Positions 1 to 64,000 of a DNA stretch of 64,000 nt are shown in pieces. The stretch lies in assembly GCA_018061005.1 (NCBI GenBank), contig JAGOVA010000001.1, forward strand, positions 91,847 through 155,846. The letters run 5' to 3'. This DNA comes from Sterolibacterium sp. Lineage in GTDB: Bacteria > Pseudomonadota > Gammaproteobacteria > Burkholderiales > Rhodocyclaceae. The position numbers and the translations under genes are program-made. Each line of letters begins with the position of its first letter. Position 1 is the first letter of the stretch. The notes below the pieces were generated by a model, which searched no databases, had not been told where the DNA came from, and saw only the letters and a list, made by a program, of their open reading frames with translations.

Positions 1-11
1 CGCCATTTACG

Positions 12-220
12 CTTCGACAAGCTCAAGGCGAACGGGTTTTTGTGGAGACACGCCTTTGTGGAGGCGGCCAAAAGGTGAAAAGATAAGCTGATTAGCAACC
101 AACGTCAGCCCGATTTTCCGCGCAGGGTTCGACAAGCTCACCACGAACGGAAATTAGTAGCTGATTCAGCTCAAGGCTGTTCGCCCTGAGCAGCTTGCGC
201 AGCACGCGTGTCGAAGGGGG
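12..220. repeat. Cluster of TTCGACAAGCTC-type dispersed repeat units
   Basis: Three copies of a short repeat lie beyond the 3' end of phaC. Two direct units with the core TTCGACAAGCTC ending in GAACGG are at about 12-35 and 125-150. A third, inverted and interrupted unit (GTTCGCCCTGAG ... GTGTCGAAGGGG) is at about 177-220. Such units are common intergenic repeats in proteobacterial genomes and usually form hairpins between opposed copies. No gene is supported in the first 255 bases. Whether they act as a terminator for phaC cannot be told from sequence. Confidence 0.6.
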
Positions 221-255
221 TCGGGGATCAACAACGGCAGCTGCGGTTTTTAGGT

Positions 256-2118
256 TCAAGCCTTTTCAGTGATTTTGGATGATTTTTCGGCTTTGTCAGT
301 CTTGGCCGTCTTGTCGAGACGGAATTTGACGAAGGAGCCGGGGGCCTCTTCGATCACCTTGAGCTTGCCCTTGGCCGGGTCGCGGGCAGGCACCATGCGG
401 CTGTCTTGCTTGCTGATCCAAGCCTGCCAGTCGTTCCACCAGGAGCCCTGATGCTGCTCAGTGCCGTCGAACCATTCTTCGGGCGTTTCGGGCAGACGTT
501 TGCAGTTGCTGGTCCAGTAGCTGTATTTGTTGGCCGACGGCGGATTGACAATGCCGGCGATGTGCCCCGAGCCGCCCAGCACGAAGCGCGTCTGGCCGGC
601 CATGCGCTTGGCGCCGAGATAAACGCCCTTCCACGGGGCGATGTGGTCTTCGATGGTGGAAATGAAGTAGCTGGGGGTTTTGATCTTGTTGATGTCGATC
701 GGCACGCCGGCCAGGGTGATGCCGCCCGGTTCCTTGAGCAGGTTCTTCATGTACATGTTACGCAGATAGAAACTGTGCATCTTGTACGGCATGCGGGTGG
801 AATCGGAGTTCCAGTAGAGCAGGTCGAAGGGGAAGGGCTGCTTGCCCATCAGGTAGTTGTTCACCACGAAGGACCAGATCAGGTCGTTGGCGCGCAGCAT
901 GTTGAAGGTGGTGGCCATTTCCGCGCCTTCGAGGTAGCCGCGTTCTTCCATCTTCTTTTCGAGGCTGGAAACCTGCTGTTCGTCGATGAACACGCCCAGT
1001 TCGCCGGGCACGGAGAAGTCCATCAGGGTGACGAAATAGGTGGCTGAAGCGATGCGCTTGTCTTTGATGTTGTCGAGATAGCCGATGGTGGAGGCGAGCA
1101 GCGTGCCGCCCAAGCAGTAGCCGATCAGGTTCACTTCGGTTTCACCCGTTTGACGGCAGACGGCTTCCAGCGCGGTCAGCGAGCCTTGCGTGAGATAGTC
1201 GTCAAAGGACTTTTGCGCCAGCTTGGCATCGGGGTTGACCCATGAAATCACAAATACGGTGTGTCCTTGATCGGTCGCCCATTTGATGAAGGAGTTGGAC
1301 TGGCGCAGATCGAGGATGTAGAACTTGTTGATCCACGGCGGGATGATGAGCAGCGGCCGCTTCAGCACTTCGGTGGTGGTCGGGTTGAACTGCAGGAGCT
1401 GCATCAGCTCGTTCTGGAAGATCACCTTGCCGGGCGTGGTGCCGACGTTGTGGCCGACTTCGAAGGCGGTCGGGTCGGTCATCTTGACGCGCAGCTGGCC
1501 TTCGCCTTCTTCGATGTCACGCAACAGGTTGTTGAAGCCGTTGAGCAGGTTCTGGCCGTGGGTCTTGACGGTTTCGCGCAGCACTTCAGGGTTGGTCAGC
1601 GCGAAGTTGGACGGTGCCAGGGCATCGATGAACTGACGGGTGAAGAAATTGACTTTCTTCTGTGCGTTTTCGGGCAGGCCTTCGACACAGCAGACGGTGT
1701 CATGCACATGGCGTGCGGTGACCAGGTAGGATTGCTTGATGAAATCAAACAAGAAGTGATCTTCCCATTCGGCATCCTTGAAACGGCCATCCCCCTTGAC
1801 GGGTGTCGCCACCGGTTGCGCGCCCATTCCGCTCAGGCGCAGCATGGAGTGTTGCCAGAGCGACATGTAGTCGCGCACCAGATTCATCTGCAACTGCGCC
1901 AGCTTGTAGGGGTTGGCCAGCAGCTTGCTGGTCATGTCCATGAAGGCCTGGGCGATGCCCAGTTCATCGGCCGGGGCACTGATGCCCTTTTTCATCTGGC
2001 GATGAACGTGATCGTTGATGAGTTTGGAGGCGCGCTGGGCGATTTCGCCGTAAACCTTGGCGACTTCCGTGGGGTTGGGCAGGGTGGGTTTGACTTCTTC
2101 CTGGGCTTGCTTGCTCAT
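256..2118 (-). CDS. phaC: Class I poly(3-hydroxyalkanoate) synthase PhaC
   Basis: Polymerises (R)-3-hydroxyacyl-CoA, mainly 3-hydroxybutyryl-CoA, into polyhydroxyalkanoate on the surface of storage granules in the cytoplasm. At 620 residues it has the usual class I length. The lipase-like box GYCLGG at about residues 332-337 carries the catalytic Cys. The Asp of EDHIAPW (about 491) and the His of GGSGHIAG (about 520) complete the triad with the spacing known for class I enzymes. I chose the ATG at 2118, which has CGGAGT 6 nt upstream; a TTG one codon earlier is less likely. No phaA or phaB lies alongside. The downstream side holds only dispersed repeats. Confidence 0.96.
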   Translation of the reverse strand: MSKQAQEEVKPTLPNPTEVAKVYGEIAQRASKLINDHVHRQMKKGISAPADELGIAQAFMDMTSKLLANPYKLAQLQMNLVRDYMSLWQHSMLRLSGMGAQPVATPVKGDGRFKDAEWEDHFLFDFIKQSYLVTARHVHDTVCCVEGLPENAQKKVNFFTRQFIDALAPSNFALTNPEVLRETVKTHGQNLLNGFNNLLRDIEEGEGQLRVKMTDPTAFEVGHNVGTTPGKVIFQNELMQLLQFNPTTTEVLKRPLLIIPPWINKFYILDLRQSNSFIKWATDQGHTVFVISWVNPDAKLAQKSFDDYLTQGSLTALEAVCRQTGETEVNLIGYCLGGTLLASTIGYLDNIKDKRIASATYFVTLMDFSVPGELGVFIDEQQVSSLEKKMEERGYLEGAEMATTFNMLRANDLIWSFVVNNYLMGKQPFPFDLLYWNSDSTRMPYKMHSFYLRNMYMKNLLKEPGGITLAGVPIDINKIKTPSYFISTIEDHIAPWKGVYLGAKRMAGQTRFVLGGSGHIAGIVNPPSANKYSYWTSNCKRLPETPEEWFDGTEQHQGSWWNDWQAWISKQDSRMVPARDPAKGKLKVIEEAPGSFVKFRLDKTAKTDKAEKSSKITEKA

Positions 2119-2162
2119 CAAAAAACTCCGGTGAAATGGGGGGGGCGGCTGAAAACAGAAAA

Positions 2163-3182
2163 CTACGATAAGGCGCGGTAACGCAGCGTACAGCCATCAT
2201 CGAAACGGCGGATGCGTTGTCGCTGTTCAAGATAATTGAGGTGGGCGATGGTTTCGCCCATCGCAAATTGCAGTTGATGCGGGTCGCTGATGTCGCGGTC
2301 GAACAGGGCGGGCAACAGTTCGGCGGCGGATTTCGCTTGCGTCATGCAGGCGGCTTCTAGTGCGGTGCAACGCTGGGTGTGATGCTGCTGCAATTGCCCG
2401 ATCCGCTCGTGCAGGCCGCGAAAGGGCTTGCCATGCGAGGGCAGTACCAGCGTGTCGGGCGGCAGGGGCAGGAAGCGTTCGAGCGAACCGAGGTATTCCT
2501 GCAGGGCATCGCTATCCGGCGTGGCGGCGCTGACGTGTACATTGGTGGTGATGCGTGGCAGCAGCATGTCGCCGGAGATCAGCACGCCCGCCGCTTCACA
2601 ATATAGTGCGGCATGTTCGGGGGCGTGGCCGTAGCCGACGATCACCCGCCATGTGCGGCCGCCGATGTTGAGCAGATCGTTGTCGTGCAGCCGGGTATAG
2701 GTGCGGGGCATGGTCGGCACACCGCGCAGGAAGGCGTTGCCGCGCGATTCGAATGCGGCGGCGCGTGCGGCATCGAGGCCGTGACGGATGAAGAAGGCGG
2801 TTGCCGCACGGTAGCCATAACCATCCGGCCCCGCGCGCAGAAGATGGGCGATGGCAAATTCACCCTGGGTGATCCACAGCCGCGCACCGCTTTGCTGTTC
2901 CAGCCAGCCTGCCAGCCCGAGGTGATCCGGGTGGCAGTGGGTGACGATCTGGCGGGTCAGCCGGTACTGGCCGAGCAGCTGTGTCCAGTGTGCCTGCACG
3001 GCTTCCAGCGCAATGCCGGTGTCTACGGCCGCCCAGCCGCTGCCCTGCTCATCGGTATCGCCGATCAGCCACAGATTGACGTGGTCAAGCGCGAACGGCA
3101 GCGGCATGCGTATCCAGCGCAGCTGCGCGGCAATTTCGAGGGCCGTGCCCGCGTCAGGAAGTTGTTCGTAGGGATAATGCAT
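2163..3182 (-). CDS. MBL-fold metallo-hydrolase
   Basis: Metallo-beta-lactamase-fold hydrolase, probably a binuclear zinc enzyme acting on a thioester or ester. The metal-binding motif THCHPDHLG is at about residues 80-88. Further conserved His residues sit in GYGHAPEHAALY and in the SHGKPFRG segment near the C-terminus. The ATG at 3182 (MHYPYEQLP) is preferred over an upstream TTG at 3221; neither has a strong ribosome site. The gene lies 44 nt upstream of phaC on the same strand. Members of this group are common near acyl-CoA degradation and PHA genes, so hydrolysis of a CoA thioester is possible but not shown. Confidence 0.85.
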   Translation of the reverse strand: MHYPYEQLPDAGTALEIAAQLRWIRMPLPFALDHVNLWLIGDTDEQGSGWAAVDTGIALEAVQAHWTQLLGQYRLTRQIVTHCHPDHLGLAGWLEQQSGARLWITQGEFAIAHLLRAGPDGYGYRAATAFFIRHGLDAARAAAFESRGNAFLRGVPTMPRTYTRLHDNDLLNIGGRTWRVIVGYGHAPEHAALYCEAAGVLISGDMLLPRITTNVHVSAATPDSDALQEYLGSLERFLPLPPDTLVLPSHGKPFRGLHERIGQLQQHHTQRCTALEAACMTQAKSAAELLPALFDRDISDPHQLQFAMGETIAHLNYLEQRQRIRRFDDGCTLRYRALS

Positions 3183-3303
3183 GAATGAGCGGTGCGCCCC
3201 TGTGTCGGGGGCGTTGTACAAAGACCAAGCGATAAATCAACAAAGCGGAGATTTTACCCGAGTACGTCAGCCTATGGTGCGGTGCAGCATATGCTGTTGG
3301 AAA

Positions 3304-3588
3304 TCAGTTTTGCAGAAAGCGTTCGATCATGCTCGCCAAGGCCACCAGGGTTTCCCACATGGGATAGTGCCCCGCGTTGGCCATGACTTCCAGGCGGGCA
3401 TTGGGGTACCAGGCCATGAAGGTGCTGTCGATCAGGGCTTTGTTGACCGCCGGGTCATGCTCACCGATGACCACCAAGAGCGGCGTGGCCTGACCATTGA
3501 TCTGCGCGGCGAAATCTTCGTGCGCCCAGGTGTTGAGATATGCCGCAAAGGCGGCGGGTGTGGCGTGGGTCAGCGAATGGTCAACCAT
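3304..3588 (-). pseudogene. Alpha/beta-hydrolase, C-terminal remnant
   Basis: 94 codons match only the last third of an alpha/beta-hydrolase. They contain the strand and acid segment LLVVIGEHDPAV (catalytic Asp region) and the catalytic-His segment NAGHYPMWE. The nucleophile elbow and N-terminal core, about 180 residues in the family, are absent. The reading frame begins with ATG 5 nt after the stop of the acyl-CoA dehydrogenase, so it may still be translated by coupling, but it cannot be a working hydrolase. An internal deletion that joined the two genes would explain the layout. A small stand-alone protein is less likely. Confidence 0.7.
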
Positions 3589-3593
3589 TTTTA

Positions 3594-4763
3594 TCAGGCA
3601 AACCCGAGCTGGCGCGCGGCAAAATCGAGGAGGATTTCTTCCGAACCCCCGCCCACCACATGAGCGCGCACATCACGGTAAATGCGTTCGATTTTAACGC
3701 CCTTGATGAAGCTTGCCCCACCAAGTATCTGCGCGCATTCTCGGGCACAGTGATCCAGCGTGCGTGAAGCCTGCACCTTGCACAGCGCGGTGATGCCGTA
3801 ATCGAGTTTGTCGTTCTGATACGCCCAAGCCAGCTGATCGACCAGCGCCTGTGTCGCACTAATCTGCCGCACCATCTCGGCAAACTTGTGACGGATCACC
3901 TGATTCTTGATGAGCGGCTTGCCGAACGTTACCCGCTGCTTCGCCCATTCGTGCGCCTCATCCACCGCGCAGCGGGCGTAAGCCAGCATCCCGGCCGACA
4001 TGCCGATACGCTCGGCGTTGAGGTTGTGCACCACCGCCATGAAGCCGTTGTCCTCCGGGCCGATGATGTTTTCCAGCGGAATTTCCACGTCGTCGAAATA
4101 CAGCGCGGCGGTATCCGACATATGCCAGCCCATCTTGTCGAGTTTGGTCTGCGTAAAACCCTTGCGTCCCTTTTCGACCAGAAACAGCGCCAGACCATCC
4201 GGCCCCGGCCCACCGGCGCGCGCCACCACCGTGTAGTAATCGGCACGCATACCGCCACTGATGAACATCTTGGAACCGTTCAACACCCAGCGATCGCCGC
4301 GTTTTTCCGCGCGCATCTGGATGGCGGAAACATCCGAGCCACCCGAAGGCTCGGTGATGCAGATCGACATCAACCGGCGCCCGGCCAGCACATCCGGCGC
4401 GATGCGTTGCTTCATTTCATCCGTGCCCAGCTTGATGATGGGTGTGAGTGCCACGCTGTGGATCATCAACGCCGGTTGCAAGCCGCTGGCGCCGGTTTTC
4501 GCCAGCTCCTCGGTCGCCACCAACCCGTGGAACATATCCACCCCCTGCGAAATACCGCCATATTCCTCGGGAAAGCCCTGCTGCAGCAAGCCGATCTCCG
4601 CCGCTTTGAGATGCACCTCGCGCGGCACTTCACCGGCGGCCTCCCAGGCATCGACATGCGGCATGATTTCCTTGTTCACAAAGCGCCGCACCGTCTGCGC
4701 CCATTCTTCGTGGCTTGCGTTGTAGAACGGCGAATTCGCCCGCCAGTCGTCAAAAAGTGCCAT
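3594..4763 (-). CDS. Acyl-CoA dehydrogenase
   Basis: FAD-dependent alpha,beta-dehydrogenation of an acyl-CoA, passing electrons to ETF. The 389 residues are a full-length family member. The mid-domain FAD and substrate segment CITEPSGGSDVSAIQ is at about residues 136-150. The C-terminal signature VVGGGSEEIL is near residue 372. The order is N-terminal helical domain (FVNKEIMPHVDAWEAAGEVPR), beta domain, then C-terminal helical domain. It follows a racemase-type CoA enzyme and a membrane protein on the same strand, and an alpha/beta-hydrolase remnant lies directly after it. This setting suggests branched-chain, terpenoid or steroid side-chain catabolism. The substrate is not predictable. Confidence 0.93.
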   Translation of the reverse strand: MALFDDWRANSPFYNASHEEWAQTVRRFVNKEIMPHVDAWEAAGEVPREVHLKAAEIGLLQQGFPEEYGGISQGVDMFHGLVATEELAKTGASGLQPALMIHSVALTPIIKLGTDEMKQRIAPDVLAGRRLMSICITEPSGGSDVSAIQMRAEKRGDRWVLNGSKMFISGGMRADYYTVVARAGGPGPDGLALFLVEKGRKGFTQTKLDKMGWHMSDTAALYFDDVEIPLENIIGPEDNGFMAVVHNLNAERIGMSAGMLAYARCAVDEAHEWAKQRVTFGKPLIKNQVIRHKFAEMVRQISATQALVDQLAWAYQNDKLDYGITALCKVQASRTLDHCARECAQILGGASFIKGVKIERIYRDVRAHVVGGGSEEILLDFAARQLGFA

Positions 4764-4799
4764 GGTGATCCTTCAAAAAAGATGGGGTCAGGTCTTTCA

Positions 4800-5468
4800 T
4801 CATAGCCATCCCAACAGACCGCCAAAATACATCAGGCTGACTGAAACTATTCCGCCGAGCCAGCCGACCACTTTGATCTGCTGTCGCGTGGTGGGCAGAT
4901 CATGCACCCAGTATGCCATCAGGAAAAATGGCAGATAGCCGATTGTGAAAATGGCGTAGGGGAAGCTACGGCTCCAGTAGGTGTATTCCCAGGACAACAC
5001 GCCGACGGCATTGAGCACACATTCGATCGCCACTGCCATTATCGAATTGAGGATGGCAAAGAACCAGCGGTTGTTGATGCCCAGAATGCGAAGTTTAGGA
5101 TCGGTCGGTAGCAGCAGTACGGCGGTGACTCCGAAGACAGCAAACATCAGGCAGATTTCGATGTTGAGTCCGATCAGGATCAGGTAAGCGGTATCGCCGG
5201 AAGCGATCCAGAATGGCGCGTAGCCGGTGAAATGAAAGATGAGGGCATTCCAGATTTCGTTGATCCAGTCCATGCACCAGAACGCAAGGCCACCAAATAC
5301 CACCGACCAGCGCTGGGCATGTATCTGTTGTGCATAAACGTACAGTACGATCAGCAGCAGGGGAATTACATACCATTGGAAGTGTGTTGGATCGCGCAAC
5401 ATGGTGAGGGCGCGCGTGGCAGATTCGGCAGGCATCATGGCGGTGTGGAAAATAGGGGTTAGTTCCAT
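4800..5468 (-). CDS. Multi-spanning membrane protein of unknown function
   Basis: 222 residues from the ATG at 5468, which lies 7 nt after the stop of the upstream racemase-type gene. An earlier start would overlap that gene. I count about six hydrophobic segments, for example YVIPLLLIVLYVYA near the start, IGLNIEICLMFAVFGVTAVLLL in the middle and VVGWLGGIVSVSLMYFGGLLG at the end. Conserved-looking loops hold Trp, Asp and Asn (FWCMDWINEIWNALIFHF). I do not recognise a characterised family. Position between two CoA-ester genes suggests a role in the same pathway, perhaps uptake or an integral membrane enzyme. This is inference from context only. Confidence 0.75.
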   Translation of the reverse strand: MELTPIFHTAMMPAESATRALTMLRDPTHFQWYVIPLLLIVLYVYAQQIHAQRWSVVFGGLAFWCMDWINEIWNALIFHFTGYAPFWIASGDTAYLILIGLNIEICLMFAVFGVTAVLLLPTDPKLRILGINNRWFFAILNSIMAVAIECVLNAVGVLSWEYTYWSRSFPYAIFTIGYLPFFLMAYWVHDLPTTRQQIKVVGWLGGIVSVSLMYFGGLLGWL

Positions 5469-5475
5469 CGGGAGA

Positions 5476-6660
5476 TCAAATGATGCCTTGCTGACGCAGG
5501 GCGGCGATGTCTGCTGCTGTCTGGCCCAGTGCGCCCAGAACCTCTTCATTGTGCTCGCCCAGTAAGGGCGGTGGGCGGTCGATGCTGAATTCGTAGTCGG
5601 TCATTTTGAGCGGGAAGGCGTATTGCTGATAGTCGGCGCCGTCGCCATCGGGGCGTTGCCCCGTAACGATCATGCCGCGTGTCTGGGTGTTTGGATGGCG
5701 GATGACTTCATCCAGGCGCAGCACGGGTGAGGCGCAACCGTCGACTTCCTCGAGCAGCGTGGTCCATTCAGCCAGTGTGCGACTTTGTATCAGCGCGGCG
5801 ATGGCGGCTTTGGCCAGCCGGCCTTCATCACCCATCGCCCAGCCCAGCCCGGCTAGATCGGTGCGCTCCACCGCGTTGCAGAAGTTGAGCCAGAAATGAG
5901 GCTCGATGGCACCCAGAGCCAGATGGCGGCCATCGGCGGTTTCATAAACGCCATAGCACGGCAGGCGGCCAGAGGTGTAGTCATCCCCCCGGGGCAGCGG
6001 TCTCCCTGCACCGTAACTTTCGCTGGCTGCCAGTGGCATGATCAGATGCGCCAGCGCGCAGTCGGTCATGGCCACGTCCACCTGCCGTCCTTTGCCGCTG
6101 CGTTGGGCATCAAATAGAGCTGCTAGGATGCCCATCGCCGCGGAGAGCACGCCGCCTGCCAGATCGGCGGCCTGAAAATTGCCCGGTGCCGGTGCGCCTT
6201 GCGCGCTGCCACTCTGTTCGAGGATGCCGGCATAACACTGGTAGTTGATGTCATGGCCGCCCCGCGCCGCATAATGCCCTTCCTGCCCGTAACCGGTGAT
6301 CGAGCAATACACCAGACGCGGATTGAGGGCGGCGAGGGTCGCGTAATCCATGCCCAGCCGCTTCATCACGCCCGGGCGGAAACCTTCAACGACGATCTCG
6401 GCTTCCTTGACCAGTTGATGCACCAGGGCTTGCCCGGCGGGCTGATGCAGGTCTATCGCCAGCGAACGTTTGTTGCGATTGGCCAGCAGGAACAGCATGG
6501 AAGTCTGTCCATCGGGTGCGGCGCGTGCCGCATCGCCGGTGGTGCGGTTTTCGATCTTCAGGACTTCAGCACCCATGTCGGCCAGGTGCTGCGTGCACAG
6601 CGGCCCTGGCAGGAGCTGGGAGAAGTCGAGGATGCGTATGCCAGCGAGAGGTTTGCTCAT
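5476..6660 (-). CDS. CaiB/BaiF family III CoA-transferase, alpha-methylacyl-CoA racemase type
   Basis: Family III CoA-transferase fold of 394 residues. The N-terminus GIRILDFSQLLPGPLCTQ and the DMGAEVLKIE segment are typical. The stretch GGHDINYQCYAGIL, followed by FQAADLAGG, matches the His/Asp-bearing region of alpha-methylacyl-CoA racemases, which interconvert 2R and 2S methyl-branched acyl-CoA esters. A true CoA-transfer role cannot be excluded. The start MSKPLAG at 6660 is preferred over 6672. It heads a minus-strand group with the membrane protein and acyl-CoA dehydrogenase and is divergent from the KstD-like gene. A racemase beside a dehydrogenase fits oxidation of methyl-branched isoprenoid or sterol side chains. 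Confidence 0.85.
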   Translation of the reverse strand: MSKPLAGIRILDFSQLLPGPLCTQHLADMGAEVLKIENRTTGDAARAAPDGQTSMLFLLANRNKRSLAIDLHQPAGQALVHQLVKEAEIVVEGFRPGVMKRLGMDYATLAALNPRLVYCSITGYGQEGHYAARGGHDINYQCYAGILEQSGSAQGAPAPGNFQAADLAGGVLSAAMGILAALFDAQRSGKGRQVDVAMTDCALAHLIMPLAASESYGAGRPLPRGDDYTSGRLPCYGVYETADGRHLALGAIEPHFWLNFCNAVERTDLAGLGWAMGDEGRLAKAAIAALIQSRTLAEWTTLLEEVDGCASPVLRLDEVIRHPNTQTRGMIVTGQRPDGDGADYQQYAFPLKMTDYEFSIDRPPPLLGEHNEEVLGALGQTAADIAALRQQGII

Positions 6661-6720
6661 GGGGCGCACCATGGGGAATGGATGGGGTGGATGGGGCGAA
6701 TGGGTTTAAGTCCGACTTTG

Positions 6721-6773
6721 AATTGTGACATTTTTTGAAGCTGATCAGAATTTCTATGCAAAATGTGACAATT
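6721..6773. promoter_or_regulatory. Divergent control region with paired TGTGACA sites and a candidate promoter
   Basis: AATTGTGACATTTT (6721-6734) and AAAATGTGACAATT (6760-6773) form an inverted repeat matching at 13 of 14 positions. Between them is a possible plus-strand promoter: TTGAAG at 6735-6740, 18 nt, CAAAAT at 6759-6764. The right repeat overlaps the -10 box and the left one touches the -35, as a repressor operator would. The region separates the racemase-type gene from the KstD-like gene. The binding protein is unknown and no regulator gene is nearby. Confidence 0.4.
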
Positions 6774-6798
6774 AAAGACCGGATCCCCATAGGTATTA

Positions 6799-8430
6799 AT
6801 GCACACACGTATGGTTCAACACATTTCTTCAGATGTTCTGGTGGCCGGTGGTGGCTTGGCGGGCATTGTGACGGCGCTGGAGTTGTTGCGGGCGGGCAAG
6901 CGCGTGACGCTGGTGGACCGGGATACCCCCGCACGCCTAGGCGGGCTTGCGCTGTGGGCTTTTGGGGGCATGGCGCTGGTGGGTACGCCGCTGCAGGCCA
7001 GCAAGGGGATTCCGGATACGCCCGCGCGGGCTCTGCGCGACTGGCTGCGTTTTGGCGAGCTGGCGCCGCAGGATGAATGGCCGCTGCAATGGGCGCGGTA
7101 TTACGTCGAACATTCGCGCAGCGAGGTCTATGACTGGCTGAGAAATGAAGGCATCCGCTTCATGCCGGCAGTGAACTGGGTGGAGCGCGGGCGACAGGGT
7201 GAAGGCAACAGTGTGCCGCGTTACCATGTGATCTGGGGAACGGCGCGCGAACTGGTGCGCTGCATGGTGGCCGCACTGCACCGCGCCAATGAGGGTGGCC
7301 GTTTGACCTTGCTGCATCGTCATTGCATGACCGGGCTGGAACACACGGCAGGGGTGCTGAGCGGGGCTCAGGCGGTAAACGAGGAAACGGGCGAGTCGGT
7401 GCGCCTGAGTGCGCCGGTGGTCGTGCTGGCCATGGGCGGCATCAATGGTAGCCATGACGCATGTCGGGCGCACTGGCCGCCGGATCGTCCCCAGCCCGCA
7501 ACGCTGCTCAATGGCGCACATCCGTTGGCCGATGGCAAGCTGCATCACTGGGTGGCAAATCATCTGGGCGGGCAGATCACCCATGCCGGAGAGATGTGGA
7601 ATTATGCGGCTGGAATTCCGCATCCCTATCCGCATTTTGAAGGGCACGGTCTGTCGCTCATTCCCTGTAAATCCGCCTTGTGGCTGGATCATCGCGGTGA
7701 GCGGATCGGGCCGGAGCCGCTGGTGACGGGGTTTGACACGCACTGGTTGTGTCAGCGGGTGGCTGAACAGGAAAAACCGTGGACCTGGCAGTTGCTGAAC
7801 TGGCGCATCGCCGCGAAGGAATTCGCCATTTCCGGCGCGGAGCATAACCCACATATCCGTGACCGGCAGTTCATCCGTTTTTTGCAGGAAACCTTGCTGG
7901 GCAATCATCGGCTGGTGCGTCAGATGCAGCGCGAAAGCCCGCATTTCATTGTGGCAGACACGCTCATCGAACTGGCTGCGAAGATGAATGCGCTGACCTG
8001 CTCGCACGATATCGATCCGGTGGTGTTGCAAGCCACGGCTGATGCCTTTGATGCCAATTTCAGCCAGGGCATACGCCTGCAGAATGACGATCAGATTCGC
8101 CGCATCCTGCATGCCCGCCAGTGGGGGACGGATCGTCTGCGTACCTGTAAGCCCGCGCCGCTGCAAACGCCGGCGGCCGGGCCGTTCATCGCCATTCATC
8201 TGCAACTGATTACCCGCAAGAGCCTGGGCGGGCTGCGGACCGATTTGCAAAGCCGGCTGCTGGATGCCCGCAATCAGCCGATTGTCGGGCTGTATTGCGT
8301 GGGTGAAGCCGCAGGTTTCGGCGGCGGCGGTGCCAGCGGCAAACGTTCGCTGGAGGGGACGTTTCTGCCGGGCTGCATCATGACGGCAAGGGCAGCGGCA
8401 CGCGCAATCCTGGCCGCTGCCCAAACATAA
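6799..8430 (+). CDS. FAD-binding dehydrogenase, 3-ketosteroid-Delta1-dehydrogenase/fumarate-reductase superfamily
   Basis: Flavoprotein of 543 residues. The N-terminal dinucleotide fold DVLVAGGGLAGIVTALELL binds FAD. The C-terminal FAD segment GLYCVGEAAGFGGGGASG followed by KRSLEGTFLPGCI is characteristic of the putative FAD-binding dehydrogenase group related to KstD and fumarate reductase flavoproteins. It probably oxidises a cyclic ketone or similar substrate; the substrate is not known. ATG 6799 and ATG 6811 are both possible, and AGG at about 6787 favours 6799. A candidate operator-promoter lies upstream. A TPP enzyme follows 18 nt downstream, so the two are likely cotranscribed. Confidence 0.88.
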   Translation: MHTRMVQHISSDVLVAGGGLAGIVTALELLRAGKRVTLVDRDTPARLGGLALWAFGGMALVGTPLQASKGIPDTPARALRDWLRFGELAPQDEWPLQWARYYVEHSRSEVYDWLRNEGIRFMPAVNWVERGRQGEGNSVPRYHVIWGTARELVRCMVAALHRANEGGRLTLLHRHCMTGLEHTAGVLSGAQAVNEETGESVRLSAPVVVLAMGGINGSHDACRAHWPPDRPQPATLLNGAHPLADGKLHHWVANHLGGQITHAGEMWNYAAGIPHPYPHFEGHGLSLIPCKSALWLDHRGERIGPEPLVTGFDTHWLCQRVAEQEKPWTWQLLNWRIAAKEFAISGAEHNPHIRDRQFIRFLQETLLGNHRLVRQMQRESPHFIVADTLIELAAKMNALTCSHDIDPVVLQATADAFDANFSQGIRLQNDDQIRRILHARQWGTDRLRTCKPAPLQTPAAGPFIAIHLQLITRKSLGGLRTDLQSRLLDARNQPIVGLYCVGEAAGFGGGGASGKRSLEGTFLPGCIMTARAAARAILAAAQT

Positions 8431-8448
8431 AAACTGCAGGAGAATTCC

Positions 8449-10131
8449 ATGTCCAACGGCGCGCAAGCCTTGCTGAAAACCCTGGTCGATGCGGATGTTA
8501 ACGTCTGTTTCACCAATCCGGGCACTAGCGAAATGCATTTTGTGGCCGCGCTCGACAGCGAGCCAAAAATGCGCGCCGTGCTCACGCTCTTTGAGGGCGT
8601 GGCCACGGGGGCGGCAGATGGCTATGCGCGCATGGCCGATCAACCGGCTGCCACGCTGCTGCATCTGGGCTGCGGCCTGGGTAATGGGCTGGCCAATCTG
8701 CACAACGCCCGCAAGGGCAAGGTGCCGGTGGTCAATATCGTCGGCGATCACGCGACGGGGCATGTCAAATATGACGCACAGTTGCAGTCGGATATTGAAA
8801 CCGTAGCGCGCAATGTGTCGCCGGGGTTTGTGCGGACCTCAAAAAGCACTGCCGAACTGGGGCAGGATGCGGTCGATGCCATCGTCGCTGCGCGCGGCTT
8901 GCCCGGGCAGGTGGCGACCCTGATCCTGCCGGCCGATGTGTCCTGGGGCGATGGTGGTGTGCCTTGCGCCGTGCCGCCACCGCCACCACCGGCGATGGCG
9001 GATGAAGCAACCATTACCCGCATTGCCGAGCTCATCACTCATAGCCAGCGCACCGGCCAGAAGGTCGCGCTGTTGCTGGGGGGGCGCGCCCTGCGCGAAC
9101 CGGCATTACGGGCGGCGGCGCGGATGGTTGCTCATTTTGCTGCCCATTCTGGCGTGAAGTTGCTGGCTGAAACCTTCCCGACGCGCATCGAACGCGGCGC
9201 GGGCATGCCGCCCATCGAACGGATTGCCTATCTCGCCGAGCTGGCCAGCGTGCAGCTGGCGGATGTTCAGCAGCTGATTCTGGTCGACTGCAAGGCACCG
9301 GTATCGTTTTTTGCTTACCCGGGCAAACCCAGCGATCTGGTACCAGCCGGATGCACAGTGCATACGCTGGCCACCCCGGAACAGGATGCCTGCCGCAGCC
9401 TGGAGCAACTGGTGCAGGTGCTGGGGGCTGAAGATACTCCGCCGTTGCTACAAGTTCGTCAGCAACCCGGTCGCCCGCGTGGCCGGCTCACCGCCGAGAA
9501 AGTCTGCAAGGCAGTCGGGCATCTGCTGCCGGAAAACGCCATCATCGTGGATGAGGCGATCACTTCAGGGCTGATGCTGCCGGTGATGACGGCAGGCGCG
9601 CCGCGCCACGATCTCATCACGCTGACGGGTGGCGCGATTGGTCAAGGCTTGCCCAATGCGCTGGGTGCGGCCATCGCCTGTCCGAACCGCCCGGTACTGG
9701 CGCTGGTGGGCGATGGCAGCTCGATGTACACCCTGCAGGCGTTGTGGAGCATGGCGCGTGAGCAGGCGAATGTCACTGTCATTATTTTCAACAATGCCGC
9801 CTATTCGGTGCTGAACATCGAACTGGAACGGGTGGGGGTTGATACGGCGGGTGAACAGGCGCGCGCCCAGCTGGATCTGCGCCGCCCGGCACTGCACTTT
9901 GCCAAATTGGCGCAGGGCATGGGGGTGCACGGTGTGCGTGTGGATACGGCAGAAACGCTGTGTCAGGCAATGGAATACGCCTGCGCGCAGCCCGGTCCAC
10001 ACCTGATCGAAGCCATGGTGCCTGAATCGCTGAATGGCTTGAAACGCACCGTGTTGCCGTGGCTGCTGCGCTCGCTGCCGAGTCTGCCGCTGTCGGTGAG
10101 CCGTGCGCTGAAACGTAAATTGGCACCCTGA
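8449..10131 (+). CDS. Thiamine-diphosphate-dependent enzyme, acetolactate synthase-like
   Basis: 560 residues with the three-domain TPP-enzyme layout. The N-terminal PYR domain carries the catalytic Glu in LFEGVATGAADGYARM. The C-terminal PP domain has LVGDGSSMYTLQAL ... IIFNN, the metal- and ThDP-binding motif. It resembles the acetolactate synthase large-subunit-like proteins that lack a regulatory partner; no ilvN follows. Related enzymes include benzoylformate decarboxylase and 2-hydroxyacyl-CoA lyase. A C-C lyase or ligase step in a degradation pathway is therefore plausible, but biosynthetic acetolactate synthase is less likely. AGGAG lies 7 nt before the ATG. It follows the KstD-like gene in the same operon. 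Confidence 0.85.
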   Translation: MSNGAQALLKTLVDADVNVCFTNPGTSEMHFVAALDSEPKMRAVLTLFEGVATGAADGYARMADQPAATLLHLGCGLGNGLANLHNARKGKVPVVNIVGDHATGHVKYDAQLQSDIETVARNVSPGFVRTSKSTAELGQDAVDAIVAARGLPGQVATLILPADVSWGDGGVPCAVPPPPPPAMADEATITRIAELITHSQRTGQKVALLLGGRALREPALRAAARMVAHFAAHSGVKLLAETFPTRIERGAGMPPIERIAYLAELASVQLADVQQLILVDCKAPVSFFAYPGKPSDLVPAGCTVHTLATPEQDACRSLEQLVQVLGAEDTPPLLQVRQQPGRPRGRLTAEKVCKAVGHLLPENAIIVDEAITSGLMLPVMTAGAPRHDLITLTGGAIGQGLPNALGAAIACPNRPVLALVGDGSSMYTLQALWSMAREQANVTVIIFNNAAYSVLNIELERVGVDTAGEQARAQLDLRRPALHFAKLAQGMGVHGVRVDTAETLCQAMEYACAQPGPHLIEAMVPESLNGLKRTVLPWLLRSLPSLPLSVSRALKRKLAP

Positions 10132-10277
10132 TTTCTGGCGCGCATCCTCTACATCAAGCATACGTTGCAAAAACGTCGTGTCAGCGCGTGGGTACGTACC
10201 GGGCGTGGTCGGCAAAGATCAACCGGTGATCCCGGAGGAACAGGGTATGACAAGGAACAGGATGGAGCAGAACGGAC

Positions 10278-10919
10278 TCAGCGCACCTTGATCTTCGGTA
10301 TTGGCGCGCTTCGGCGCATCGTGGTGAGAAACTGGTCGAGCGGTGCGGGCGGGGCAACTTCGGGAGTGTCTTCCGGTAGATGTGTCCAGAAATCCTGCCA
10401 TGAAGGCCAGAGGGCGTGCCAGGCACCGTCATACGGTTCACGTTCGGGCCAGCGCATTTTCTGCTCGCCGATCGGCGGTTTATTGAGATCGGTGGCGTAC
10501 CAGTAGCAGGGCAGGCGACGGCGGAAATACCAGCGGCCGTCGATGCGTTCGTATTCGTCCCAGTAAAGCATCTGCATGATGACCCACTCGGCGCCGGTTT
10601 CATGTTCGTTCTTGGAATACACCACGCCAATGGCATGGTCAGGGTCGCGAAATTCAATGATGTGGCCGCCGATGTGATGTGCGGTACCGGTGAATTGCAG
10701 GCGCAGGGTGTCGTCGAGCCAGCGTTTCATGTGGGCACGCCCGGTCTGTTCCTTGCTGATGCGGATATCCGCTGCGAATAAATTCACATGGGCATCGAGG
10801 TCGCGCATGTCCAGCGAGAGCGCGTACTTGGCGGGCAACATGCGGATTTCCTCGATGGATTCGAGGCGGTCGATGCGCGCAAGCAGATCGGGAGCGGCAG
10901 AAGCAGAAGGTAGGGGCAT
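10278..10919 (-). CDS. SnoaL-like (NTF2-fold) protein
   Basis: 213 residues from ATG 10919. The N-terminal half (DLLARIDRLESIEEIRMLPAK ... ADIRI) and HIGGHIIEFRDPDHAIGVV, ending in IDGRWYFRRR, have the pattern of SnoaL_4-type alpha+beta cones. Such domains act as isomerases, hydratases or dioxygenase small subunits. The reaction here is unknown. The C-terminal 60 residues are rich in Trp and Pro and extend beyond the core fold. The gene starts 11 nt after the stop of the ferredoxin-type reductase, so the two are an operon. It converges on the TPP-enzyme gene with 146 nt between them, where I see no clear terminator. Confidence 0.8.
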   Translation of the reverse strand: MPLPSASAAPDLLARIDRLESIEEIRMLPAKYALSLDMRDLDAHVNLFAADIRISKEQTGRAHMKRWLDDTLRLQFTGTAHHIGGHIIEFRDPDHAIGVVYSKNEHETGAEWVIMQMLYWDEYERIDGRWYFRRRLPCYWYATDLNKPPIGEQKMRWPEREPYDGAWHALWPSWQDFWTHLPEDTPEVAPPAPLDQFLTTMRRSAPIPKIKVR

Positions 10920-10930
10920 GTTCACAAGCC

Positions 10931-11947
10931 TCACGCAGGATGGGCGAAGGTAAACGAGTCGGCAAAGAATTCTTCTTCCGGCAGCCCCTGCGCGATGAAG
11001 TCGCGTCGGGCGGCGTCGATCATGGCCGGAGCACCGCAGGCATACACCTGAAAGCCGGAAAGATCGGCATGGTCTTCCAGTACGGCGCGGTGCACAAAGC
11101 CGGTGCGCCCCGTCCAGGCATCCGTAGCCGGCGGTTCGGAGAGCACCGGCACATAGCTGAAATGGGCGTGTTCTGCGGCCCATTGCCGGGGCAGGTCGGG
11201 CAGGTAGAGGCCGGCGTGATCTTTCGAGCCCCAATACAGCGTCATGGGTCGTTCAGTCTTGTTGTGGAGGGCGTGTTCGATCAGGCTCTTGATCGGGGCA
11301 AAACCCGTGCCGCCGGCCAGCAGGATCATCGGTTTCTTCGCGTCTTCGCGCAGGAAAAAGCTGCCATGCGGGCCTTCGAAGCGCAGCATGTCGCGTTCCT
11401 TCATGGCATGGAACACATGGCCGGTGTAGGTGCCGTCCGGCACCAGGCGGATATGCAGTTGCAGCAGCTCATCGTCATGCGGTGCATTGGCCAGCGAGAA
11501 GGCGCGCCGTTCGCCGTTTTTCAGCAGGATTTCGATGTATTGTCCGGCGAGAAACTGCAGGCGTTCGTTGGTGGGTAGCTTGAGGTGCAGCGCGATCACG
11601 TCGGCGGCCAGCCGTTCGAGCTTCTGCACGCGGCAGGGCAGGGTTTTGACGGGAATATCCTGGGTGGCGGTGACTTCCTTCGCCTCGATCACCAGATCAG
11701 AGAGCGGCTTCGCGCAGCAGAACAACGCCATGCCTGCGTCGCGCTGATCCTGCGGCAGCGTGCCTTCAGGGGCAGCGCCATGATCGAATTCACCGCTGAC
11801 CACCTTGCCCTTGCACGCGCCGCACGCGCCGTTCTGGCAGCCGTAGGGGAGTTTGATGCCCGCATCGATGGCGGCCTGCAGGAGGGTGGCACCTTCTTCG
11901 GTGTCGTATGTGTGGCCACTGGGCTGAACGGTGATGTGATGTGACAT
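10931..11947 (-). CDS. 2Fe-2S ferredoxin/FAD/NAD(P)H oxidoreductase
   Basis: Electron-transfer protein of 338 residues. An N-terminal plant-type 2Fe-2S domain has Cys37, Cys42, Cys45 (in YGCQNGACGACKGK) and Cys77. The FAD domain follows with RAFSLANAP, and the NAD(P) domain with LLAGGTGFAPIKS and YACGAP. This is the architecture of CDP-6-deoxy-delta-3,4-glucoseen reductase-like proteins and of oxygenase reductases such as those for phenol or naphthalene. It would deliver electrons from NAD(P)H to an oxygenase or reductase that is not encoded nearby. It forms an operon with the SnoaL-like gene. Only 14 nt separate its ATG from the divergent SDR gene. Confidence 0.92.
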   Translation of the reverse strand: MSHHITVQPSGHTYDTEEGATLLQAAIDAGIKLPYGCQNGACGACKGKVVSGEFDHGAAPEGTLPQDQRDAGMALFCCAKPLSDLVIEAKEVTATQDIPVKTLPCRVQKLERLAADVIALHLKLPTNERLQFLAGQYIEILLKNGERRAFSLANAPHDDELLQLHIRLVPDGTYTGHVFHAMKERDMLRFEGPHGSFFLREDAKKPMILLAGGTGFAPIKSLIEHALHNKTERPMTLYWGSKDHAGLYLPDLPRQWAAEHAHFSYVPVLSEPPATDAWTGRTGFVHRAVLEDHADLSGFQVYACGAPAMIDAARRDFIAQGLPEEEFFADSFTFAHPA

Positions 11948-11961
11948 GAGATAATTCCGTA

Positions 11962-12915
11962 ATGCAAAGATTGCAAAGATTGTTGATCATTGGCTGCGGC
12001 GACGTGGCCTTGCGTGCCTTGCCACGGCTGGTGCGCCGTTACCGGGTGTATGCGCTGCTGCGCGCGCCGGATGCGGCCTTGCGGGCGCGTTTGCGGCAGC
12101 TGGGGGTGACGCCGCTGACCGGTGATCTGGATCAGCCGGCTTCGTTGCGCCGCCTCAGCGGGCTGGCCGATGCCGTGCTGCACTGCGCGCCGCCGCCGAA
12201 TCATGGCACATCCGACCCGCGCACCCGTCATCTGCTGGCCGCACTGAGTCGCCGACGCACCCGGCCACGCGGAGCGTCGAGTCTACCACGCAGGCTGGTC
12301 TACATCAGTACCAGCGGGGTGTATGGCGATTGTGCAGGCGCACGGGTCGATGAAACCCGTCGGCTGCATCCGGCCACGCCGCGCGCACGTCGCCGGGTCG
12401 ATGCCGAGGCCACTCTACGGCGCTGGGCTCGCCAGGCGCACGGTGTCAGTGTGAGCATCCTGCGTGCGCCGGGCATTTATGCCGCCGATCGTTTGCCGCT
12501 GGAACGCATCCGCCGGGGTGATCCGGTGCTGTGTGCTGAAGACGATGTCATCACCAATCACATTCATGCCGACGACCTGGCGCGCTGCGCGATTGCCGCG
12601 CTGCAGCGGGGTCGTCCCCAGCGGGTGTATCACGCCAGCGACAACACCGCCGGACTGGGCATGGCCGACTGGTTCGATGCGGTGGCCGATGCCCACGCCC
12701 TGCCGCGCCCGCCGCGCATGTGCCGGGAAGAGATTGCCCGGGTTCTGCCTGCGCTGACGCTCTCTTTCATGAATGAATCGCGCCGCCTCGACAACACGCG
12801 GCTGCGCTGCGAGCTGGGTGTGCGTCTGGCCTGGCCAGAAGCGCATGTTGCACTGCCCGCACTACTCGCCCCCCCCACTCTTTTGCAACAGGAATCCTCG
12901 TCATGCTCTGGTTGA
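11962..12915 (+). CDS. NAD-dependent epimerase/dehydratase-like SDR protein (YeeZ type)
   Basis: 317 residues, extended short-chain dehydrogenase fold. The N-terminal Rossmann motif is LLIIGCGDVALRAL, a variant of GxGxxG. A conserved LVYISTSGVYGDCAGARVDE segment holds the Ser and Tyr region, followed by the C-terminal substrate half. Homologs are annotated as YeeZ-type NAD(P)-binding proteins of unknown substrate. The gene overlaps hemJ by 13 nt, so they are probably cotranslated. A link to haem synthesis is suggested only by this overlap. Confidence 0.82.
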   Translation: MQRLQRLLIIGCGDVALRALPRLVRRYRVYALLRAPDAALRARLRQLGVTPLTGDLDQPASLRRLSGLADAVLHCAPPPNHGTSDPRTRHLLAALSRRRTRPRGASSLPRRLVYISTSGVYGDCAGARVDETRRLHPATPRARRRVDAEATLRRWARQAHGVSVSILRAPGIYAADRLPLERIRRGDPVLCAEDDVITNHIHADDLARCAIAALQRGRPQRVYHASDNTAGLGMADWFDAVADAHALPRPPRMCREEIARVLPALTLSFMNESRRLDNTRLRCELGVRLAWPEAHVALPALLAPPTLLQQESSSCSG

Positions 12916-13337
12916 AAGCCTTCCACATTTTCTTCGTCATCAGCTGGTTTGCCGGGCTGTTTTATCTGCCGCGCATTTTCGTCAATCTGGCGATGGTGCC
13001 GCCGGAAAGTACGGCCGAGCGCGAACGACTACTGCTGATGGCCGGCAAGCTCTATCGCTTCATGACCCCGCTGGGCGTGCTGGCCGTGGTACTGGGCGTG
13101 TGGCTGTGGCTGGGCTTTGGCTTTAGCGGTGGCTGGCTGCACGCCAAGACCACGCTGGTGCTGGTGCTGGTCGGCTATCACGGCTATTGTGGGCATCTGC
13201 TCAAAACGTTCGCCAGTGGCCACAGTGGACACAACGGCCGCAACACCAGAACGCATGTCTGGTTCCGCTTTTTCAACGAACTGCCGGTGCTGGTGCTGCT
13301 GGCGGTCATCCTGCTCGTGATGCTGAAACCATTTTGA
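12903..13337 (+). CDS. hemJ: Protoporphyrinogen IX oxidase HemJ (CopD/UPF0093 family)
   Basis: Membrane enzyme of the haem pathway that oxidises protoporphyrinogen IX to protoporphyrin IX. The 144 residues contain four hydrophobic segments. The conserved N-terminal His is His8 in LKAFHIFF, followed by the typical WFAGLFYLPRIFV. The essential Lys lies in WLHAKTTLVLVL. Length and motifs match HemJ, the oxidase used by many proteobacteria lacking HemG or HemY-type oxidase. It overlaps the preceding SDR gene and touches the methyltransferase gene downstream. A hemCDXY group 1.3 kb away on the other strand supports the haem assignment. Confidence 0.9.
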   Translation: MLWLKAFHIFFVISWFAGLFYLPRIFVNLAMVPPESTAERERLLLMAGKLYRFMTPLGVLAVVLGVWLWLGFGFSGGWLHAKTTLVLVLVGYHGYCGHLLKTFASGHSGHNGRNTRTHVWFRFFNELPVLVLLAVILLVMLKPF

Positions 13338-14587
13338 AAAATACATCCCCCTCCCCCATCTCCCCCCCTTCTTCTTCAAGTGCTGCGCCCGTGCAGCATT
13401 TCTTCGCACCTTGCCCGCGCGGTCTTGAAGCGCTGCTGGCCGACGATGCGCGCGCGGCCGGTGCGCTCGACAGCACCGTCAAAATCATCCCCGGGGGCGT
13501 GCAGTTTGCCGGCGACTGGCGTTGCGGTTACACGCTCAATCTTGAATCGCGTATCGCCAGCCGCGTGCTGTGGCGCGTGGCGACCGGCAGCTATCTGAAG
13601 GAAGACGACATCTACCGTCTGGCCATGACGGTCGACTGGCCTGCCCTGTTTAATGTCGAGCGTACCCTGCGGGTGTATGTCACGGCCATCAAGTCGCCGC
13701 TGAAAAGCCTGGAGTTCATCACCCTGCGCGTCAAGGATGCCGTCTGCGACCGTTTTCGCAGCGCCTGCGGCCAGCGGCCCAGCGTGAATACCGCGCAGCC
13801 GGATGTGCGGATACACATGTTTCTCACGACTGATCGTGTCACGCTCTATGTTGATACTTCGGGTGAGCCGCTCTGGCAGCGCGGCCACAAGATCGCCAAG
13901 GTGGAAGCCCCGGTGAAGGAAAACCTCGCGGCGGGCATCCTGCGCCTGATTGGCTGGCAGCCGGGTATTCCGCTGCATGACCCGATGTGTGGCAGCGGTA
14001 CCTTTTTGCTCGAAGCCGCGCAGATGAGCCTGAACGATGCTCCCGGACTGTCGCGCGAGCCGGGTGAATTTGGTTTTGAAAAACTGAAGAATTTCGATGC
14101 CGCCCTGTGGCGCGAATTGAAGCAGGCTGCCGCCGCTCGCCGCGACATGGCGCCGACCCGGCTGGATATTTCGGGAGCTGACATCACCCGCGATGCCGTG
14201 GCGCGCGCCCGCCAGAACCTCGATTACGCGGGCATCGGCACGCTGGTGGGGGTGCAGCAGGGCGATATTCTGCAGCTCGAACCGCCCGCCAAACCGGGCA
14301 TCCTGATTGCCAATCCGCCGTATGGCGAACGCCTCGGCGAAATTGAATCACTGGCCGCGTTCTACCCGCAGATGGGCGACGCGCTGAAGAAGAAATATGC
14401 GGGATGGAACTGCTGGTTTCTTTCTGCTGACCCGGCACTGCCCAAGTGCATCGGTTTGTCGGTCAAGCGCAAGATTCCGCTCTTCAACGGTCCGCTGGAA
14501 TGTCGTTTACTTCATTACCCGATGGTTGCGGGAGGAAATCGTACTCCGCGTACTCCGCGTACTCCGCGCTCCGCAGCCACCGATTAA
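13334..14587 (+). CDS. THUMP-domain class I SAM-dependent RNA methyltransferase (RlmL N-domain-like)
   Basis: Predicted N2-guanine methyltransferase for 23S rRNA. An N-terminal THUMP domain starts at HFFAPCPRGLEALLADDA. The Rossmann domain has HDPMCGSGTFLLEA (SAM binding) and the catalytic motif IANPPYGERLGE. Two starts are possible: TTG at 13334, overlapping the hemJ stop, or GTG at 13391 just before the THUMP domain. No ATG fits. The C-terminus ends in a low-complexity RTPRTPRTPR tail made by a 9-bp direct repeat at about 14542-14570. It resembles the N-terminal half of E. coli RlmL without the RlmK half. It converges on hemY with only 3 nt between stops. Confidence 0.87.
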   Translation: MKNTSPSPISPPSSSSAAPVQHFFAPCPRGLEALLADDARAAGALDSTVKIIPGGVQFAGDWRCGYTLNLESRIASRVLWRVATGSYLKEDDIYRLAMTVDWPALFNVERTLRVYVTAIKSPLKSLEFITLRVKDAVCDRFRSACGQRPSVNTAQPDVRIHMFLTTDRVTLYVDTSGEPLWQRGHKIAKVEAPVKENLAAGILRLIGWQPGIPLHDPMCGSGTFLLEAAQMSLNDAPGLSREPGEFGFEKLKNFDAALWRELKQAAAARRDMAPTRLDISGADITRDAVARARQNLDYAGIGTLVGVQQGDILQLEPPAKPGILIANPPYGERLGEIESLAAFYPQMGDALKKKYAGWNCWFLSADPALPKCIGLSVKRKIPLFNGPLECRLLHYPMVAGGNRTPRTPRTPRSAATD

Positions 14588-14590
14588 TTA

Positions 14591-15760
14591 TTAAACCACC
14601 CCTGCCGCCGCCCGGTAATGGCGGTTGGCATCCTCCGGGCGTTCCAGCTGATCGAACAGCCGCGCCAGCTCGACATGGGCGGCGTGGCTGGGTTGCTGTG
14701 ACAGGGAGGCTTCAAAGTAGCTTTGCGCCTTGCCCCAGAGTTGCTGCTGCTGGCACAAACGTCCCAGCACCAGCAGCAGGTGGGCATCGCGCGGGTGCTG
14801 TTTGAGCCAGTTTTCGCAACGCGCCAGCCGCCCGAGCACATCGCCCCCGCGACATTCGCCATAAAGCGTGGCGAGGCTGGAGTCCCAGTCATCATCGAGC
14901 AGATCTTCGAGCAGACGCTGGGCATTGAAGCTGTCATCGGCGGCAATCAGCAGCCTTGCGGCTTCTGCGGCCAGGCGTACATTGCAACGATCCGCACCGG
15001 GCAGGTCACGCCAGTAATGGTGTAGCGCACCGGCGTCGAGTGCCAGCGCGCGCAGTACTTCGAGATGCGCGCGCAGACGGATCGGTGCGGCCTGTTCGCG
15101 ACTCAGGGCGCGATGGCGGTCGAGCTGGCGCACGATCCGCACTACGTCCCGCCAGTTGCCCAGCGACTGATGGGCACGCAGCGACAGGCGCAGGGCGGCG
15201 ATATGCCGCTGGCCGCTGGCTTCCAGTACATCCACCACGCCCTGTGCGTCGGCATAACGATGGTTGTTGAGATGCAGTTCGGCTTCGGTCATCAACCGTG
15301 CATCGCGGCTTTCGGCATCATGTGCGGTGGCGCGCTGCAGCCATTCGCTTTGGCGTTCGTCGTCACGCATGGCGTGGGCGGCGCGCGCGGCCAGGAGGGC
15401 GGCCGTGCCTGGGGCATGGCTGGCCTGATGTGCCAGCGCGGCACTCTTCAGGGCGTGGCTGTAACGACCTTCAAAGCTCAGCCGCACCGCATCCCCCAGT
15501 GCCTCTTCAGCCTTTTCGCGTTGCCGCCGGGCGCGATATTCGCGGACGCGCTGCGGCAGCTGCAAGGTATGCGTAACCAGGCGGATGAACAGGTAGAGCA
15601 CGGCAAAGCCGATCAGTTGCAGCAGGATCAGCAGGTTCAGTGACAGCTCGACACGCCAGGGGGTGAGCACGAGCAGCACATAGCCATCGTTGTAACGCGC
15701 TGCCAGCGCGAGGCCGACTGCCAGCGCGGCCAGGGTCAGCAGCCAGAGCAGGGTACGCAT
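14591..15760 (-). CDS. hemY: HemY-type TPR membrane protein of the haem operon
   Basis: 389 residues. Two N-terminal membrane segments (LLWLLTLAALAVGLALAA and LNLLILLQLIGFAVLYLFI) are followed by a basic stretch and a long tetratricopeptide-type helical region. This is the proteobacterial HemY of the hemCDXY operon. It is distinct from the oxidase called HemY in Gram-positives. Its exact job is unsettled; a scaffold for haem-pathway enzymes at the inner membrane is usually proposed. It is last in the operon and follows hemX by 5 nt. Confidence 0.92.
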   Translation of the reverse strand: MRTLLWLLTLAALAVGLALAARYNDGYVLLVLTPWRVELSLNLLILLQLIGFAVLYLFIRLVTHTLQLPQRVREYRARRQREKAEEALGDAVRLSFEGRYSHALKSAALAHQASHAPGTAALLAARAAHAMRDDERQSEWLQRATAHDAESRDARLMTEAELHLNNHRYADAQGVVDVLEASGQRHIAALRLSLRAHQSLGNWRDVVRIVRQLDRHRALSREQAAPIRLRAHLEVLRALALDAGALHHYWRDLPGADRCNVRLAAEAARLLIAADDSFNAQRLLEDLLDDDWDSSLATLYGECRGGDVLGRLARCENWLKQHPRDAHLLLVLGRLCQQQQLWGKAQSYFEASLSQQPSHAAHVELARLFDQLERPEDANRHYRAAAGVV

Positions 15761-15765
15761 GGGGC

Positions 15766-16854
15766 TTACTTCCCTTTTTCCTTGAGTAGCTTGAGGTTCC
15801 GCAGGCTACCCAGGGTTTCGTTGAGTGTGGGCATTTCCAGGCTCAGATCAGCTGCCGACAGGTTTTTGAGTGTGGTGATGGCGTTGGCGACGGATTTTTC
15901 GCGGGGGTCGAAGTAACGTTCCAGCCAGTGTTGCGACTGCTGCAGGTCATCGCGATATACCTTGCCGTCGCGCTGCAGCAGTGCCAGCCGTGCGGTCATC
16001 AGCCGCAGCTTGAGATTTTCGCGCAGGAAAAAAGTCTGGCCGGGGGAGAGCAAGGCGGTTTCGCCATGGGCAGATTTTTCGATCCGCTCAATGCGGATCA
16101 GTTGCTTGATTTCGATCCATAGATCGTGACCGAGTTCTTCCCAGTAATTCATGGGTGCCACGCCAAGACGCTGCTTGACCAGAGGCTCGGCACGCGCGCG
16201 TTGTTCGAAGGCCAGTGGCAGGCTGTCGGCCACGTTGATGACGGTTTCGAGCTTCAGTGAGATGCCCTGGATGTCGGCCAGTGGCACGGCCTTGAGGCGT
16301 TCGATGTCGCGGTTGATCAGCTTGCGTAGCGGAAGCAGTTGCGGCAGTGCGGCACGCGCCAGACGGGCATCGGCACTTTGCAATGCAATCAGGGCGGCCG
16401 ATACATTGCCGGCCAGTTGCAGCTGTTGCGCGGCGGTGGATATGGTTTGTTCGATCTCCGCCAGCAGGCGTTCATCGCGGCTGTGCGATAGCTCCTGATA
16501 CATGCTTTCCAGCGTCATTTGCTGGGTTTTGGTCTCGGCCAGCTGGGTTTCGGCCAGGCTGGTTCGGCGGGTCAATGCCTGCAGCATTTCCTGATTCTGC
16601 CGTGCCAGCGTGCGTGCTTCCTGGCTGCCTGCGTCACTGGTGGCCAGCCGCCGCGCCAGTTCTTCCTGCAGGTCGCCCAGACGGTTGCGCGTTTCCAGCC
16701 ATTGCCAGCCCAGTAGCAGCAAGGCCAGTGTGGCGATGAGTACCGGCGGACGACGCAGTGCCTGCAGTGCGCGCAAGCTTGCGGACACTGCAGGCACTGC
16801 GGTGGCGGGGAGTAAAGGCGGTGATGGGGTCTGGGAATCGGTTTCCATGTTCAT
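15766..16854 (-). CDS. hemX: HemX, membrane-anchored haem-operon protein
   Basis: 362 residues. A short cytoplasmic N-terminus leads into one membrane segment (PPVLIATLALLLLGWQWLE). A coiled-coil-like region with many Gln and Glu follows, then the family C-terminal domain with EQRARAEPLVKQRLG. Older databases call this uroporphyrinogen-III C-methyltransferase, but the SAM-binding methyltransferase fold is not present. Its start overlaps the hemD stop in an ATGA arrangement, which indicates translational coupling. It probably works with HemY at the membrane. Confidence 0.9.
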   Translation of the reverse strand: MNMETDSQTPSPPLLPATAVPAVSASLRALQALRRPPVLIATLALLLLGWQWLETRNRLGDLQEELARRLATSDAGSQEARTLARQNQEMLQALTRRTSLAETQLAETKTQQMTLESMYQELSHSRDERLLAEIEQTISTAAQQLQLAGNVSAALIALQSADARLARAALPQLLPLRKLINRDIERLKAVPLADIQGISLKLETVINVADSLPLAFEQRARAEPLVKQRLGVAPMNYWEELGHDLWIEIKQLIRIERIEKSAHGETALLSPGQTFFLRENLKLRLMTARLALLQRDGKVYRDDLQQSQHWLERYFDPREKSVANAITTLKNLSAADLSLEMPTLNETLGSLRNLKLLKEKGK

Positions 16855-17723
16855 GCGTGACGCATTTCAAGATTGGCGGGTCGCAAGGCAGCGGCCGCAA
16901 CGAAGTACTCTATCAGAGCCGCAAGCAAGCCGGCATCCCCCGCGCCCGTTGCGATGATCTGCGACAAGCCGAGCTGGCGTGCTTCGGCGGCGATACGTTC
17001 ATGCGGAACGAATAGCGGGGTCGTCGCCAGCCGGGCGCGACCGGGCGCATCCAGCAGGGCGTGCAGATGACGCAAGCCTTCGCTGCTGGTGAGGGTGATG
17101 GCATCGAGCTGACCTTGTTGCCAGAGTTGCTGCAGTATCGTGGTATCTGCCGCCGCACCTTGTGGCGCGCTGCGCCGGTAGCAGGTGACATATTCGACCG
17201 TCGCGCCTCGTTCGCACAGGGTCTGGGCGATCAGTTCGCGTCCGCCGTCACCCCGGAAGATGATGGCGCGCTGGCCTTGCACCTGTGCGGATTGCAAATC
17301 GGCCAATGCCAGCATGCCTTCGGAATCGTAGCGTTCGCAAGGGGCGATGACCCGACTCACGCCGCGCTCCGCCAGCGCGTGTTCGCTGCCTTTACCCACC
17401 ACGGCGACGCGTAACTGATCTGGCCAGGCCAGGCCGAGTGCCTGCAGTTCGGCAAAGGTTCTGGCGATGGCGTTCGGGCTGACGAATACAGCCAGCTCGA
17501 ACGCACTGGCGGCAAGACGCTGTAATACGGCCTGGAGTGTGCGGCGTTGCGTGGCATCCACGTCATGAATGACCAGCAGGGGAAAGACCACCGGCGTGCC
17601 GCCCGCTGCGCGGATGGCGGCACTGAGCGTGGCCGACTGCTGCTGTGGCCGCGTCACGACAATATGGCGGCCGGCCAGTGCGTGCGACGGAGGTGGGGTC
17701 ACGGCAGCCATGGCTGTGGTCAT
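16851..17723 (-). CDS. hemD: Uroporphyrinogen-III synthase HemD
   Basis: Closes hydroxymethylbilane to uroporphyrinogen III with inversion of ring D. The 290 residues have the expected two-domain layout. [23 protein letters not shown] opens the protein. The middle has [16 protein letters not shown], and the second domain has the [11 protein letters not shown] segment. The family is poorly conserved, so operon position is strong support. Both ends overlap by 4 nt, with hemC upstream and hemX downstream, so the genes are translationally coupled. Confidence 0.92.
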
Positions 17724-18655
17724 TCCAGTGCGGCGAGGATTTCTGCGGCGCCCTGGGCGCGCAGTTCGGCGGCCAGAAGCTTGCCTAGCTGTTCCGGATC
17801 GCCGGGGTCGCCGTGCAGTTCTGCGCGGGCGAAGCGCTGGCCATCCGGGCTGGCGACAAAACCGCGTAGCCAGAGCTGGTGATTGTGGATTTCAGCATAA
17901 GCGCCGAGCGGCACTTCGCAGCTGCCTGCCAGCGCGCGCGAGACGGCACGCTCGGCGCGCACGCACAAGGCACTGGACGGGTCGTTGAGTGCGGCCATCC
18001 AGGTGGCGACTTCCGGCCGTGCCGCCAGGGCTTCGATGCCGATCGCACCTTGTCCGGCTGCGGGCAGGGAGCGTTCAGCGGGCAATACGGCACGGATGCG
18101 CTCGCCCAGACCCAGTCGTTTCAGCCCGGCTGCCGCGAGGATGATGGCGTCGTACTCGCCGCTGTCCAGCTTACGCAGCCGGGTATCGAGATTGCCGCGC
18201 AGGCTGCTGACTGACAGATAAGGAAAGTGGGCGTGGATCTGCGCTTCGCGGCGCAGACTGGATGTGCCGACCACCGCACCCGGCGGCAGGTCGTCGAGGT
18301 TGGCGTATTTGTTCGAGACGAAGGCATCGAGCGGTACTTCCCGCGAGCCAATGGCCACCAGCGCGAATTCGGGTTCCATTTGCATCGGCACATCTTTCAT
18401 CGAATGCACGGCGATGTCGGCGCTGCCTTCGAGCAGGGCAGTTTCCAGTTCCTTGATGAACAGCCCCTTGCCGCCGACTTTGGCCAGGGGGCGGTCGAGG
18501 ATCTGGTCGCCACGAGTGGTCATGCCTAGCAGTTCTACTTTGCAGGCGGGATAAATCTGTTGCAGACGGTCGCGGACATGTTCGGCCTGCCAGAGTGCCA
18601 GGCGTGATTCACGGGTGGCGATGACGATGCGTTGCGGAGGGGTGGAAGCGTTCAC
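17720..18655 (-). CDS. hemC: Hydroxymethylbilane synthase (porphobilinogen deaminase) HemC
   Basis: Joins four porphobilinogen units into hydroxymethylbilane in the cytoplasm. Conserved segments include [41 protein letters not shown] and [12 protein letters not shown]; the Cys in the last carries the dipyrromethane cofactor. The GTG at 18655 gives 311 residues, the normal family length. The ATG at 18706 would add 17 residues that look non-native. It is the first gene of hemCDXY. Upstream on the same strand is an aldehyde dehydrogenase rather than the ppc often seen opposite hemC in related bacteria. Confidence 0.96.
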
Positions 18656-18719
18656 GGGGAATGATGGGTCGAAAAAGTGAAATTTTAGCAGTCTGCCCGG
18701 GCGCAAACGCGCGAGTATG

Positions 18720-20141
18720 TCAGCCCTTGATGCGGATCAACAGATCCAGCAGGCGGTATGCCCACTGGCCGTAGGGCGGTTGAAACAGCAGTTGCACCGC
18801 GGAGACGGGGCCTTGATGAAATACCGGTCGCAGCTTGGAGAACGTGATGAAGCCTTCATAACCATGATAATGCCCCATGCCGCTGGCACCGACGCCGCCA
18901 AAGGGCAGGTTATGCTGGCCGACATGCAGCAGGGTGTCATTGACGGTGACCCCACCCGACATGATGTGCGAGATGTACCAGGACTGTAATTTTTTGTCAT
19001 GGGTGAAGGGGTACAGCGCGAGGGGGCGGTCGTGGCGATTCACATAGTCGGCCACTTCCTGTTTGTCGCGGTAGGTCTTGATCGGCAGGATGGGGCCGAA
19101 GATTTCGCGCTGCATCAGGAGCATGTCGTCGCTGACATCGAGCACGATGTGCGGGGGGAATTTACGCAGTGTGGCGTTCGCTGTCTGGCCGGGAGCCAGT
19201 TCGATCAGGCGCGCGCCTTTTTCGCGGGCATCGGTCAGCGCTTCCTGCAAGCGCAGGTAAGCACGTTCGTCGATGATGGCGGTGTAGTCTGCAGCGTTGA
19301 GATCGGGGTAACGCTGCGCCACGAGACGGCGGGCGTGTTCGATGAAAGGCTCAACACGTTCTTCGGGCAGAAACAGATAATCGACATTGGTGCAGATTTG
19401 CCCGGCGTTGAGCATCTTGACCCACAAGATACGTTCGGCGGCGGTCTGGATGGGAAAGTCAGGCGCGACCACTGCCGGAGATTTGCCACCCAGCTCCAGG
19501 GTGACGGGCGTGAGATTGCGCGCGGCATTGGCCATCACGGCACGCCCCGTATTGCCAGAGCCGGTGAACATCAGATGATCGAAAGGCAGGGCGGAAAATG
19601 TCGGGCCACGACCCCCGCCGTCACTGAAGAATGAGAGTTTGTCGGCAGGCAGGTATTTCGGGCTGAGCGTCATCAGCAGGCGCGCCAGATGTTCGGAGTT
19701 CTCCGACATTTTGACCATCGCCCGGTTGCCGGCGGCAAAGATCGCCGTTAGTGGGGCAAAGGCCAGCAGTAACGGAAAGTTCCACGGCACGATCACGCCG
19801 ACGATGCCCAGTGGCTGGGGGATCAGGCGATTATAGGCACCCGGATAGGTGATCAGATCGGCGTGACGGCGTTGCGGTTTCATCCACTGGCGCAGTTGCT
19901 TGCGTGTGGTTTTGATATCGTCCAGCGCGACAAAGTATTCGGCAAACAGGGTTTCGAAGGTTGAACGGTTGCCGTAGTCTTGCTGGATGGCGTCGATCAG
20001 GGCGGCGCGATTTTCCTTGAGCAGCCGCGCCAGTGCGTCCAGGTCGGCGCAACGCGCCGCGTAATTCGTTTCCGGCTGCGCGAGGCTGGCCGCTTTCTGG
20101 CGAGAAAAACAGGCTGAAAATTCCTCGACGATGGGAGTCAT
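18720..20141 (-). CDS. Class 3-type aldehyde dehydrogenase (coniferyl aldehyde dehydrogenase-like)
   Basis: NAD(P)-dependent oxidation of an aldehyde to the acid. The 473 residues have the compact class 3 length without the N-terminal extension. Key segments are [16 protein letters not shown], the glycine-rich [12 protein letters not shown], the Glu of [10 protein letters not shown] and the catalytic Cys in [11 protein letters not shown]. The best functional match is the coniferyl aldehyde dehydrogenase (CalB) group, which also accepts fatty and terpenoid aldehydes. The hydrophobic C-terminal tail ([10 protein letters not shown]) may aid membrane binding. It stands alone, with 64 nt to hemC downstream and the divergent rapZ upstream. 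Confidence 0.9.
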
Positions 20142-20266
20142 GGCGCACCTGCCTGTGGAAAGTGGGAATAACTGCCCATGCTATCACAGCAGCGGAGGTG
20201 GCCATGACAGAACGCGTGGGATTGGCTATGCTTGCAACCCTCCTCTTTCGTTATCCGGGCACGCGC

Positions 20267-21115
20267 ATGCAATTGATCCTGATCAGCGGACTCTCCGGTT
20301 CTGGCAAAAGCATCGCGCTGAATGTGCTGGAGGATGCCGGTTATTTCTGCGTCGATAATCTGCCCTCGGCACTGTTGTTGCCCCTAGTTGGGCAGCTGCG
20401 CGATGAGCAACGCCATCAGATCGCCGTGGCCATGGACATGCGTGCGGGGCTAAGTATTGTCAGCCTGCCGCAGCAGATGATCGAACTGCGCGAGCAAGGT
20501 GTCGATGTCCGTTTTATTTTTCTCGATGCGCGGGATGACGTGCTGATCCAGCGGTTTTCCGAAACACGTCGACGCCATCCGTTGGGCGATGCAACCACCA
20601 CGCTGGCCGAAGCCATCGCCGGCGAACGTGATGGCCTTGAAACACTGGCTGAACTGGGGCATCACATCGACACCAGTCATTTGCGCCCCAATGTATTGCG
20701 TGCTTTTGTGCGCGATTTTGTCGCGCCCACAGCGCGTGAAACACAACTCACCTTGCTGTTTGAGTCCTTTGGTTTCAAGTATGGCCTGCCGCTGGATGCC
20801 GATCTGGTCTTCGATGTGCGTTGCCTGCCGAATCCGCATTACGACCCACAACTGCGCCCGCTCGATGGGCGTGATGCACCGGTCATCGAATTTCTCGCCG
20901 CCCAGCCGGAAGTGACGCGTATGCACAATGACATCCGCCGTTTTGTCACGGACTGGCTGCCCAGCTATCTGCATGATTCACGTTCTTATCTGACGGTGGC
21001 CATTGGCTGTACGGGGGGGCAGCATCGCTCGGTGTATCTGGCCGAATGTCTGGCCCGTGATTTTCAAACCGACGCGCGGGTGCTGGTGCGGCATCGCGCC
21101 ATGTCACCCAAATGA
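20267..21115 (+). CDS. rapZ: RNase adapter protein RapZ
   Basis: GTP/ATP-binding protein that in E. coli presents small RNAs to RNase E and senses glucosamine-6-phosphate. The Walker A motif GLSGSGKS is at residues 8-15. LEDAGYFCVDNLP follows, and the C-terminal domain has the conserved TVAIGCTGGQHRSVYLAE and RHRAM. ATG 20267 gives 282 residues, the usual length. Longer in-frame starts reach into the divergent aldehyde dehydrogenase. PTS genes, often adjacent in betaproteobacteria, are not seen here. A small NusG-II protein overlaps its 3' end. Confidence 0.95.
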   Translation: MQLILISGLSGSGKSIALNVLEDAGYFCVDNLPSALLLPLVGQLRDEQRHQIAVAMDMRAGLSIVSLPQQMIELREQGVDVRFIFLDARDDVLIQRFSETRRRHPLGDATTTLAEAIAGERDGLETLAELGHHIDTSHLRPNVLRAFVRDFVAPTARETQLTLLFESFGFKYGLPLDADLVFDVRCLPNPHYDPQLRPLDGRDAPVIEFLAAQPEVTRMHNDIRRFVTDWLPSYLHDSRSYLTVAIGCTGGQHRSVYLAECLARDFQTDARVLVRHRAMSPK

Positions 21116-21513
21116 AGGCAGCCCGCGCGCTCACGCTCATCACGCACGCGCGCTTGCTGAAACCGGGGGATGTCCTGATCCTGTTGCTGGGTGCCGCCTT
21201 GTGCGCAGCCTCCTTTCCCCTGCTGTGGCGCGGTGGCGCGGCGCAAAAGGCGGTGATCCGCAGCAATGGCCAGATCGTGGCCGAGCTGGGTTTGAATGTG
21301 GCGCGTCGGTTCGAGGTCAGCGGGCCGCTGGGCATGACCGTTATCGAGGTGGAACCGGGGCGGGCGCGGGTATTGTCTGACCCTGGCCCGCGTCAGTATT
21401 GTGTGCATCAAGGCTGGCTGACACAGGCCAATGCCATCGCCATTTGCGCGCCGAATCGTATCAGCCTGGCACTGGTGGGGCGAGAGTCGTCTTACGACAG
21501 TCTGAGTTATTGA
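21112..21513 (+). CDS. NusG domain II-containing protein
   Basis: 133 residues. A hydrophobic N-terminal segment (PGDVLILLLGAALCAASFPLLW) probably anchors the protein in the membrane. The remainder is a small beta-rich domain (AVIRSNGQIVAELGLN ... PRQYCVHQGWLTQANAIAICAPNRISLAL) with conserved Cys residues, typical of DUF1312/NusG_II proteins. These occur as stand-alone extracytoplasmic proteins of unclear role. It overlaps rapZ by 4 nt. A strong hairpin terminator follows. Confidence 0.85.
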   Translation: MKAARALTLITHARLLKPGDVLILLLGAALCAASFPLLWRGGAAQKAVIRSNGQIVAELGLNVARRFEVSGPLGMTVIEVEPGRARVLSDPGPRQYCVHQGWLTQANAIAICAPNRISLALVGRESSYDSLSY

Positions 21514-21531
21514 ACTCTGGAATAGTAAAAG

Positions 21532-21570
21532 CAAACGGCGCGACAGTCTGTGGGACTGTCGCGCCGTTTT
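21532..21570. terminator. Bidirectional intrinsic terminator
   Basis: A perfect inverted repeat, arm AAACGGCGCGACAGTC with its complement and a 4-nt loop, is flanked by T runs in both directions (TTTT on plus; TTTG then CTTTTA on minus). It ends the rapZ/NusG-II transcript on plus and the 6S-like RNA on minus. Confidence 0.93.
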
Positions 21571-21577
21571 ATGTAGG

Positions 21578-21758
21578 TCCCCCGCCTGTGCCGCCGGAAC
21601 CGGCATCCTGAACCGAAGTTCAGAGTGGCCGACTTCCGGTTGCTTCAGGTGCGTTCGATCAAATTGAACGCTCACAACGGCAACCTGGTGGTCATCGACC
21701 CGATGCAAGAGTATTGGTTGCAGGAATCTATGGCTCAGGCAAACACCGCAGGGGATAA
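21578..21758 (-). ncRNA. ssrS: 6S RNA (SsrS) candidate
   Basis: Non-coding RNA of about 180 nt that would bind the sigma70 holoenzyme and repress promoters in stationary phase. Support: it lies directly downstream of zapA, the usual location. The 5' part reads CCCCTGCGGTGTTTGCCTGA, and the 3' part contains the hairpin CTGAACTTCGGTTCAGG followed by GCCGG and ends in CAGGCGGGGG. This resembles the closing stem and the GGTTCA arm of proteobacterial 6S RNAs. No protein frame fits. Ends are approximate, set by the terminal C- and G-runs. The gene for 5-formyl-THF cyclo-ligase that often follows is absent. Confidence 0.75.
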
Positions 21759-21784
21759 AGCAGTCGCAAATGGTAGCGGTTGAT

Positions 21785-22168
21785 TCAGAGCAGGCTTTCC
21801 TGCTGCGTCATCAGCGCATCCATACGCGTCATCATTAAATTCATTCTACGCGCTATTTCCGGGCTGTCAAAGTGCGTCTGGGCGGCCGCCGTTGCATCGA
21901 GCGGACTTTCAACGGATGCTGTGGCGGTGGCTAATGCAGCTGCAGCGGCGGCTTCGGCTTCCTTCCGGTTCAGCAGTTCGTGAGCCAGATTCAGTGCGGT
22001 CATGACCGCTAGTCGCTCACCGCTGCCTTTGGTGCGGGTGGCGATTTCATTCATTTTGGTTTCGACATGCGTCACGGCGGCCAGCAGCGATTCACGTTCG
22101 TCGGGCGCGCAGGTCACCCGGTATTCACGCCCTTGCAGATGGATGTCGATGGTGGAATGGCTGCTCAT
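21785..22168 (-). CDS. zapA: Cell division protein ZapA
   Basis: 127 residues. Stabilises FtsZ protofilaments at the division ring. The N-terminal globular domain reads TIDIHLQGREYRVTCAPDERESLLAAVTHV. A helical region with KMNEIATRTKGSGERLAVMTALNLAHELL, then an Ala-rich linker and a C-terminal helix (RRMNLMMTRMDALMTQQESLL), complete the coiled-coil family layout. It is preceded on the same strand by a small ZapB-like coiled-coil gene and followed by the 6S RNA candidate, the arrangement seen in many proteobacteria. Confidence 0.93.
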   Translation of the reverse strand: MSSHSTIDIHLQGREYRVTCAPDERESLLAAVTHVETKMNEIATRTKGSGERLAVMTALNLAHELLNRKEAEAAAAAALATATASVESPLDATAAAQTHFDSPEIARRMNLMMTRMDALMTQQESLL

Positions 22169-22195
22169 GGCATCGGATGACCGAAAAGGGTGAGT

Positions 22196-22396
22196 TTATT
22201 CAGCTTCGACGGGGAGTTTGTCCATCAGGGCTTCGAGACGGCCGCGTGCGGATTCGATCTTGGCCTGCAGTGTCAAGCGTTCTTCTTCCAGCTTGGCGAC
22301 ATGCAAACGCAATGCACGATTCTCCGCGTGCAGTCCTTCGCAGAACGCGATGAACTGGTCAAACTTCTTTTCCAGCAGTGAAAGATCGCCACTCAT
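22196..22396 (-). CDS. ZapB-like small coiled-coil protein (TIGR02449 type)
   Basis: 66 residues from ATG 22396 (MSGDLSLLEKK). A TTG at 22432 would add 12 residues and is less likely. The whole chain is a predicted coiled coil: KKFDQFIAFCEGLHAENRAL and EEERLTLQAKIESARGRLEALM. The pattern and the position directly upstream of zapA fit the TIGR02449 family, thought to act with ZapA at the division ring. The gap to zapA is 27 nt. Confidence 0.82.
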   Translation of the reverse strand: MSGDLSLLEKKFDQFIAFCEGLHAENRALRLHVAKLEEERLTLQAKIESARGRLEALMDKLPVEAE

Positions 22397-22485
22397 ATTC
22401 TGAAGTTTCTTTGAAAAATGGTTTTCAGTCAAGTAGTAACGGCATTTTTTTAAGGTAGTTTAGCGGCTGAATGTGCGGAAAAATT

Positions 22486-23025
22486 TCAATCCAGCAGGCT
22501 GCGGGCGGCTTCGAGGCGGGTGGCAAAATAGCGATTTTTCAGGCTGTCCGTGCGGATGCGTGCCAGCCCGGATTCCGAAGGGGCATGCACGAAACGGTCA
22601 TCGCCGATATAAATGCCCACATGCGAGAACGGCTTGTGGCGGGTGTTGAAGAACACCAGATCGCCGGGGCGTAACTGCTGCAGATCGACGGGTGTGCTGC
22701 GGCGGGCGATGTCGGTGGCACTGCCGCTGATCTTCAGGCGTGCCGCCTGGGTGTAGATGTAACTGACCATGCCACTGCAATCAAAGCCCGCCGCAGGGTT
22801 CTTGCCACCGAAGCGATAGCCCGTGTCGATCAGCCCCAATGCATACAGCACGACATCATTGGCTTTTTGGGTGGTTTCCTCGCTGGCGGGCGCGCGTTCG
22901 GCAACGGGCGGGCTTTCCCGGGTTTGCGGCAGGCTACCGCACCCGGTCAGTGCAGACAGCACGATCAGTGCGGCTAACAGGCGGTTCCAGAAGCGGTGCT
23001 GGCATGGGTGTACAGGCGATTTCAT
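22486..23025 (-). CDS. NlpC/P60-family lipoprotein peptidase
   Basis: Cell-wall hydrolase, likely a D,L-endopeptidase on murein cross-links, anchored in an envelope membrane. Residues 1-29 form a lipoprotein signal ending in the lipobox LTGC. The NlpC/P60 domain carries the catalytic triad: Cys in FDCSGMVSYIY, His in SHVGIYIG and a second His in RFVHAPSESG. At 179 residues it is a Spr/MepS-like size. It is monocistronic, with a short AT-rich spacer before the ZapB-like gene. Confidence 0.92.
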   Translation of the reverse strand: MKSPVHPCQHRFWNRLLAALIVLSALTGCGSLPQTRESPPVAERAPASEETTQKANDVVLYALGLIDTGYRFGGKNPAAGFDCSGMVSYIYTQAARLKISGSATDIARRSTPVDLQQLRPGDLVFFNTRHKPFSHVGIYIGDDRFVHAPSESGLARIRTDSLKNRYFATRLEAARSLLD

Positions 23026-23084
23026 GAGCCGCTATTGTGATCGGGTAGACTGGGGTGGAATCATCAAATAAACAAGGAATCGCC

Positions 23085-24542
23085 ATGCAATTGCAGGATC
23101 AAACGTTGTTGCGTCAGCAGGCCTGGATCGGTGGTGCTTGGTGCTGCGCTGAAACCACGGCCAGTTACCGCGTGCACAACCCGGCGGATGGCAGCCTGCT
23201 GGCTCAGGTGGCGGATATGGATGAACGTGATGCGCGCCGCGCTATCGAGGTTGCCGAGGTTGCTTTGCCGGCCTGGCGCGCGTTGACGGGGCAGGCACGC
23301 GGCCGCTATCTGCGCGCCTGGTTTGATCTGATCGAGCGGCATGCGGATGATCTGGCCCGCATCATGACGGCCGAGCAGGGCAAGCCGCTGGCCGAGGCGC
23401 GGGGTGAAGTGAGTTATGCCGCCAGTTTTGTTGAGTGGTATGCCGAGGAAGCCCGGCGCATCAGCGGTGACGTGATTGACAGCCCGATTCCCGGCAAACG
23501 CATGCTGGTGCTGAAACAGCCGATCGGTGTCTGCGCGGCGATCACGCCATGGAATTTTCCGGCAGCGATGATTACCCGCAAGGTGGCTCCCGCGCTGGCC
23601 GCTGGCTGCACGGTGGTGGTCAAACCTGCCGAACAAACGCCGCTGACCGCACTGGCACTGGCCGAACTGGCGCAGCGTGCGGGTTTGCCTGCAGGCGTGC
23701 TTAATGTGCTGACCGGCAGTGTCGGCCATGCCCCACGGATCGGTGAGGAACTGACCCGCCACCCGACGGTACGCAAGCTGTCGTTTACCGGTTCCACCGA
23801 AGTGGGTCGTCTGTTGATGGCGCAGTGTGCGCCAACCATCAAGAAGATTTCGCTGGAACTGGGCGGGCATGCGCCTTTCATCGTGTTCGATGATGCCGAT
23901 CTCGATGCGGCGGTGGCGGGAGCGATGCACTGCAAGTTCCGCAATGCAGGGCAGACCTGCATCAGTGCCAACCGTTTTCTCGTTCAGTCGGCCGTGTATG
24001 ACGAATTTACGCAGCGGCTGGCGACGGCGATGGGGCGGCTCAAGGTCGGCAACGGCATGGATGAGGGGGTCAATCTCGGGCCGCTGATCGATGCCGCCGC
24101 GCATGACAAGGTGGCCGCGCAGGTGCAGGACGCACTGGCAGCGGGCGCGAGATTATGCTGCGGAGGGCAGACGCACGCACTGGGCGGGCGGTTTTTTCAG
24201 CCGACATTGCTGGCCGATGTGAGCCCCGGCATGCGCTGCATGCGTGAAGAAACCTTCGGGCCTCTCGCTCCGGTGATGCGCTTCGACAGCGAAGAAGAGG
24301 CCATCCGCCTGGCGAATGCCACGGAATACGGCCTGGCTGGCTATTTCTACAGCCGCGATCTGTCACGCGTCTGGCGGGTGGCCGAAGCCCTTGAATATGG
24401 CATGCTGGGCATCAACAGCAGTGCGATTTCCAGCGAAGCCGGGCCGTTTGGCGGGATCAAGCAGTCCGGTATCGGTCGCGAAGGCTCGAAGTACGGGATT
24501 GAGGAATACCTGGAGCTAAAGTATTTGAGTATCGGGCTGTAA
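23085..24542 (+). CDS. gabD: NAD(P)-dependent succinate-semialdehyde dehydrogenase-type aldehyde dehydrogenase
   Basis: 485 residues from ATG 23085, with AAGGA 8 nt upstream. Oxidises succinate semialdehyde or a related aldehyde-acid. ALDH signatures: CAAITPWNFPAAMITRK, the glycine motif FTGSTEVGRLLM, the catalytic Glu in ISLELGGHAP and the catalytic Cys in NAGQTCISANR. The C-terminal GLAGYFYSRDLSRVWRV and the motif SEAGPFGGIKQSGIGREG match the GabD group. No gabT is adjacent, so the physiological substrate is open. Confidence 0.9.
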   Translation: MQLQDQTLLRQQAWIGGAWCCAETTASYRVHNPADGSLLAQVADMDERDARRAIEVAEVALPAWRALTGQARGRYLRAWFDLIERHADDLARIMTAEQGKPLAEARGEVSYAASFVEWYAEEARRISGDVIDSPIPGKRMLVLKQPIGVCAAITPWNFPAAMITRKVAPALAAGCTVVVKPAEQTPLTALALAELAQRAGLPAGVLNVLTGSVGHAPRIGEELTRHPTVRKLSFTGSTEVGRLLMAQCAPTIKKISLELGGHAPFIVFDDADLDAAVAGAMHCKFRNAGQTCISANRFLVQSAVYDEFTQRLATAMGRLKVGNGMDEGVNLGPLIDAAAHDKVAAQVQDALAAGARLCCGGQTHALGGRFFQPTLLADVSPGMRCMREETFGPLAPVMRFDSEEEAIRLANATEYGLAGYFYSRDLSRVWRVAEALEYGMLGINSSAISSEAGPFGGIKQSGIGREGSKYGIEEYLELKYLSIGL

Positions 24543-24595
24543 CGGTCGCGCAGGGAGCGTAGAGAGTACAGCGCGCACGAGAAACGCGCTCGCGC

Positions 24596-25336
24596 TCAGT
24601 GCAGTTTTTCCGGGCTGCCGCAGCACTGCTTGAATTTTCTGCCGCTGCCGCAGGGACAGAGTTCGTTGCGACCGGCATCCGGCGACGCAGCAAAGGGGGT
24701 TTTGCCCTTGCGCTGCAGGTCTTCGGCAATGGAGGCATCTGAATCCTGTTTGGCGCGCCAGAAATCATGGATGGCACTGATCAGGTCAGGCAGGTCATTC
24801 TGTGCGTTTTCAATGGCGGCTTCTTCCTGCGCCGCTGACATCCATTGTTCGCCGCGCTGCAGGGTGTCTTCCTTGAGCATGCCGTTGAGCAGAAAAAGCG
24901 GTTGCAGCAGTTCGGTCAGCTGTTCGGCATGGTCGCCCACGGCTTCATACCAGTTGCTGCTGATTTGACTGCCGAAAATGTAGGCATCGGCCCAGGTGGC
25001 GAAATCGAGTTCGTCGGGATCATCGCCCACCGGGTAAAGAATGATTTCCCAGCCTTCGCCGGTGGTCAGTTTTTCTGCCAGATCGTTATAGAAACGCATC
25101 AGCAGGCCGATGACCTCGGCAGCCTGGTTTTCGTTCTCGAACGCGGGTTCATCACCGAACACCACCGGCAGCCACAGATCGGGCAAAACGGGTTCCGGGC
25201 CGCTGATGATCGCGCAGAGCAACGCCTGCAGTTCATCCAGCAGCATGGCCTCGCCCTGGAACAGTTCAGAATCGAGCAAGGCCTCCAGGTGGTCGAGATC
25301 GGCTTCAGTGAAATGGTCGGGAGCAGACGGGGTCAT
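24596..25336 (-). CDS. YecA/UPF0149-family protein with C-terminal SEC-C zinc motif
   Basis: 246 residues. The N-terminal acidic helical region (DLDHLEALLDS ... MLLDELQALLCAIISGPE) matches UPF0149/YgfB-type domains. The C-terminus RNELCPCGSGRKFKQCCGS is a SEC-C motif, which in SecA binds zinc and contacts SecB or ribosomes. The function of the combined protein is not established. Flanked by gabD (convergent) and topB (same strand, 346 nt upstream gap measured from the topB stop side is short). No partner gene is evident. Confidence 0.85.
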   Translation of the reverse strand: MTPSAPDHFTEADLDHLEALLDSELFQGEAMLLDELQALLCAIISGPEPVLPDLWLPVVFGDEPAFENENQAAEVIGLLMRFYNDLAEKLTTGEGWEIILYPVGDDPDELDFATWADAYIFGSQISSNWYEAVGDHAEQLTELLQPLFLLNGMLKEDTLQRGEQWMSAAQEEAAIENAQNDLPDLISAIHDFWRAKQDSDASIAEDLQRKGKTPFAASPDAGRNELCPCGSGRKFKQCCGSPEKLH

Positions 25337-25449
25337 GGTAGTGTTTTCCGTGAAAATCGTATCGTTCGCAGTGTACTCTTTCTGCCCTTCGATGCACCCG
25401 CTTTTGCGGGTGTGGGTGCGGGAGTTGCAAGGTCTGGGCTCATGCGCCC

Positions 25450-28092
25450 TTAACCGACTTTTTTGCTGGCGGCTCGCTGGGCGGCGGGCTTGGCGGCGGG
25501 TTTAGTGGGCTTGGTTGATTTAGTCGCAGCAGCAGTCTTGCTGCGTGCTGGTTTTTTCGCGACAGGGGTCGCCGTTTCTGCATTTTCTTCCGCCGCTTCT
25601 GTTTTTGTGGCCGGTTTGCGGCTGGCTGCCGCGCCGGCCTTGGGTGCGCGCACCTCGAATTCGAAGCCAACCTTGCCATCCTGGCCGCGCACCAGATAGG
25701 CCGAGAACTTGCGTCGCGTGCGTGCCGAGACAAACTCCTTCAGCAGATCGGTCTTGCCGGTTTCCAGCAGTTTCTGCATCTGTGCGCGTTCGATGTTCTG
25801 TTGCAGAATGATTTTGCCAGAGCGGAAGTCGCAGGTTTTTGCGGCGCCGACCGATTTTTCACAGACATACGCCATCGCCCCTTCGAACACGCGACTGCTG
25901 CATTTCGGGCAGGCGCCCAGCGGCTCCTGGCCACTGAAATCGGGTTCCTCGCCTTCGGCATCGCTGTTGCCAAAATCGAATTCGGGCTGATGTTCGGCAT
26001 TGAGCTTGATGAGCGCGGCAAAGGGGCGTCCCATCTTGCTGCGAAAGCCCTGCAAAGGCCCGATGCTGCGCTGGGTGAGCAGTTCCTCGACTTCTTCCGG
26101 TTCGTACTGGCGGCTGGCCACGACTTTCCACAGGGAATAATCGCAGCCCTTGCACTGGAATTTCTTGTAATTTTCCTGGATTACCCCGCCGCACTTTGGG
26201 CAGGCTGCCTTGAGGGTGCTGAAAGCTTCGTCGGGGAATTCACCATGCTTGATGCGGTCGATCATGATCCGCGTCTGGTTCATGATGTGATCCATGAACT
26301 CGCCGCGCGCCAATGCACCGCCTTCCATCTGCTTGAGCTTGTATTCCCAGTGGCCGGTCAGCTCGGGTGAGCGCAGTTCATCCACGCCCAGCCGGGAGAG
26401 CGCGAACAGCAGCGAGAACGCCTTGGCCGTCGGTTGCAGTTCGCGGCCATTGCGGTGGAGATATTCTTCCAGGATCAGCCCTTCAATGGTCGCCGCGCGG
26501 GTCGCTGGCGTGCCCAGTCCGCGTGCGGACATGGCTTCGCGCAGTTCCTCGTCGTCGACCAGCTTGCCCGCGCCCTCCATGGCTGAGAGCAGCGTCGCTT
26601 CGGAAAAACGCGGGGGCGGTCGGGTCACCAGTGCCTTCACTTCGATGTCGTTACTCCAGACACGTTCGTTTTTCTGCACGGCTACCAGCTGGGCACTTTT
26701 TTCGCCTTTTTCCTCGGCATCGACCTGGGCTTCCTTGCCATACACGGTCAGCCAGCCAGGCGTGACCAGCACCTTGCCTTCGGTCTTGAACGGCTCGCCC
26801 TCGACGCGGGTGATGCGGGTGGTGACGTGGTATTCAGCGGCCGGGTAGAAAATCGCCAGAAAGCGTTTGACGACGAGGTCATACAGTTTCTGTTCCGGTT
26901 CAGACAGGCTCTTGGGTGCTTGCGCCGTCGGTACGATAGCGAAGTGATCGCTGATCTTGGCGTTATTGAAGATGCGTTTGTTCGGGTGCACCCAGCCATT
27001 GCGCAGGATCTGCCCGGCAAAGGGCGCGTAGTTGCTGTCGCCCAGCACCTCCAGCGTCTCTTTGACGTTGGGAATGTAGTCTTCAGGCAGGCAGCGGGAA
27101 TCGGTACGCGGATAGGTCAATACCTTGTGTTTTTCATACAGTGCCTGCGCCAGCCCCAGCGTGGCCTTGGCAGAAAAACCGAAGCGGCCATTCGCCTCGC
27201 GCTGCAGCGAGGTCAGGTCAAAAAGCTGAGGCGCGAGCTGGGTGGCCGGCTTGCTTTCTTCCTCGACTGCGCCGTGCTTGCCCAGACATTTCTGGCGCAA
27301 CGCCTGGGCGCGGGTTTCGTCCCAGAGCCGTTCGGCACGGGCGTGTTCATCCTGCTCGCTCTTTTTGAATTTCTCGTCGAACCAGCGACCGCGATAGGTT
27401 CCAGCGACGGCGGCGAATTCGGCTTCGACTTCCCAGTAATTACGCGGCTGGAAGGCGCGGATTTTTTCCTCGCGCTCGACGAGAATCGCCAGGGTCGGCG
27501 TTTGCACACGGCCGACCGGGGTTTTGTGGAAGCCACCTTCCTTCGAATTGAAGGCCGTCATGGCGCGCGTGCCGTTGATGCCGATCAGCCAGTCGGCTTC
27601 CGAACGACAGCGTGCGGCATCGGCCAGCGGCAGCATTTCGGCATCCGAACGCAGATGGGCAAAACCGTCGCGGATCGAGCCCTGGGTCATCGACTGCAAC
27701 CACAGGCGGCGCACCGGTTTGTCGGTTTTGGCGTGTTGCGCCACATAGCGGAAGATCAGCTCACCTTCGCGGCCCGCGTCACAGGCGTTGATCAGGCCGC
27801 TGACATCCTTGCGCTTGATGAGCCGGGTGAGCAGCTTCAGGCGGTCGGCTGTTTTCTCGATCGGGTTCAGCGTGAAATGGGGCGGAATCACCGGCAGATG
27901 GGCAAATGACCATTTGCCGCGCTTGACCTCATACTCTTCCGGTACGGTCAGTTCGAGCAGATGGCCGATGGCAGAGGAGAGCACGAACTGCTCGTTTTCG
28001 AAATATTCACCTTCTTTGGTGAAGCCGCCCAGTGCCCGGGCAATGTCCTGGGCGACGGAGGGTTTTTCGGCGATGATCAGTTGTTTAGTCAT
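25450..28092 (-). CDS. topB: DNA topoisomerase III
   Basis: Type IA topoisomerase that cleaves single strands and decatenates DNA. Start MTKQLIIAEKPSVAQDIARAL at 28092 (TOPRIM begins at once); ACDAGREGELIF gives the acidic TOPRIM residues, and the catalytic Tyr sits in VLTYPRTDSRCLPEDY. Two Cys4-type zinc modules follow (CPKCGGVIQENYKKFQCKGC and CPKCSSRVFEGAMAYVC). The protein ends in about 80 residues of Lys/Ala/Pro-rich tail. At 880 residues it is longer than E. coli TopB (653), because of the zinc modules and the tail. The gene is chromosomal, in a row with smg and dprA, so it is the housekeeping copy. Confidence 0.93.
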   Translation of the reverse strand: MTKQLIIAEKPSVAQDIARALGGFTKEGEYFENEQFVLSSAIGHLLELTVPEEYEVKRGKWSFAHLPVIPPHFTLNPIEKTADRLKLLTRLIKRKDVSGLINACDAGREGELIFRYVAQHAKTDKPVRRLWLQSMTQGSIRDGFAHLRSDAEMLPLADAARCRSEADWLIGINGTRAMTAFNSKEGGFHKTPVGRVQTPTLAILVEREEKIRAFQPRNYWEVEAEFAAVAGTYRGRWFDEKFKKSEQDEHARAERLWDETRAQALRQKCLGKHGAVEEESKPATQLAPQLFDLTSLQREANGRFGFSAKATLGLAQALYEKHKVLTYPRTDSRCLPEDYIPNVKETLEVLGDSNYAPFAGQILRNGWVHPNKRIFNNAKISDHFAIVPTAQAPKSLSEPEQKLYDLVVKRFLAIFYPAAEYHVTTRITRVEGEPFKTEGKVLVTPGWLTVYGKEAQVDAEEKGEKSAQLVAVQKNERVWSNDIEVKALVTRPPPRFSEATLLSAMEGAGKLVDDEELREAMSARGLGTPATRAATIEGLILEEYLHRNGRELQPTAKAFSLLFALSRLGVDELRSPELTGHWEYKLKQMEGGALARGEFMDHIMNQTRIMIDRIKHGEFPDEAFSTLKAACPKCGGVIQENYKKFQCKGCDYSLWKVVASRQYEPEEVEELLTQRSIGPLQGFRSKMGRPFAALIKLNAEHQPEFDFGNSDAEGEEPDFSGQEPLGACPKCSSRVFEGAMAYVCEKSVGAAKTCDFRSGKIILQQNIERAQMQKLLETGKTDLLKEFVSARTRRKFSAYLVRGQDGKVGFEFEVRAPKAGAAASRKPATKTEAAEENAETATPVAKKPARSKTAAATKSTKPTKPAAKPAAQRAASKKVG

Positions 28093-28215
28093 GCGAGGGC
28101 TATCCATGAATCCATGATTCCATGCCGGCTGGCAACGGAAGCGTGCAGGTGAAGCGCGGCATCATAAGCGCGACCAGCGAAAACAGGCAAGCACCCCCCG
28201 GCAGGGGATGGGGCA

Positions 28216-28686
28216 TTAATGGACACTGGGGGTGCTGTCTTCAGCGGCCAGCAGTTCATCCAGCAACAGGGCATTGACCGATTCAATGGCTGGATGGCGT
28301 CGCCAGAGCACGATCAGGGCGATGACTTTCAGGCGAGCCAGCGAGACGCTGGCGACATTCAGGGCGAGTGCCCGTTCGATGATGATTTCGCGCAGCAGGC
28401 TGTTGATGGCACCCGCCTGCTCGAGGAAACACAGGAACCCCCGGCACTCGGCCGATAGACGGGCTTGCTCGCGTTCGCTATAAAGACGGATTGCGTGCGT
28501 ATCGGTCAGCGGTTGGGGAGCGTCTTTTTCGCTGTGACTTTCGAGGACGGCCAGCCATTCCAGTGCGGCCGAAATATCATCCGCTTCGAAGCCGACGGCG
28601 GTGAGTTTGCGCGCCAGTGCGGTGGAGTTTGGAAAGTGGCCAGGCTGGGCGTAGGTCTCAAACAGGTAAACCAGAATATCGAACAT
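28216..28686 (-). CDS. smg: Smg family protein (DUF494)
   Basis: 156 residues from ATG 28686 (MFDILVYLFETYAQPG), the diagnostic Smg start. The remainder is helical, with DISAALEWLAVLE and the C-terminal LKVIALIVLWRRHPAIESVNALLLDELL. Function is unknown; the gene is almost always found beside dprA, as here (64 nt downstream of it). Longer starts upstream would read into the intergenic spacer and are not supported. Confidence 0.92.
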   Translation of the reverse strand: MFDILVYLFETYAQPGHFPNSTALARKLTAVGFEADDISAALEWLAVLESHSEKDAPQPLTDTHAIRLYSEREQARLSAECRGFLCFLEQAGAINSLLREIIIERALALNVASVSLARLKVIALIVLWRRHPAIESVNALLLDELLAAEDSTPSVH

Positions 28687-28750
28687 GATGGGGTCAAAAA
28701 CAGGGGATTCGGCAGATGGCACGACAGAACAGGAGGAGCGCATCAGGGCT

Positions 28751-29896
28751 TCACGCCCGCAAACGCTGATAAATGCCGCCGGGTAGACACGCCACCCGGC
28801 CTTCCAGTTCCAGCGGCAACAGCATGGCAAGAAGCCGTTCTGCCGTCAAGCCGCTGCGCTCGGCGAGTTGATCGAGAGTGCAGGGGTCGTGCCCCAGGGC
28901 AGCCAGCAAACTGGCGCGCTCCGGGTCATCCGTGGAGAAAAGATCGGGCGTGGCCGCTGTCGGGCGGGGAGGCAAGGTTTGCGGGTGGCTGCTCCAGGTG
29001 AGTTCTTCCAGTACATCCTGCGCCGATTCAACCAGCTTGGCACCCTGTTTGATGAGCTGATGGCAGCCCTTGGCCAGCGGGGAATGGATCGAGCCGGGAA
29101 TGGCGAATACTTCGCGCCCGGCTTCGGCCGCCAGGCGGGCGGTAATCAGCGAGCCGCTGCGCGCCGCCGCTTCGACCACCAGACAGCCCTGAGCCAGACC
29201 GGCGATGATGCGATTGCGTCGGGGAAAGTTACCGGCCAGTGCCGGGGTGCCCAGCGGAAACTCGCTGACGATGATCCCTTCGAGTGCAATCTGTTGCGCC
29301 AGTGCGCGGTTGCGCGCCGGGTAGATGCGGTCGGCACCTGTGCCGATCACCGCAATGGTCGCGCCGCCTGCAGAACCGGCGGCCAGTGCGCCGCGATGTG
29401 CTGCGGTATCGACGCCCAGCGCCATGCCGCTGACTACGCCCAGCCCGGCGGTGGCAAAGGACTGGGCAAAGGCTTCGGCATTGGCCAGGCCTTGCGGAGT
29501 AGCGTTGCGACTGCCAACGATGGCCAGCGCCGGGCGGTTGAGCAGCTCGATCCGTCCCTTCAGGTAGAGCAGCACAGGAGGGTCGGCGCTGCGTAGCAGT
29601 GCTTGCGGGTAATCGGCATCGGCCAGGGTGAGGATGTGATTACCCGGTTCATTCACCCAGGCGAGGGTGGTTGCGATGGCGGTATCCACTTCGCTGGAGG
29701 CGCGCAGCAGTCGCTCGGTCTGTAGCGGGCCGACCACGTTGCGCAGTGCCGTCATGCCCGCGGCGAAAATGGCTTCCGGCAAGCCGAAAGCCGCCAGCAG
29801 GCTGCGCTGGGTTTCGCCGCCGATGCCGGAAATCAGCGTCAGCCGCAGCCAGGCAGCGAGTTCTGCGTCAGGGATTCGTTGCGGAGTCACCCACAA
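28751..29896 (-). CDS. dprA: DNA-processing protein DprA
   Basis: 381 residues. Loads RecA on incoming single-stranded DNA during natural transformation. The Rossmann-like core has PALAIVGSRNATPQGLANA, VVSGMALGVDTAAHRGAL, VIGTGADRIYPARNRALA and the FPRRNRIIAGLAQGCLVVEAA motif. A C-terminal winged-helix-like domain (DPCTLDQLAERSGLTAERLLAMLLPLELEGRV) follows. Its start overlaps the end of the LysM gene by 29 nt. Order LysM-dprA-smg-topB is common in betaproteobacteria. Confidence 0.95.
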   Translation of the reverse strand: MWVTPQRIPDAELAAWLRLTLISGIGGETQRSLLAAFGLPEAIFAAGMTALRNVVGPLQTERLLRASSEVDTAIATTLAWVNEPGNHILTLADADYPQALLRSADPPVLLYLKGRIELLNRPALAIVGSRNATPQGLANAEAFAQSFATAGLGVVSGMALGVDTAAHRGALAAGSAGGATIAVIGTGADRIYPARNRALAQQIALEGIIVSEFPLGTPALAGNFPRRNRIIAGLAQGCLVVEAAARSGSLITARLAAEAGREVFAIPGSIHSPLAKGCHQLIKQGAKLVESAQDVLEELTWSSHPQTLPPRPTAATPDLFSTDDPERASLLAALGHDPCTLDQLAERSGLTAERLLAMLLPLELEGRVACLPGGIYQRLRA

Positions 29897-30986
29897 TTAC
29901 CGGGCGCGTGACGTTCATGACCAATGCGTAGGCGACGCGATCGAACACGCGGAACACGAAGGCGAAACCATAGCGTTCGTCAGGCAGTTGCCAGGTTTCG
30001 GCCTGATCTTGATAGCGATTGCCGACCTTGACGCCGGAGCGTGACAGATTCAGGACGTGACCTACCTCCAGCCCGTCTTGGGCGCCGCGCGACAAGGTGA
30101 TGATGGAGTGGCTGGCACCTTCCGCCACGCCGCCATAAACTGACATGATGCGGCTGTTGATGCGGGTGTCCGGCGCATGCGGCACATAATTGATGATGTC
30201 CGGGCGGGGCGCGGGAATGAGCCGGTCATTCAGGCCAATTTCCTGTTTGGACTTGAGGATTTCCAGTGTGGCCGGCTCGCCTGCGCGCAGCAGACGCGCG
30301 CTGCCGAGGTACAGGGCTTCATGACCGAGCACCTGGCCGTTGTCCGGGTCGACCAGTTCTTTGCCCGGGCGGTAGATCTGCCAGAGGGGTTGCTGGCTAT
30401 CGATGCCTGTTGCATAGGCGGTGTTGCCTGCGCCGACCACCACCCGGTCTTCCTGGGTGGCGACAATACGCGGCGCGTGATCCAGTGCCCCGGCCTCAAT
30501 CACCAGGGGTTGTGAGAGGAAAGGCTCGATGGCCTTTTGGGGAATGCTCTGGATGGCTTGCTGGTTGTCTTTCGAATAAACCCGGGGAGAGGCTTTCGCC
30601 GAGCTGCTGCCGACCGGGTTGCCGATCCGCAACTGGGGCTCGGTGCCGCTGCGGTCGAGGTACACAATTTGTCCCGGATAAATCCAGTGCGGATTCTTGA
30701 TCTGTTCCTTGTTGAGCCGCCAGATTTCAGGCCAGCGCCAGGGTTGCTTGAGAAACAGGCCGGAAATCCCCCAGAGCGTGTCGCCACTGACCACGACATG
30801 ACGATCCGGCGCGTTTTCGGTCAGTTCCAGCACATTGCCTTGGCTCTGGGCGGCGGCGGGTTTGGGCGTGGTGTTTTGCGCCAGCGCAACCGGGCTGGCC
30901 AGCAGCAGACTTGAATAAGCCAGGAACAGCGCAGATATAATCCCAGAGTGGGTCTTGATCTTCTTTGTCTTCGTGGTCACACGCAT
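29868..30986 (-). CDS. Secreted LysM-domain protein
   Basis: 372 residues from ATG 30986, with a GGGGGG ribosome site just upstream. A Sec signal peptide with a basic start and hydrophobic core ends near ALA at about residue 36. A LysM domain (HVVVSGDTLWGISGLFLK ... NPHWIYPGQIVYL) at about residues 62-115 should bind peptidoglycan in the periplasm. The C-terminal 200 residues are beta-rich and unique to this group. It is divergent from def across 135 nt and overlaps dprA. Its role is unknown. Confidence 0.9.
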   Translation of the reverse strand: MRVTTKTKKIKTHSGIISALFLAYSSLLLASPVALAQNTTPKPAAAQSQGNVLELTENAPDRHVVVSGDTLWGISGLFLKQPWRWPEIWRLNKEQIKNPHWIYPGQIVYLDRSGTEPQLRIGNPVGSSSAKASPRVYSKDNQQAIQSIPQKAIEPFLSQPLVIEAGALDHAPRIVATQEDRVVVGAGNTAYATGIDSQQPLWQIYRPGKELVDPDNGQVLGHEALYLGSARLLRAGEPATLEILKSKQEIGLNDRLIPAPRPDIINYVPHAPDTRINSRIMSVYGGVAEGASHSIITLSRGAQDGLEVGHVLNLSRSGVKVGNRYQDQAETWQLPDERYGFAFVFRVFDRVAYALVMNVTRPVIVGDSATNP

Positions 30987-31121
30987 GGTGCCCCCCGGAA
31001 AATGAGAATGCGAAAGAAACACGCAAGCTTGCTTAAGCAAAAGTCATGACGACAGATAATGCATCATATTAGATTTTGCATCTAGTCGCTTCATTCAGCA
31101 ACACTTTTAACGGATTTTATT

Positions 31122-31637
31122 ATGGCGCTGTTGCCTATACTCTGCTATCCAGACCCGCGTTTGCACACCCGGGCACGGCAAGTTGAGTCCATCGACGACT
31201 CCATTCGTCAGCTCGCGGCCGATATGGGCGAAACCATGTATGCCGCACCGGGCATCGGCCTGGCCGCGACGCAGGTGGATCGCCATGTGCAGCTGGTGGT
31301 GATCGATGTCAGCGAAGACAAATCGCAACTACTGACCTTCATCAACCCCGAGATCATTTCGCGTTCGGGGGAATGTGAGGGCGAGGAAGGTTGCCTGTCG
31401 GTGCCGGGCATTTATGAAACCGTGAGCCGCAGTGCCGAAGTTCGTGTGCGCGCCCTCGGGCTGGATGGCCAGGTCTTTGAAATGGACACCGAAGGCCTGC
31501 TGGCCATCTGTATTCAGCATGAAATCGATCATCTGCAGGGCAAGGTATTCGTCGAATACCTGTCGCGACTCAAGCAGGATCGCATCAAAAATAAACTCAA
31601 TAAACGCGTCAAACATCACGAGCGGGTGGTGGTCTGA
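31122..31637 (+). CDS. def: Peptide deformylase
   Basis: Removes the formyl group from the initiator Met of nascent proteins. The 171 residues carry all three metal and active-site motifs: GIGLAATQV (about 46-54), [11 protein letters not shown] with the metal Cys, and the HEIDHLQG metal His pair with the catalytic Glu. The fmt start overlaps the stop by one nucleotide (TGATG), so the pair is translationally coupled. The intergenic space to the LysM gene should hold promoters for both directions. Confidence 0.97.
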
Positions 31638-32563
31638 TGAAGCTTATCTTTGCGGGGACGCCCGAGTTTGCTGCTGTCGCACTGGCCGCCCTGATCGCGG
31701 ATGGGCATCAAATTGTGTTAGTGCTCACTCAACCGGACAGACCCGCAGGACGCGGTATGCATTTGATGCCCAGTGCGGTCAAGCAGCTTGCGCTGAAGCA
31801 TGGTCTGGCCTTGCATCAACCGGAAAAGCTGAAAGATCCGGCGACGCACAGTCCCCTCCACGATGCCGTGGCAGCGGGAGCCGAGTTGATGATTGTGGCG
31901 GCTTATGGCCTGATTCTGCCGCAGGCTGTGCTGGATTTGCCGCCACGGGGTTGCCTCAATATTCATGGTTCGCTGCTGCCGCGCTGGCGCGGTGCTGCGC
32001 CGATCCAGCGCGCCATCGAAGCCGGTGATGCAGAAACCGGCATCACCCTCATGCAGATGGATGCCGGACTGGATACGGGTGCGATGTTGCTTAAAGAGGC
32101 GTTGCCCATCGCAGCGGCTGACACGGCGGCGACGCTCCACGACAAACTCGCCGCGCAGGGAGCCAGGCTCGTCGTCGAGGCACTCGCCCGGATCGATAAG
32201 TTAGTCCCTACTTTGCAGGAGAGCGAGGGAGTGACTTACGCAGCGAAAATCACCAAAGGCGAAGCGGCGCTGGATTGGGCGCAATCTGCCGAGGTGCTTG
32301 CGCGGCGCATCCGCGCCTTTAACCCGTTCCCTGGGGCGACGGCCACGGCCAACGGTGCTGTCATCAAGGTGTGGCGTGCCGAGCCTGTGACGGGCATGAG
32401 CCCGCCGGGCACCTTGCTGGCTGCGGATGCCGATGGCCTCGTGGTGGCCTGCGGGCAGGGCGCGCTGCGGCTGACGGAACTGCAAAAGCCGGGCGGCAAA
32501 CGCCTGCCCGTACGCGAGTTTCTGGCCGGGTTCCCTTTGGCCGAGGGCATCCGCTTCGACTGA
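31637..32563 (+). CDS. fmt: Methionyl-tRNA formyltransferase
   Basis: Transfers a formyl group from 10-formyl-THF to initiator Met-tRNA. The 308 residues have the expected two domains. [19 protein letters not shown] starts the Rossmann core. [20 protein letters not shown] holds the catalytic Asn-His-Ser region, and the distal [17 protein letters not shown] carries the catalytic Asp. The C-terminal OB-like domain binds tRNA. It forms a tight operon with def. Confidence 0.97.
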
Positions 32564-32632
32564 TCCTGCCGCACCTTCACCCGCGTCACTCATTTATACT
32601 CCGCGTTTTCGGCCATCCTCATCACGCCCAGC

Positions 32633-33199
<567 letters not shown>

Positions 33200-33369
33200 C
33201 CTCTAGTGTGGTGCTGTGTGGTGGTGTTGTTGCGTTATTGAATGTGACGCATGGGTCATTCGCTTGCGCAGGAATGATGACGTGTGACGAAATGCTGCAC
33301 CATCACACGCACACGCACGCTCACCCCTGATGTTTCATTCTCCATGCTTCATTCTTCATTGAGTCCGCC

Positions 33370-35607
33370 ATGAAATTCCGCTTCCCCGTTGTCATCATCG
33401 ATGAAGATTTTCGTTCCGAAAACGCGTCAGGGCTGGGGATACGCGCGCTGGCTCAGGCACTCGAAGCGGAAGGCATGGAGGTGCTGGGCGTGACCAGTTA
33501 TGGTGACCTGACTTCGTTTGCCCAGCAGCAAAGCCGCGCTTCGGCGTTCATACTCTCGATCGACGACGAGGAGCTGGCGCATGAAGAGGAGGAAACCATC
33601 GCCGAGCTACGCGCCTTTGTGGCTGAAATCCGCTACAAGAACGCTGAAATTCCGATCTTTCTGCATGGTGAAACACGCACCAGCCGTCACATTCCGAACG
33701 ATATCCTGCGTGAATTGCATGGTTTCATCCACATGTATGAAGACACACCGGAATTCATCGCCCGCCATGTGGTGCGCGAGGCCAGGGCGTATCTTGATTC
33801 CTTGCCGCCCCCGTTCTTCCGGGCACTGACGCATTACGCGGCCGATGGCTCGTATTCCTGGCATTGCCCCGGCCACTCGGGAGGCGTTGCCTTCCTGAAA
33901 AGCCCGGTCGGCCAGATGTTTCACCAGTTTTTTGGTGAAAACATGTTGCGTGCCGATGTCTGCAACGCGGTCGAAGAGCTCGGTCAGCTGCTCGATCACA
34001 CCGGTCCTGTAGCTGCCTCCGAGCGCAATGCGGCGCGCATTTTTAACTGCGACCACCTGTATTTCGTCACCAACGGCACGTCGACATCAAACAAGATCGT
34101 CTGGCACTCTACCGTGGCACCGGGCGACATCGTGGTGGTTGATCGTAACTGCCACAAGTCGGTGTTGCACTCGATCATCATGACCGGGGCGATTCCGGTG
34201 TTCCTGATGCCCACGCGCAACAATTACGGCATCATCGGGCCGATCCCGAAGGCGGAATTCGCCTGGGAAAACATCCAGAGTAAAATCGCCGCGCACCCCT
34301 TCGCGACGGACAAGGATGCCAAGCCGCGTGTGCTCACCATTACCCAGTCGACCTACGACGGCATCCTCTACAACGTCGAGGAAATCAAGGAAATGCTCGA
34401 TGGCAGGATCGACACCCTGCATTTCGATGAAGCCTGGCTGCCGCACGCGGCGTTTCACGATTTTTATGGCGATTACCATGCCATCGGTGCCGACCGCCCC
34501 CGTTGCCGCGAATCGATGGTGTTCTCGACGCAATCGACGCACAAGCTGCTGGCCGGGCTTTCGCAGGCCTCGCAAATCCTGGTGCAGGATGCCGAAAACA
34601 GCCAGCTTGACCGCGATGTGTTCAACGAGGCTTACCTGATGCACACGTCCACCAGCCCGCAATATTCCATCATCGCCTCGTGCGATGTGGCGGCGGCGAT
34701 GATGGAGGCGCCTGGTGGCACGGCACTGGTTGAAGAATCCCTGAACGAAGCACTCGATTTTCGTCGTGCCATGCGTAAGGTGGATGAGGAATGGGGAGCC
34801 AACTGGTGGTTCAAGGTGTGGGGGCCGGACGATCTTTCCGAAGAGGGGCTGGAAGAGCGCGATGCCTGGATGCTCAAGCCTGGCGCACGCTGGCACGGTT
34901 TTGGCAAACTGGTGGAAGGCTTTAACCTGCTCGACCCGATCAAAGCCACCATCATTACGCCGGGGCTTGATGTCGATGGTGATTTTGCGGATGACATCGG
35001 TATTCCTGCTGCCATTGTCACCAAATATCTGGCCGAGCACGGGGTGATCGTCGAGAAGTGCGGCCTCTACAGCTTCTTCATCATGTTTACCATCGGCATC
35101 ACCAAAGGCCGCTGGAACACGCTGGTCACCGCCTTGCAGCAGTTCAAGGATGACTACGACAGGAACCAGCCGCTCTGGAAAGTGCTGCCGGAATTCGTTG
35201 CCAAGCACCCTTGCTACGAGCGTGTCGGCCTGAAAGAGCTGAGTACACGAATCCATGAAGTTTATAAATCCAACGATGTGGCGCGGCTGACCACGGAAAT
35301 GTATTTGTCCGACATGGTGCCCGCCATGCGCCCGGCCGATGCCTTTGCCCGCATGGCGCACCGCGAGATCGATCGGGTGGCACTCGACGAGCTTGAAGGA
35401 CGGATCACCAGCGTGCTGCTCACGCCCTACCCACCGGGCATTCCGCTGCTGATCCCGGGTGAGCGTTTCAACCCGATCATCGTCCGCTATCTGAAGTTCG
35501 CCCGCGACTTTAACGAGCAGTTCCCCGGGTTTGAAACTGATATTCACGGGCTCGTCAAAACCACGGTAGAGGGCAAAGTGAGTTACTACGTCGATTGCGT
35601 CAGGTAA
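33370..35607 (+). CDS. Arginine/lysine/ornithine decarboxylase, AdiA-type fold I
   Basis: 745 residues. PLP-dependent decarboxylation of a basic amino acid, giving a polyamine or acid-stress product. The N-terminal wing domain looks CheY-like (VVIIDEDFRSENASG). The PLP core has HCPGHSGGVAFLKSPVG, TNGTSTSNKIV, LHFDEAWLPHA and the Schiff-base Lys in STQSTHKLLAGLSQ (about residue 391). The C-terminal domain ends in TPYPPGIPLLIPGERF. Whether Arg, Lys or ornithine is the substrate cannot be decided. The family forms decamers in E. coli. It is a biodegradative type by architecture but sits alone, with no antiporter beside it. Confidence 0.92.
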   Translation: MKFRFPVVIIDEDFRSENASGLGIRALAQALEAEGMEVLGVTSYGDLTSFAQQQSRASAFILSIDDEELAHEEEETIAELRAFVAEIRYKNAEIPIFLHGETRTSRHIPNDILRELHGFIHMYEDTPEFIARHVVREARAYLDSLPPPFFRALTHYAADGSYSWHCPGHSGGVAFLKSPVGQMFHQFFGENMLRADVCNAVEELGQLLDHTGPVAASERNAARIFNCDHLYFVTNGTSTSNKIVWHSTVAPGDIVVVDRNCHKSVLHSIIMTGAIPVFLMPTRNNYGIIGPIPKAEFAWENIQSKIAAHPFATDKDAKPRVLTITQSTYDGILYNVEEIKEMLDGRIDTLHFDEAWLPHAAFHDFYGDYHAIGADRPRCRESMVFSTQSTHKLLAGLSQASQILVQDAENSQLDRDVFNEAYLMHTSTSPQYSIIASCDVAAAMMEAPGGTALVEESLNEALDFRRAMRKVDEEWGANWWFKVWGPDDLSEEGLEERDAWMLKPGARWHGFGKLVEGFNLLDPIKATIITPGLDVDGDFADDIGIPAAIVTKYLAEHGVIVEKCGLYSFFIMFTIGITKGRWNTLVTALQQFKDDYDRNQPLWKVLPEFVAKHPCYERVGLKELSTRIHEVYKSNDVARLTTEMYLSDMVPAMRPADAFARMAHREIDRVALDELEGRITSVLLTPYPPGIPLLIPGERFNPIIVRYLKFARDFNEQFPGFETDIHGLVKTTVEGKVSYYVDCVR

Positions 35608-35661
35608 TCATCCGTCGCCACAGACATTCATGACGGCACTTGCCTGCCGGGTGACGCAAGC

Positions 35662-36423
35662 ATGCTGGAGATTATTTACCGTGACGAGCACCTCGTCGCC
35701 ATCCACAAACCGGCTGGTTTGCTGGTGCATCGCAGCAACCTGGATCGCCACGAAACACGCTATGCGGTGCAGGAGCTGCGTGACCAGCTGGGTTGTCGCG
35801 TGCATCCCGTGCATCGCCTCGACAAAGGCACTTCGGGGGTGCTGCTGTTCGCGCTGGATGCCGGGACAGCGCGGCGTATCGGCAGTGATTTCGCCGCGCA
35901 ACGCGTCAGCAAACGTTATCTGGCCGTTGTGCGGGGCTGGCCAGCCGAGGGTGGCGAGATCGACCATCCACTGACGCGGCAGTTTGACGATTACGGTCGG
36001 AAATATCCGCCCGACAGCCTGCAACGACAGGCCGCCGCACTACCTGCCCGCACCACCTACCAGCGATTGGCCACGGTGGAACTGCCGCTGGCTGTCGACC
36101 GCTATCCGGCGACCCGCTACGCCCTGGTGGCACTGCAACCGCATAGCGGGCGTTCGCACCAGCTGCGTCGCCACATGAAACACATCGCGCACCCGATCAT
36201 CGGTGATGCAACCTTCGGCAAGGGCGTGCATAACCGGTTTTTTCAGCAACATTTTGGCTGTGGCCGCTTGCTGCTGGCGTGTACGCAACTGGGCTTCACC
36301 CATCCGGCAACGGGCGTGCAGCAGGTGATCGACGCGCCGCTTGCGCCCGGCTTTTCCCGGCTGTTGCAGGCGATGGGCTGGGAGATTCCCCCGCATTCTC
36401 CCGCCCCGCCAGCGCACCCTTGA
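35662..36423 (+). CDS. truC: tRNA pseudouridine(65) synthase TruC
   Basis: 253 residues; makes pseudouridine 65 in tRNA. LEIIYRDEHLVAIHKPAGLLVHRS opens the catalytic domain. The HRLDKGTSG motif at about residues 51-59 holds the catalytic Asp. QKRY-like and GRSHQLRRHMKHIAHPIIGD segments match TruC along the whole length, better than RluA or RluC, which carry an S4 domain that is missing here. ATG 35662 begins the protein at the standard TruC N-terminus. The decarboxylase ends 54 nt upstream. Confidence 0.92.
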   Translation: MLEIIYRDEHLVAIHKPAGLLVHRSNLDRHETRYAVQELRDQLGCRVHPVHRLDKGTSGVLLFALDAGTARRIGSDFAAQRVSKRYLAVVRGWPAEGGEIDHPLTRQFDDYGRKYPPDSLQRQAAALPARTTYQRLATVELPLAVDRYPATRYALVALQPHSGRSHQLRRHMKHIAHPIIGDATFGKGVHNRFFQQHFGCGRLLLACTQLGFTHPATGVQQVIDAPLAPGFSRLLQAMGWEIPPHSPAPPAHP

Positions 36424-36440
36424 CCCGCCCCGGAAAACGG

Positions 36441-36508
36441 TTGATACTCAGCCTTCTGAAGAATTAATCGCTCGAACAATTAATTGTTCTTCAATTGTTC
36501 AATTGTTC
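36441..36508 (+). promoter_or_regulatory. Candidate promoter and AATTGTTC operator array before the DUF35/thiolase operon
   Basis: TTGATA (36441-36446) and ATTAAT (36463-36468), 16 nt apart, are a possible promoter. Immediately after it lies the perfect 16-bp palindrome GAACAATTAATTGTTC (36474-36489). Two further direct copies of AATTGTTC follow (36493-36500 and 36501-36508). The placement over the likely transcription start suggests a repressor binding site, for instance for a TetR-type regulator. No regulator gene is adjacent. Confidence 0.5.
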
Positions 36509-36527
36509 CCAACCCATGGAGACGAGG

Positions 36528-36989
36528 ATGGCTCAAGCAGGTAATCCACAAGCCAGCGATCAGGTGCTGCGCGCCGGATTTGAAGTTGGCTACACCTATA
36601 CGCGGATGACTGGCGAGGTGATCGGTGAATTTTTGGCCGGGCTGCGCGACGGCCAGATCAAAGGCATCAAGGGCAGCAATGGCAAGGTCATCTGCCCGCC
36701 CACCGAATACGATCCGGTCACCGCCGAAGAACTTTCCGAACTGGTGGCTCTGCCGGACACCGGCACGGTCAAGACCTTCAACTGGGTGCATCAGCCGCGC
36801 CCCAAGCATCTGTTGAAAAAGCCTTTTGCCTGGGCGCTGATCCAGATCGATGGTGCTGATACTTCGCTGCTGCACATGGTTGATGCCGGCAGTGAAGCCC
36901 GTATGAAAACCGGCATGAAGGTGAAGGTACGCTGGGCCGCCCAGCGCAAGGGGTTCATCACCGACATCGAATGCTTCGAGCCGGTTTGA
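36528..36989 (+). CDS. DUF35 OB-fold protein (acyl-CoA-associated), first copy
   Basis: 153 residues from ATG 36528, chosen because GGAG lies 6 nt upstream. The pattern is DUF35: an N-terminal helix (FLAGLRDGQIKGIKGSNGKVICPP), then an OB fold (TVKTFNWVHQ ... VKVRWAAQRKGFITDIECFEPV). The usual Cys4 zinc ribbon of the family is largely lost; one Cys (ICPP) remains in that segment. DUF35 proteins pair with thiolase-like lipid-transfer proteins to form aldolases or acyl-CoA binding subunits, for example Ltp2-ChsH2 in steroid side-chain cleavage. It is the first gene of a four-gene run. Confidence 0.82.
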   Translation: MAQAGNPQASDQVLRAGFEVGYTYTRMTGEVIGEFLAGLRDGQIKGIKGSNGKVICPPTEYDPVTAEELSELVALPDTGTVKTFNWVHQPRPKHLLKKPFAWALIQIDGADTSLLHMVDAGSEARMKTGMKVKVRWAAQRKGFITDIECFEPV

Positions 36990-36995
36990 GGAGAA

Positions 36996-37532
36996 ATGAG
37001 CATGTCTGAAAAAATTGAAATGATCGAGTGTCCCGTTTCCCTCGATTACAACTTTTCTGCCGGTGCGGCGCCGACGCGGTTTTTGCGTGGCATGAAAGAA
37101 GGCAAGCTGATCGGCCAGCGTTCGCCGCTGACCGGCAAGGTGATCGTGCCGCCGCGCGGTGCCGATCCAGAGTCCGGCTTGCCGACCGAAGGTGAAGTGC
37201 CGCTGGCGGATACGGCGACGGTCATCACGTTCACCATCGTCTTTCTGCCGATTCCGACTTCCAAGCTCGACCCTCCGTTTATCGTCGCCAATCTGGTGCT
37301 CGACGGCTCCGACCAGACCTTCATTCATCTGGTTTCCGGTTGTGCCAACGAGGACGTGAAAATCGGCATGCGCGTGAAGGCCGTGTGGAAGGATCAGAGC
37401 GAGTGGGATTATTCGATGGACAACATCGCCTATTTTGAGCCGACTGGCGAGCTGCCCGTGGATATCGAAGCACTCAAGACGCAGCGTCTGGCGGAAGCCC
37501 GTCGCTATGTCGAATCGCAGGAGAAGAAATAA
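36996..37532 (+). CDS. DUF35 OB-fold protein (acyl-CoA-associated), second copy
   Basis: 178 residues, with GAGGAG just upstream of ATG 36996. FLRGMKEGKLIGQRSPLTGKVIVPPRG matches the DUF35 N-terminal element, again without the zinc Cys pairs. The OB fold follows (TATVITFTIVFLPI ... IGMRVKAVWKDQSEWDYSMDNIAYFEP). The C-terminal helix is longer than in the first copy. Its stop overlaps the start of the first thiolase by one nt (TAATG), so these two products are probably made in equal amounts and bind each other. Confidence 0.82.
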   Translation: MSMSEKIEMIECPVSLDYNFSAGAAPTRFLRGMKEGKLIGQRSPLTGKVIVPPRGADPESGLPTEGEVPLADTATVITFTIVFLPIPTSKLDPPFIVANLVLDGSDQTFIHLVSGCANEDVKIGMRVKAVWKDQSEWDYSMDNIAYFEPTGELPVDIEALKTQRLAEARRYVESQEKK

Positions 37533-38587
37533 TGCGTGAAGTAGCCATCATCGCCTACGCCCAGACGCCGCTGGTGCGTGATTGCGGCGCGAAAAATGAC
37601 GTTGAGCTGGTCATGGACGTGGTGCACGCCGTCAAGAAACAGGTCAATTTCACCAACAAGGACATCGATTTCTTCTGTTCTGGTTCGTGCGACTACCTCG
37701 GTGGCTCGGCCTTTGCTTTCGTGAATGCGCTGGATGCACTGGGTGCCGTACCGCCGATCAACGAATCGCACGTCGAAATGGACGCGGCCTGGGCGCTGTA
37801 CGAAGCCTGGCTGAAAATCCAGACTGGCCATGCCGATACCGCACTGGTTTATGGTTTTGGCAAATGCTCACAGGGTGACTTGCCCGATGTGCTGACGCTG
37901 CAGCTCGACCCCTATTACACCCAGCCGCTGTGGGCAGACAGCATCAGTCTGGCCGCGCTGCAGGCGCAGGCACTGCTCGATGCGGGCAAGATTTCTGAGG
38001 CCGACATGGCGCGCGTGGTGCAGAAAAGCCGCGCCAACGCGAAGAACAAGCCAACCACGCAGCTGAAAGGTGATTACAGCATCGAACAACTGCTGGCCGA
38101 GCCGAAGCTGATCTCCCCGCTGCGCCGCCATGACTGCCCGCCGGTCACCGACGGTGCTTCGGCGGTGATTCTGGCAACGCGTGAAGTGGCGGAGAAATTC
38201 CACAAGCGCAATGCTTATATAACCGGCATCGATCACCGCATCGAATCGCATCAGCTTGGTACGCGCGATCTGCTCAGTTCCGTGTCGACCAAAATCGCTG
38301 GTGAAGCGGCGGGCGTGAATCGGGGCAAGGTCGATGTGGCTGAACTACACGCGCCCTTCAGCCATCAGGAAATCCTGCTGAAAAACGCGCTGGGGCTGGG
38401 TGAGTCCACCGTCATCAATCCGTCGGGCGGCACGCTGGCGGGCAATATCATGATGTCGGCAGGCTTGAGCAATTTCGGTGAAGTGGCGATGCGGATCATC
38501 AAGGGCGAGGCCAACCGTGGCGTGGCACATGCCACCAGCGGGCCGTGTCTGCAACAGAATCTGGTCGCCGTCCTGGAGGGTAAATAA
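37532..38587 (+). CDS. Thiolase-superfamily lipid-transfer protein (SCP2/Ltp type)
   Basis: 351 residues with thiolase-like fold: REVAIIAYAQTPLVRD at the N-terminus, SGSCDYLGGSAFAFVNAL where the nucleophile Cys usually sits, DCPPVTDGASAVIL, and a C-terminal INPSGGTLAGNIMMSAGLSNF with HATSGPCLQQN. The conventional catalytic Cys and the GHP-type motif are not all in place, as is usual for SCP2-type retro-aldolases. Together with the upstream DUF35 proteins it could form an Ltp2-like lyase, or a beta-ketothiolase. It directly precedes a second homolog. Confidence 0.85.
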   Translation: MREVAIIAYAQTPLVRDCGAKNDVELVMDVVHAVKKQVNFTNKDIDFFCSGSCDYLGGSAFAFVNALDALGAVPPINESHVEMDAAWALYEAWLKIQTGHADTALVYGFGKCSQGDLPDVLTLQLDPYYTQPLWADSISLAALQAQALLDAGKISEADMARVVQKSRANAKNKPTTQLKGDYSIEQLLAEPKLISPLRRHDCPPVTDGASAVILATREVAEKFHKRNAYITGIDHRIESHQLGTRDLLSSVSTKIAGEAAGVNRGKVDVAELHAPFSHQEILLKNALGLGESTVINPSGGTLAGNIMMSAGLSNFGEVAMRIIKGEANRGVAHATSGPCLQQNLVAVLEGK

Positions 38588-39757
38588 ATGGGTAACGCAT
38601 GTGCAGTGGTGGGTATCGGCCAGTCCGAACGCTACAAATCCAAGATCAAGAAATCCATGGCCGGCCTGGTGCGCGAGGCCGCACAGAATGCGTTGAATGA
38701 CGCAGGCTGTACCTGGGCGGACATTGATGCCGTCATCATCGGCAAGGCACCCGACTTCTTCGAAGGCGTGGTGATGCCCGAGCTGTATCTGGCCGATGCG
38801 CTGGGCTGCAATGGCAAACCGATGATGCGTGTCCACACCGCGGGTTCGGTGGGTGGTTCGACGGCCATCGTGGCCGCCAGCCATATCCAGAGCGGCGTGT
38901 TCAAGCGTGTGCTCACCCTCGCTTACGAAAAACAGTCTGAGTCGAATGCCATGTGGGCATTGTCCACCCGTCAGCCGTTCTCACCGCACCTGAACGCAGG
39001 CGCAGGCGGCTTTTTCGCGCCGATCATTCGTGAATACAAGCGACGCACCGGTGCGCCGGACGACATCGGCTGCAAGGTGGCGATCAAAGACCGCACGCAT
39101 GCACTGAAAAATCCGCATGCCCACATGCACGAAGATCCCGCCGATCTGACGGTCGAGAACTACATGGATTCCATGATGCTATGGGATCCGATCCGCTACG
39201 CCGAAGTCTGCCCGTCCTCCGATGGGGCCTGCGCGATGGTGTTGTGTAACGAAGAACTGGCGAAGAAATCGCCGAACAAGCCCGCCTGGATCCATGCCGC
39301 AGCGATGAAGTCCGAGCCGACCATGTACCCGTGGCGCGAGGAAGTGAATCCGCAAGCTGGCATCCTCTGCGCGCAGGAACTCTACGCACAGGCCGGCATC
39401 ACCAATCCGCGCAAGGAGATCGACATGGCCGAAGTCTATGTGCCCTTCTCCTGGTATGAGCCGATGTGGCTGGAAAATCTCGGCTTTGCCGATGTAGGCG
39501 AAGGCTGGAAACTGACCGAATCCGGCGCGACTTCACTCGATAAAGGGGGCGACATCCCGTGGAACGTCTCGGGGGGGGTACTCTCCTCCAACCCGATCGG
39601 CGCCTCCGGCATGATCCGCTTTGCCGAAGCCGCGTTGCAGGTACGCGGGCTGGCCGGTGAGCGTCAGGTGCCCGGCTGCAAGAAGGCCCTCGGCCACGCC
39701 TACGGCGGCGGCGCGCAGTTCTTCTCGATGTGGATCGTCGGAGCCGAGAAACGCTGA
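38588..39757 (+). CDS. Thiolase-superfamily lipid-transfer protein, second copy
   Basis: 389 residues starting right after the previous stop. NACAVVGIGQSERYKSK begins the fold. HTAGSVGGSTAIVAASHIQSG is at the usual nucleophile loop, with Ser or Ala in place of the thiolase Cys. YAEVCPSSDGACAMVL and the C-terminal SGGVLSSNPIGASGMIRFAEAALQVRG plus GHAYGGGAQFFSMWIVG are typical SCP2-thiolase segments. The missing nucleophile Cys argues against simple thiolysis and fits an aldolase or a heteromeric partner of the first copy. It is the last gene before a repeat-rich spacer and the acyl-CoA synthetase. Confidence 0.85.
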   Translation: MGNACAVVGIGQSERYKSKIKKSMAGLVREAAQNALNDAGCTWADIDAVIIGKAPDFFEGVVMPELYLADALGCNGKPMMRVHTAGSVGGSTAIVAASHIQSGVFKRVLTLAYEKQSESNAMWALSTRQPFSPHLNAGAGGFFAPIIREYKRRTGAPDDIGCKVAIKDRTHALKNPHAHMHEDPADLTVENYMDSMMLWDPIRYAEVCPSSDGACAMVLCNEELAKKSPNKPAWIHAAAMKSEPTMYPWREEVNPQAGILCAQELYAQAGITNPRKEIDMAEVYVPFSWYEPMWLENLGFADVGEGWKLTESGATSLDKGGDIPWNVSGGVLSSNPIGASGMIRFAEAALQVRGLAGERQVPGCKKALGHAYGGGAQFFSMWIVGAEKR

Positions 39758-39767
39758 CGCCCGATTC

Positions 39768-39812
39768 TCCCTCCCCTTTCCCACAGGGATTCCCTTCGGT
39801 CACAAGGGGAGG
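39768..39812. terminator. Inverted repeat after the thiolase genes
   Basis: CCCTCCCCTT (39768-39777) pairs perfectly with AAGGGGAGGG (39803-39812). No T run follows, so a weak or Rho-assisted terminator or an mRNA-stabilising hairpin is possible. It lies 11 nt after the second thiolase stop. Confidence 0.4.
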
Positions 39813-39848
39813 GACACTCTCTACAGATCCGACGATCCTTAAAGCATC

Positions 39849-39900
39849 GTCATTCCCGCGCAGGCGGGAATCCATGGGTCCTCGCCTGCGCGGGGACGAC
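39849..39900. repeat. REP/MITE-like GTCATTCCCGCGCAGGCG inverted-repeat unit
   Basis: Two 18-nt arms, GTCATTCCCGCGCAGGCG and CGCCTGCGCGGGGACGAC, match as inverted repeats at 16 of 18 positions around a 16-nt spacer. This is a widely dispersed repeat in proteobacterial genomes. A degenerate relative may lie at about 33250-33282. It sits between the thiolase genes and the acyl-CoA synthetase. Confidence 0.75.
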
Positions 39901-39926
39901 ACCGATAACCGACTCAGGAAATCGAC

Positions 39927-41582
39927 ATGACCGAAACCACAGCTCCCGCTCCGCAATTCGATACCCGCCATTCCAGCGAGTTCTACACTTTCGCCGGTAA
40001 AGACGTGCCCTGGCTGATGAAGCTGTGGGCCGAACAAACACCCGATAAGGCCTTCCTGATCTGGGAACCCAAAGAAGGTGAAGTGCAAACCTGGACCTAC
40101 CAGCAGTTCTGGCAAGCCGCCAACCAGATCGCCTGCGGCCTCATCAAGAAGGGCGTGAAGAAAGGCGACAAACTGCTGATCCACGCCGAGAACTGCCCGG
40201 AAATGATGGTTGCCTGGTACGCATCCAGCATCGTTGGTTCGGTGGCGGTGACCACCAACACGCGCTGCATCGGCGATGAGCTGACCTACTTTGCCGAACA
40301 CTCCGGTGCGGTCGGCTGCATCACCCAGCCGAAGTTCATCAAGGAACTGGCCGCCAATGCCAAAAGCATCGGCTGGTTTGTGGTCACCGATGACAACTCG
40401 GGCGAGGCGGCGGCAGTGCATGAAATGGATCACGGCTACCCGGCCTATGCCACGCTGCTGGGGCATGGCGACATGGCACCTGCGCGCGAACCCGAGCCGA
40501 TGTTGCCGGTCGGTATTCAGTACACCTCCGGCACGACCTCGCGCCCCAAAGCGGTCGTGCACACCCATGCCAATGCCCTGTGGGGTGGACGCTCCGGCGC
40601 GCAAAACCTGCAGATGGACAGCAGCGATGTGTATCTCGTCTTCCTCCCCTGCTTCCACGTAAACGCGCAGAGCTGGAGCTTCTGGACGATGATGTGGGTC
40701 GGTGGCACGGTGGTGCTGCAACCGAAATTCTCGGCGAGCAAATTCTGGGAAGTCTCGATGAAACATCAGGTGACGCGCGCCTCGATGATCCCTTTCTGTT
40801 TCAAAGCCATCGCGATGCAGGAAATCCCCGCGCACCATTACAAAACATGGGCTACCGGCATCAAGATGCACATGGTCGAAATGCGCTGGAACGTGAAAAC
40901 CTTCGCCACCTGGGGCATGACCGAAACCGTGACGCATGCAACGCGCTCCGATCTCTTCCAGGATTCGCCCGACATGAACATCGGCATCCCCGCGCCGGGT
41001 TATGAATTTGCCATCATGGACCCGGAAACCGGCAAGTACTGCGCGCCCGACGTGAATGGTGACCTGTGGGTGCGCGGCACGCGTGGCGTGCAGATGTTCT
41101 TTGAATACTACAAAAACCCGGAAGCCATGGCCAAGTCGTTCACCACGGACGGCTGGTTCAAGACCGGCGACACCGCGCGGGTGGGCACGGACGGCTATTT
41201 TTACTTTGCCGATCGTGACAAGGACATCCTCAAGGTCGGCGGCGAAAATGTTTCCGCCCGCCAGGTCGAAGAAACCATCCACGGCATCCTCGGCATGGGC
41301 GTACTCGACGAGCTGGCCGTGGTTGCACAAAAGCACGACATGCTCGACGAAGTGCCGGTGGTATTCGCCATCAAGAGTCAATGGACGATGCTCAGTGAAG
41401 ACGAAATCCGCCAGCAGATCATCGACGGTTGTGCGCGCGATCTGGCCGACTTCAAGCGGCCACGCAAGGTCTATTTCGTCGAAGAAATCCCGCGTGCCGC
41501 ACTCGACAAGGTGGCCAAAAACAAGCTGCGCGAAATGGCCGATGCGCTGGCCGACGAGGAAAAAGCGGCTACCGGCAAATAA
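39927..41582 (+). CDS. AMP-forming acyl-CoA synthetase
   Basis: 551 residues. Activates a carboxylic acid to its CoA thioester with ATP. ANL motifs: the P-loop IQYTSGTTSRPKAVVHTH at about residue 198, ATWGMTETVTH, GWFKTGDTARVGTDGYFYFADRDKD and the C-terminal catalytic Lys in DKVAKNKLRE. AGGAA lies 6 nt before the ATG. Homologs are annotated as fatty-acid- or crotonobetaine-type CoA ligases. With the DUF35 and thiolase genes upstream, a role in starting side-chain or terpenoid-acid breakdown is reasonable. It is the last chromosomal-type gene before the accessory region. Confidence 0.92.
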   Translation: MTETTAPAPQFDTRHSSEFYTFAGKDVPWLMKLWAEQTPDKAFLIWEPKEGEVQTWTYQQFWQAANQIACGLIKKGVKKGDKLLIHAENCPEMMVAWYASSIVGSVAVTTNTRCIGDELTYFAEHSGAVGCITQPKFIKELAANAKSIGWFVVTDDNSGEAAAVHEMDHGYPAYATLLGHGDMAPAREPEPMLPVGIQYTSGTTSRPKAVVHTHANALWGGRSGAQNLQMDSSDVYLVFLPCFHVNAQSWSFWTMMWVGGTVVLQPKFSASKFWEVSMKHQVTRASMIPFCFKAIAMQEIPAHHYKTWATGIKMHMVEMRWNVKTFATWGMTETVTHATRSDLFQDSPDMNIGIPAPGYEFAIMDPETGKYCAPDVNGDLWVRGTRGVQMFFEYYKNPEAMAKSFTTDGWFKTGDTARVGTDGYFYFADRDKDILKVGGENVSARQVEETIHGILGMGVLDELAVVAQKHDMLDEVPVVFAIKSQWTMLSEDEIRQQIIDGCARDLADFKRPRKVYFVEEIPRAALDKVAKNKLREMADALADEEKAATGK

Positions 41583-41716
41583 CCGGGGCGGGGGGGGATG
41601 CGGCAAAGTCGTTCAGGCTTTTACGCTTGGTTTGCTGGAAAACACTGGTTACTCCTGACTAAACCGATCAATTGGCGAAAATTACCCATGTCAGCTATAT
41701 TTCGCATGAAACGTCA

Positions 41717-42355
41717 ATGAGGATTCATTCAGTGGAACTGGCAACCGCCTCTCTCGCAAGTCCATCACTACCGACAAGGCCTAGTGCCTTGGATCAGGTA
41801 GTGAGGATGCTGCATGCCGGTAAGGTGTATCGCAGAGAGGACTTAGCGCAGGTTTCCAACGCCGTTGATCGGCATCTTCGCGAACTGGTTTCTGGCGGTA
41901 CGTTGAAGCGACTGGCGCAGGGGCTTTACTACGTGCCCAAGAAATCGGTGTTTGGCGTATTGCCCCCCGACGATCAGGAGTTGGTTGCCACCTTCCTGCG
42001 CGACAAGGATTTTTTGGTGTTCTCGCCGTCAAGCTACAACACCTTGGGCTTGGGAACATCGCAGCTCTATAACAAGACCCTTGTGTACAACCACAAGCGG
42101 CACGGCCTCTTTTCGTTCGGGAACCGCCAGTTCGATTTTCGCGTCAAACCGCGCTTCCCGAAGAAGATCACGCCGGAATTCTTGCTGGTCGATGCAATCA
42201 ACAATCTGGACGAATTGGCGGAAGACAAGCACCAGGTGCTTCAGATGGTGGAGCGCAAGCTGTCCGATTTCGATCAAGCCAAGTTGACGCGGGCCGTTTC
42301 AGATTACGGCTCTGTCGCCACCAAGAAACGTTTCATGCGGTGGCTGAATGCCTGA
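41717..42355 (+). CDS. AbiEi-type antitoxin (DUF6088 family)
   Basis: 212 residues from ATG 41717; an upstream TTG at 41672 would add 15. The N-terminal winged helix (DQVVRMLHAGKVYRREDLAQ ... RELVSGGTLKRLAQGLYYVPKK) is typical of AbiEi/DUF6088 antitoxins that repress their own promoter. The rest (FLVFSPSSYNTLGLGTSQLY and FDFRVKPRFPKKITPEF) matches the C-terminal antitoxin domain. It overlaps the toxin gene by 8 nt. Such pairs act as type IV toxin-antitoxin and phage-abortive systems. Confidence 0.85.
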   Translation: MRIHSVELATASLASPSLPTRPSALDQVVRMLHAGKVYRREDLAQVSNAVDRHLRELVSGGTLKRLAQGLYYVPKKSVFGVLPPDDQELVATFLRDKDFLVFSPSSYNTLGLGTSQLYNKTLVYNHKRHGLFSFGNRQFDFRVKPRFPKKITPEFLLVDAINNLDELAEDKHQVLQMVERKLSDFDQAKLTRAVSDYGSVATKKRFMRWLNA

Positions 42356-43292
42356 TTTCCTGCACACGCGCAGCGACTTCAACGAACTTCTGGCTATCGT
42401 GGCCGATCAGCGCGGGATTGATCCGGTGTTGGTCGAAAAGGACTACTGGATCATGCATTGCCTGTGGGGCTTGCAGGCATCCAAGTTCCGGTTTGAGCTG
42501 AAAGGTGGGACATCGCTCTCGAAAGGCTTTGGCATCATCCACCGGTTTTCGGAAGACATTGATATCCGCATCGAGCCGCCCGATGATCTGGAGGTCAAAG
42601 TCGGACGTAACCACGACAAGCCTGCGCACATCGAATCCCGGCGGACCTATTACGAATGGCTCACCAAGACCATCGCCATTCCTGGCATCGAGGCGGTCGA
42701 GCGCGACACTGCCTTTGATAACGAAAAAATGCGCAGCGCCGGAATTCGCTTGCGCTACCCCAACCGAGTCGGCCAGCAGACTGGCGTCAAGGACGGCATC
42801 TTGCTGGAACTGGGGTTCGACGACACGACCCCCAACCGTCCCGTCACGATCTCGTCCTGGGCCTACGATGTAGCGGTTAATGCCGGGGTGCAGATTCACG
42901 ACAATCGCGCAGTTGATGTTCTGTGCTACTTGCCCATTTACACCTTTGTCGAGAAGTTGCAGACGGTATCGACCAAGTACCGGCTACAGAAGGCGGGGGA
43001 GGCATTCCCAGCCAACTTCATGCGCCACTATTCCGACATCTACTGCCTGCTGACCTTGCCCGAGGTTCAGGAATTCATCGGCACGCCGGCCTACGAGGCG
43101 CGCAAGGTGCAGCGATTTCGGAGTGGGGATGAGCTGGTTGCGGCCAAGAACCCAGCTTTTCTGCTGGAAGACCCCGAAGACCGGGCGCGCTTTGCCAGCG
43201 AGTATCGCAAGACATCGGCCTTGTACTACAACGGCCAACCAGACTTGGATGAAATTCTGGCTCGCATCCGGCAGCACATCGACAAGATGTAG
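42348..43292 (+). CDS. AbiEii nucleotidyltransferase toxin
   Basis: 314 residues. The nucleotidyltransferase core has ELKGGTSLSKGFGIIHRFSEDIDIRIEPP; the GGTSLSK and DIDIRI segments supply the Gly-Ser and Asp-x-Asp catalytic residues. The later EFIGTPAYEARKVQRFRSGDELVAA segment is typical of AbiEii/AbiGii. In known systems the toxin transfers nucleotides to tRNA acceptor ends and blocks translation. Overlap with the antitoxin gene shows one operon. A hairpin about 30 nt downstream probably ends the transcript. Confidence 0.9.
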   Translation: MPDFLHTRSDFNELLAIVADQRGIDPVLVEKDYWIMHCLWGLQASKFRFELKGGTSLSKGFGIIHRFSEDIDIRIEPPDDLEVKVGRNHDKPAHIESRRTYYEWLTKTIAIPGIEAVERDTAFDNEKMRSAGIRLRYPNRVGQQTGVKDGILLELGFDDTTPNRPVTISSWAYDVAVNAGVQIHDNRAVDVLCYLPIYTFVEKLQTVSTKYRLQKAGEAFPANFMRHYSDIYCLLTLPEVQEFIGTPAYEARKVQRFRSGDELVAAKNPAFLLEDPEDRARFASEYRKTSALYYNGQPDLDEILARIRQHIDKM

Positions 43293-43323
43293 CTCAGTGC
43301 CGTTTCGCGACGCGCAGGCAAAA

Positions 43324-43359
43324 TGAGCGGGCATGCCGCAATGAACGCATGCCCGCTCA
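43324..43359 (+). terminator. Hairpin after abiEii
   Basis: TGAGCGGGCATGC (43324-43336) pairs perfectly with GCATGCCCGCTCA (43347-43359) around a 10-nt loop. It lies 31 nt after the toxin stop. There is no long T run, so termination efficiency is uncertain. Confidence 0.6.
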
Positions 43360-43438
43360 AAGTTACCAATTACTCCCCTTTTTCAGGAAACAAAACCGAC
43401 TCGAGCGCAGGGGGAGACGCAGAACCCAATGGCCTTCG

Positions 43439-43923
43439 CTACGTCGGTATGGGTCGATCCCCGCGTGCGGGGGGGGGGGGACGCACCCGAGCGTAGCCGT
43501 CGTGCATCAGGGCCACAAGGCCCTCGCGGCTGGACAGACCGCCACGGTGAATCTGCGGTGCATACCGATCATCCAACTCGCGCAGAGCCTGATCGATTCG
43601 CAAGACCAGTTGCACGGCGTCGCCTTTGCGGCCACGCCCCGAGTGCCCGATGTGCAGGCAGAAAATTCGAGTGTGGTGCCAAGTATTCCCGATGGGCAGG
43701 TACACGCCCCGTCCAATGGCGCAGGAAAGGTAAGCGATGAAATTGGCCGCGATGGCATAGGGATTGGTTTCCGTGCCCTCGCCGCCAGCACAGGCCACCT
43801 CGCCAACCAAGCCGTAAAGGCAAGACCGGTGGGGGTGCGGCGCATTTCGATGGATGCCAGCTCCTGAGTTCGCAAAAGGCGAAACCTCATCGAGGGAGGA
43901 GCCGAGCGGAGGACCTGATACAT
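43439..43923 (-). pseudogene. DUF3987-like replication ATPase, frameshifted and truncated
   Basis: One minus-strand frame reads RSCLYGLVGEVACAGGEG, then AIAANFIAYLSCAIGRGVYL, LHIGHSGRGRKGDAV and GGLSSREGLVALMHDGY. This is the P-loop-like core of DUF3987/RepA-type ATPases of mobile elements. The expected preceding part (RLLRTQELASIEMRRTP) is in a different frame, so a frameshift lies near 43830. The gene stops at a long G run (about 43469-43480) and lacks everything after the GRKG region. It is a decayed relic of an earlier element in the same orientation as the partition and recombinase module. Confidence 0.7.
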
Positions 43924-43954
43924 CCTCCCTGGGCATTCCAGAGCCCTGCATTCA

Positions 43955-44836
43955 CTACTTGTCCAGAGCCGTGGCCTGGACGATCCCCGAAAACTCGCGC
44001 AGGATGTCGGGGTTGTTCTGCGACAGAAACCGGATCACGGCTTCGTTGTCCAGCAGTTTCGTCAGATAGCCCCTGGCCAGCACCAGGTTGAGGACGTCCT
44101 GCCCGTACGACTGCTCGACCAGCTTGAACTGACTTTCCAGGTTTGCCATTTCGCGCTCCATCTTCGCCATTTGATCGGCGGTGACACCTTTGACTTTCTT
44201 TGGGCCTCCCTCGTTGACCAGCATGTTTGGGGGCGTGGTCGCCAGCAAGGCCTGAGCGTAGGACACCGTGATGTTGTTTGTGGCCACCATCAGTTCGACG
44301 CACTCGACCTGGCGCGTCGGTTTGAGCTTGCGCAGGACCGGACTCAGGTTGGCCGAAAAGTGCTTGTCCCTGAGCAGTCGAACAGCCTCCGCGCAGATCC
44401 CGTCCAGCAGGTTGATCTTCTTGGTGATGTGCTCCAGGTCCAGTTCCAATGATTTCGCCAACCGAGCCGGTGTGACGCCACGGTCCACCGCCCGCCGAAT
44501 CATGAAATGCTCCTGGATGGTCGACAACCGGTTGATACGGTTGTTGTAGGTGTAGCTCTCGTCGTCCTTGGCGATCAGGCATGGAGCATCAGTGAAGCCC
44601 AATTCCTGCAAGGCAAACATTCGGATGTGCCCGTCCAGCAGCAGGTGCATACCACTGGTCCTGTCTGCTTTGGCGATCGTCAGGGGTTCGATCAGGCCAA
44701 CGGCATCGATAGAGGAAATGATCTGCTTGAACTTGCGCGAACTCATGAGCCCGTCAGGGGCTTTGCGAGAGGGCAACAGTTTTTCGAAGGCCACTGTAAT
44801 GGGTTCAGGGATGAATCCCAGGTTGCTTTGCGTCAT
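43955..44836 (-). CDS. ParB-like protein with RepB-type partition C-terminus
   Basis: 293 residues. The N-terminal ParB nuclease-fold segment (ITVAFEKLLPSRKAPDG, then HLLLDGHIRMFALQELGFTDAPCLI) is followed by a helix-turn-helix region (RRAVDRGVTPARLAKSLELDLEHITKKINLLDGICAEA). The rest matches the plasmid RepB-type C-terminal domain, with a long helix QMAKMEREMANLESQFKLVEQSYG. It overlaps the preceding ParB by 4 nt and is the last gene of a recombinase-led operon. There is no parA Walker ATPase nearby, so classic plasmid partition is unlikely. Confidence 0.85.
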   Translation of the reverse strand: MTQSNLGFIPEPITVAFEKLLPSRKAPDGLMSSRKFKQIISSIDAVGLIEPLTIAKADRTSGMHLLLDGHIRMFALQELGFTDAPCLIAKDDESYTYNNRINRLSTIQEHFMIRRAVDRGVTPARLAKSLELDLEHITKKINLLDGICAEAVRLLRDKHFSANLSPVLRKLKPTRQVECVELMVATNNITVSYAQALLATTPPNMLVNEGGPKKVKGVTADQMAKMEREMANLESQFKLVEQSYGQDVLNLVLARGYLTKLLDNEAVIRFLSQNNPDILREFSGIVQATALDK

Positions 44837-45735
44837 GAGGCGTTTCCTGCGGGCCAGACGCGTTCAGCAATGTATTTCGGCAGACTATCCAGCCCCTCGG
44901 CGCGCAGCAGGTTGGTGAAGTTCTCATCGGCCATGAGTTGGCGCATGGCTTCAGCCACGAAGAGCAGTCGCTGCTGGGCGAATTCCGCTTTCTTGACCAT
45001 GAGCTTTTGCCGTTCGACCTCGTGCTGGTACGTCCTGATCAGGCTGGAGGATGTCACGTCCGGGACCTTGCGCGGCGCCCCCCTTGCGATGGACCGCCCC
45101 AGCGATCGGCGTTTTTCGATGACCTTGCGCGCCTGGATCAGGTGGTTACCGCGCAATTGGCCGTTTTCGTAGGCTTCTTGAAGAGCTGACTGGATGTCCT
45201 TGTCGTTGCTACCAGCCCCTGCGATGGCCAGGGCGGCGTTGAGCGGGATGCGGCCACTTTCAACCGCAATCAGTAGCCGCTCCTCGCCGTTTTTGAGTAA
45301 CTGCAAGATGCCATGAACGTAGTCCTGGCCCAGTCCCGTCTTCTGGGCGATGGCCTTTTTGTCGTAGCCCTGATCGCGCATCTGTTCGATGCCTGCCAGC
45401 AACTCCAGGGTTCGCCCCTGGCGACGGGCGATGTTTTCAGCCAGGCTCATGATGAAACCGTCTTCGTCGCTGACATCGACGACCATGGCCGGGATGGTGG
45501 TCTCGCCCAGGGACTTGAAGGCCTTGAGCCGACCTTCACCGCAGATCAGCAAGAATTTCTCCCGGCCATCGCCGTCCTTGCGCGGCGTGACCGTGATCGG
45601 CTTCTTCAAGCCAATGTTCTTGATGTTTCCGACGATGTCATCGAAGATTCGGCCATTTCGGTCGCGCGGATTGAGGACTTCGATCTTGTCGATCGGAATC
45701 ATCTGGAGATTGCTGGACGGATGTTCTTTGCTCAT
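44833..45735 (-). CDS. ParB/RepB/Spo0J family protein
   Basis: 300 residues. ParB-type N-terminus: NLQMIPIDKIEVLNPRDRN, KPITVTPRKDG, KFLLICGEGRLKAFKSLGETTIPAMVVD (the GEGR box replaces the usual GERR) and SLAENIARRQGRTLEL. An HTH follows (MRDQGYDKKAIAQKTGLGQDYVHGILQLLK). ParB proteins bind CTP and spread from a DNA site; that activity is inferred here. Overlaps of 4 nt on both sides tie it to the recombinase upstream and the RepB-type ParB downstream. Again no ParA partner is present. Confidence 0.9.
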   Translation of the reverse strand: MSKEHPSSNLQMIPIDKIEVLNPRDRNGRIFDDIVGNIKNIGLKKPITVTPRKDGDGREKFLLICGEGRLKAFKSLGETTIPAMVVDVSDEDGFIMSLAENIARRQGRTLELLAGIEQMRDQGYDKKAIAQKTGLGQDYVHGILQLLKNGEERLLIAVESGRIPLNAALAIAGAGSNDKDIQSALQEAYENGQLRGNHLIQARKVIEKRRSLGRSIARGAPRKVPDVTSSSLIRTYQHEVERQKLMVKKAEFAQQRLLFVAEAMRQLMADENFTNLLRAEGLDSLPKYIAERVWPAGNAS

Positions 45736-47297
45736 GCGGCCCTCCTGACGCGTGTACGTTCTGCCATGCCGTGGAGATAGTCCAGGCTGTCAAAGCGGTA
45801 GCTCTCGAACTCGATGCCGTTGTGTTCGGCCAGGCTGATGCGTGGCAGGCCGAAGTCCAGGCGCGGGAGCAAGTAGTAATCCAGTGGAGCTTGGTTCGGT
45901 TGGTCCAGGCGCACGGCCACCGTGATGTCAGGTGCCAGACTGGTGTCGAAGCGAACCTTCCAGCGCAGACGCCCGCTGTCGTGGGTTTGGCACCGGGCCA
46001 AAACGACCGAAATGCTGAACTCCCGGTTCACCGTCAGCAGGTCGGTGGCCGGGTCTCGCACGACCGTGCCACCGAGTTGCGCGATGGCCCGTTCGGTCTG
46101 GCCGATGATTTCCGGGTGCAGCTTGCGCAGGAACTTGTTGACCTCCAGGAACTGGTAGTCCCGATCGGGGGTGAAGCCCACCGCCTCATAGGCCCGGATC
46201 AGGCTGCCGAAGCGGTGGATGTAAGCGGCGGCCGACGGCATCCCTTCGGCCTCATCGATGATCAGACCCGACAAAAAGCCACGATGCTGGTACAGGTTGC
46301 GCAGTTTTTCGATCAACTCCTCGCTGCTGAACCGGTGCGCCCGGGCCCGGATGATGCCTTGAGCCATGTAGAACACCTCCGGCGGCACGATCGCCTCGAA
46401 GGCGCCTTCCTTCTTGATCCACATGTCCGGCTGGTTCGTGATCCGGTGTTTTTTGAGCTTGAAGGAGATCCGGTTGTAGACGTTGTTGCCGATGTACTTT
46501 TCGTTGGTCAGCACCTCGCGGACAGTGGCCCGGGTCCAATCCCGATCCAAGTCGGTACGAATTCCCTGGCCATTGAGTCGGGCCGCGATTTCCGACTCCG
46601 GTATGCCACCATCGATGAACCACTTGTAGATCTGGTTGACCGTCTGTACCTCGGAGTCGGGGCCTGGCATCAGGATCACCCGATCCGTTTGCAGGCTTTT
46701 GTGCTCTCCACGAGTCAACTCACTTTTGACGGAGCCACTCTGGTCGATCAGGACGCGGCGCAGGCCGTAACCGGCCGGGCCACCTTGCCGGTACCCCAAT
46801 TCGATCAGGCGGCACTGCCCGGCAAACACCTTGGCGGACAGTTCCCGGCTGTACTCGCCCGCCATGGCACGTTTGACACCTTTGACGATGGTGGAAACCG
46901 GTGAGCCGTCGTTTTCAAACTGTTCGGCCACGTAGGTGACGTGGATGCCAGCGCGGCGACAGATGTACTCGTAATAGGCGCTTTCGTCAGCGTCCTGGAA
47001 CCGACCCCAGCGGCTGACGTCGTATACCAGCACCATCTGGAAGTCGGTGGTACCGGACTCCACGTCTTTGATCAATTGCTGCAGCGCCAGCCGCCCGCCA
47101 ATGTTCAGGCCGCTTTTGCCTTCGTCGGCATAGGTCCGCACGATCTTGATGCCGCGTTGCGCAGCGTACTCGCGGATCTTGTCGGCCTGGTTTTCGGTCG
47201 AGTACTGTTGGTGCTCGGTCGACATCCGGACGTATTCGGCGGCTCGGAACAAGGCAGGTTGGTCTGGCCTTCCACTTTCTGATTCTTCTGATTGCAT
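45732..47297 (-). CDS. Large serine recombinase, module 1
   Basis: 521 residues. The N-terminal resolvase domain has the catalytic Ser26 in AAEYVRMSTEHQQYS, FQMVLVYDVSRWGRFQD and AMAGEYSRELSAKVFAG. A recombinase domain follows with SEIAARLNGQGIRTD and REVLTNEKYIGNNVYNR. The 200-residue C-terminus is unlike common phage integrases and has no Cys4 zinc ribbon (YRFDSLDYLHGMAERTRVRRAA at the end). It starts an operon with two ParB-like proteins. It could integrate or excise the module, or use ParB proteins to choose sites. A 9-bp inverted repeat lies just upstream of its ATG (47389-47446). Confidence 0.9.
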   Translation of the reverse strand: MQSEESESGRPDQPALFRAAEYVRMSTEHQQYSTENQADKIREYAAQRGIKIVRTYADEGKSGLNIGGRLALQQLIKDVESGTTDFQMVLVYDVSRWGRFQDADESAYYEYICRRAGIHVTYVAEQFENDGSPVSTIVKGVKRAMAGEYSRELSAKVFAGQCRLIELGYRQGGPAGYGLRRVLIDQSGSVKSELTRGEHKSLQTDRVILMPGPDSEVQTVNQIYKWFIDGGIPESEIAARLNGQGIRTDLDRDWTRATVREVLTNEKYIGNNVYNRISFKLKKHRITNQPDMWIKKEGAFEAIVPPEVFYMAQGIIRARAHRFSSEELIEKLRNLYQHRGFLSGLIIDEAEGMPSAAAYIHRFGSLIRAYEAVGFTPDRDYQFLEVNKFLRKLHPEIIGQTERAIAQLGGTVVRDPATDLLTVNREFSISVVLARCQTHDSGRLRWKVRFDTSLAPDITVAVRLDQPNQAPLDYYLLPRLDFGLPRISLAEHNGIEFESYRFDSLDYLHGMAERTRVRRAA

Positions 47298-47388
47298 AGG
47301 GACCGATCACACAATTTTTGATTGGTGCTCTCGGGCCCTGCGTTTCACTTCATCTGTAGCTGCGGCGCCGGTGGTTGACAGCGTCGAG

Positions 47389-47446
47389 TTACCGTTGAGG
47401 CGGTTGCCATGCAGGTGTTCGAGAGCTCATTTGGGAGCAACGGTAA
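47389..47446. repeat. 9-bp inverted repeat between the Cys-rich gene and the recombinase
   Basis: TTACCGTTG (47389-47397) and CAACGGTAA (47438-47446) are perfect inverted copies separated by 40 bp. They sit in the 171-nt spacer between the stop of the Cys-rich gene and the recombinase start. A recombinase or ParB binding site, or a small att site, is possible. The remainder of the spacer holds nothing recognisable. Confidence 0.4.
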
Positions 47447-47468
47447 TGCCCGGCATGGGAGATGACCA

Positions 47469-47876
47469 TCACGTCCTCTCTTTGCACGCGTCCTTTTTGC
47501 ATGGACATTCCGTGCACGCCGGGGTGATTTCTGCAATCCACGCGTCACTCTTTGCAGATGTGTCCTGCCGGAACTTGAGCCAGTACAGACCGGAAAGTGG
47601 GGTGCCGGTGGTCACCATGGCCGTCGACACCGGCGGTGTACTGGCCTTGTCCGCCTGGCTCCTGTATGTTCGCCAGTAATCGGGATTACGGTCCAGCCAC
47701 GCGCGCTGGCTGCGTGACTGGTTGTCGCGATAGTCGGGATCGGATCGCATTTTGTCGCGTTGCCAGCGCAGACGTCGTTCGCGTTGGCAGGCCGGTGCTG
47801 AACAGAAGGCCTGATCGCGGACCTGGGGACGGGTTGTGAATGGTTGGCCGCAGCAGGCACAGATCTTGGTGGACAT
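47469..47876 (-). CDS. Cys-rich putative zinc-binding protein of the recombinase module
   Basis: 135 residues from ATG 47876, with GGAG 7 nt upstream. The N-terminal part has MSTKICACCGQPFTTRP and QAFCSAPACQRER, giving a Cys4 zinc-binding pattern. A basic, aromatic-rich stretch follows (RLRWQRDKMRSDPDYRDNQ ... AWLDRNPDYWRTYR), and a second Cys cluster (CTECPCKKDACKERT) closes the protein. Similar Cys-Arg-rich proteins with the RNPDYW-type segment occur beside recombinase genes; I know no assigned function. It probably binds nucleic acid. The gene lies 171 nt upstream of the recombinase on the same strand. Confidence 0.75.
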   Translation of the reverse strand: MSTKICACCGQPFTTRPQVRDQAFCSAPACQRERRLRWQRDKMRSDPDYRDNQSRSQRAWLDRNPDYWRTYRSQADKASTPPVSTAMVTTGTPLSGLYWLKFRQDTSAKSDAWIAEITPACTECPCKKDACKERT

Positions 47877-47885
47877 CGAGTTTCT

Positions 47886-47905
47886 CCATACGAAAATTTG
47901 TATGG
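47886..47905 (-). promoter_or_regulatory. Palindrome adjoining the Shine-Dalgarno of the Cys-rich gene
   Basis: CCATAC and GTATGG are the arms of a 20-bp near-palindrome whose centre is AAATTT-rich. On minus, the GGAG ribosome site overlaps the last G residues of the 3' arm, 7-9 nt before the ATG. It could be an operator, or an RNA hairpin that limits ribosome access. A role is inferred from position only. Confidence 0.45.
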
Positions 47906-48094
47906 AACTCGGTGGCCAACTATGGTGGCCTGTTGCCCTGTGCAACGATGTTGGCAACTCGGTATGGCTGCAAACCAATCAAACACCCATTCACACCCAT
48001 TTCGCCTCCTTGTCTTCACAAGTAAGACGAATCGTCACAACGAGGTGATGACACGACGGTGCGCTCCGCAATGGCTGCGCTTACCGCGTCGATG

Positions 48095-48769
48095 TCAGCC
48101 ACGAAGTGTTGTCAGCAACTTCACCAATTCGACAATGGCAGTGAATGGTTCGGGATCTGTGTGCGCCGTGAAACGCGCTGACAACCGTTCTGCACGCAGG
48201 GTGGCGACCGATAAATGCGCGCCGGTGATCGCGAACGCGTTGCCAGCACCTTTGTCGTACCCTGGAATGTGCAGCTTGAGGCGGCGCATCACTTCATCAC
48301 GATGCAGCGGAGCCTGAATATCCTCAAAATGCAGCAACAGCCACAACTCAAAACTGGGCACGGAAGCAATGGCCTGAAAGGCTACCGGCTGCTTGGCATC
48401 GTTCCTGAGCTTGCCATCGAGCGAGGCAGCCAGCGTCAGCGCCTCGTGATAGCTGTCATGGTCATCGCGGTCAAACACGGCATAGACCTTCTCGAACGCG
48501 CGACGCTGAATGTTCTTGTGGCGGTCGCCATCTTCAAACAATGCTTGGGCGTACTGCACCACCTGGATAGGTGCAGTGCCCAATTCGCTGGGTCGAACTT
48601 CCACATTGGCAGTGTGCAAGCGAAAGGCCGCACGGATCTCACGAAAGTAATTCGGCTCGGTCTTGCTGCCTTCAGAAACGATCAAGATGCGGTCGTAGCT
48701 CGCCCGCCGTCCCTGCTTGCGCTCAAGCTGTTTCTGTTGTCGCTCTTTGGGGGAGTTGTCGCGAGCCAT
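48095..48769 (-). CDS. RloB-like effector protein
   Basis: 224 residues from ATG 48769. The N-terminus is very basic (MARDNSPKERQQKQLERKQGRR). The core has ILIVSEGSKTEPNYFREI, VYAVFDRDDHDSY and ASVPSFELWLLLHFED, which are the hallmarks of RloB proteins with a TOPRIM-like acidic core. RloB occurs with the ATPase RloA in restriction and abortive-infection islands, and the pair is taken to be a defence nuclease system. It overlaps the RloA stop by one nt. The 218-nt spacer beyond its 3' side leads to the Cys-rich gene. Boundaries are clear; molecular activity is not. Confidence 0.88.
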   Translation of the reverse strand: MARDNSPKERQQKQLERKQGRRASYDRILIVSEGSKTEPNYFREIRAAFRLHTANVEVRPSELGTAPIQVVQYAQALFEDGDRHKNIQRRAFEKVYAVFDRDDHDSYHEALTLAASLDGKLRNDAKQPVAFQAIASVPSFELWLLLHFEDIQAPLHRDEVMRRLKLHIPGYDKGAGNAFAITGAHLSVATLRAERLSARFTAHTDPEPFTAIVELVKLLTTLRG

Positions 48770-50037
48770 CAGTGTTTCAGCCCCAGGGTGTGGCTGAGGA
48801 ATGGCACGCCGCCATACCGTCCCATCAGGTAGCCGCGTTCCAGTGCCTCGTTCTTGCGCGGGCTGAATTCGGATAAGCTGACTAACGCCGAGGTCTGATC
48901 GCGGTCTTTTTCTACGAACCACACTTGATCTCGTCGGAACAAATCTGGTGCGTCCAGCAGCGACGTGTCGTGCGTCGTGAATATCAGTTGTGCGCCGCCG
49001 GTGTTGATCTCTGGGCGGTGGAACAGTCGCACGAGTTCGCGCACCAGCAAGGTGTGCAAGCTGGTGTCGAGCTCGTCGATGACCAGCGTTAGCCCTTTGC
49101 GGAGGATGTCGAGCACTGGTCCTGCAAGAAACAGCAAATTGCGCGTGCCGTTGGATTCGTCCATCAATTCAAACACGGCTTTGCCCTGTTCGGTGACGTG
49201 ATGGAAGCGCAGCTTGTGTTCTTCCATTTCTTCCGACCGTACTTCAGTTTTACCGGCCACCAAGTCAAAGTGAACGGCCTGCCCAGGGACTTTGCGTGTT
49301 TCCACATCAATGTCGGCGATGCTGATGTCGGCGGCAGAGAGGAAGTTGCAAATTTCCTTGCGGCCGTCATCCTGCTTGAGCATCTGAATGGACACCTGCG
49401 GACTGAGCTGGGCTTGCTCGTTAAAGATGACCAGTCGATTCACGAACCAGTCGAACACCGGGCGCAAGGCTTCGCTATTGAGTTGCACGGCCATCGACAG
49501 GAAGAGGGCGTTCGGTCGGGTGGCACCTTCCCACAGGTTCTTGGGTCCTTTCAGGCCGGGACCGAAGTCGTAGACATCCTTGCCGGTCTCAGTGTCAAAG
49601 CGGCGTGTGAACCAACGCTGGGGCTTGAACGCCTTGTAAACCAGCAGGTGCTCACTGACGATCCGCTGAGCTGTCATGGAAAAGCCATACTGGTAGCGCA
49701 CACCATCGAGCAGGAACGTGACTTCGAACTCGCTGGGTTGACTGGCGGAATCGACATCGAGTCGGAAGGGCTGAACTGCGAAGGTCTGGCCCGGCTGGAT
49801 CGCCGTCGCGGACTCGGTCACCACGCCGCGCATGTACTGCAGGGCTTTGATGAGATTTGACTTGCCGCTCGCGTTGGCACCATAGACCACAGCACTGCGC
49901 ACCAAGGTGGGTGCGGCACTGATGCCGGTCGCTTGGGTGTGGGTGTCCTGCAGGGTCTTGTCCTTGGATGCAACAAGACTAAGCACCTGCTCGTCGCGCA
50001 GACTGCGGAAGTTCTTGACGCGGAACTCGACCAGCAT
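48769..50037 (-). CDS. RloA-like AAA15/SMC-type ATPase
   Basis: 422 residues from ATG 50037; ATG 50046 is three codons earlier and also possible. FRVKNFRSLRDEQVLSLVAS begins an ABC/SMC-like ATPase. Walker A is VVYGANASGKSNLI (about residues 47-58). Walker B is GLTLVIDELDTSLH, followed by QLIFTTHDTSLLD with the switch His. The ABC signature-like segment lies before Walker B (NGTRNLLFLAGPVLD). It matches RloA and related AAA15 proteins that partner with RloB. Overlap with RloB shows one operon. Upstream are AT-rich DNA and an att-like repeat. Confidence 0.9.
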   Translation of the reverse strand: MLVEFRVKNFRSLRDEQVLSLVASKDKTLQDTHTQATGISAAPTLVRSAVVYGANASGKSNLIKALQYMRGVVTESATAIQPGQTFAVQPFRLDVDSASQPSEFEVTFLLDGVRYQYGFSMTAQRIVSEHLLVYKAFKPQRWFTRRFDTETGKDVYDFGPGLKGPKNLWEGATRPNALFLSMAVQLNSEALRPVFDWFVNRLVIFNEQAQLSPQVSIQMLKQDDGRKEICNFLSAADISIADIDVETRKVPGQAVHFDLVAGKTEVRSEEMEEHKLRFHHVTEQGKAVFELMDESNGTRNLLFLAGPVLDILRKGLTLVIDELDTSLHTLLVRELVRLFHRPEINTGGAQLIFTTHDTSLLDAPDLFRRDQVWFVEKDRDQTSALVSLSEFSPRKNEALERGYLMGRYGGVPFLSHTLGLKH

Positions 50038-50046
50038 TGCATTCAC

Positions 50047-50372
50047 CTCGTTTTTCTAAAATAAAGTCTAATTATGACTCAGAAGTGCAAAAAATACAGA
50101 TATTTTTAACATTGGAGTGATTTGAGTGAGTTGGGTTGGTATCGCAGGCCGAGGCAGTCCTGCCGGGTGTCAAGTCCCCGGTTGAACTTCGCTGGAGCTT
50201 CGACGTGGCATCCAGCGGCGGTTTGGCCAAATCGTCGAATCCGCGCCCAAAAGACCCGTGCGTTACTATCTGGTTCTGAAAGCGGACGCGGGTTCGGTTC
50301 CGTGTTCCACCCTCAAGGGACAAATGGCCGAAACGGTGGACTTTCGGCCAAAAGCAGGGACAACTGTTCAGG
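50047..50372. other. Spacer between RloA and the HTH gene
   Basis: About 326 nt without a gene. It contains AT-rich DNA next to rloA that probably holds its promoter. It also holds one of two 29-bp att-like repeats (50283-50311), one copy of the AAATGGCC-type motif (50322-50334) and a hairpin TGGCCGAAA/TTTCGGCCA (about 50324-50352). Confidence 0.7.
50283..50311 (+). repeat. 29-bp att-like direct repeat, left copy
   Basis: Starts CGGACGCGGGTTCGGTTCC and ends TTCCACC. It is identical over 29 bp to 52266-52294. It resembles the 3' end of a tRNA or tmRNA gene (T-arm GGGTTCG-like segment and CCACC end), but no full RNA gene precedes it. Weaker similarity extends about 60 bp to the left in both copies (GGCCAAAT ... 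CCAAAA ... ACTAT). It probably marks an integration event. Confidence 0.6.
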
Positions 50373-50927
50373 CTACGGCGCGGAATCGAACTGCGCTGCG
50401 TCCTGCTCCCTGACGATTTCGAACCAGCGCTTGGCTGGCTCCGAAGGGGTGGCCGGGCTCTCGATTTCGTCGACGGCTGCTGCAGCGGCATTGCCACGCA
50501 CACTGTTGTTGATCTCCCATGCCAGGATCGCTGGCAGTGAAAACCTCAAGTTGCCCACCAGCATCAGGTGCGGCACGCGCTTACGATTGCGTTCGGCTTG
50601 ATCACGGAAAAGGTGGGTCGGCAGCGATGCTGCCTCTGCGATTTCCTTGGCCGTGAAGTAGTGGCTTTCGGCTTCGGCACCGAGGCCTTGGCCGAGGGTC
50701 GCCTCCGGTTCGGCGGGCTTGAACTCCCGAGTGACGCCGAGCATCGTCATCAGGTGCTGCGCGCTTCGTTGCTCGAATTCGAGGACGTCGGCATCGTGGT
50801 AGCGCACCTGTCGGAACAGCTTGTGCCACACAGGCCCTTCGCCATCGAGTCGCCAGCGCCGCAGTGTCTTGAGGCTGACCTGCCAACGGTCGGCGAGGTG
50901 CTTTTCGGTCATCACGGGGTAGTGCAT
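50373..50927 (-). CDS. Helix-turn-helix protein, AlpA-type N-terminus
   Basis: 184 residues from ATG 50927, with AGGAG 6 nt upstream. The N-terminal winged HTH (TEKHLADRWQVSLKTLRRW ... GPVWHKLFRQVRYHDADVLEFEQ) is the same kind as the small regulator at 56490-56714. A second helical part, AKEIAEAASLPTHLFRDQAER, may be another HTH. Its leader carries the CTTGGCTTC motif shared with two other operons of the island. The role is likely excision control or transcription regulation for this segment. Confidence 0.8.
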   Translation of the reverse strand: MHYPVMTEKHLADRWQVSLKTLRRWRLDGEGPVWHKLFRQVRYHDADVLEFEQRSAQHLMTMLGVTREFKPAEPEATLGQGLGAEAESHYFTAKEIAEAASLPTHLFRDQAERNRKRVPHLMLVGNLRFSLPAILAWEINNSVRGNAAAAAVDEIESPATPSEPAKRWFEIVREQDAAQFDSAP

Positions 50928-50989
50928 CTTTTTCTCCTGAACAGATGACTCCATGACAACGCTGTTCACCGCAGAAGCCAAGTTGATGT

Positions 50990-51253
50990 TCAGGGCATGC
51001 CCGCGTCGCCAAGCTCGGGCGGCAGAGGCTTGTCAAGATCGACTTCGACGCCTGCGACGATTGAGCGGATGCGGTCAACAAGGGCGCCAGCGACAGGCAC
51101 ATACGTGGCTTCGTAAGCCTGCACGAGTCCAACCAGGGCGTTCAGCCGCTTCCCCTCTGGCGTTTCCAGAGCAGGGTCTGAATCCACGAGCGCGGAGGCT
51201 TCCTTGAGAGCGGCCCGGTACTCTGCCTCCGTGCGAATCTTGTGGATATTCAT
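50990..51253 (-). CDS. HigA-like antitoxin lacking its HTH domain
   Basis: 87 residues. IHKIRTEAEYRAALKEASALVD followed by ETPEGKRLNALVGLVQAYEATY is the N-terminal half of HigA antitoxins. The XRE helix-turn-helix that should follow is missing; instead the chain ends in DLDKPLPPELGDAGMP. No HigB toxin is adjacent. It is either a truncated antitoxin or a solitary regulator subunit. The TacT gene starts 498 nt further and stops 16 nt upstream on the same strand. Confidence 0.7.
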   Translation of the reverse strand: MNIHKIRTEAEYRAALKEASALVDSDPALETPEGKRLNALVGLVQAYEATYVPVAGALVDRIRSIVAGVEVDLDKPLPPELGDAGMP

Positions 51254-51268
51254 GCTGACCGACCTCTC

Positions 51269-51763
51269 TCAAGCCTTGACGGTGTTCAAGCGCAGCATCA
51301 GCGTCATCGGATGCTGCGGTGACTCCTGGAAGCCGTAGTGCTCGTAGAACTGCTTGGCGCGGTCGTGGAGAGCGTGGATGAGCAGCGCCCGGACACCGGC
51401 GTTCTGCGAAACGCTCACCGCTCGACCGACTGCGTCCTGCAGCAGGGATGCTCCAAGCTTGATGCCTTGCGCCCGATGGTCGACGGCCAGCCGGGCCAGA
51501 ACCATCACGGGCACTGGATCGGGCATGTTGCGTCGCACGCTGCTGGTTGCCGCCTGATGTGAAACCGCGCCTGCGGCCATCGCGTAGTAGCCGTAGACAC
51601 GCCCTTCCTGATCCGTGACGACGAAGGTGCGGCTGGCACCGCTCAATTGGTTGGTCAGTGCCCGGCGCTTGAGCCATTCATCGAGACTGGCTTCACCGCA
51701 AGCGAAATCGTCCAGGATGTGGGTGGCGGCGAGCGGAATCGGTGCGCTTAAGTGCAAGCTCAT
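51269..51763 (-). CDS. GNAT acetyltransferase toxin (TacT type)
   Basis: 164 residues. ILDDFACGEASLDEWLKRRALTNQ, TFVVTDQEGRVYGYYAMAAGAV and VMVLARLAVDHRAQGIKLGASLLQDAV give the acetyl-CoA binding core. The C-terminal AKQFYEHYGFQ contains the catalytic Tyr. TacT toxins acetylate aminoacyl-tRNA and stop translation. The antitoxin gene overlaps its start by 4 nt, the standard order for DUF1778-GNAT pairs. Confidence 0.9.
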   Translation of the reverse strand: MSLHLSAPIPLAATHILDDFACGEASLDEWLKRRALTNQLSGASRTFVVTDQEGRVYGYYAMAAGAVSHQAATSSVRRNMPDPVPVMVLARLAVDHRAQGIKLGASLLQDAVGRAVSVSQNAGVRALLIHALHDRAKQFYEHYGFQESPQHPMTLMLRLNTVKA

Positions 51764-52032
51764 GCCGCGCCGGTGCTCCAGGGTGCCTTGACAGCCATGA
51801 GACGCTCAAGCCCGGGGTTGGGGCCGGGAGGTGCGTCAAGCATCGCGGTGAACTGCTTGAACTTGTCGGCGTCCAGGCTGAAAAAGACCTGATCGAGCAC
51901 CACGGACTGCGCGCGGTCGCAGGCCGCTTCGAGCATGAAGTCCGATCGGTTCTTTCCGAGCAGACTGGCGGCGTGATCGATCAGATCGCGCTGTTCGGGC
52001 AGTGCCCTCAAATTGATGGCGGCGTCACGCAT
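51760..52032 (-). CDS. DUF1778 antitoxin (TacA type)
   Basis: 90 residues. A ribbon-helix-helix N-terminus (AAINLRALPEQRDLIDHAASLLGKNRSDFMLEAACDRA) binds DNA and represses the operon. The C-terminal tail (FSLDADKFKQFTAMLDAPPGPNPGLERL) neutralises the toxin. It overlaps the GNAT gene by 4 nt. Upstream DNA holds TACACAA/GATACACGG repeats that may be its operator, not clearly resolvable. Confidence 0.9.
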   Translation of the reverse strand: MRDAAINLRALPEQRDLIDHAASLLGKNRSDFMLEAACDRAQSVVLDQVFFSLDADKFKQFTAMLDAPPGPNPGLERLMAVKAPWSTGAA

Positions 52033-52265
52033 TGGTTTCTCCTATTCGCGCATACACAACAGATACACGGATTGTGGCGCAGCGTGTAGCCGTTGTCAAT
52101 ACGCGTTGCGCCTCATGCCGCAGGTGCGGGTGCCGACTGGTAGCCAGTACAGCGCATCAAAACCTGCGCTCCGGGGCTGTTCAAGTTCGGACGAATGTCC
52201 ACGGAAACGGCCAAATGACCAAAATCCGGGACTGGAGACTTGCGGACGGACTATTATTCAGATGA

Positions 52266-52294
52266 CGGACGCGGGTTCGGTTCCGTGTTCCACC
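52266..52294 (+). repeat. 29-bp att-like direct repeat, right copy
   Basis: Same 29 bp as 50283-50311. Here the CCACC end is followed by ACCAAATTG and then a strong plus-strand terminator. That is how a tRNA or tmRNA 3' end would look, so this may be an attR scar carrying the host terminator. The 5' RNA body is missing. No complete acceptor stem can be built from the upstream DNA. Confidence 0.6.
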
Positions 52295-52303
52295 ACCAAA
52301 TTG

Positions 52304-52334
52304 AAGGGCTCGGATAATCTCCGGGCCCTTTTTC
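52304..52334 (+). terminator. Intrinsic terminator after the right att-like repeat
   Basis: AAGGGCTCGG and CCGGGCCCTT form a 10-bp stem with one G-U pair and a 7-nt loop, followed by TTTCTT. It faces plus, opposite to all flanking genes, which supports the idea that it came with a plus-strand RNA gene whose 3' end was captured at integration. Confidence 0.75.
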
Positions 52335-52531
52335 TTGCCTGAGATCCCCGCGCCACACGGGGTTCCGGCCACCTGTGCTGCGGGTGACCATCAGCCAAAA
52401 CGTCCTGTTTTCAGCGTTTCTGGCTCCAAGTCTGTCTCTATTCTCCGTTTGGCCTGCGGGTAGGCGCAGTTTTGGCTCTCGCAAAATCAACAACTTACAC
52501 GCGGCAGTTCATCGTCAACCAAGGCGACCGG

Positions 52532-52984
52532 TCAGGCATCAAACGCCGTCACCACCTCGCGCTGCGCCATCCAGTCGGTCGGTAGCGGATTGCGCTGAAA
52601 CCACAGCAGGCTCATGCACCGGGGCTGCTGTCCGGCAAGGATGCTCTGGATGATGGCGGGCTCCAGCAGCGTCAGGCGCAGCAGCTCATTGACCGTGGAA
52701 TGGTGCAGGTCTTCGCGCAGGGCGATCTCACTGCCGCTGCCAACCACGCCGTCGTCCAGCAGCTGCTGCCAGTAGAAGGCCCGTGTCAGGGCCACCAGCA
52801 AGGGCTGGTCAATCTGACTGGCAACCTTGCCCGGCGCATCGAGCTGGCCGTCCGGGCGTACCACTACCTTGCTGCCGCCACGCTTGCGAATCTTCAGCGG
52901 GATGAAAGTGGACAACTTCACCTGCCCGCCATCCCGGCGCTCGCGCGCAACAGGGCCACCCAAGGCCTGCACTTTCGGCTTCAT
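52532..52984 (-). CDS. Recombinase-associated small protein, unknown
   Basis: 150 residues from ATG 52984, whose ATGA overlaps the recombinase stop. The N-terminus is basic (MKPKVQALGGPVARERRDGGQVKLSTFIPLKIRKRGGSK). A helical region (QPLLVALTRAFYWQQLLDDGVVGSGSEIALREDLHHSTVNELLRLTLLEP) ends with AIIQSILAGQQP. The SEIALREDLHHSTVNELL segment looks like a DNA-binding helix pair. Its translational coupling to the recombinase suggests a directionality factor or accessory subunit. I know no assigned function. Confidence 0.75.
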   Translation of the reverse strand: MKPKVQALGGPVARERRDGGQVKLSTFIPLKIRKRGGSKVVVRPDGQLDAPGKVASQIDQPLLVALTRAFYWQQLLDDGVVGSGSEIALREDLHHSTVNELLRLTLLEPAIIQSILAGQQPRCMSLLWFQRNPLPTDWMAQREVVTAFDA

Positions 52985-54342
52985 GCCTCCACCTCCTGCT
53001 GTTCCCATTCCTGCAATTCCGCGCCGATGGTGCCGGGCATCAGCTCACCCGCCAGTTCCTGCCAACCCTGATCACGCCAGATGATTTCCAGCCCGCCGTC
53101 GGCAATCACCACGCGCTCGATCAGCAATTGCGCCAGTCGGCACTGCTCCGCTGGAAACAACTCCCGCCACAGGCTGGCAAGGTTGCGCATTGGCAGCACA
53201 ACCTGCGGTTCGGTGAGGTCTGGCCGAATGTGCTGCATCCGGTCCCATACCGACTGCACGATGTGTGGCGCGGACAGCGCGGCGACGATCTGCTGCGTGA
53301 CCAACTCTTCAATCGGCACGGCTGGCAACGGGCCGTGTTGACTGGCCCATGCGCCAAAGCGCCGGTGTTTGATCGGACTGTAATAGCGGTAGGTCTTGCC
53401 CTTCTTGACCGTGTAGCTGGGCACCAGCCGTTCGCCATCGGACGTGAACAGCAGGCCACGTAGCAGCACCGGTTCGCTCTGCCGATCATTGGTTTCGCGC
53501 CTGCGTTCGATGCCATCGGTGGCAATCAGCGCGTGCACCGCATCCCACTGTGCCTGGGTGATGATGGCTTGATGTTGGCCGGGGAAGCTCTGGCCCTTGT
53601 GGACGATCTCGCCCAGGTACATCCGGTTGTGCAGCATTTTGTAGATGGTCTGCTTGGTGAAGGGCTTGCCGCCCTTGGTGACCACACCTTCCGCGCCGTA
53701 GGCCTTGGCCATCAGGGTGGCCGAGCGCACGGTCACGAAGTCATCGAAGATGCGGCGAACCAGCTTGGCCTCAACTTCGTTGATCACCAACCGTCGGTTA
53801 TCGACGTCGTACCCGAGCGGCAGCGGCCCGCCCATCCACATCCCCTTGGCCTTGCTGGCGGCGATCTTGTCGCGGATGCGCTCGCCCGTCACCTCACGCT
53901 CAAACTGCGCGAAGGACAGCAGGACGTTGAGCATCAGGCGGCCCATCGAGGTGGCCGAGTTGATCTGCTGCGTGACAGCGCTGAAGCTGACCCGGTGGCG
54001 ATCAAACACATCGACCATCCGCGCGAAATCCGCCAGCGAGCGGGACAGCCTGTCGATCTTGTAGACCACCACGATGTCGACCTTACCCAGCTGGATATCC
54101 GCCATCAGGCGCTTCAAGGCAGGATGCTCCATGTTGCCGCCGGAGAAACCGCCATCGTCGTAGTCGTCGGCCACGGCAATCCAACCCTCGTGGCTCTGGC
54201 TCTTGATAAAGGCGTGCCCGGCTTCCTTCTGCGCGTCGATGGAATTGAAGGACTGATCCAGCCGTTCGTCACTGGAGACGCGGCAATACACCGCGCAGCG
54301 CCGCTTTTGCACGAGCTGCGGCACGAGCAAGGGCGTGTTCAT
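52981..54342 (-). CDS. Large serine recombinase, module 2
   Basis: 453 residues. The catalytic Ser23 is in RCAVYCRVSSDERLDQSFNS. The resolvase domain also has IVVVYKIDRLSRSLADFARM and FEREVTGERIRDKIAASKAKG. A recombinase domain with NKKL-like KQTIYKMLHNRMYLGEIVHKG follows, then a C-terminal LTEPQVVLPMRNLASLWRELFPAEQ segment. It is a phage-type large serine integrase but without an obvious Cys4 zinc ribbon. ATGA overlaps tie it to DUF2924 upstream and the 150-aa protein downstream, a three-gene cassette. Confidence 0.93.
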   Translation of the reverse strand: MNTPLLVPQLVQKRRCAVYCRVSSDERLDQSFNSIDAQKEAGHAFIKSQSHEGWIAVADDYDDGGFSGGNMEHPALKRLMADIQLGKVDIVVVYKIDRLSRSLADFARMVDVFDRHRVSFSAVTQQINSATSMGRLMLNVLLSFAQFEREVTGERIRDKIAASKAKGMWMGGPLPLGYDVDNRRLVINEVEAKLVRRIFDDFVTVRSATLMAKAYGAEGVVTKGGKPFTKQTIYKMLHNRMYLGEIVHKGQSFPGQHQAIITQAQWDAVHALIATDGIERRRETNDRQSEPVLLRGLLFTSDGERLVPSYTVKKGKTYRYYSPIKHRRFGAWASQHGPLPAVPIEELVTQQIVAALSAPHIVQSVWDRMQHIRPDLTEPQVVLPMRNLASLWRELFPAEQCRLAQLLIERVVIADGGLEIIWRDQGWQELAGELMPGTIGAELQEWEQQEVEA

Positions 54343-54800
54343 TGAACATCCCCCTTGCCATCGCGCAGGCCAAAGAACTTCGGCCCGTTCCAGCGCGTGC
54401 CGGTGATGTGGCGTGCTGCCGCCGACAGGCTTTTGAACACCTGTCCGTTTAGTTCATACAGGCCATCGGGCGTGACGGTCACGCGATGCTGGCGTTCATC
54501 CCATTCGCGGATCAGCGTGGTGCCGGGCATCAACAAGGTCTGCGCGCTGCGGCCGACACTGGTTTTGATCTTGGAGTGCTTGGCTCCGGCCTCAACCAGC
54601 ATATTGCGGATGTTGGTGGGCAGTGCGCCGTAGGCTTTCTCCTGAATGCGGTAGGCCAGACGCGATTCCACGTAATGGCGATTGCGATGACTGGGCCGCC
54701 TGGGAAAGTGTTGATCCCATAGCGCCCAGAGCTCGGCCATCGGCAGGGATGGCAGCACGGCCAGTTGGGCCGAGATGCTGCCGTTGGGGGTGTCCGTCAT
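54339..54800 (-). CDS. DUF2924 domain protein
   Basis: 153 residues from ATG 54800, with AGGAG 10 nt upstream. SISAQLAVLPSLPMAELWALWDQHFPRRP and VESRLAYRIQEKAYGALP match DUF2924. The C-terminus (GTTLIREWDERQHRVTV ... LYELNGQVFKSLSAAARHITG) is a small beta domain typical of the family. It is found widely beside serine recombinases of islands and is probably a DNA-binding partner. Its leader carries the CTTGGCTTC motif. Confidence 0.85.
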   Translation of the reverse strand: MTDTPNGSISAQLAVLPSLPMAELWALWDQHFPRRPSHRNRHYVESRLAYRIQEKAYGALPTNIRNMLVEAGAKHSKIKTSVGRSAQTLLMPGTTLIREWDERQHRVTVTPDGLYELNGQVFKSLSAAARHITGTRWNGPKFFGLRDGKGDVQ

Positions 54801-54887
54801 TTCGAATTTCTCCTGTGGTTGAGACAGGTCCATGAACGCGCTGTGGCAGGCAGAAGCCAAGTCAAACCGCGCTCTATCGGCTATTCA

Positions 54888-55277
54888 TCACCAGCGGCGA
54901 TGCCGACGCGGCTGACGTTGGACGTGGCGATGCCACCAACGATGGAGGCGACGCTCAATACGCGCGGCGGCACACAGCCAGCGCCACCACCACGGCAGCT
55001 TGATCCGCACGCGGCGCGGCCTGCGCACGATGGATGACGATGGCCTGCCCGGTACGCCGATCGATGTCTCACCCCACGAGACTTGCGACACGGAAGGCAC
55101 TACACCGATGCCGTCATCGCGCGTGATGGCGGCGTGCGCTGCCGGTGGCAACAACTGCTGTCGGACGGGCTGGCGTTCCAGCCCCTCTGGCCCGGGCGCG
55201 ATACGTGGCGACAGCGGCCCGAAGCGATCCGGCAGGTGCTGGCGCGATGGCTCGATTTCCATGACGGCAGCCCTCAC
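54888..55277 (-). CDS. Trp/Arg-rich small protein, unknown
   Basis: 129 codons from the GTG at 55277, which forms a GTGA overlap with the upstream stop; ATG 55262 is the alternative. The first half is Pro-rich (EPSRQHLPDRFGPLSPRIAPGPEG). The second half ends in RVRIKLPWWWRWLCAAARIERRLHRWW and a run of basic residues. The overlap and conserved island context favour a real gene. Opposing frames on plus are also open, so confidence is modest. It may be an amphipathic or DNA-binding peptide. Confidence 0.5.
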   Translation of the reverse strand: MRAAVMEIEPSRQHLPDRFGPLSPRIAPGPEGLERQPVRQQLLPPAAHAAITRDDGIGVVPSVSQVSWGETSIGVPGRPSSSIVRRPRRVRIKLPWWWRWLCAAARIERRLHRWWHRHVQRQPRRHRRW

Positions 55278-56161
55278 ACATCCACGCGTACCACGGTCGA
55301 CAGCCCGGCGCCGTGACCGAGATGCTTCTTGGGTGGATTGGGATCGGGCGCGTAGATGCGGCGCTCATCACCTTTTGCCTTCGGGTGGTAGACCTTCAGC
55401 CCCCAACCGTCGAAGCCTGACCTGCGCAGGGCGTTATCCAGTGCCGCGACCAGTTCGTTGTCGGTGCGGGTGAACTGGTCGTTCAGATCACGCAGCTCTT
55501 CATACGGGATGCCCGCGATCAAGGTTGGCAGCAGCTCTCCATCGCGCGTTTGACCAATCAGCTCGTGGTCGAAGCGGGTGCAGGTGTCGCCCGTCACGCG
55601 GGTGTGGGTCAGGCGCACGCGCTGCAGCAGCACCGCCTCCACGCTTTGCATCTCGCGCCAGGCCTGCACGAAGGTTTTGGCGGCTTCCAGCATCCGCTGC
55701 GCGCTGGGCTGGAAGATGCGGCGGATTTCCTGATCGACCCATGATTCATCGACGCCGGCCACCATCTGCCCGGCCAGATCGTTGAGGTACTGCTCCAGTG
55801 CCTTGACGCGGGTGGGCGCTTCCAACACCTGCTGCGTGGCCTTCACACGCGCGGCTTGTTCCTGTGCCAATGCCTGCTGGTGTTCCTGATCGAAATTGGC
55901 CAGCGCAGCCGTATCGCCCAAGGCCAGCAGCACCTCGCGCTGGATGGTCAGCATCATCTCCGGCTCGGTGGGCTTGTCCCAGCCGTTGCTGATGCGATTG
56001 GCCGCGATCAGTGCCGAAATAGCTTGGTCGTATTGCGTGTTCTGCTGGCGCAGTCGCTGGAACATGGCGGCCACGGCACTGACGTCCCCGATTTCGTTCA
56101 ATGGGGATTCTGCATCGGCGGTGACGCCGGTGGATTTTTTACTGCGGCGGATCAGATTCAC
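55274..56161 (-). CDS. Island protein of unknown function, helical
   Basis: 295 residues. The first part after a charged start is mostly helical with coiled-coil character (VSAVAAMFQRLRQQNTQYDQAISALIAA and EQAARVKATQQVLEAPTRVKALEQYL). The C-terminal half has DTCTRFDHELIGQTRDGELLPTLIAG and SGFDGWGLKVYHPKAKGDERRIYAPDP. I do not recognise a family. It is first in the minus-strand series leading to DUF2924 and the recombinase, and divergent from the AlpA-like gene. Confidence 0.75.
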   Translation of the reverse strand: MNLIRRSKKSTGVTADAESPLNEIGDVSAVAAMFQRLRQQNTQYDQAISALIAANRISNGWDKPTEPEMMLTIQREVLLALGDTAALANFDQEHQQALAQEQAARVKATQQVLEAPTRVKALEQYLNDLAGQMVAGVDESWVDQEIRRIFQPSAQRMLEAAKTFVQAWREMQSVEAVLLQRVRLTHTRVTGDTCTRFDHELIGQTRDGELLPTLIAGIPYEELRDLNDQFTRTDNELVAALDNALRRSGFDGWGLKVYHPKAKGDERRIYAPDPNPPKKHLGHGAGLSTVVRVDV

Positions 56162-56489
56162 GGTGGACTCCTGTCGAGAATAGAGAACGGTTCTGACAGG
56201 TGTAATGGTCCGCGCAGAGACAGTTCAGGTCGATCAGGGCGCAGCGGGTGGCTGAGGGTTTGCGGGCACGATTCATCCTCGGTCACCCTCAGCATCCGGG
56301 GTGCTGTTGTAAAAAAGCCCTGAAGCGGATAGCAATTTAGAGTAATGGCTGGGGCTATTGGTGGCCGTTTCGTACAAAAGCGAATTTTGGCCATTTGCCT
56401 TCAGAAACCGGCAGGCGAAGAATCTCCTCATTGCGGGCGCACATCCCTCTTGGCGGGACAGCGTCCCCCACCGACGACAGGAGATTCCG
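56162..56489. other. Divergent spacer between the helical protein and AlpA-like genes
   Basis: About 328 nt between divergent genes, so it should hold both promoters. It contains one AAATGGCC-type motif on minus (56384-56396). AT content rises near 56330-56390. No gene is convincing here. Confidence 0.6.
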
Positions 56490-56714
56490 ATGCAACACAC
56501 GCTGCCCGAACTGATTACCCCGCGCACCCTGGCGGCCCGCTGGGGCCTTTCTGAAAAAACCCTCGAGCGCTGGCGCATGACCGGCAATGGCCCCACCTTC
56601 CTCAAGCTGGGCAGCCGGGTGCTGTACCGCATGGATGATGTGTCGGCACACGAGGCACAGCGCACCCGCCGTTGCACCGCAGGCCAGTCCATCAGCGAAG
56701 GGATCTGGCAATGA
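56490..56714 (+). CDS. AlpA-like helix-turn-helix regulator
   Basis: 74 residues from ATG 56490, with AGGAG 6 nt upstream. LITPRTLAARWGLSEKTLERW, then GPTFLKLGSRVLYRMDDVSAHE, is a MerR-like winged HTH of the AlpA/excisionase group. It is similar to the N-terminus of the protein at 50373-50927. As first gene of the replication operon it probably controls excision or replication. It overlaps the next gene by 4 nt. Confidence 0.88.
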   Translation: MQHTLPELITPRTLAARWGLSEKTLERWRMTGNGPTFLKLGSRVLYRMDDVSAHEAQRTRRCTAGQSISEGIWQ

Positions 56715-56956
56715 ACCGCGCCCAACGTCGCCAGCGCGAGAACCTCACCCGGCAACTGCGTGCCCACATTGCCGAACACGGTATCGAAGCAATGCTCGAC
56801 AAGATGTTCGGCCCGGGCAGTTGGCGTTACGACCCCCGCGAACAGTTATGGATCGTGCCGGATGCCAAAAGCACCGGCCCTGGTCGCGCCTACTACTGCG
56901 TGCGCGCCAATGGCGACTGGTTCAAGGCCCGTCTGGCTGCGGAGCACACGCAATGA
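56711..56956 (+). CDS. Small protein of the replication operon, unknown
   Basis: 81 residues. NRAQRRQRENLTRQLRAHIAE begins a basic helical part, and GPGSWRYDPREQLWIVPDA and GRAYYCVRANGDWFKARLA follow. Both ends overlap neighbouring genes by 4 nt, so the operon HTH-81aa-primase is translationally coupled. Function not known; a replication accessory protein is likely. Confidence 0.75.
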   Translation: MNRAQRRQRENLTRQLRAHIAEHGIEAMLDKMFGPGSWRYDPREQLWIVPDAKSTGPGRAYYCVRANGDWFKARLAAEHTQ

Positions 56957-59094
56957 TGGCGACCACTACGCAAGTGGCCACGGTAGTCAGCCATCCCTTC
57001 TTCGATTTCAACGATGCCGCCGACCTCATCCTGCCACGCCACGATAAGGATGAAATCCGCGCTCGATTGCTGGACCAATTGGAGTCGGTGCTGATCTATC
57101 TGTTTCCACGCGGCAAACGCCGTGGCAGCCAGTTCTACATTGGCAATCTGCAAGGTGAGCCGGGCGACAGTTTGGTGGTCGAACTGGAGGGCCCCAAACG
57201 CGGCGTGTGGATCGACTTCGCCACCGGTGAATCGGGCGATGTGCTGGCGCTGTGGGCCAGCACGCGGGGCTACTGCTTGCCCAACGATTTCAGCGAGCTG
57301 TTGGAAGACGCGGGCGATTGGCTGATGGTGCCGCGTATCGCCGCTGCGCCAGTGCTGCACACCCTCCGTGCCTATGATGATCTTGGCTCCCACACCGGCA
57401 AATGGGATTACCTGGCGGCCGATGGCAGTCTGCTGGCCTGTGTGTATCGCCACGACACACCCAGCGGCAAGCAGTACCGCCCGTGGGATGTGCGAGCGCG
57501 GGCCATGCGAATGCCAGAACCGCGTCCACTCTACAACCTGCCAGCCATCGCAGCAGCGGATGCCGTGGTGCTGGTCGAAGGCGAAAAATGTGCCAATGCC
57601 TTGATGCAGCGTGGCATCGTCGCCACCACCGCCATGGGTGGCGCGGCCACGGCTCTCGGCAAAACCGACTGGACGCCGCTGGCAGGCAAGACTGTCGCCG
57701 TCTGGCCCGATCACGACGAAGCAGGCGCGCGCTATGCCGCTGCCGTCATCCAGAAACTGGCGAGCATCGGGGCCTCGGTCCGCCGCGTCAGCGTGCCGCA
57801 GGACAAGCCCGCCAAGTGGGATGCGGCCGACGCCGTGGCGGAAGGCTGCGATGTCGAAGCCCTGCTGCGCGCCTCTCAGTCGATCACCGGTATTGCCGCT
57901 ACCCCGGCGCTGGACATCACCCGCTGGCGAGCGGCAGATCGTTTTACCGGGCAGCCCCAGCAACGCCGCTGGCTGGTCGAAGGCGTGTTCCCCCAGGCAC
58001 AGGCCGCGCTGATCGCCGCTGCGGGCGGGGTCGGCAAATCCTTCCTGCTGCTGGCGCTCACGCGTGAAGTCGCGGCTTTCGACGGTGTCTGGGCCAATGC
58101 CCCCACACTGTTCGGCGGCGCGCTGGCAGGTCATGGCTTGGCGATCTACATCACCGCCGAGGACGACGCCATCGAGGTGCATAACCGGTTGAATGCCCTC
58201 GGCCCGATTCCAGACCGGCTGTACGTGCTGCCCCTGCCCGACGCCGGTGGAGCCGTGCCCCTGTTCGCACCCGACCCGGCCACCCGAGGCCCCGCGATCA
58301 CAGCGGCATGGATGGATCTGGAGCGGCAACTCAAGGCCATGCCCAGCCTGAGCCTGGTCGTGCTCGATCCGCTGCAGCCGCTGTGTGCGCTGGATTTGAA
58401 CGTGCCAGAAAACGCCCAGTTCGTCTGCTCGCGTTTGGCGGCGCTGGCGGCCAGCACCGGTGCCTCTGTCATCGTGTCGCACCACTTTGCCAAGCGCGAA
58501 GCCTCCACACCCGAGCAGGCCCGCGAGGCGATCCGGGGCACTGGCGGTCTGGTTGATGGCGTGCGGGCGGTCTATGCCTTGTGGCACCCCAAGGAAGATC
58601 AGGCCAAGAAACTCTGTGAGGCGCTGGGCGAACCCTTTGAGCGCGGCCGCGTGGTGATGGGCGGCGTGGTCAAGGCCAATGGCCGCGCCAACCTGCGCGT
58701 GACCACCTTCTTGCGCAGTACCAGCGGCTTGCTGGTCGATTGCACGGACCGTCTGCGCCAGACCAGGCCAGAGCCAGATGACCTGCTGCCCGCGCTGAAA
58801 TCCGCCATCGCCCGTGCCGCACGGGATGGCCAGCCCTACACCAAGACCGGCGGCAATGGTCTGTACGAGCGCCGCCACGAACTGCCCGACGCCTTCCATG
58901 CCATCGGCAAGCATCGGCTCACTGGCTGGGTGGATGCCTTGCTGGCACAGGGTGAACTGGTCACGGCCATGGCCGACGGCTCCAAGCTGGTGAAGTGGCT
59001 CGACGAGCCCGATGGCCCGGTCGCCCAAGGTCAGGCGGTATTCGTTACCGGCCACCTGACCCGCTCCAGTGCCGGTCGGCCAGTTGCCGAGTAA
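56953..59094 (+). CDS. TOPRIM primase fused to RepA-type helicase ATPase
   Basis: 713 residues. An N-terminal part (QLESVLIYLFPRGKRRGSQFYIG, then DFATGESGDVLALWAS) resembles DnaG-type zinc/primase-like segments. A TOPRIM core has VVLVEGEKCANALMQRG (about residue 206) and TVAVWPDHDEAGARYAA (about 249). The C-terminal RecA-like ATPase has LIAAAGGVGKSFLLLALTRE (about 357) and Walker B LSLVVLDPLQPLCALDLN, then VIVSHHFAKREASTPEQ. It probably drives replication of the element after excision. It is coupled to the two small upstream genes and followed by an inverted-repeat array. Confidence 0.92.
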   Translation: MMATTTQVATVVSHPFFDFNDAADLILPRHDKDEIRARLLDQLESVLIYLFPRGKRRGSQFYIGNLQGEPGDSLVVELEGPKRGVWIDFATGESGDVLALWASTRGYCLPNDFSELLEDAGDWLMVPRIAAAPVLHTLRAYDDLGSHTGKWDYLAADGSLLACVYRHDTPSGKQYRPWDVRARAMRMPEPRPLYNLPAIAAADAVVLVEGEKCANALMQRGIVATTAMGGAATALGKTDWTPLAGKTVAVWPDHDEAGARYAAAVIQKLASIGASVRRVSVPQDKPAKWDAADAVAEGCDVEALLRASQSITGIAATPALDITRWRAADRFTGQPQQRRWLVEGVFPQAQAALIAAAGGVGKSFLLLALTREVAAFDGVWANAPTLFGGALAGHGLAIYITAEDDAIEVHNRLNALGPIPDRLYVLPLPDAGGAVPLFAPDPATRGPAITAAWMDLERQLKAMPSLSLVVLDPLQPLCALDLNVPENAQFVCSRLAALAASTGASVIVSHHFAKREASTPEQAREAIRGTGGLVDGVRAVYALWHPKEDQAKKLCEALGEPFERGRVVMGGVVKANGRANLRVTTFLRSTSGLLVDCTDRLRQTRPEPDDLLPALKSAIARAARDGQPYTKTGGNGLYERRHELPDAFHAIGKHRLTGWVDALLAQGELVTAMADGSKLVKWLDEPDGPVAQGQAVFVTGHLTRSSAGRPVAE

Positions 59095-59743
59095 TGCTTC
59101 CCACCCCCAACAATCGTTCCCGGCTTCCCGCTTTCCCACCGGGAACGCTCAAGGGGCGGGAACGATTTACCGCCAGCAAACACAAGGGTTTAAATCGTTC
59201 CCGGGCCAAATCCTTCCCAGCCGAGCCGGGAAGGATTAAAACTCAATGAAATCAACGCATTCCCGGATTCCCGGTGTTTCCTCTCTAAAGAGAGGGTGAG
59301 CATTGGGAATGCTCACCTCACGCAAGTGTTGATGCTGGCCGGACCGGGAGCTGACGACCCGCCCAAGCGAAAGGGGTCCTTCCTGGCGATATTCCAATAC
59401 GGGGGGCGACAGCGCAGCATTGCGCTACCGACTGCCAAGAAAACAAGGTTTGCAGGGTTTGCGGTTCGCACCCGGCGGCGTTGGCCAGCGGGCCAGATCC
59501 CACGTCAGCACTGGCGTTCGCAGGATGGAGGGGAATACGGAAGGTGCGAACCAGGGTGCGTACCGAGTTCGCAGGTTTGCACACCGGCCGCGCGGAAAAC
59601 GGCCTGGGACGAAAACTCAATGCTGGTGCGGGTTTGCTGGTGGTTTTATGTCGAATGTTGCGAAATCGGCCACCGAGGGTGTCCAAGATTTGGAGCCCCT
59701 TACGACAAGGGCGTGAGCTGAATTCACTCCCTGTCCGTGATGA
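59095..59743. other. Non-coding region after the primase-helicase, candidate origin
   Basis: About 650 nt between the primase-helicase and the DUF3489 stop. The left 220 nt holds a dense inverted-repeat array (59112-59316). The right 400 nt has short open frames on both strands but none with family support. Convergent orientation makes terminators likely, and the hairpins in the array could serve. Confidence 0.55.
59112..59316. repeat. TTCCCGG-type inverted-repeat array and hairpins
   Basis: AATCGTTCCCG at 59112-59122, inverted CGGGAACGATT at 59157-59167, and a direct copy at 59193-59203. AATCCTTCCC (59209-59218) pairs with GGGAAGGATT (59228-59237). ATTCCCGG is tandem at 59259-59266 and 59267-59274. 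Two hairpins follow: CCTCTCT/AGAGAGG (59280-59295) and GTGAGCATT/AATGCTCAC (59296-59316). This density of related palindromes next to a primase-helicase gene suggests iterons of a replication origin. Simple terminators are the other explanation. Confidence 0.6.
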
Positions 59744-60229
59744 TCAGACCACCCGATACACCCGCTCGCCGGATTCGTTGTGCGCCAGCACCACGTTCAA
59801 GCCCAGCTTCTTGCGCAGCATCCCGGAGATCGCGCCGCGCACCGTGTGCGGCTGCCAGCCGGTGGCCAGCATCAGTTGCAGACTGGTTGCTCCCTGCGGG
59901 CGGCGCAGCGCAATCACCAGAGCGGCGAGCTTGGTGCCGGGGCGGATCGGGATGCCCTCCAGAAGTTGGAGATCACCGATGGTGTCCATCGGCTGGACGT
60001 CATCCGGCGGCACGGGCCGTTGTTGGCCGATGGCCGCATATCCTGCGGCGGTCAGCAGGTGGCCGCCGTCGGCAGGTTCGATCCACCCGCGCTGCAGCAG
60101 TGAGGCCAGCACCTTCACCCGCGCGCCGCCGCGCAGCGTGTCAGGCGGGATCACACGCCCATCGGCGCGGCGGGCGGCAGTGCGCAGCAGCAGGCTTTGA
60201 GCCGGGGAGAGTTTGAGCAGGGTGTCCAT
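59744..60229 (-). CDS. DUF3489 domain protein
   Basis: 161 residues from ATG 60229; a GTG at 60244 overlapping the upstream stop is an alternative. The first half is a winged-helix-like segment (LLKLSPAQSLLLRTAARRADGRVI ... VKVLASLLQRGWIEP). The second half, GTKLAALVIALRRPQGATSLQLMLATGWQPHTVRGAISGMLRKKLG, is the DUF3489 HTH that is typical of recombinase-bearing islands. It likely regulates the element. It lies directly downstream of the 67-aa gene. Confidence 0.87.
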   Translation of the reverse strand: MDTLLKLSPAQSLLLRTAARRADGRVIPPDTLRGGARVKVLASLLQRGWIEPADGGHLLTAAGYAAIGQQRPVPPDDVQPMDTIGDLQLLEGIPIRPGTKLAALVIALRRPQGATSLQLMLATGWQPHTVRGAISGMLRKKLGLNVVLAHNESGERVYRVV

Positions 60230-60240
60230 CGCCGCCGCCC

Positions 60241-60444
60241 TCACTTGGCCTGACCGTCGAAGATCGCCAGCAGGTCATCCAGCGCCTGATTCACCCGCCC
60301 GAGGTCACCCACGTGGCCCCAGTGGATGGCCTCCGGGTCGTGGCCGAAGTGGTTATCGGCCAGTTGGCGCAGGGCTTCGATCTTGTCGAGGATCAGCGGT
60401 AGGCGCTGGAGATACGTGTCGAGGGCGGCGGGCTGGGTGGTCAT
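60241..60444 (-). CDS. Small island protein, unknown
   Basis: 67 residues from ATG 60444. PAALDTYLQRLPLILDKIEALRQLADNHFGHDPEAIHWGHVGDLGRVNQALDDLL is helical. No family recognised; similar small proteins accompany DUF3489. Its leader carries the CTTGGCTTC motif. The GTG of DUF3489 overlaps its stop. Confidence 0.7.
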   Translation of the reverse strand: MTTQPAALDTYLQRLPLILDKIEALRQLADNHFGHDPEAIHWGHVGDLGRVNQALDDLLAIFDGQAK

Positions 60445-60508
60445 GGTGGGCTCCGGGTTGATTGATGACACCACCATTCACGCGCTGAACGATCAGGAAG
60501 CCAAGCTA

Positions 60509-60557
60509 TCGGGGTAACGACCATCAAAAATGGGGTAACGGAGACAACAATTACCCC
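60509..60557. repeat. GGGGTAACG direct repeats with an inverted partner
   Basis: GGGGTAACG occurs at 60511-60519 and 60532-60540, with TTACCCC inverted at 60551-60557. It lies between the minus-strand DUF3489 operon and the plus-strand restriction locus. An operator or element end is possible. Confidence 0.35.
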
Positions 60558-60666
60558 AATCGCCACATCGCTAATCTCGGCCATTTCAGTGTGGCCGCCA
60601 ATGCGGCCGTCTGGTAGACTGATGACGATTTAAAACGACTTTGATGCCTCTGTGAGCGCCAATGCT

Positions 60667-60879
60667 ATGAACTCCGAACCGTGGGTCACTGCCATCGATG
60701 TTGCCCGGCATCTGGGCGTGGTGAAAGACACCGTTTACCGCTGGCGTGAACGCAAAGGGCTGCCCGCGCACAAGATCGGGCGGCTGTGGAAATTTCAGCT
60801 CTCCGAGGTCGATGAATGGGTGCGCGCGGGCGGCGCGGATGAAGAAAAAGTGAACGATTCGACAGGAAACCAAGCATGA
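60667..60879 (+). CDS. Excisionase-type HTH protein before hsdM
   Basis: 70 residues from ATG 60667. [44 protein letters not shown] is a MerR-like DNA-binding domain, the excisionase/HTH type often found first in type I restriction operons. It probably times methylase expression. Its stop overlaps hsdM by 4 nt. Confidence 0.87.
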
Positions 60880-61562
60880 CCAGCATCCAACAACGCGCCG
60901 CCCTGCAACGCCAGATCTGGGCCATCGCCAACGATGTGCGAGGCGCTGTCGACGGCTGGGATTTCAAGCAATACGTGCTCGGCACCCTGTTCTACCGCTT
61001 CATCAGCGAAAACTTTGCGGCCTACATCGAAGGCGGTGACGACAGCGTCAACTACGGCGAACTGCCCGACAGCGTCATCACCCCGGACATCAAAGATGAC
61101 GCCATCAAAACCAAGGGCTATTTCATCTACCCCAGCCAGCTCTTTGCCAAGGTCGCTGCCAGCGCCAATACCAACGAGAGCCTGAATACCGACTTAGCCG
61201 CCATCTTTGCCGCCATTGAAAGCTCAGCCAACGGCTATCCCTCCGAGCACGACATCAAAGGCCTGTTTGCCGACTTCGACACCACCAGCAATCGCCTCGG
61301 TAACACCGTCAAAGACAAAAATCTCCGTTTGGCCGCCGTGCTTAAAGGCGTGGCCGAACTGGATTTTGGTGATTCGCATGACGGTGATTTTGAAGAAAAC
61401 CAGATCGACCTGTTCGGCGATGCCTACGAATTCCTCATCTCCAACTACGCCGCCAACGCCGGTAAATCCGGCGGCGAATTTTTCACCCCGCAGCATGTCT
61501 CCAAGCTGATCGCCCAACTCGCCATGCACGGGCAACGGTCAAACTGTTGCTCGATCACTTGA
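60876..61562 (+). pseudogene. hsdM: Type I restriction methylase HsdM, 5' fragment
   Basis: 228 codons. The N-terminal HsdM helical domain is intact: [36 protein letters not shown]. The frame reaches [34 protein letters not shown] and then runs into RSNCCSIT and a stop. In HsdM the SAM-binding DPAAGSGSL-type and NPPF/Y motifs would follow, and about 280 more residues. They are absent from the next 40 nt, where hsdR begins. A deletion removed the catalytic domain and the expected hsdS. Confidence 0.85.
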
Positions 61563-61598
61563 AGAGCAACTATGGCTTCTGGCAGCAGGAACAACAAA

Positions 61599-64000
61599 AT
61601 GGTTGATTACGCCAAGACGATTGCCGAATCCAAAAACTTCATCGTTCTGGATAAATACACCCAGGAATGGAAGGTCGCAGAAAGCTATCAGAGCGAATAT
61701 GACCTAGAGCGCGAATTCATCCAAGATCTGGTCAATCAGGGCTATGAACACTTGGCCGATTTAAGCACACCTGAAGCCTTGCTGGCCAATGTGCGCATGC
61801 AACTGCAAACACTCAACAACGTGCAGTTTCTTGACGGCGAGTGGTTGCGCTTTGTCGAAAACTGGCTGGATAAACCCAGTGACGGCATCGTCGAAAAGAC
61901 CCGCAAGATTCACGACGACTATATCCACGACTTTGTTTTCGACGACGGACGCATCCAGAACATCTATCTGCTGGACAAGAAAAACATCGCCCGCAACAAA
62001 GTGCAGGTGATCAAACAGTTTGAGCAGACCGGCAGCCATGCCAACCGCTACGACGTGACGATTCTGGTCAATGGCTTGCCGCTGGTACAGGTAGAGCTGA
62101 AAAAGCGCGGCGTGGCGATTCGCGAAGCCTTTAATCAGGTGCACCGCTACAGCAAGGAAAGCTTCAACAGCGAGCATTCCCTGTTCAAGTATCTGCAGGT
62201 GTTCGTGATCTCCAACGGCACCGACAGCCGCTATTTTGCCAACACCACGGCGCGTAACAAGAACAGCTTCGACTTCACCATGAACTGGGCGAAGGCGGAC
62301 AACAGCCTGATCAAAGACCTGAAGGATTTCACGGCCACCTTCTTCCAGAAGCACACGCTGCTCAATGTGCTGTTGCACTACTCAGTCTTTGATATCAGCA
62401 ACACGCTGCTGGTGATGCGTCCATACCAGATTGCCGCCACGGAGCGCATCTTGTGGAAAATCAACAGCGCCTTTCTTGCCAGTAAAGGGCAGGCCAAAAA
62501 CTGGAGCCAACTTGAGGGCGGTGGCTTTATCTGGCACACCACCGGCTCGGGCAAGACCCTGACCAGTTTCAAGGCGGCGCGTCTCGCCACCGAGCTGGAT
62601 TTCATCGACAAGGTTTTTTTCGTGGTGGACCGCAAGGATCTGGATTACCAGACCATGAAGGAATACCAGCGCTTTTCACCGGATAGCGTGAATGGCTCGG
62701 ACAGCACGGCGGGCCTGAAGCGCAACCTCGAGAAAGACGACAACAAGATCGTCGTCACCACCATCCAGAAGCTCAACAACCTGATGAAAAGCGAGGCCGA
62801 CCTGCCCATCTACGGCAAGCAGGTGGTCTTCATTTTTGATGAATGCCACCGCAGTCAGTTTGGCGAAGCGCAGAAGAATCTGAAAAAGAAGTTCAAGAAG
62901 TTTTATCAGTTTGGCTTTACCGGCACACCGATTTTTCCTGAAAACGCCTTGGGCGCAGAAACCACCGCGAGCGTGTTTGGCCGTGAGTTGCATTCCTATG
63001 TGATCACCGATGCGATTCGCGATGAAAAGGTGCTCAAGTTCAAGGTGGATTACAACGATGTGCGTCCGCAGTTCAAGGCCATTGAAACCGAGCAGGATGA
63101 GAAAAAACTCAGCGTGGCGGAAAACAAGCAGGCCTTGTTACACCCCGACCGCATTCGCGAGATCACGCAGTACATCCTGAACAATTTCCGGCAAAAAACC
63201 CACCGCCTGCAGGCGGGCAATAAAGGGTTCAACGCCATGTTCGCGGTCAGCAGCGTGGACGCGGCCAAGCTGTACTACGAGTCTTTCCGGGAATTACAAA
63301 AGGGCAGCGATAAGCCGCTTCGGGTGGCCACCATCTTCTCTTTCGCCGCCAACGAAGAGCAGGAAGCGATTGGCGACATCCAGGACGAGAGCTTTGATGT
63401 GTCTGCCATGAACAGTAGCGCCAAAGAGTTTTTGAGCGCAGCCATCACGGACTACAACGTGCTGTTCAAAACCAACTTCAGCGTGGACAGCAACGGCTTC
63501 CAGAACTATTACCGCGATCTGGCCAAACGGGTCAAGGCCAAGGAAATCGATCTGCTGATCGTGGTGGGCATGTTTCTGACCGGTTTTGATGCCCCCACGC
63601 TGAACACCTTGTTCGTGGACAAGAACCTGCGCTACCACGGGCTGATGCAGGCTTATTCGCGCACCAACCGCATTTTTGACGCCACCAAGACCTTCGGCAA
63701 TATCGTCACCTTCCGCGATCTGGAACAGGCGACGATCGACGCCATCACCCTTTTCGGCGACAAGAACACCAAGAACGTGGTGCTGGAGAAGAGCTACAAG
63801 GAATACATGCAAGGCTTCACCGATGCGACCACCGGCGAGGCGCGGCGTGGCTTTGTGGAAGTGGTGAAGGAACTGGAGCAGCGTTTTCCTGACCCTGCAG
63901 CCATTGAAAAAGAGGCGGACAAAAAAGCCTTCGCGAAACTGTTTGGCGAATATTTGCGCGTTGAAAATGTGCTGCAAAACTACGATGAATTCGCCAGCCT
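61599..64000 (+). CDS. hsdR: Type I restriction enzyme HsdR, partial (runs off right edge)
   Basis: 800 residues are visible with no stop. ATG 61599 gives [20 protein letters not shown]. Nuclease motif: [20 protein letters not shown]. Motor motifs: [13 protein letters not shown] (Walker A), [12 protein letters not shown] (DEAD-like DECH), QFGFTGTP and, later, [15 protein letters not shown] with an arginine finger region. This is the EcoR124-type HsdR of about 1000 residues. Together with HsdM and HsdS it would cut at a distance after translocation. Here the methylase partner is broken, so the locus may be inactive or supplied elsewhere. The C-terminus lies outside the window. Confidence 0.93.

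Follow-up and report, generated by a model that had tools for sequence, protein, structure and literature searches.

A large serine recombinase gene (rec) and the two ParB-family genes that follow it (parB1 and parB2) probably constitute an integration and excision module of site-specific integrative elements, in which the ParB proteins act as dedicated accessory factors of recombination. The trio lies in the window, the whole stretch of 64,000 nucleotides of Sterolibacterium sp. DNA that was analysed. Four minus-strand genes at 43955-47876 had been described there in an earlier note, and both their positions and their Pfam matches agree with that description (Table 1): rec and parB1 overlap by 4 nt, as do parB1 and parB2, and 171 nt separate the end of a gene for a small Cys-rich protein from the start of rec on the same strand. 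The note had counted one RepB-type ParB, which holds for ParB2, but ParB1 also has a RepB-type C-terminal domain. The proposed four-gene module is reduced to a conserved core of three, rec, parB1 and parB2, the Cys-rich gene not being universal.

Table 1. Features of the module and its surroundings in the window.
Feature	Position	Strand	Remarks
AbiEi/AbiEii pair	41672..43292	+	adjoins module, beyond gene remnant
Remnant of gene 3' of parB2 in relatives	43493..43854	-	by homology
ParB2	43955..44836	-	293 aa; RepB PF07506 5e-43; ParB_N 0.002, under cut-off
ParB1	44833..45735	-	300 aa; ParB_N PF02195 7e-10, RepB PF07506 1e-17
Large serine recombinase (rec)	45732..47297	-	521 aa; Resolvase PF00239 6e-24, Recombinase PF07508 2e-21
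Cys-rich small protein	47469..47876	-	135 aa ORF
Inverted repeat / RNA hairpin	47884..47907	-	TTCCATAC AAATTTTC GTATGGAG; over presumed ribosome-binding site of Cys-rich gene
AAA ATPase and RloB pair	48095..50046	-	matches AbiL defence models
tRNA/tmRNA T-arm-like repeat, first	50274..50316	.	86% direct repeat with second
GNAT and TacA-like antitoxin	51269..52032	-	between the T-arm-like repeats; 2-kb cassette-like unit
T-arm-like repeat, second	52257..52299	.	minus strand TGGTGGTGGAACACGG
Second serine recombinase with DUF2924	52981..54860	-

Conservation of the trio

Genome contigs yielded at least 592 pattern matches and at least 584 confirmed relatives; the 80 best-scoring of these, by their titles mostly Betaproteobacteria, were used. 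IMG/VR gave 114 confirmed relatives, and again the best 80 were used. The association counts describe these best-scoring relatives only, not distant ones, and the viral sets of the different searches have many contigs in common. Both ParB genes lie 3' of rec in 73 of the 75 genome loci with at least 1.9 kb downstream (5 of 80 were dropped for too little DNA) and in 63 of the 64 viral contigs with the same room (16 of 80 dropped), and the three remaining rec loci retain a broken parB1. Conversely, rec was found upstream of parB2 in 50 of 51 loci (27 of 78 dropped), the sole miss, L260, being a fragment, and upstream of parB1 in all 53 (10 of 63 dropped). A ParB2 match at E < 1e-50 is present in 17 of 300 genomes belonging to the order of the window genome, which is itself one of the 17; all three genes are matched at 15 of these loci, and the remaining 2 loci are cut.

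The spacing is kept as well. At 142 related loci where all three ORFs could be called, with start codons chosen by script, the gap is -4 between rec and parB1 in 101 and between parB1 and parB2 in 99. Distance matrices from 140 loci correlate with r of 0.93 for rec-parB1, 0.94 for rec-parB2 and 0.96 for parB1-parB2, and over the 78 loci with a Cys-rich gene the core pairs reach 0.80-0.88 and the pairs with the Cys-rich gene 0.63-0.72; the permutation test applied to these correlations ignores shared ancestry. Rec and the ParBs can be exchanged, as seen from two mosaics: locus L053, among 68 genome loci compared, is 77% identical to the window in rec and 86% and 88% in the ParBs, and a second copy of the module in the window's own genome (C83), located at the edge of a contig with its ParB2 cut after 75 residues, is 76% identical in rec and 87% in ParB1. 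The conserved order and tight overlaps that the earlier note had expected were thus recovered, with co-occurrence at 136 of the 139 rec loci with room downstream and a prevalence of -4 gaps, and the genes, which it had allowed might never occur together elsewhere, do so in the loci examined. The reading that unrelated mobile-DNA genes simply lie together here, by chance or passively, has the odd gene combination itself in its favour and nothing more; it is contradicted by the two-way association counts, as well as by order, overlap and correlated divergence, and we give it practically no weight.

Sixty plasmid records contain the recombinase over 80% of its length, and it was matched over at least 80% of its length in one of 50,697 records of isolated phages, so that the viral-contig matches may largely be prophage-like islands.

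The Cys-rich family forms an ORF cluster in 94 loci, in 93 of them upstream of rec on the same strand. It is usual in the betaproteobacterial relatives only, and other loci have a different small gene in its position (clusters of 25 and 17 loci). The ORF matches no family with confidence, a weak PHROG match pointing to an HNH endonuclease family (4e-4); the protein possibly binds zinc and could be a regulator or accessory protein.

Insertion sites and element boundaries

Site-specific integration, with junctions of the attL/attR type, is seen at the boundaries of four elements: a unit of Agrobacterium plasmids, loci L061 and L246, and an island of genome G238. These boundaries bear out the suggestion that the module belongs to a self-mobile element with target-site junctions. 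The unit of L061 measures 4,950 bp (4.95 kb) and sits at a tRNA-Val gene with a 46-bp repeat of 93% identity; besides the Cys-rich gene and the trio it has a 108-aa ORF, and none of its ORFs encodes another recombinase. In L246, 4.36 kb around rec, parB1 and parB2 lie between 23-bp repeats of 96% identity, and this copy is not at a tRNA. The gene content of such compact units is the reason to hold that it is the recombinase that integrates them, and the window recombinase is the presumed integrase of its element.

The Agrobacterium unit, 3.9 kb on pAt C58, consists of a small divergent gene, rec, parB1 and parB2. It recurs with 96.9% identity in pAt1D1460 between different flanking genes and so occupies two sites, and a 21-bp motif, CSCCTTGAANGGARTYGAACC, stands at both of its ends with 0-2 mismatches; in our own reading its reverse complement resembles a tRNA T-arm. 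Three Agrobacterium plasmids that are free of the unit have the motif about 30 bp after AbiEii (0, 3 and 1 mismatches, L179 being the one with 3), and one of them, L180, has a second copy behind VapC. These sites have only the left flank in common with the occupied ones, and a site with both flanks joined was not found among the plasmids compared. L181, in which Fic adjoins AbiEii, was rejected as an empty site, the motif being absent. As a side observation, the att-like motif flanks VapC and Fic genes with 1-3 mismatches in L180 (8956-9865) and L182 (893-2507), as if these genes were exchangeable cassettes; the presence of the motif next to AbiEii, Fic and VapC genes also raised the idea of an integron-like cassette array, which was dropped. 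For the unit of the megaplasmid p12939-PER (L009) no empty site was found among 40 of the 48 records listed.

In genome G238 the module is carried by a 67,431-bp island whose right end falls at the TGGTGG of a tRNA-Phe gene (its CCACCA end). The left terminus TGGTGGTGTAGTCC (island start TGGTGGTGTAGTCCCC) recurs in L028, L041 and L101 beside other flanks, so that the left end is backed by these three loci and the right end by the tRNA. Unoccupied sites with the two flanks joined are present in genomes G208, G300 and G304, the left flank in this comparison being shorter than 50 nt and largely a terminator-like hairpin. When up to 1 mismatch is allowed, 11 of 75 loci have the left-end motif in the 6 kb upstream of the Cys-rich gene, and 1 of 75 has it on the other strand. 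A sharp break after parB2 (GCGAACAGCGGCACC) had been a candidate for the right end of the element; it is internal to the 67-kb island and thus marks the boundary between module and cargo. Read by eye, the island further contains genes for phage structural proteins and, near its right end, a second serine recombinase with DUF2924 similar to the pair in the window. The island stands in tandem duplicate in the G238 assembly, possibly as an artefact.

Elsewhere, a homology break in L168-L176 falls at a tmRNA-like 3' end, and L032, which has a broken parB1, shows a tRNA-Met at a similar right end. A repeat in L095 was discarded as evidence for targeting of tRNA-Gly, a probable tyrosine integrase (by eye) adjoining that tRNA. 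Scans detected a complete tRNA in 5 of the 60 genome loci and 3 of the 45 further loci covered, and clear repeats in few loci, so that tRNA targeting is indicated for some copies and not for the family as a whole.

Contrary to the earlier delimitation, the four genes are not the limits of the window copy: its right side is truncated and its left end is uncertain. Of the 21 relatives whose alignment continues beyond parB2, 20 lose homology to the window at 43493-43497. This point falls within a gene that L017 (Curvibacter delicatus) has in intact form (13347-14723; 458 aa, no Pfam match), which places the truncation there. A run of about 12 G lies beside this point (43470-43481) and could be an assembly or slippage spot. 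On the left, sequence resemblance makes the second T-arm-like repeat a candidate left end of the element and the first a possible remnant of a left attachment site. Assignment of these repeats to the genome's own tmRNA was rejected, that tmRNA being permuted and on another contig, and an Rfam scan of 36-56 kb gave no match at gathering score.

The genes around the module include cargo of defence type, AbiE, Fic and AbiL-type in the window, and restriction and Wadjet-like genes (both named by eye) in relatives. AbiEi-like and Fic-like ORF clusters were noted by eye near the module in 18 and 17 loci. Genes for TniQ, TniB and a transposase were also seen a few kb downstream of parB2 in L007 (11403-14988) and L018 (14833-17700); they are annotated in L007 and were recognised by eye in three ORF clusters of 9-10 loci each.

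Possible roles of the two ParB proteins

The Resolvase catalytic domain (PF00239) is followed by PF07508 in all 58 aligned recombinases. An AlphaFold model (mean pLDDT 82, pTM 0.46) matches the integrases of SPbeta, Bxb1 and phiC31, although with a low overall TM, at most 0.36 of the query among the matches listed. The zinc ribbon PF13408 was matched at E 0.01 in none of the 58 and CxxC after residue 300 was present in none of 165; the neighbouring DUF2924-type recombinase of the window scores 18.4 bits against PF13408, under the cut-off of 25.3. PADLOC gave no match for the recombinase or the Cys-rich protein, and for the ParBs nothing beyond weak matches to type II methyltransferase and SspE.

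The profile of ParB1 matches Spo0J/Noc/ParB down to 1e-17, and the protein keeps the G-E/Q-G-R and E-N-x-x-R residues: G66, G68, R69, E100, N101 and R104, which we take to be the CTP-site residues of ParB, are invariant in 42 sequences. ParB2 is a diverged ParB/RepB paralogue. Its model matches ParB/Noc structures and D68, G69, R72 and N98 are invariant in 49 sequences, but an E-N pair is not recognisable by eye.

A ParA-type motif (KGGxGK[ST]-type Walker) was found in none of 169 related loci, in ORFs of at least 180 aa and flanks that reached 10 kb at most and were often shorter; as a control, the expression recovers 4 of the 5 PF13614 loci of the window's own genome. The absence of ParA that the earlier note had reported near the module extends to these loci, and the contrary outcome, a ParA next to the module in close relatives, did not occur in the loci examined. 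A partition system with a nearby ParA was dropped on these counts. The contig that includes the window does encode a chromosomal ParA, next to a ParB-like gene, at a distance of about 90 kb.

The near-constant linkage, the overlapping genes, the lack of a zinc ribbon and the absence of ParA lead us to infer that the ParBs have a part in recombination. Insertion of the element would be site-specific, with the 3' CCA end of a tRNA gene as the target in some cases, and the recombinase would presumably cut and join DNA by subunit rotation, as expected from its family. Most likely, ParB1 would bind CTP and DNA near the att site of the element and, with ParB2, load or hold the recombinase and control synapsis or the direction of recombination, so that the ParBs would replace the zinc-ribbon/coiled-coil domain and the separate directionality factor of ordinary large serine integrases. 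That the recombinase does the integrating, and every biochemical role given here to the ParBs, we infer from sequence. A more specific proposal, which we put forward tentatively and with more doubt than confidence, is a CTP-gated integrase: the zinc-ribbon/coiled-coil region would have been lost, and a ParB CTPase clamp, loaded from the element's own DNA, would together with its degenerate partner choose between integration and excision, tRNA ends included.

The module could also serve integration while the ParBs keep, segregate or compact the excised circle, perhaps with a borrowed ParA, and take no part in recombination. The homology of ParB and RepB domains to partition proteins and the presence of a ParA elsewhere in the genome, with no motif nearby, are consistent with such a role, and SGI1 reportedly hijacks the parABS of an IncC plasmid (PMC10954446). 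The ParB genes, however, overlap rec in most loci, and apart from one fragment neither was found away from it, whereas genes for partition should also occur independently of an integrase and next to a ParA. Two paralogues, one of them diverged, are moreover unusual for partition, and we consider a purely post-excision role unlikely.

Finally, the ParBs might be regulators of the KorB kind that repress or silence the operon and so time the production of the recombinase. KorB and Noc are among their structural and profile matches, and inverted motifs precede both the Cys-rich gene and rec in the relatives of the window, the latter an imperfect CCCGAGAGC...GCGATCGGG pair seen in the window clade by eye only. 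Of 81 loci, 48 have a stem comparable to the hairpin of Table 1 upstream of the Cys-rich gene, where 20 shuffles gave a mean of 10.0 and a maximum of 16. The arms vary between loci while complementarity is kept, as would be expected of RNA pairing more than of a fixed operator; the hairpin is possibly autoregulatory. A conserved parS-like DNA motif was not noticed either, in a casual rather than systematic look. We regard operon regulation by the ParBs as likewise unlikely, and retain accessory factors of recombination as the likely reading.

Relation to known systems

DNA segregation, nucleoid occlusion and plasmid repression are the main processes in which ParB CTPases are known to act. The linkage of a serine recombinase with two ParB-family genes suggests a control of DNA insertion that has not been studied, and as the pair is tied to a serine integrase, control of recombination by a CTP clamp becomes directly testable. 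With this family comes a serine integrase whose targets include a tRNA end; its small units (3.9-5 kb) may serve as tools, and its elements are linked to defence cargo and hence to the question of how defence islands are built. In agreement with the earlier note, which knew of no such system, we found no description of the trio in the PMC full texts searched.

SCC elements are cargo islands at a fixed site; the recombinase of the present family matches CcrB and CcrC models weakly and far under cut-off, and SCC/ccr presumably differs from it in recombinase pair, in target and in the lack of ParB partners. With ParABS, Noc and KorB the family shares the ParB fold and, in ParB1, the nucleotide-site residues, ParB2 matching ParB/Noc by its model; unlike in ParABS, no ParA motif accompanies the genes in 169 loci and they are linked to a recombinase. 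The phage large serine integrases of phiC31, Bxb1 and SPbeta have the same catalytic and recombinase domains and integrate site-specifically, but here no zinc ribbon or CxxC was found, two ParB-family genes follow, and a tRNA 3' end is among the targets. In the passages available, the Islander study states that serine integrases were not known at tRNA genes (PMC4383910), and the 16 tRNA/tmRNA sites described for M. abscessus belong to tyrosine integrases (PMC10654092); a serine recombinase of a Paracoccus phage at tRNA-Met, as the accessible part of that report has it (PMC6536676), makes such a case rare rather than unknown.

The ssrA islands of Dehalococcoides (McMurdie et al. 2011, PMC3146451), as far as the passages available describe them, have a module with DsiB and DsiA, a RecF-like protein, one ParB-domain protein of 210 residues and a Mom-like gene, from which the gene content here differs, and those passages describe no RepB-type ParB pair overlapping the recombinase. 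In the same passages these islands resemble the present elements in having a ParB-domain gene in the integration module and a CcrB-like serine recombinase that acts at the 3' end of tmRNA, with tandem islands likewise. An ssrA-like target is no more than suggested for the present family, by the two T-arm-like repeats in the window and the homology break of L168-L176.
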